In this document: positions 1 through 7,555 of the stretch, piece by piece
Numbering within the stretch: the first letter of the stretch is position 1
Layout of the letters: each line of letters opens with the position of its first letter
Origin: Pseudomonadota bacterium
GTDB lineage: Bacteria; Myxococcota; Polyangia; Polyangiales; Polyangiaceae
DNA length: 7,555 nt
Assembly: GCA_023419055.1 (NCBI GenBank)
Contig: JAEZYO010000051.1
Location: 1 to 7,555 of the forward strand
Reading direction: 5' to 3'
The notes under the pieces: generated by a model
The model's database searches: none
What the model was told of the DNA's origin: nothing
Seen by the model: the letters and a program-made list of their open reading frames with translations, nothing else
Translations under genes and position numbers: made by a program

Positions 1-1499
1 CCGGTGGTACGGCGGAGCCGGGCGCCGGCGGCGCAACGGGCAGCGGTGGTGCAACGGGAGGCGGTGGCGGCGCAACGGGGAGCGGCGGCAGCGCCGGCAG
101 CCCTCCTGTCGTCGTGGAGCGGCCACCACTCGTGACTTCGAGCCAAGGCTCCGCGTGCGCGCCCACGCTCGAAGGCTGCTCGTACTGGAAGATGGACGGC
201 GCCGTCACCGATTCCACGGCGACCGCCGACGTGACCGTCAGCGACACGACCAAGCAGGTCTTCACGGGCTTTGGCGGCTCCTTCAACGAGGAAGGCTGGC
301 AGGTTCTCTCGCAGCTCACCGCGGCCGAGCAGACCAAGGCGCTCCAGTTGCTTTTCGACGCCGCCGACGGCGCGAAGTTCGTCTATGGGCGCATTCCGAT
401 CGGAGCGAGCGATTACGCTGTGGCGCCGCGCTACTCGCTGAAGGAGTCGTCTTCGGCGGCCTTCTCGATCGATCGGGACAAGGAACTCTTGATCCCGTAC
501 ATCAAGGCCGCTCAGGCCGTGAGCTCGAGCATCCACTTCTGGGGTAGCCCCTGGTCTCCCCCACCCTGGATGAAGGACAACAACGCTTACGACGGCGGCA
601 ACATGAAGGACGACGCCGCGGTCCTTCAGGCCTTCGCCGAGTACCTGGCGAATTTCGTTCAAGAGTACGGAAAGGAGGGCATCCCCATCGAGGCCATCCA
701 TCCGCAGAACGAGCCCGGTTACCAGCAAAGCTATCCCTCGTGCGGCTGGCCGGGGAACCTGATGGCCAAGTTCATCGGGCAGTATCTCGGTCCTAAGTTC
801 CAGGAGCTCGGCATCACCGCCGAGATCTTCATCGGAACGATGTCGAACTCGACCTCCGACGCAACCCTCCTGCAGGGCGTGATGAACGACGCCACGGCCA
901 AATCCTTCATCAAGGGTTACGGGCTTCAGTGGGGCATGCTGAGCGTCTACGGCAACCTGGGGCTCGATCCGTCTTTGAAGATTTGGCAGACCGAGCACAA
1001 GTGCGGCAACTACCCGTTCGGTGGGCAATCTCTGCCGCCCGGCATTCCGGGGAGCATCCAATCTCACAAGAACCCCGCTCCGAACGACCATGCGTACGCG
1101 GAGGAGAGCTGGGGTTACATCCGCGAGTGGATCAAGAAGGGCGTGAACTCGTACTCCGCCTGGAACATGGTGCTCGACAGCGTCGGCGTCGGCGAGATCG
1201 ACACCACGCGGATCTGGGCACAAAACGCGCTTTTGACCGTGGACCTCTCGGGCAAGAAGCTCAACCTCACGCCCACCTATTTCGTGTTCCGCCACGTCTC
1301 TCAGTACGTAGATCCAGGCGCGACGCGTCTCGACACGAGCGGTGGCGACGCGCTCGCCTTCAAAAACCTCGACGGCAGCATCACCACGATCATCTATAAC
1401 TCCGGCGCGGCCAAGGATTTCACGGTCGCTGTCGCAGGGAAGAAGGTCTCGTTCGCGATGCCGTCACGAGGATGGGCCACGTTGAACGTGAAGCCCTGA
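1..1499 (+). CDS. GH30-family glycoside hydrolase, secreted, 5'-partial
   Basis: The reading frame is open from the first bases of the window (codons start at position 3). The N-terminus is therefore upstream, and the GTG at 114 is internal, not a start. About 37 residues of Gly/Ser/Thr/Ala-rich linker precede the catalytic domain. Counting from the codon at 114, these features are seen: TGFGGSFNE near 51-59; GSPWSPPPWMK near 144-154, a typical GH30 segment; the acid/base Glu of NEP (E200, codon at 711-713); and the nucleophile Glu of WQTEH (E294, codon at 993-995). A beta-sandwich side domain follows to the C-terminus (about 385-461), as GH30 enzymes have. The family cleaves beta-linked glycans or glycosides by a retaining mechanism (glucosylceramide, xylan, beta-1,6-glucan and others, depending on subfamily). 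I cannot assign the subfamily or substrate. The linker implies export, probably as a lipoprotein or secreted enzyme. It ends with TGA, 34 bp before the next gene. Confidence 0.9.
   Translation, partial: GGTAEPGAGGATGSGGATGGGGGATGSGGSAGSPPVVVERPPLVTSSQGSACAPTLEGCSYWKMDGAVTDSTATADVTVSDTTKQVFTGFGGSFNEEGWQVLSQLTAAEQTKALQLLFDAADGAKFVYGRIPIGASDYAVAPRYSLKESSSAAFSIDRDKELLIPYIKAAQAVSSSIHFWGSPWSPPPWMKDNNAYDGGNMKDDAAVLQAFAEYLANFVQEYGKEGIPIEAIHPQNEPGYQQSYPSCGWPGNLMAKFIGQYLGPKFQELGITAEIFIGTMSNSTSDATLLQGVMNDATAKSFIKGYGLQWGMLSVYGNLGLDPSLKIWQTEHKCGNYPFGGQSLPPGIPGSIQSHKNPAPNDHAYAEESWGYIREWIKKGVNSYSAWNMVLDSVGVGEIDTTRIWAQNALLTVDLSGKKLNLTPTYFVFRHVSQYVDPGATRLDTSGGDALAFKNLDGSITTIIYNSGAAKDFTVAVAGKKVSFAMPSRGWATLNVKP
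3..104 (+). repeat. Gly/Ala/Thr/Ser low-complexity linker repeat
   Basis: An imperfect coding repeat lies just upstream of the GH30 domain. The octamer gcaacggg recurs at 33, 51 and 72 (spacings of 18 and 21 bp), and the translation alternates GGATG and SGG units. It acts as a flexible spacer between the presumed export signal and the enzyme. Similar Gly-rich spacers occur in the lipoprotein encoded at 3900-5627. Confidence 0.75.
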
Positions 1500-1525
1500 T
1501 CGGAGCGCGCCAACCCTAGAGAATT

Positions 1526-1542
1526 GCCGGGCAATGTCCGGC
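1526..1542 (+). other. small GC hairpin between GH30 gene and TonB-like gene
   Basis: Arms gccgg (1526-1530) and ccggc (1538-1542) flank a 7-nt loop that contains the ATG at 1534. There is no T-tract after it, so it is a poor intrinsic terminator. If the hairpin forms, it would mask the ATG at 1534 and would favour the alternative start at 1585. Confidence 0.25.
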
Positions 1543-2463
1543 GCTATTCCACTAGCTCGAGGGCCGTTGCAGTATGCGGCGCCCATGTCGCTGCGCTTCG
1601 CTCTTCGTCCGCGCATTCGCTTGCACGCGGACGCGGAACCGCCGCGACGCTCGCGCCGCAGGCTGCCAGCAGTGGTGTTCCCGATTGCGGGCTACTGGCT
1701 CGGCATGGCGGCGCTGACGCACGCGGTCATCCTCGTGGGGAGGGGCGAGGCAGCCGAGTGGGGCGAACCGAGCGCGTCCGAGTTGAGCGAACCGAGCGCG
1801 TCCGAGGAGGAGCCCCCGGCGACTCACTACGAGCCCGCGATCGAGCCCGCGCCTCTCCCTGCGCCACCGGAGCCGGAACCCGCGCCCGTCGCTGCTGCGC
1901 CCCCGAGCGCGCTCGCGGAGCCCGCCGTTTCGGAGCCGGAGGAAGAAGAGGCGGGCCCTTCGCTCGGAGCGCCGCCACCCCCACCTCGAGAGCCACGCCG
2001 CGCCGAAGCCGCGCCGCGAGCGCCGCTCGTCGCCGCGGTGGAGGACCCCGTCGAACGGGATGAGCCGCCGCGCAGGGTCCCCGAGCCCGAAGCACCGACC
2101 CCGACTTCGCGTGATTCAGTGCCGATTTCGAGTGGGCTACCGAGCTGCGAGGCGGTGCTTCAGGCTTCCACTCAGTCGATGGATTTCGAGGGCGCGCGCT
2201 CGCGCACTCCGGATCTCCCCGACGAAGCCTTCTCGCGAGTGCTGAATCACGGCGGCTACCTATCGGGCTGCTCGATCCCGGACGGCACGGCGCTCGACAT
2301 CTGCGTGGCGGTACAAGCCGGTCAGGTGCGAGGCGTGAGCGTTGCTGCGCACCCGCCGAGCGCCGCGGTCAGCGGCTGCGTGGCCCGAGCGGTAGCCCGC
2401 CTCCGGTTCCCACACAGTCCGCGCCTCGACGTCGCGCGCACGCACTTCGACGCCCTGCGCTGA
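1534..2463 (+). CDS. membrane-anchored protein with TonB-like C-terminal domain
   Basis: The predicted protein has 309 residues. An Arg-rich N-terminus (RRSRRR, 39-44) precedes one hydrophobic helix (about 45-69), which predicts a cytoplasmic N-terminus. A long Pro/Glu/Ala-rich neck (about 72-195) follows, of the kind that spans the periplasm in TonB proteins. The C-terminal 100 residues hold GYLSGC, then ICVAVQAGQVRGVSV, then GCVARAVARLRFP. This is the pattern of the short TonB-like or AgmX/PglI-type C-terminal domains common in myxobacteria (Cys, a strand pair around an xxGxV turn, a Cys-containing helix ending in FP). Cys residues are at 205, 246, 257 and 282. A role in energy transduction or envelope function is inferred; no ExbB/ExbD partner is in view. 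The start is uncertain: the ATG at 1534 has only a distant gag, and the ATG at 1585 (292 residues) has no clear ribosome site. It converges on the serpin gene with 15 bp between stop codons. Confidence 0.75.
   Translation: MSGAIPLARGPLQYAAPMSLRFALRPRIRLHADAEPPRRSRRRLPAVVFPIAGYWLGMAALTHAVILVGRGEAAEWGEPSASELSEPSASEEEPPATHYEPAIEPAPLPAPPEPEPAPVAAAPPSALAEPAVSEPEEEEAGPSLGAPPPPPREPRRAEAAPRAPLVAAVEDPVERDEPPRRVPEPEAPTPTSRDSVPISSGLPSCEAVLQASTQSMDFEGARSRTPDLPDEAFSRVLNHGGYLSGCSIPDGTALDICVAVQAGQVRGVSVAAHPPSAAVSGCVARAVARLRFPHSPRLDVARTHFDALR
1763..1806 (+). repeat. 24-bp tandem duplication in the neck region
   Basis: Two exact 20-bp copies (1763-1782 and 1787-1806, each beginning gcgaaccgagcg) recur with a 24-bp period. 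They encode two consecutive EPSASE units in the Glu/Pro-rich neck just after the membrane helix. The repeat is in frame, so length change here would vary the periplasmic spacer by eight residues. Confidence 0.85.
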
Positions 2464-2478
2464 GCCGCGCCCGCGGGT

Positions 2479-3522
2479 CTAGGAACGAGGGTCGCCGATG
2501 CGTCCCATGAAGAGCACCGCGTCGAGCTGCTTGTCACGGATCAGGAACAAGAACGGGCGGTCCACGTGAAAGAGGACGCTGGGGCGAGCGCTCTTGGTCC
2601 TCATGGCCACGCCGGTAGCGGCGGCCGCGACCGTCCCCGCTTCGTCCACGCGGACGCGCGCGCGGTGGTAGACGTCGTCGATCCAGAGATCGGAAGGTCC
2701 CCCCGCCATCCCCGAGAAGTCCGCCTGGCTCGAGAATGCGAGCGGCATACCCAAGCGCGAGAGCACGGGCTTCAACTTCGCGGGGCCGTAGTCGACGCTG
2801 AAGCGCGGCAGCATGACACGCAGCTCGGCTGGTTCGAGCGCTCGAAATAGGTTCGTCAGCGTCGCGGCCGTGAGCGACTCTTCGAGCTTCGGCAACCCTG
2901 CTGCTTCGCGCGGCAGTAGGAACACCATGCTGAAGCGATCCCCCGTGTAGTCGAGCTCGAGCGCACGAACGCCGACGTCCGGGAGCTCCGCGTGTCGCGC
3001 CGGAACGACGCCCTGCATGGTCGGTACCTGCACGCTCTGGCCGCTGGCCAGCGAGAACTGAGCGGGCTGAGTCAGCTTCTCTTCGAACTTCGTGACCCAG
3101 GTGCCCTTGAAGTAGGCCGCGTTGACCAGCACCACGCGGGTGTTCGAGTCGATGCTTCCCGAAGGCAAGAGCTCCTTGATCTCTCGGTGCGTGGCCTGCT
3201 CCACCCACGCGTTGACGCGCTGCTCTGCCTGCCGCGAGGCTCCGAAGTCGATGGATTCGGAGCCCGCAGCGTAGTTTTCTTGCAACAGGGTGAGGAACTC
3301 TCGTCGCAGCGGGTACGAGCGCTGCACGAAAATTCGATTCGCGAGGGAGAGCGTGGGGCCGCCTTTCTCGCTCTTCCAACCCGCCGTGGTCTTGCGAAAC
3401 TCGGCGTGCGCGTTCTGTTGCGGGACGTCCACTTGGAGTGCGGTCGCCATTTGAGCAGACGTGGCACCGCGGCTTCCCGCCCAGGTCATCGCGAGCGCCT
3501 GCTGAACGCTTGCGGCGGACAA
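2479..3522 (-). CDS. serpin (serine protease inhibitor) domain, body of a frameshifted lipoprotein-serpin
   Basis: This is a clear serpin. Counting from the TTG at 3522: ALAMTWAGSRGATSAQM (9-25) is the helix B/C region; NAAYFKGTW (134-142) is the classic strand 3A motif; MVFLLP is at 199-204; FLFLIRD and VLFMGRIGDP are at the C-terminus. The reactive-centre hinge is of inhibitory type: E294 (P17), G296 (P15), T297 (P14), four Ala (P12-P9) and T303 (P8). Counting as in alpha-1-antitrypsin puts P1 at Lys310 and P1' at Ser311 (codons 2590-2595), predicting inhibition of a trypsin-like protease. The segment lacks helix A and an export signal. Both lie in the next frame upstream (3548-3817), so TTG 3522 is unlikely to be the native start. 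The body frame is open only back to 3561. Functional status depends on whether the frame break is real. Confidence 0.9.
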   Translation of the reverse strand: MSAASVQQALAMTWAGSRGATSAQMATALQVDVPQQNAHAEFRKTTAGWKSEKGGPTLSLANRIFVQRSYPLRREFLTLLQENYAAGSESIDFGASRQAEQRVNAWVEQATHREIKELLPSGSIDSNTRVVLVNAAYFKGTWVTKFEEKLTQPAQFSLASGQSVQVPTMQGVVPARHAELPDVGVRALELDYTGDRFSMVFLLPREAAGLPKLEESLTAATLTNLFRALEPAELRVMLPRFSVDYGPAKLKPVLSRLGMPLAFSSQADFSGMAGGPSDLWIDDVYHRARVRVDEAGTVAAAATGVAMRTKSARPSVLFHVDRPFLFLIRDKQLDAVLFMGRIGDPRS

Positions 3523-3547
3523 GGCAATGTTGTCCGCGCCGGGTAGC

Positions 3548-3817
3548 TCACGGTTGCAGGCTCAGCGTGAAGGCGCGGTTCCAGCTGGCGGCAGTACCCG
3601 GCGCTGGCACGGACGCGGACGGCGTGGCCGACGTGTCGGGCGAGGTCTCGACGCTTCCCCGCACGGAGGAGTCAGGTGCGGCGCTCGCGTCCTCGGGCGC
3701 ATCGGCGGAAGGCGAAGCGCCGGCTTCGGTCCCGCCCCCGGAAACTCGGCTCTGCGGCTTGGCTTGGCAACCGAGAAGGAGCGCAAAAATACCAGCGAGT
3801 AGAGGAAGCCGTCTCAT
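3548..3817 (-). pseudogene. lipoprotein leader and helix A of the frameshifted serpin
   Basis: An 89-residue frame begins at the ATG at 3817. It has a positively charged start (MRR), a hydrophobic run and the lipobox LLGC, with the lipidated Cys at residue 17. A Pro/Ala/Ser/Asp-rich linker follows (about 24-74). It ends with SWNRAFTLSLQP and a TGA at 3548-3550. The NRAFTLSL segment matches the start of serpin helix A (family pattern NxxFALDLY). The serpin continues directly in the other frame as ELPGADNIALSAASV. The frame is therefore read as the 5' part of a gene spanning 2479-3817, which would encode a surface lipoprotein of about 445 residues once one base is removed. The motif cggaac lies just upstream of the ATG as a weak ribosome site. 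Alternatively it is a separate small lipoprotein gene, which the perfect junction makes unlikely. Confidence 0.75.
3551..3561 (-). other. frameshift site in the serpin gene
   Basis: The leader frame stops at TGA 3550-3548, and the body frame has its last upstream stop at TGA 3564-3562. The change of frame must therefore fall in these 11 bases. On the minus strand they read gcctgcaaccg. Dropping one C of the cc pair at 3553-3552 gives CAA CGT GAG and joins TLSLQ to RELPGADN, with normal serpin spacing. This may be a natural indel, a sequencing error or, less likely, a recoding site. Confidence 0.75.
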
Positions 3818-3840
3818 GCCGTTCCGAGCGTGAGACGGCT
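3807..3840 (-). promoter_or_regulatory. inverted repeat over the serpin start codon
   Basis: Perfect 10-bp arms agccgtctca (3807-3816) and tgagacggct (3831-3840) are separated by 14 nt. In the minus-strand transcript the loop holds the ribosome-site-like ggaac and the A of the ATG. The U and G of the start codon open the downstream arm. The structure could limit translation initiation of the serpin or serve as an operator. Neither role is proven by the sequence. Confidence 0.5.
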
Positions 3841-3899
3841 GGCCTTCGAAAACGTTCTACGTCCGCCCTCGTTTTCGCACGAGCTTGCGTTCGGTGGGG

Positions 3900-5627
3900 T
3901 TACGGCGCCGCCCAGTTGCCGCTCGCGCAGTTCGCCTGCGCGGCCGCCGCGTTGGGGAAGAGAATGGACTGGTAGTAGTACATCTTCACCTCGGTCGTGG
4001 TCCCAGCGAACATCGTGCAGACGCCGAGGAGCTTGGTGACCCCGCAGTGTGCCGTGGAGTACGTACCCGGACAGGTGCTCTGCGCCACCGCCTGAGTGTA
4101 ACTCGAGCCGACGTAGTCGTTGCACACGGAGGGCTGGCCGCCGACGACGGAGAGCGTGCAGCTGCCCGCGGTGGGCGCACACGTCAAAAAGGTATAGGTG
4201 CCGGTCCAGGTGCCCCAGACGCCGTCGTTGCAGGTGCGAGTCTGTTCTTCCTGCTCACACGTGCTCCCGTTCGGTACCGAAGCGGCCTTGTACCTGATGC
4301 GCGACTCGGTGCCGCCGTGAGCGACACCGTCGCAGCTCGCGGGTTCGGCGACCGTGCAGGATTCGTTCTTGTAAGTGCCGTTCCAGGCTCCCCAGACCCC
4401 GTTGTCGCAAGTGCGCGTCTGCGTCTCGCTCACGCAAGCGCTGCCGAACGGTACGTTCGCGGATTGATAGCGGGTGCGAGACTCGACGTCTCCGTGGGCG
4501 GTGCCATCACAGCTGGCCGGAGGATCGACGGTGCAGCTTTCGAATTCGAAGGTGCCGGTCCAGTCGCTCAAGGTACCGTTGGTGCAGGTCTGGCTCTGAA
4601 CCTCCTTCTGGCAGGTTTGCCCGTAGGGAACCGTTGCCGTTTCGTACCGCTCTCGCGTCAGCGTCGTACCGTGTGGCGCTTCGGCGCAATCCACCGGCGG
4701 CGTGACCTCACAGCTTTCATAGGTGTAGGAGCCGGTCCACTCGGTCCAGACCCCGTCATTGCAAATCTGGCTCTGCGACTCCTCCTGGCATGCCTCGTTC
4801 CAGGCCACTGCTCCCGCGAGGTAGCGGGTCCGCGTCCGCACCTCGCCGTGAGCTCCGCCTTCGCAATCGGCGGCTGGGCCTACCGTGCAGGCGCCGAAGG
4901 TGTACGTGCCGGACCATTCACCGAGCGCGCCGTTTTCGCAAAGCGCGGTCTGCGTCTCCTCGGTGCAGGTCTCGCCGTACTCGACGGTCGCGGTGAGGTA
5001 GCGCACCCGCTCGGCGCTCTCACCATGCGGAGTGTCGCCGCAAGCGGCCGCAGGGAGCACGCTGCACGCTTCTTCGACGAAGGTTCCGCTCCAAGCGCCC
5101 CACTCCGAATCGCTGCAGGTACGGGTCTGTTCCTCCGAAGTGCACGTGTCGCCATACGCAACGGTCGCCGCTTCGTAACGGACTCGGCTTTCCGACTCCC
5201 CGCTCTCGGTCTCTCCGCAGTTTCCTTCCGGGCCCGTGACGGTACAGCTCTTGGCCTCGAACGAGCCACTCCAAGTGCTCCAGCCGTCCTCCGTGCAGGC
5301 CCGAGTTTGCTCTTCGGAGACGCACGCTTCGGGCGCGCTCACGTCTTCCTCCGAGTAGCGTGTGCGGCTCTGCTCCTCTCCGAGCTTGGCCCCGTCGCAA
5401 GTGGGGCTCGGAGCGCCGCCACCTTCACCTCCATCGTCGCTCCCGCCGCCGGAGGCACCCGTGGCGCTTCCGCCGCTGCCGCCGGCCATGTCTGTCTCAC
5501 CGCCAAAGCCCGCGGTTCCTGCGCCGCCGCCAGGCGACTGCGACGCGGATTCTCCACAGGCCAGCGCGAGGAGCGCGCCACCGAACGATAGACCCCAGAA
5601 CGAGCTGATTTTCATCGAATACCCCAT
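3900..5627 (-). CDS. lipoprotein with seven thrombospondin-1-like Cys/Trp repeats
   Basis: The start is taken as the ATG at 5627, with GGAG at 5640-5637 nine bases upstream. The ATG at 5615 is also plausible (MKISSFWGL), preceded by gggg. The signal has the lipobox LALAC, followed by a Gly/Ser-rich linker. Seven tandem repeats of 58-60 residues follow (4161-5399). Each has four Cys, an RxRY motif, GxxC, an ExQxxxC run and WSG/WTG. This order of Trp, Cys, RxR and Cys resembles thrombospondin type 1 repeats, which often bind glycans or other proteins. The match is by pattern only. The last 86 residues form a separate Cys-rich domain (SVCNDY, STCPG, AHCG, GVCTM, YYYQS, ANCASGNW) of a type recurrent in secreted myxobacterial proteins. 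The product is probably displayed on the outer membrane, stabilised by disulfides. It ends 82 bp before the serpin leader on the same strand, so co-transcription is possible. Function unknown; adhesion or a structural role is inferred. Confidence 0.8.
   Translation of the reverse strand: MGYSMKISSFWGLSFGGALLALACGESASQSPGGGAGTAGFGGETDMAGGSGGSATGASGGGSDDGGEGGGAPSPTCDGAKLGEEQSRTRYSEEDVSAPEACVSEEQTRACTEDGWSTWSGSFEAKSCTVTGPEGNCGETESGESESRVRYEAATVAYGDTCTSEEQTRTCSDSEWGAWSGTFVEEACSVLPAAACGDTPHGESAERVRYLTATVEYGETCTEETQTALCENGALGEWSGTYTFGACTVGPAADCEGGAHGEVRTRTRYLAGAVAWNEACQEESQSQICNDGVWTEWTGSYTYESCEVTPPVDCAEAPHGTTLTRERYETATVPYGQTCQKEVQSQTCTNGTLSDWTGTFEFESCTVDPPASCDGTAHGDVESRTRYQSANVPFGSACVSETQTRTCDNGVWGAWNGTYKNESCTVAEPASCDGVAHGGTESRIRYKAASVPNGSTCEQEEQTRTCNDGVWGTWTGTYTFLTCAPTAGSCTLSVVGGQPSVCNDYVGSSYTQAVAQSTCPGTYSTAHCGVTKLLGVCTMFAGTTTEVKMYYYQSILFPNAAAAQANCASGNWAAP
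4161..5399 (-). repeat. seven tandem coding repeats with a 177-bp period
   Basis: Approximate units on the minus strand are 5399-5220 (60 residues), 5219-5043, 5042-4866, 4865-4689, 4688-4512, 4511-4335 (59 residues each) and 4334-4161 (58 residues). Each unit starts at a Cys followed by a Gly/Ala/Asp/Glu-rich turn. Conserved positions in the unit are C1, G7, R12, R14, Y15, V20, C26, E29, Q31, C35, W43, G45 and C52. The DNA copies have diverged well beyond identity, so the array is old and unlikely to be a hot recombining repeat. Confidence 0.9.
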
Positions 5628-5658
5628 AGCTTTGCACTCCAACCGAAAACGGGCGCGG

Positions 5659-5688
5659 AGCCTCGCAGCATCCGGCGAGGCTTGTCAA
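5659..5688 (-). promoter_or_regulatory. possible promoter/operator for the repeat lipoprotein
   Basis: On the minus strand TTGACA (5688-5683), a perfect -35 consensus, is followed at once by an 8-bp inverted repeat. Its arms on the plus strand are agcctcgc (5659-5666) and gcgaggct (5675-5682). At 16-18 bp spacing I see no convincing -10 box. It may be an activator- or repressor-controlled promoter, or a chance match. It lies about 30-60 bp upstream of the probable start codons. Confidence 0.3.
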
Positions 5689-5746
5689 ACGGCTTCGTGA
5701 GCCCGCGGACGAATTGGTGCACCGCGGCGCAGCGGCAGTGACGGAT

Positions 5747-5765
5747 GGGACCAGAGCCAGGTCCC
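5747..5765. promoter_or_regulatory. short inverted repeat in the divergent intergenic region
   Basis: Arms gggacc (5747-5752) and ggtccc (5760-5765) flank a 7-bp spacer, near the middle of the 260-bp gap between the divergent lipoprotein and RNA ligase genes. The dyad has the size of a dimeric repressor site. No terminator-like T-tract follows. The rest of the gap shows no gene and no clear RNA. Confidence 0.25.
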
Positions 5766-5887
5766 GACGTCCGCCACCTTTGCCTCTCACCTCTCCAGCT
5801 TTCCTAGGCTTAGCTTTGGCGCGCTAGCCGGCGAAAGAGTCGAGTGCCACGATGTGACAATCAACGAAGCACCTGAAAGACGGAGTC

Positions 5888-6586
5888 TTGGTCGCACCCG
5901 AACGCCCTCTCGGCCGAAAGGCTTACTTCAAGATCGCGCACCTCCCGGGCTCGCGGACAGGCTCCTCCGATCGCACTACGCCACCGGAGCTCGCCGAGCG
6001 CTGCCTCGTCGCCGCGCGTCCCGGTGAAGAGGTGCTCGTGCAGGAGAAGCTCGACGGGTCTTGCGTCGCCGTTGCGCGCCTGGGGGACGCCATGCTCGCG
6101 CTCGGCCGAGAAGGCACCCTCGCGGCATGCTCGCAGAACCCCGGGCGACGGATGTTCGCGGCCTGGCTCGAGCAGCGTGCGGGCTCGTTTCGCGAGCTGC
6201 TCCGCCCCGGCGAGTGGCTCGTGGGCGAATGGCTCGCGCTCGCGCATTCGACCCGCTACGCGCTCCGCCACGATCCATTCGTCGTCTTCGACGCCTTTCA
6301 TGAAGGGCGACAGTGGACGACCGACGAGCTCGATGCGCGTGTGAAGGGCGCGTTGCCCCGTCCGGCGCTTCTGCACCGCGGCGGCGCGCTCGGCATCGCG
6401 GCCATGCTGGAACGGCTGGGGCCAGGCGGCCACGGCGCGGTGGAGCCGCCGGAAGGCGCCGTCTGGCGCATCGAGCGCAGAGGGCGCGTCGTCGGCATGG
6501 CCAAATACGTGCGCGGTGACAAAGTGGACGGCTCGCTCCTCCCCGAGAATTCCGGACGCGAAGCGGTTTGGAACTTCAAGTTGTGA
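5888..6586 (+). CDS. RNA ligase family protein (compact nucleotidyltransferase domain)
   Basis: The 232-residue protein carries the ordered motifs of covalent nucleotidyltransferases. Motif I is EKLDGS with the predicted AMP-accepting Lys54. Motif III is in GEWLALAHSTRY (E114), IIIa is FVVFDAF (131-137), IV is EGAVWR (189-194) and V is AKYVR (205-209). This fits the ATP-dependent RNA ligase family (PF09414 type), which seals 5'-phosphate and 3'-OH RNA ends through enzyme-AMP and RNA-AMP intermediates. No extra N- or C-terminal domain is present; the C-terminus (KVDGSLLPENSG, VWNF) looks family-typical. The start is weak: TTG 5888 has GGAG only 2 bases upstream, and CTG 5873 is the alternative. 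An in-frame ATG at 5852 is followed directly by TGA. The N-terminal family region (YFKIAHLPGSR) is intact from TTG 5888. The stop overlaps the next start by 4 bp, implying translational coupling. RNA repair or tRNA/rRNA sealing is the likely role; the substrate is unknown. Confidence 0.85.
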   Translation: MVAPERPLGRKAYFKIAHLPGSRTGSSDRTTPPELAERCLVAARPGEEVLVQEKLDGSCVAVARLGDAMLALGREGTLAACSQNPGRRMFAAWLEQRAGSFRELLRPGEWLVGEWLALAHSTRYALRHDPFVVFDAFHEGRQWTTDELDARVKGALPRPALLHRGGALGIAAMLERLGPGGHGAVEPPEGAVWRIERRGRVVGMAKYVRGDKVDGSLLPENSGREAVWNFKL

Positions 6587-7555
6587 AGACGGTCACCTTC
6601 ATCACGGGTAACGGCTGGAAGCACGAAGAGGCGAAGCGGCTCTTGTCGGGGCTCGACGTCGAGCGCGCGCGCCTCACGCTCGCCAAAGGAGACTCCGGGG
6701 AGTTGGAAGCAATGGCTCGAGCTCGCGTGCTCGACGGCTTCGAGCAGCTGCGAGCACCTTGCTTCGTCGAAAATACCGGCATGTTCTTGGAGTCGAACCG
6801 GGCGCTCGCCGGTGCGCAGGTGAAGGAGCTCCTGCGAGAGCTCGGCCCCGCCGCCTTCACCGCGCGTTTCGGCGGGCTCCACGGCGTGACCCGCGTGGTC
6901 GTGGCGTATACGGAAGATGGCCGGAGCGTGAAGCTCTTCGTGGGCGAAAGCTCGGGGACCGTAGCCGACGCGCCGCGCGGCGAGCAGGGCTATGGTTGGG
7001 ATAGCGTTTGGATCCCGGACGGCTTCGAGCGCACTCTCGCGGAGCTCAGCGGCTCGAAATACGTCGTCAACATGAGGCTCGTGCCCTTTCTCGAGCTCGC
7101 CGCCGAGCTCAGGGGTACGGGCTTCGACGGCGTTTTCGAGTCGCACGTTACCGTCGCCTCTTGCGACGAGGTGGAGTTCGCGAAGACGTGCGACGCGCTC
7201 GGCGTGAAGGCGCTTTTCATCTCGTTGCCGCGCGGCCGTGTTGCGCGCCAACCGATGACGGGTGCGCACCATCGCGGCCCGTTGCATGAAGTGATGCTCG
7301 TCGTGCACGAGCTGGCTCGCGATCTGGCGCGAGCCGGCTTCGAGGTCATCCGCACCAAGGTGGAGGCCGTCGGTGCACATCGGGATCTGCCGCTGACCGA
7401 CGAGGTCGCTGCGCGGGCACCGCGCACCAACTACTTCGAACACCACGCCAAGGTCGTCCTGCCTTCTCTCGAAAGTGAGGCCGAAGTCGCGCGCGCCTTC
7501 GTCGCGCTCGGAGCGTACCTGTCACGCGGTGCACCGCGCGCAGACGGGGTCGAGG
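6583..7555 (+). CDS. ITPase/HAM1-like domain fused to an unknown C-terminal domain, 3'-partial
   Basis: GTG 6583 overlaps the ligase stop (GTGA) and gives 324 residues to the window edge with no stop. Residues 1-175 follow the inosine-triphosphate pyrophosphatase fold, closest in pattern to human ITPA. They contain TFITGNxxKxEE (5-16), FVENTGM (61-67), GYGWDSVWIPDGFERTLAEL (136-155) and a final helix around FLELAAEL. Known family members hydrolyse ITP, dITP and XTP to monophosphates. The usual ED-T/S-G/C-L active-site Asp is Asn64 here, and the SHR motif is replaced by NMR (163-165), so activity may be changed or lost. Residues about 183-324 form a second domain with FESHVTV (185-191), RQPMTGAHH (222-230), AGFEVIRTKVE (251-261) and YFEHHAK (284-290). 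I do not recognise this domain. Coupling to the RNA ligase suggests a joint role in RNA end or nucleotide repair; this is inferred. Confidence 0.7.
   Translation, partial: MKTVTFITGNGWKHEEAKRLLSGLDVERARLTLAKGDSGELEAMARARVLDGFEQLRAPCFVENTGMFLESNRALAGAQVKELLRELGPAAFTARFGGLHGVTRVVVAYTEDGRSVKLFVGESSGTVADAPRGEQGYGWDSVWIPDGFERTLAELSGSKYVVNMRLVPFLELAAELRGTGFDGVFESHVTVASCDEVEFAKTCDALGVKALFISLPRGRVARQPMTGAHHRGPLHEVMLVVHELARDLARAGFEVIRTKVEAVGAHRDLPLTDEVAARAPRTNYFEHHAKVVLPSLESEAEVARAFVALGAYLSRGAPRADGVE

Follow-up and report, generated by a model that had tools for sequence, protein, structure and literature searches.

Genes at the locus

The window, meaning the whole stretch of 7,555 nucleotides that was analysed, ends with an RNA ligase gene followed by a gene for a HAM1-X protein, in which a HAM1-type domain is fused to a C-terminal domain named X here (Table 1). 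The full-length HAM1-X protein has 380 aa in a database copy identical to the window (P0001), and hence about 56 residues and the stop codon lie beyond position 7555. Comparison of related loci indicates that the visible pair is part of a conserved operon of RNA ligase, HAM1-X and an AbiEii-type nucleotidyltransferase (NTase). The closest named relative of each protein is from Sorangium, with 87% identity for the ligase and 83% for HAM1-X, which suggests a Sorangium-like myxobacterium as the probable origin of the window.

Table 1. Features of the RNA ligase and HAM1-X genes in the window
Feature	Position	Strand	Remarks
RNA ligase	5888-6586	+	TTG start, 232 aa; Pfam RNA_ligase PF09414, E 5.6e-16, residues 47-208
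GTGA overlap, ligase stop/HAM1-X start	6583-6586	+	TGA 6584-6586, GTG 6583-6585
HAM1-X fusion	6583-7555	+	GTG start; open at window end, 324 of 380 aa visible
HAM1 domain, KomB-like	6592-7053	+	residues 4-157; Pfam Ham1p_like PF01725, E 3.8e-15
Asn64 codon	6772-6774	+	human ITPA has Asp here (aligned with ITPA and KomB)
X domain, first part	7123-7555	+	own profiles; continues beyond window end
FESHVTV motif of X (E186, H188, T190)	7135-7155	+	invariant in 22 aligned fusions

The RNA_ligase family is the sole Pfam match of the window ligase, which is thus not an RtcB. Motifs I (EKLDGS), III, IIIa, IV and V are retained by the 20 ligase homologues aligned, and the motif I lysine K54 is invariant in them. 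The enzyme is intact and is predicted to join RNA (3'-OH to 5'-phosphate). An earlier note on this DNA had stated that the ligase stop codon and the next start codon share GTGA, which the sequence bears out; its further statement that the two proteins are ‘made together’ is what the gene overlap would suggest. Among the 15 fusion loci possessing the ligase, nine show an overlap of 4 bp or 1 bp between the two genes, and these overlaps, together with the invariant K54 of the 20 aligned homologues, imply that the observation is more than chance. In one locus (L011, 6654-9952; similarly in G123 and G137) an extra gene stands between ligase and HAM1-X, and a second copy of the final ~36 codons of the ligase remains beside HAM1. 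The ligase family also occurs in 20 viral-contig loci (L037-L056), with no X, NTase or endonuclease dU (Endo dU) in the flanks examined, and a Rhizobium plasmid carries a family member alone.

The HAM1 domain as a probable sensor

The claim of a HAM1/ITPA-fold protein stands as far as the fold is concerned, since the Pfam match is accompanied by a HAM1 fold in the predicted structure of the fusion (pLDDT 93.7); the ITPase aspartate, however, is missing in 57 of 57 fusions. Position 64 is Asn in 48 of them, Ser in five, Thr in two, and Leu and Ala in one each. The Asp of the E-D-T motif has a catalytic role in HAM1/ITPase proteins. Compared with canonical ITPases (RdgB, human ITPA), which have the HAM1 fold in common with the window protein, HAM1-X shows Asn in place of Asp, NMR in place of the SHR motif, and the C-terminal X. 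GYGWD and the nucleotide-pocket residues are largely kept. The best solved match to the domain by sequence is KomB (E 3e-18), the dITP sensor of the Kongming system. Thus, the label ‘ITPase-like’ is probably misleading, and the HAM1 domain looks like a sensor resembling KomB. Several fusion-bearing genomes have, apart from the fusion, another HAM1 match that is of the usual type. Two HAM1 matches lie side by side in Saccharibacteria genomes (L028, L036).

The X domain

That the HAM1 part is fused to an unrecognised domain was confirmed, as the C-terminal 200 residues have neither a Pfam match (searched with the 324 window residues) nor an NCBIfam match. In the predicted structures (pLDDT 87.1 for X alone), X, for which Pfam has no model, consists of two beta-alpha-beta-beta-alpha-beta lobes in a tandem ferredoxin-like arrangement. 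FExH sits in the first strand of both lobes, and one lobe can be aligned to the other (hhalign E 3e-6, probability 88%), so that X looks like an internal duplication. The ExHxT motif is retained in seven diverse bacterial and phage X sequences aligned. Searches gave no clear solved relative, the LigT-type (2H phosphoesterase) fold was not among the fold matches listed, and X did not match the single phage protein with a 2'-5' RNA ligase annotation that was compared with it.

The third gene and the inheritance of the operon

The earlier note had proposed to look beyond position 7555 for a third gene such as a kinase, phosphatase or nuclease. A third gene was indeed found in relatives, where it encodes neither a kinase nor a phosphatase but an NTase; in the window it would lie past the end. 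It stands 3' of the fusion in 16 of 17 fusion loci, immediately next to it in 15 and at a distance of 4.2 kb in L006, and is missing in L017, a locus cut by the contig end. Pfam AbiEii (PF08843) matched 5 of the 6 NTases given (E 7e-6 to 5e-26; L005 was not matched), the family shows a DxD motif, and the NTase profile matches AbiGII (9hlo, E 4e-25). For the clade of the window, the support for an NTase comes from a single database protein on a 20,915-base contig (P0065), whose alignment covers 27% and has 86% identity to the window; there, the sequence after X gives a match to the NTase profile (E 1.5e-12), with the frame broken.

The 17 fusion loci were obtained by scanning genome contigs with an alignment of the fusion; the 36 related loci that this gave also include 8 of X alone and 11 of HAM1 alone. 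All 17 are in records titled myxobacteria or deltaproteobacteria, and 15 have the ligase upstream on the same strand (exceptions L008 and L017). The NTase is next to X in 7 of the 8 loci of X alone; the exception, L035, holds part of X only. In addition, 195 genomes of one group were scored with 9 to 14 candidates per genome, and a strong X (E 1e-80 or better) was present in 29 and a strong ligase (E 1e-100 or better) in 28. All 28 strong-ligase genomes fall among the 29 with strong X (Fisher p 5e-33, kinship ignored), and by printed coordinates 27 of the 28 ligases lie on the same strand less than 3 kb from X, the two being on different contigs in G078. A second group of 377 sampled genomes, with five candidates scored in each, gave three fusions and seven copies of X alone among the matches listed; the NTase is within 1.5 kb in seven of these ten loci and the ligase in three, with one of them, L180, combining ligase, X and NTase but no HAM1. 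The ten include two repeats, as L177 comes from the genome of L002 and L178 is the locus of L015 by coordinates. The conserved adjacency on which the earlier note had made its proposal depend is therefore seen in 15 of 17 fusion loci, in the 27 of 28 ligases within 3 kb, and also on a Deinococcus plasmid.

The pairwise distances of ligase, HAM1, X and NTase correlate with r of 0.90-0.95 over 24-30 loci (0.54 or less in 999 permutations). The 30 loci were selected from those collected here and contain two or more repeats (L062 = L009, L073 = L012). The four parts are inherited together. The surroundings of the operon are mostly not shared between loci: among L001-L016, any shared flanking homologue was found in 13 of 114 locus pairs outside Myxococcus/Pyxidicoccus and in 6 of 6 inside.

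A nuclease family was found as well, although upstream of the ligase and not as the third gene. In 6 of 17 fusion loci (L001, L004, L005, L006, L014, L016), the gene immediately before that of the ligase encodes Endo dU, and Pfam Endo_dU matched all three upstream genes given (E 6e-50 or better). Endo dU is present in 66 of the 195 genomes, and 28 of the 29 strong-X genomes are among these (Fisher p 1e-14, kinship ignored); most of these copies are unlinked to the operon. In a genome without strong X (G156), Endo dU is followed by a short ligase remnant (L162, 2126-2972).

Other combinations in bacteria and phages

The Deinococcus plasmid carries a ligase divergent from X and NTase genes that overlap by 4 bp. 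Six further loci (L081-L085, L180) similarly combine ligase, X and NTase without HAM1. X and NTase with no ligase nearby were found in a Saprospiraceae genome, in Actinomycetota and on an Embleya plasmid. The same pair occurs in six of seven further X loci, these six being five remoter copies in myxobacteria and one in another actinobacterium; the NTase is absent from the seventh locus, L159. Searches of the DNA beside the divergent X copies L159, L183, L187 and L191 found no NTase. Outside, X is rare (2 of 296 Actinomycetota and 1 of 296 Bacteroidota genomes, in samples that include the centre genomes and in which at most 10 candidates were scored per genome).

X also matches 19-20 of 50,697 phage records, several of which are duplicate records of one phage; ExHxT, RxKxE and YFExH are kept in the aligned phage sequences. 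Several phage copies lie near RNA genes. For example, phage Arash has an RtcB gene ~400 bases downstream of X, and in phiM7 X lies 0.9 kb behind an annotated RNA ligase and 3.7 kb ahead of a tRNA nucleotidyltransferase. The RNA ligase gene near phage X is annotated as RNA ligase 1, and in two viral contigs a seryl-tRNA synthetase (SerRS) gene follows X within ~0.5 kb. This proximity is suggestive only, since large phages carry many RNA genes, and other phage X loci are without such a neighbour (e.g., L166 of Aeromonas, with an ATPase and a tRNA gene, and L175, with a cytidine deaminase). No AbiEii gene is annotated alongside X in phage loci L166-L170. In six large-phage proteins (L167, L168, L171, L173, L174, L176) X follows a MazG-like domain (phrog_1247); Pfam MazG scored under its cut-off in five of the six and gave no match in the other. 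A cytidine/dCMP deaminase gene was observed just upstream of the phage X gene in L175 (9164-10597).

Comparison with known systems

The operon can be compared with AbiE/MenAT-type toxin-antitoxin modules, with which it has in common an NTase of the family with the DxD motif and, upstream and overlapping, the gene of a partner. Both members have PADLOC names: the label AbiEii was given to 5 of 5 NTases and AbiEi to 3 of 3 X submitted, and PDLC02277 ‘AbiEi’ matched the full HAM1-X protein with E 6.8e-48. The labelling of the pair is presumably by neighbourhood. The AbiEi antitoxin has a winged-helix domain, whereas X has two ferredoxin-like lobes and no Pfam AbiEi match (window protein and relatives given to Pfam), its PADLOC label nonetheless being AbiEi. 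The operon further differs by the fusion of X to HAM1 and the added RNA ligase. Kongming (KomA deaminase, KomB HAM1-like, KomC SIR2) likewise has a HAM1 protein with the ITPase Asp replaced; here, however, the domain is fused to X, and KomA and KomC were not seen among 10 neighbouring proteins from four loci given to Pfam. The RNA repair operons T4 Pnkp/Rnl, Pnkp/Hen1 and RtcA/RtcB also combine an RNA ligase with RNA-end enzymes, whereas the operon here holds an AbiEii-type NTase and HAM1-X; no kinase-phosphatase or cyclase was recognised with the ligase among the minority of flanking genes identified. The phage MazG-X proteins resemble HAM1-X in placing X behind a nucleotide pyrophosphatase-type domain, but have a MazG-like domain instead of HAM1, and no ligase of the operon's family was seen alongside.

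Possible function of the operon

The earlier note had suggested an undescribed RNA-repair unit. This is partly supported: the conserved adjacency and the third gene agree with it, and searches of open-licence papers found no description of the operon, but the X-AbiEii pair is already filed as AbiEi/AbiEii in PADLOC-DB. The families of the parts are known; we know of no precedent for their combination or for the sensor-like HAM1-X protein. RNA repair is one of two live readings, the other being a toxin-antitoxin module.

The reading that we favour, while giving it slightly less than an even chance, is a nucleotide-gated operon for RNA-end repair or quality control. The HAM1 part would no longer hydrolyse but bind a deaminated nucleotide such as (d)ITP and switch the module on; the NTase would add nucleotides to the 3'-OH ends of damaged RNA, probably tRNA; and the ligase would seal 3'-OH to 5'-phosphate ends, with no end-healing partner recognised in the operon. 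X, whose two lobes contain conserved His, Lys, Arg and Glu residues, would hold or process the RNA end and couple the sensor to the NTase. The gene order, the co-inheritance, the unshared flanks and the Deinococcus plasmid are consistent with this reading, as are the loss of the ITPase Asp, the KomB match, the phage context of X and the extension of tRNA 3' ends by AbiEii-family MenT toxins (PMC10435456). Counted against it are the PADLOC filing as AbiE, the frequent X-NTase pairs without ligase, and the ligase-X-NTase loci without HAM1, which suggest that the sensor is dispensable. Moreover, four aligned single-domain HAM1 relatives keep the Asp yet lack His at the SHR position, and an unaligned one (P0071) shows ENT. 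Archaeal Endo dU cut neither RNA nor dI (PMC11585767).

The main rival is an AbiE-type toxin-antitoxin or abortive infection module with added sensor and ligase, which we consider possible though doubtful. The NTase toxin would block tRNA with X as antitoxin, a phage-induced nucleotide would release the toxin through the KomB-like HAM1 domain, and the ligase would protect or later restore RNA. The PADLOC labels, the overlap of the X and NTase genes, the AbiGII match, the KomB-like sensor domain, and the occurrence of X-NTase on its own in Actinomycetota and Bacteroidota point to such a module. The tandem ferredoxin-like model of X without an AbiEi match argues against it, and so do the phage copies lacking an annotated adjoining AbiEii gene and a locus position that is shared within Myxococcus/Pyxidicoccus, unlike that of a mobile defence island.

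A housekeeping unit, in which an active ITPase cleans the nucleotide pool and the ligase repairs RNA, would agree with the HAM1 fold and the retained GYGWD and pocket residues; it is very improbable in view of the Asp missing from all 57 fusions and the separate HAM1 match of the usual type in several of these genomes. Repair of uracil-containing DNA or RNA:DNA hybrids, with Endo dU nicking and NTase and ligase filling and sealing, draws on the Endo dU genes directly upstream of the ligase and on the published cleavage of dU-DNA by this enzyme (PMC11585767). It seems highly unlikely as well, as most loci lack Endo dU or have it unlinked, the ligase belongs to an RNA ligase family, and the AbiEii relatives act on tRNA (PMC10435456).

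A more extended form of the favoured reading, an RNA repair or immune operon gated by nucleotides, is rather unlikely in all its parts. A HAM1 clean-up enzyme would have turned into a (d)ITP sensor, as in Kongming, controlling through X an NTase that rebuilds or blocks RNA 3' ends together with a sealing ligase; X would be a new RNA-end domain common to bacteria and large phages, more than once fused to nucleotide-pyrophosphatase folds. If this is right, a response of RNA repair or shutdown outside Kongming would be controlled by deaminated nucleotides, and the AbiEii-family ‘toxins’ could include enzymes of RNA repair.

Other genes of the window

Elsewhere, the window encodes a glycosyl hydrolase family 30 protein that is open at the window start (3-1499, +), a 580-aa protein of repeated Cys- and Trp-containing units without a Pfam match (3900-5642, -), and a bacterial serpin, a serine protease inhibitor (2479-3522, -; Pfam Serpin, E 9.3e-99).
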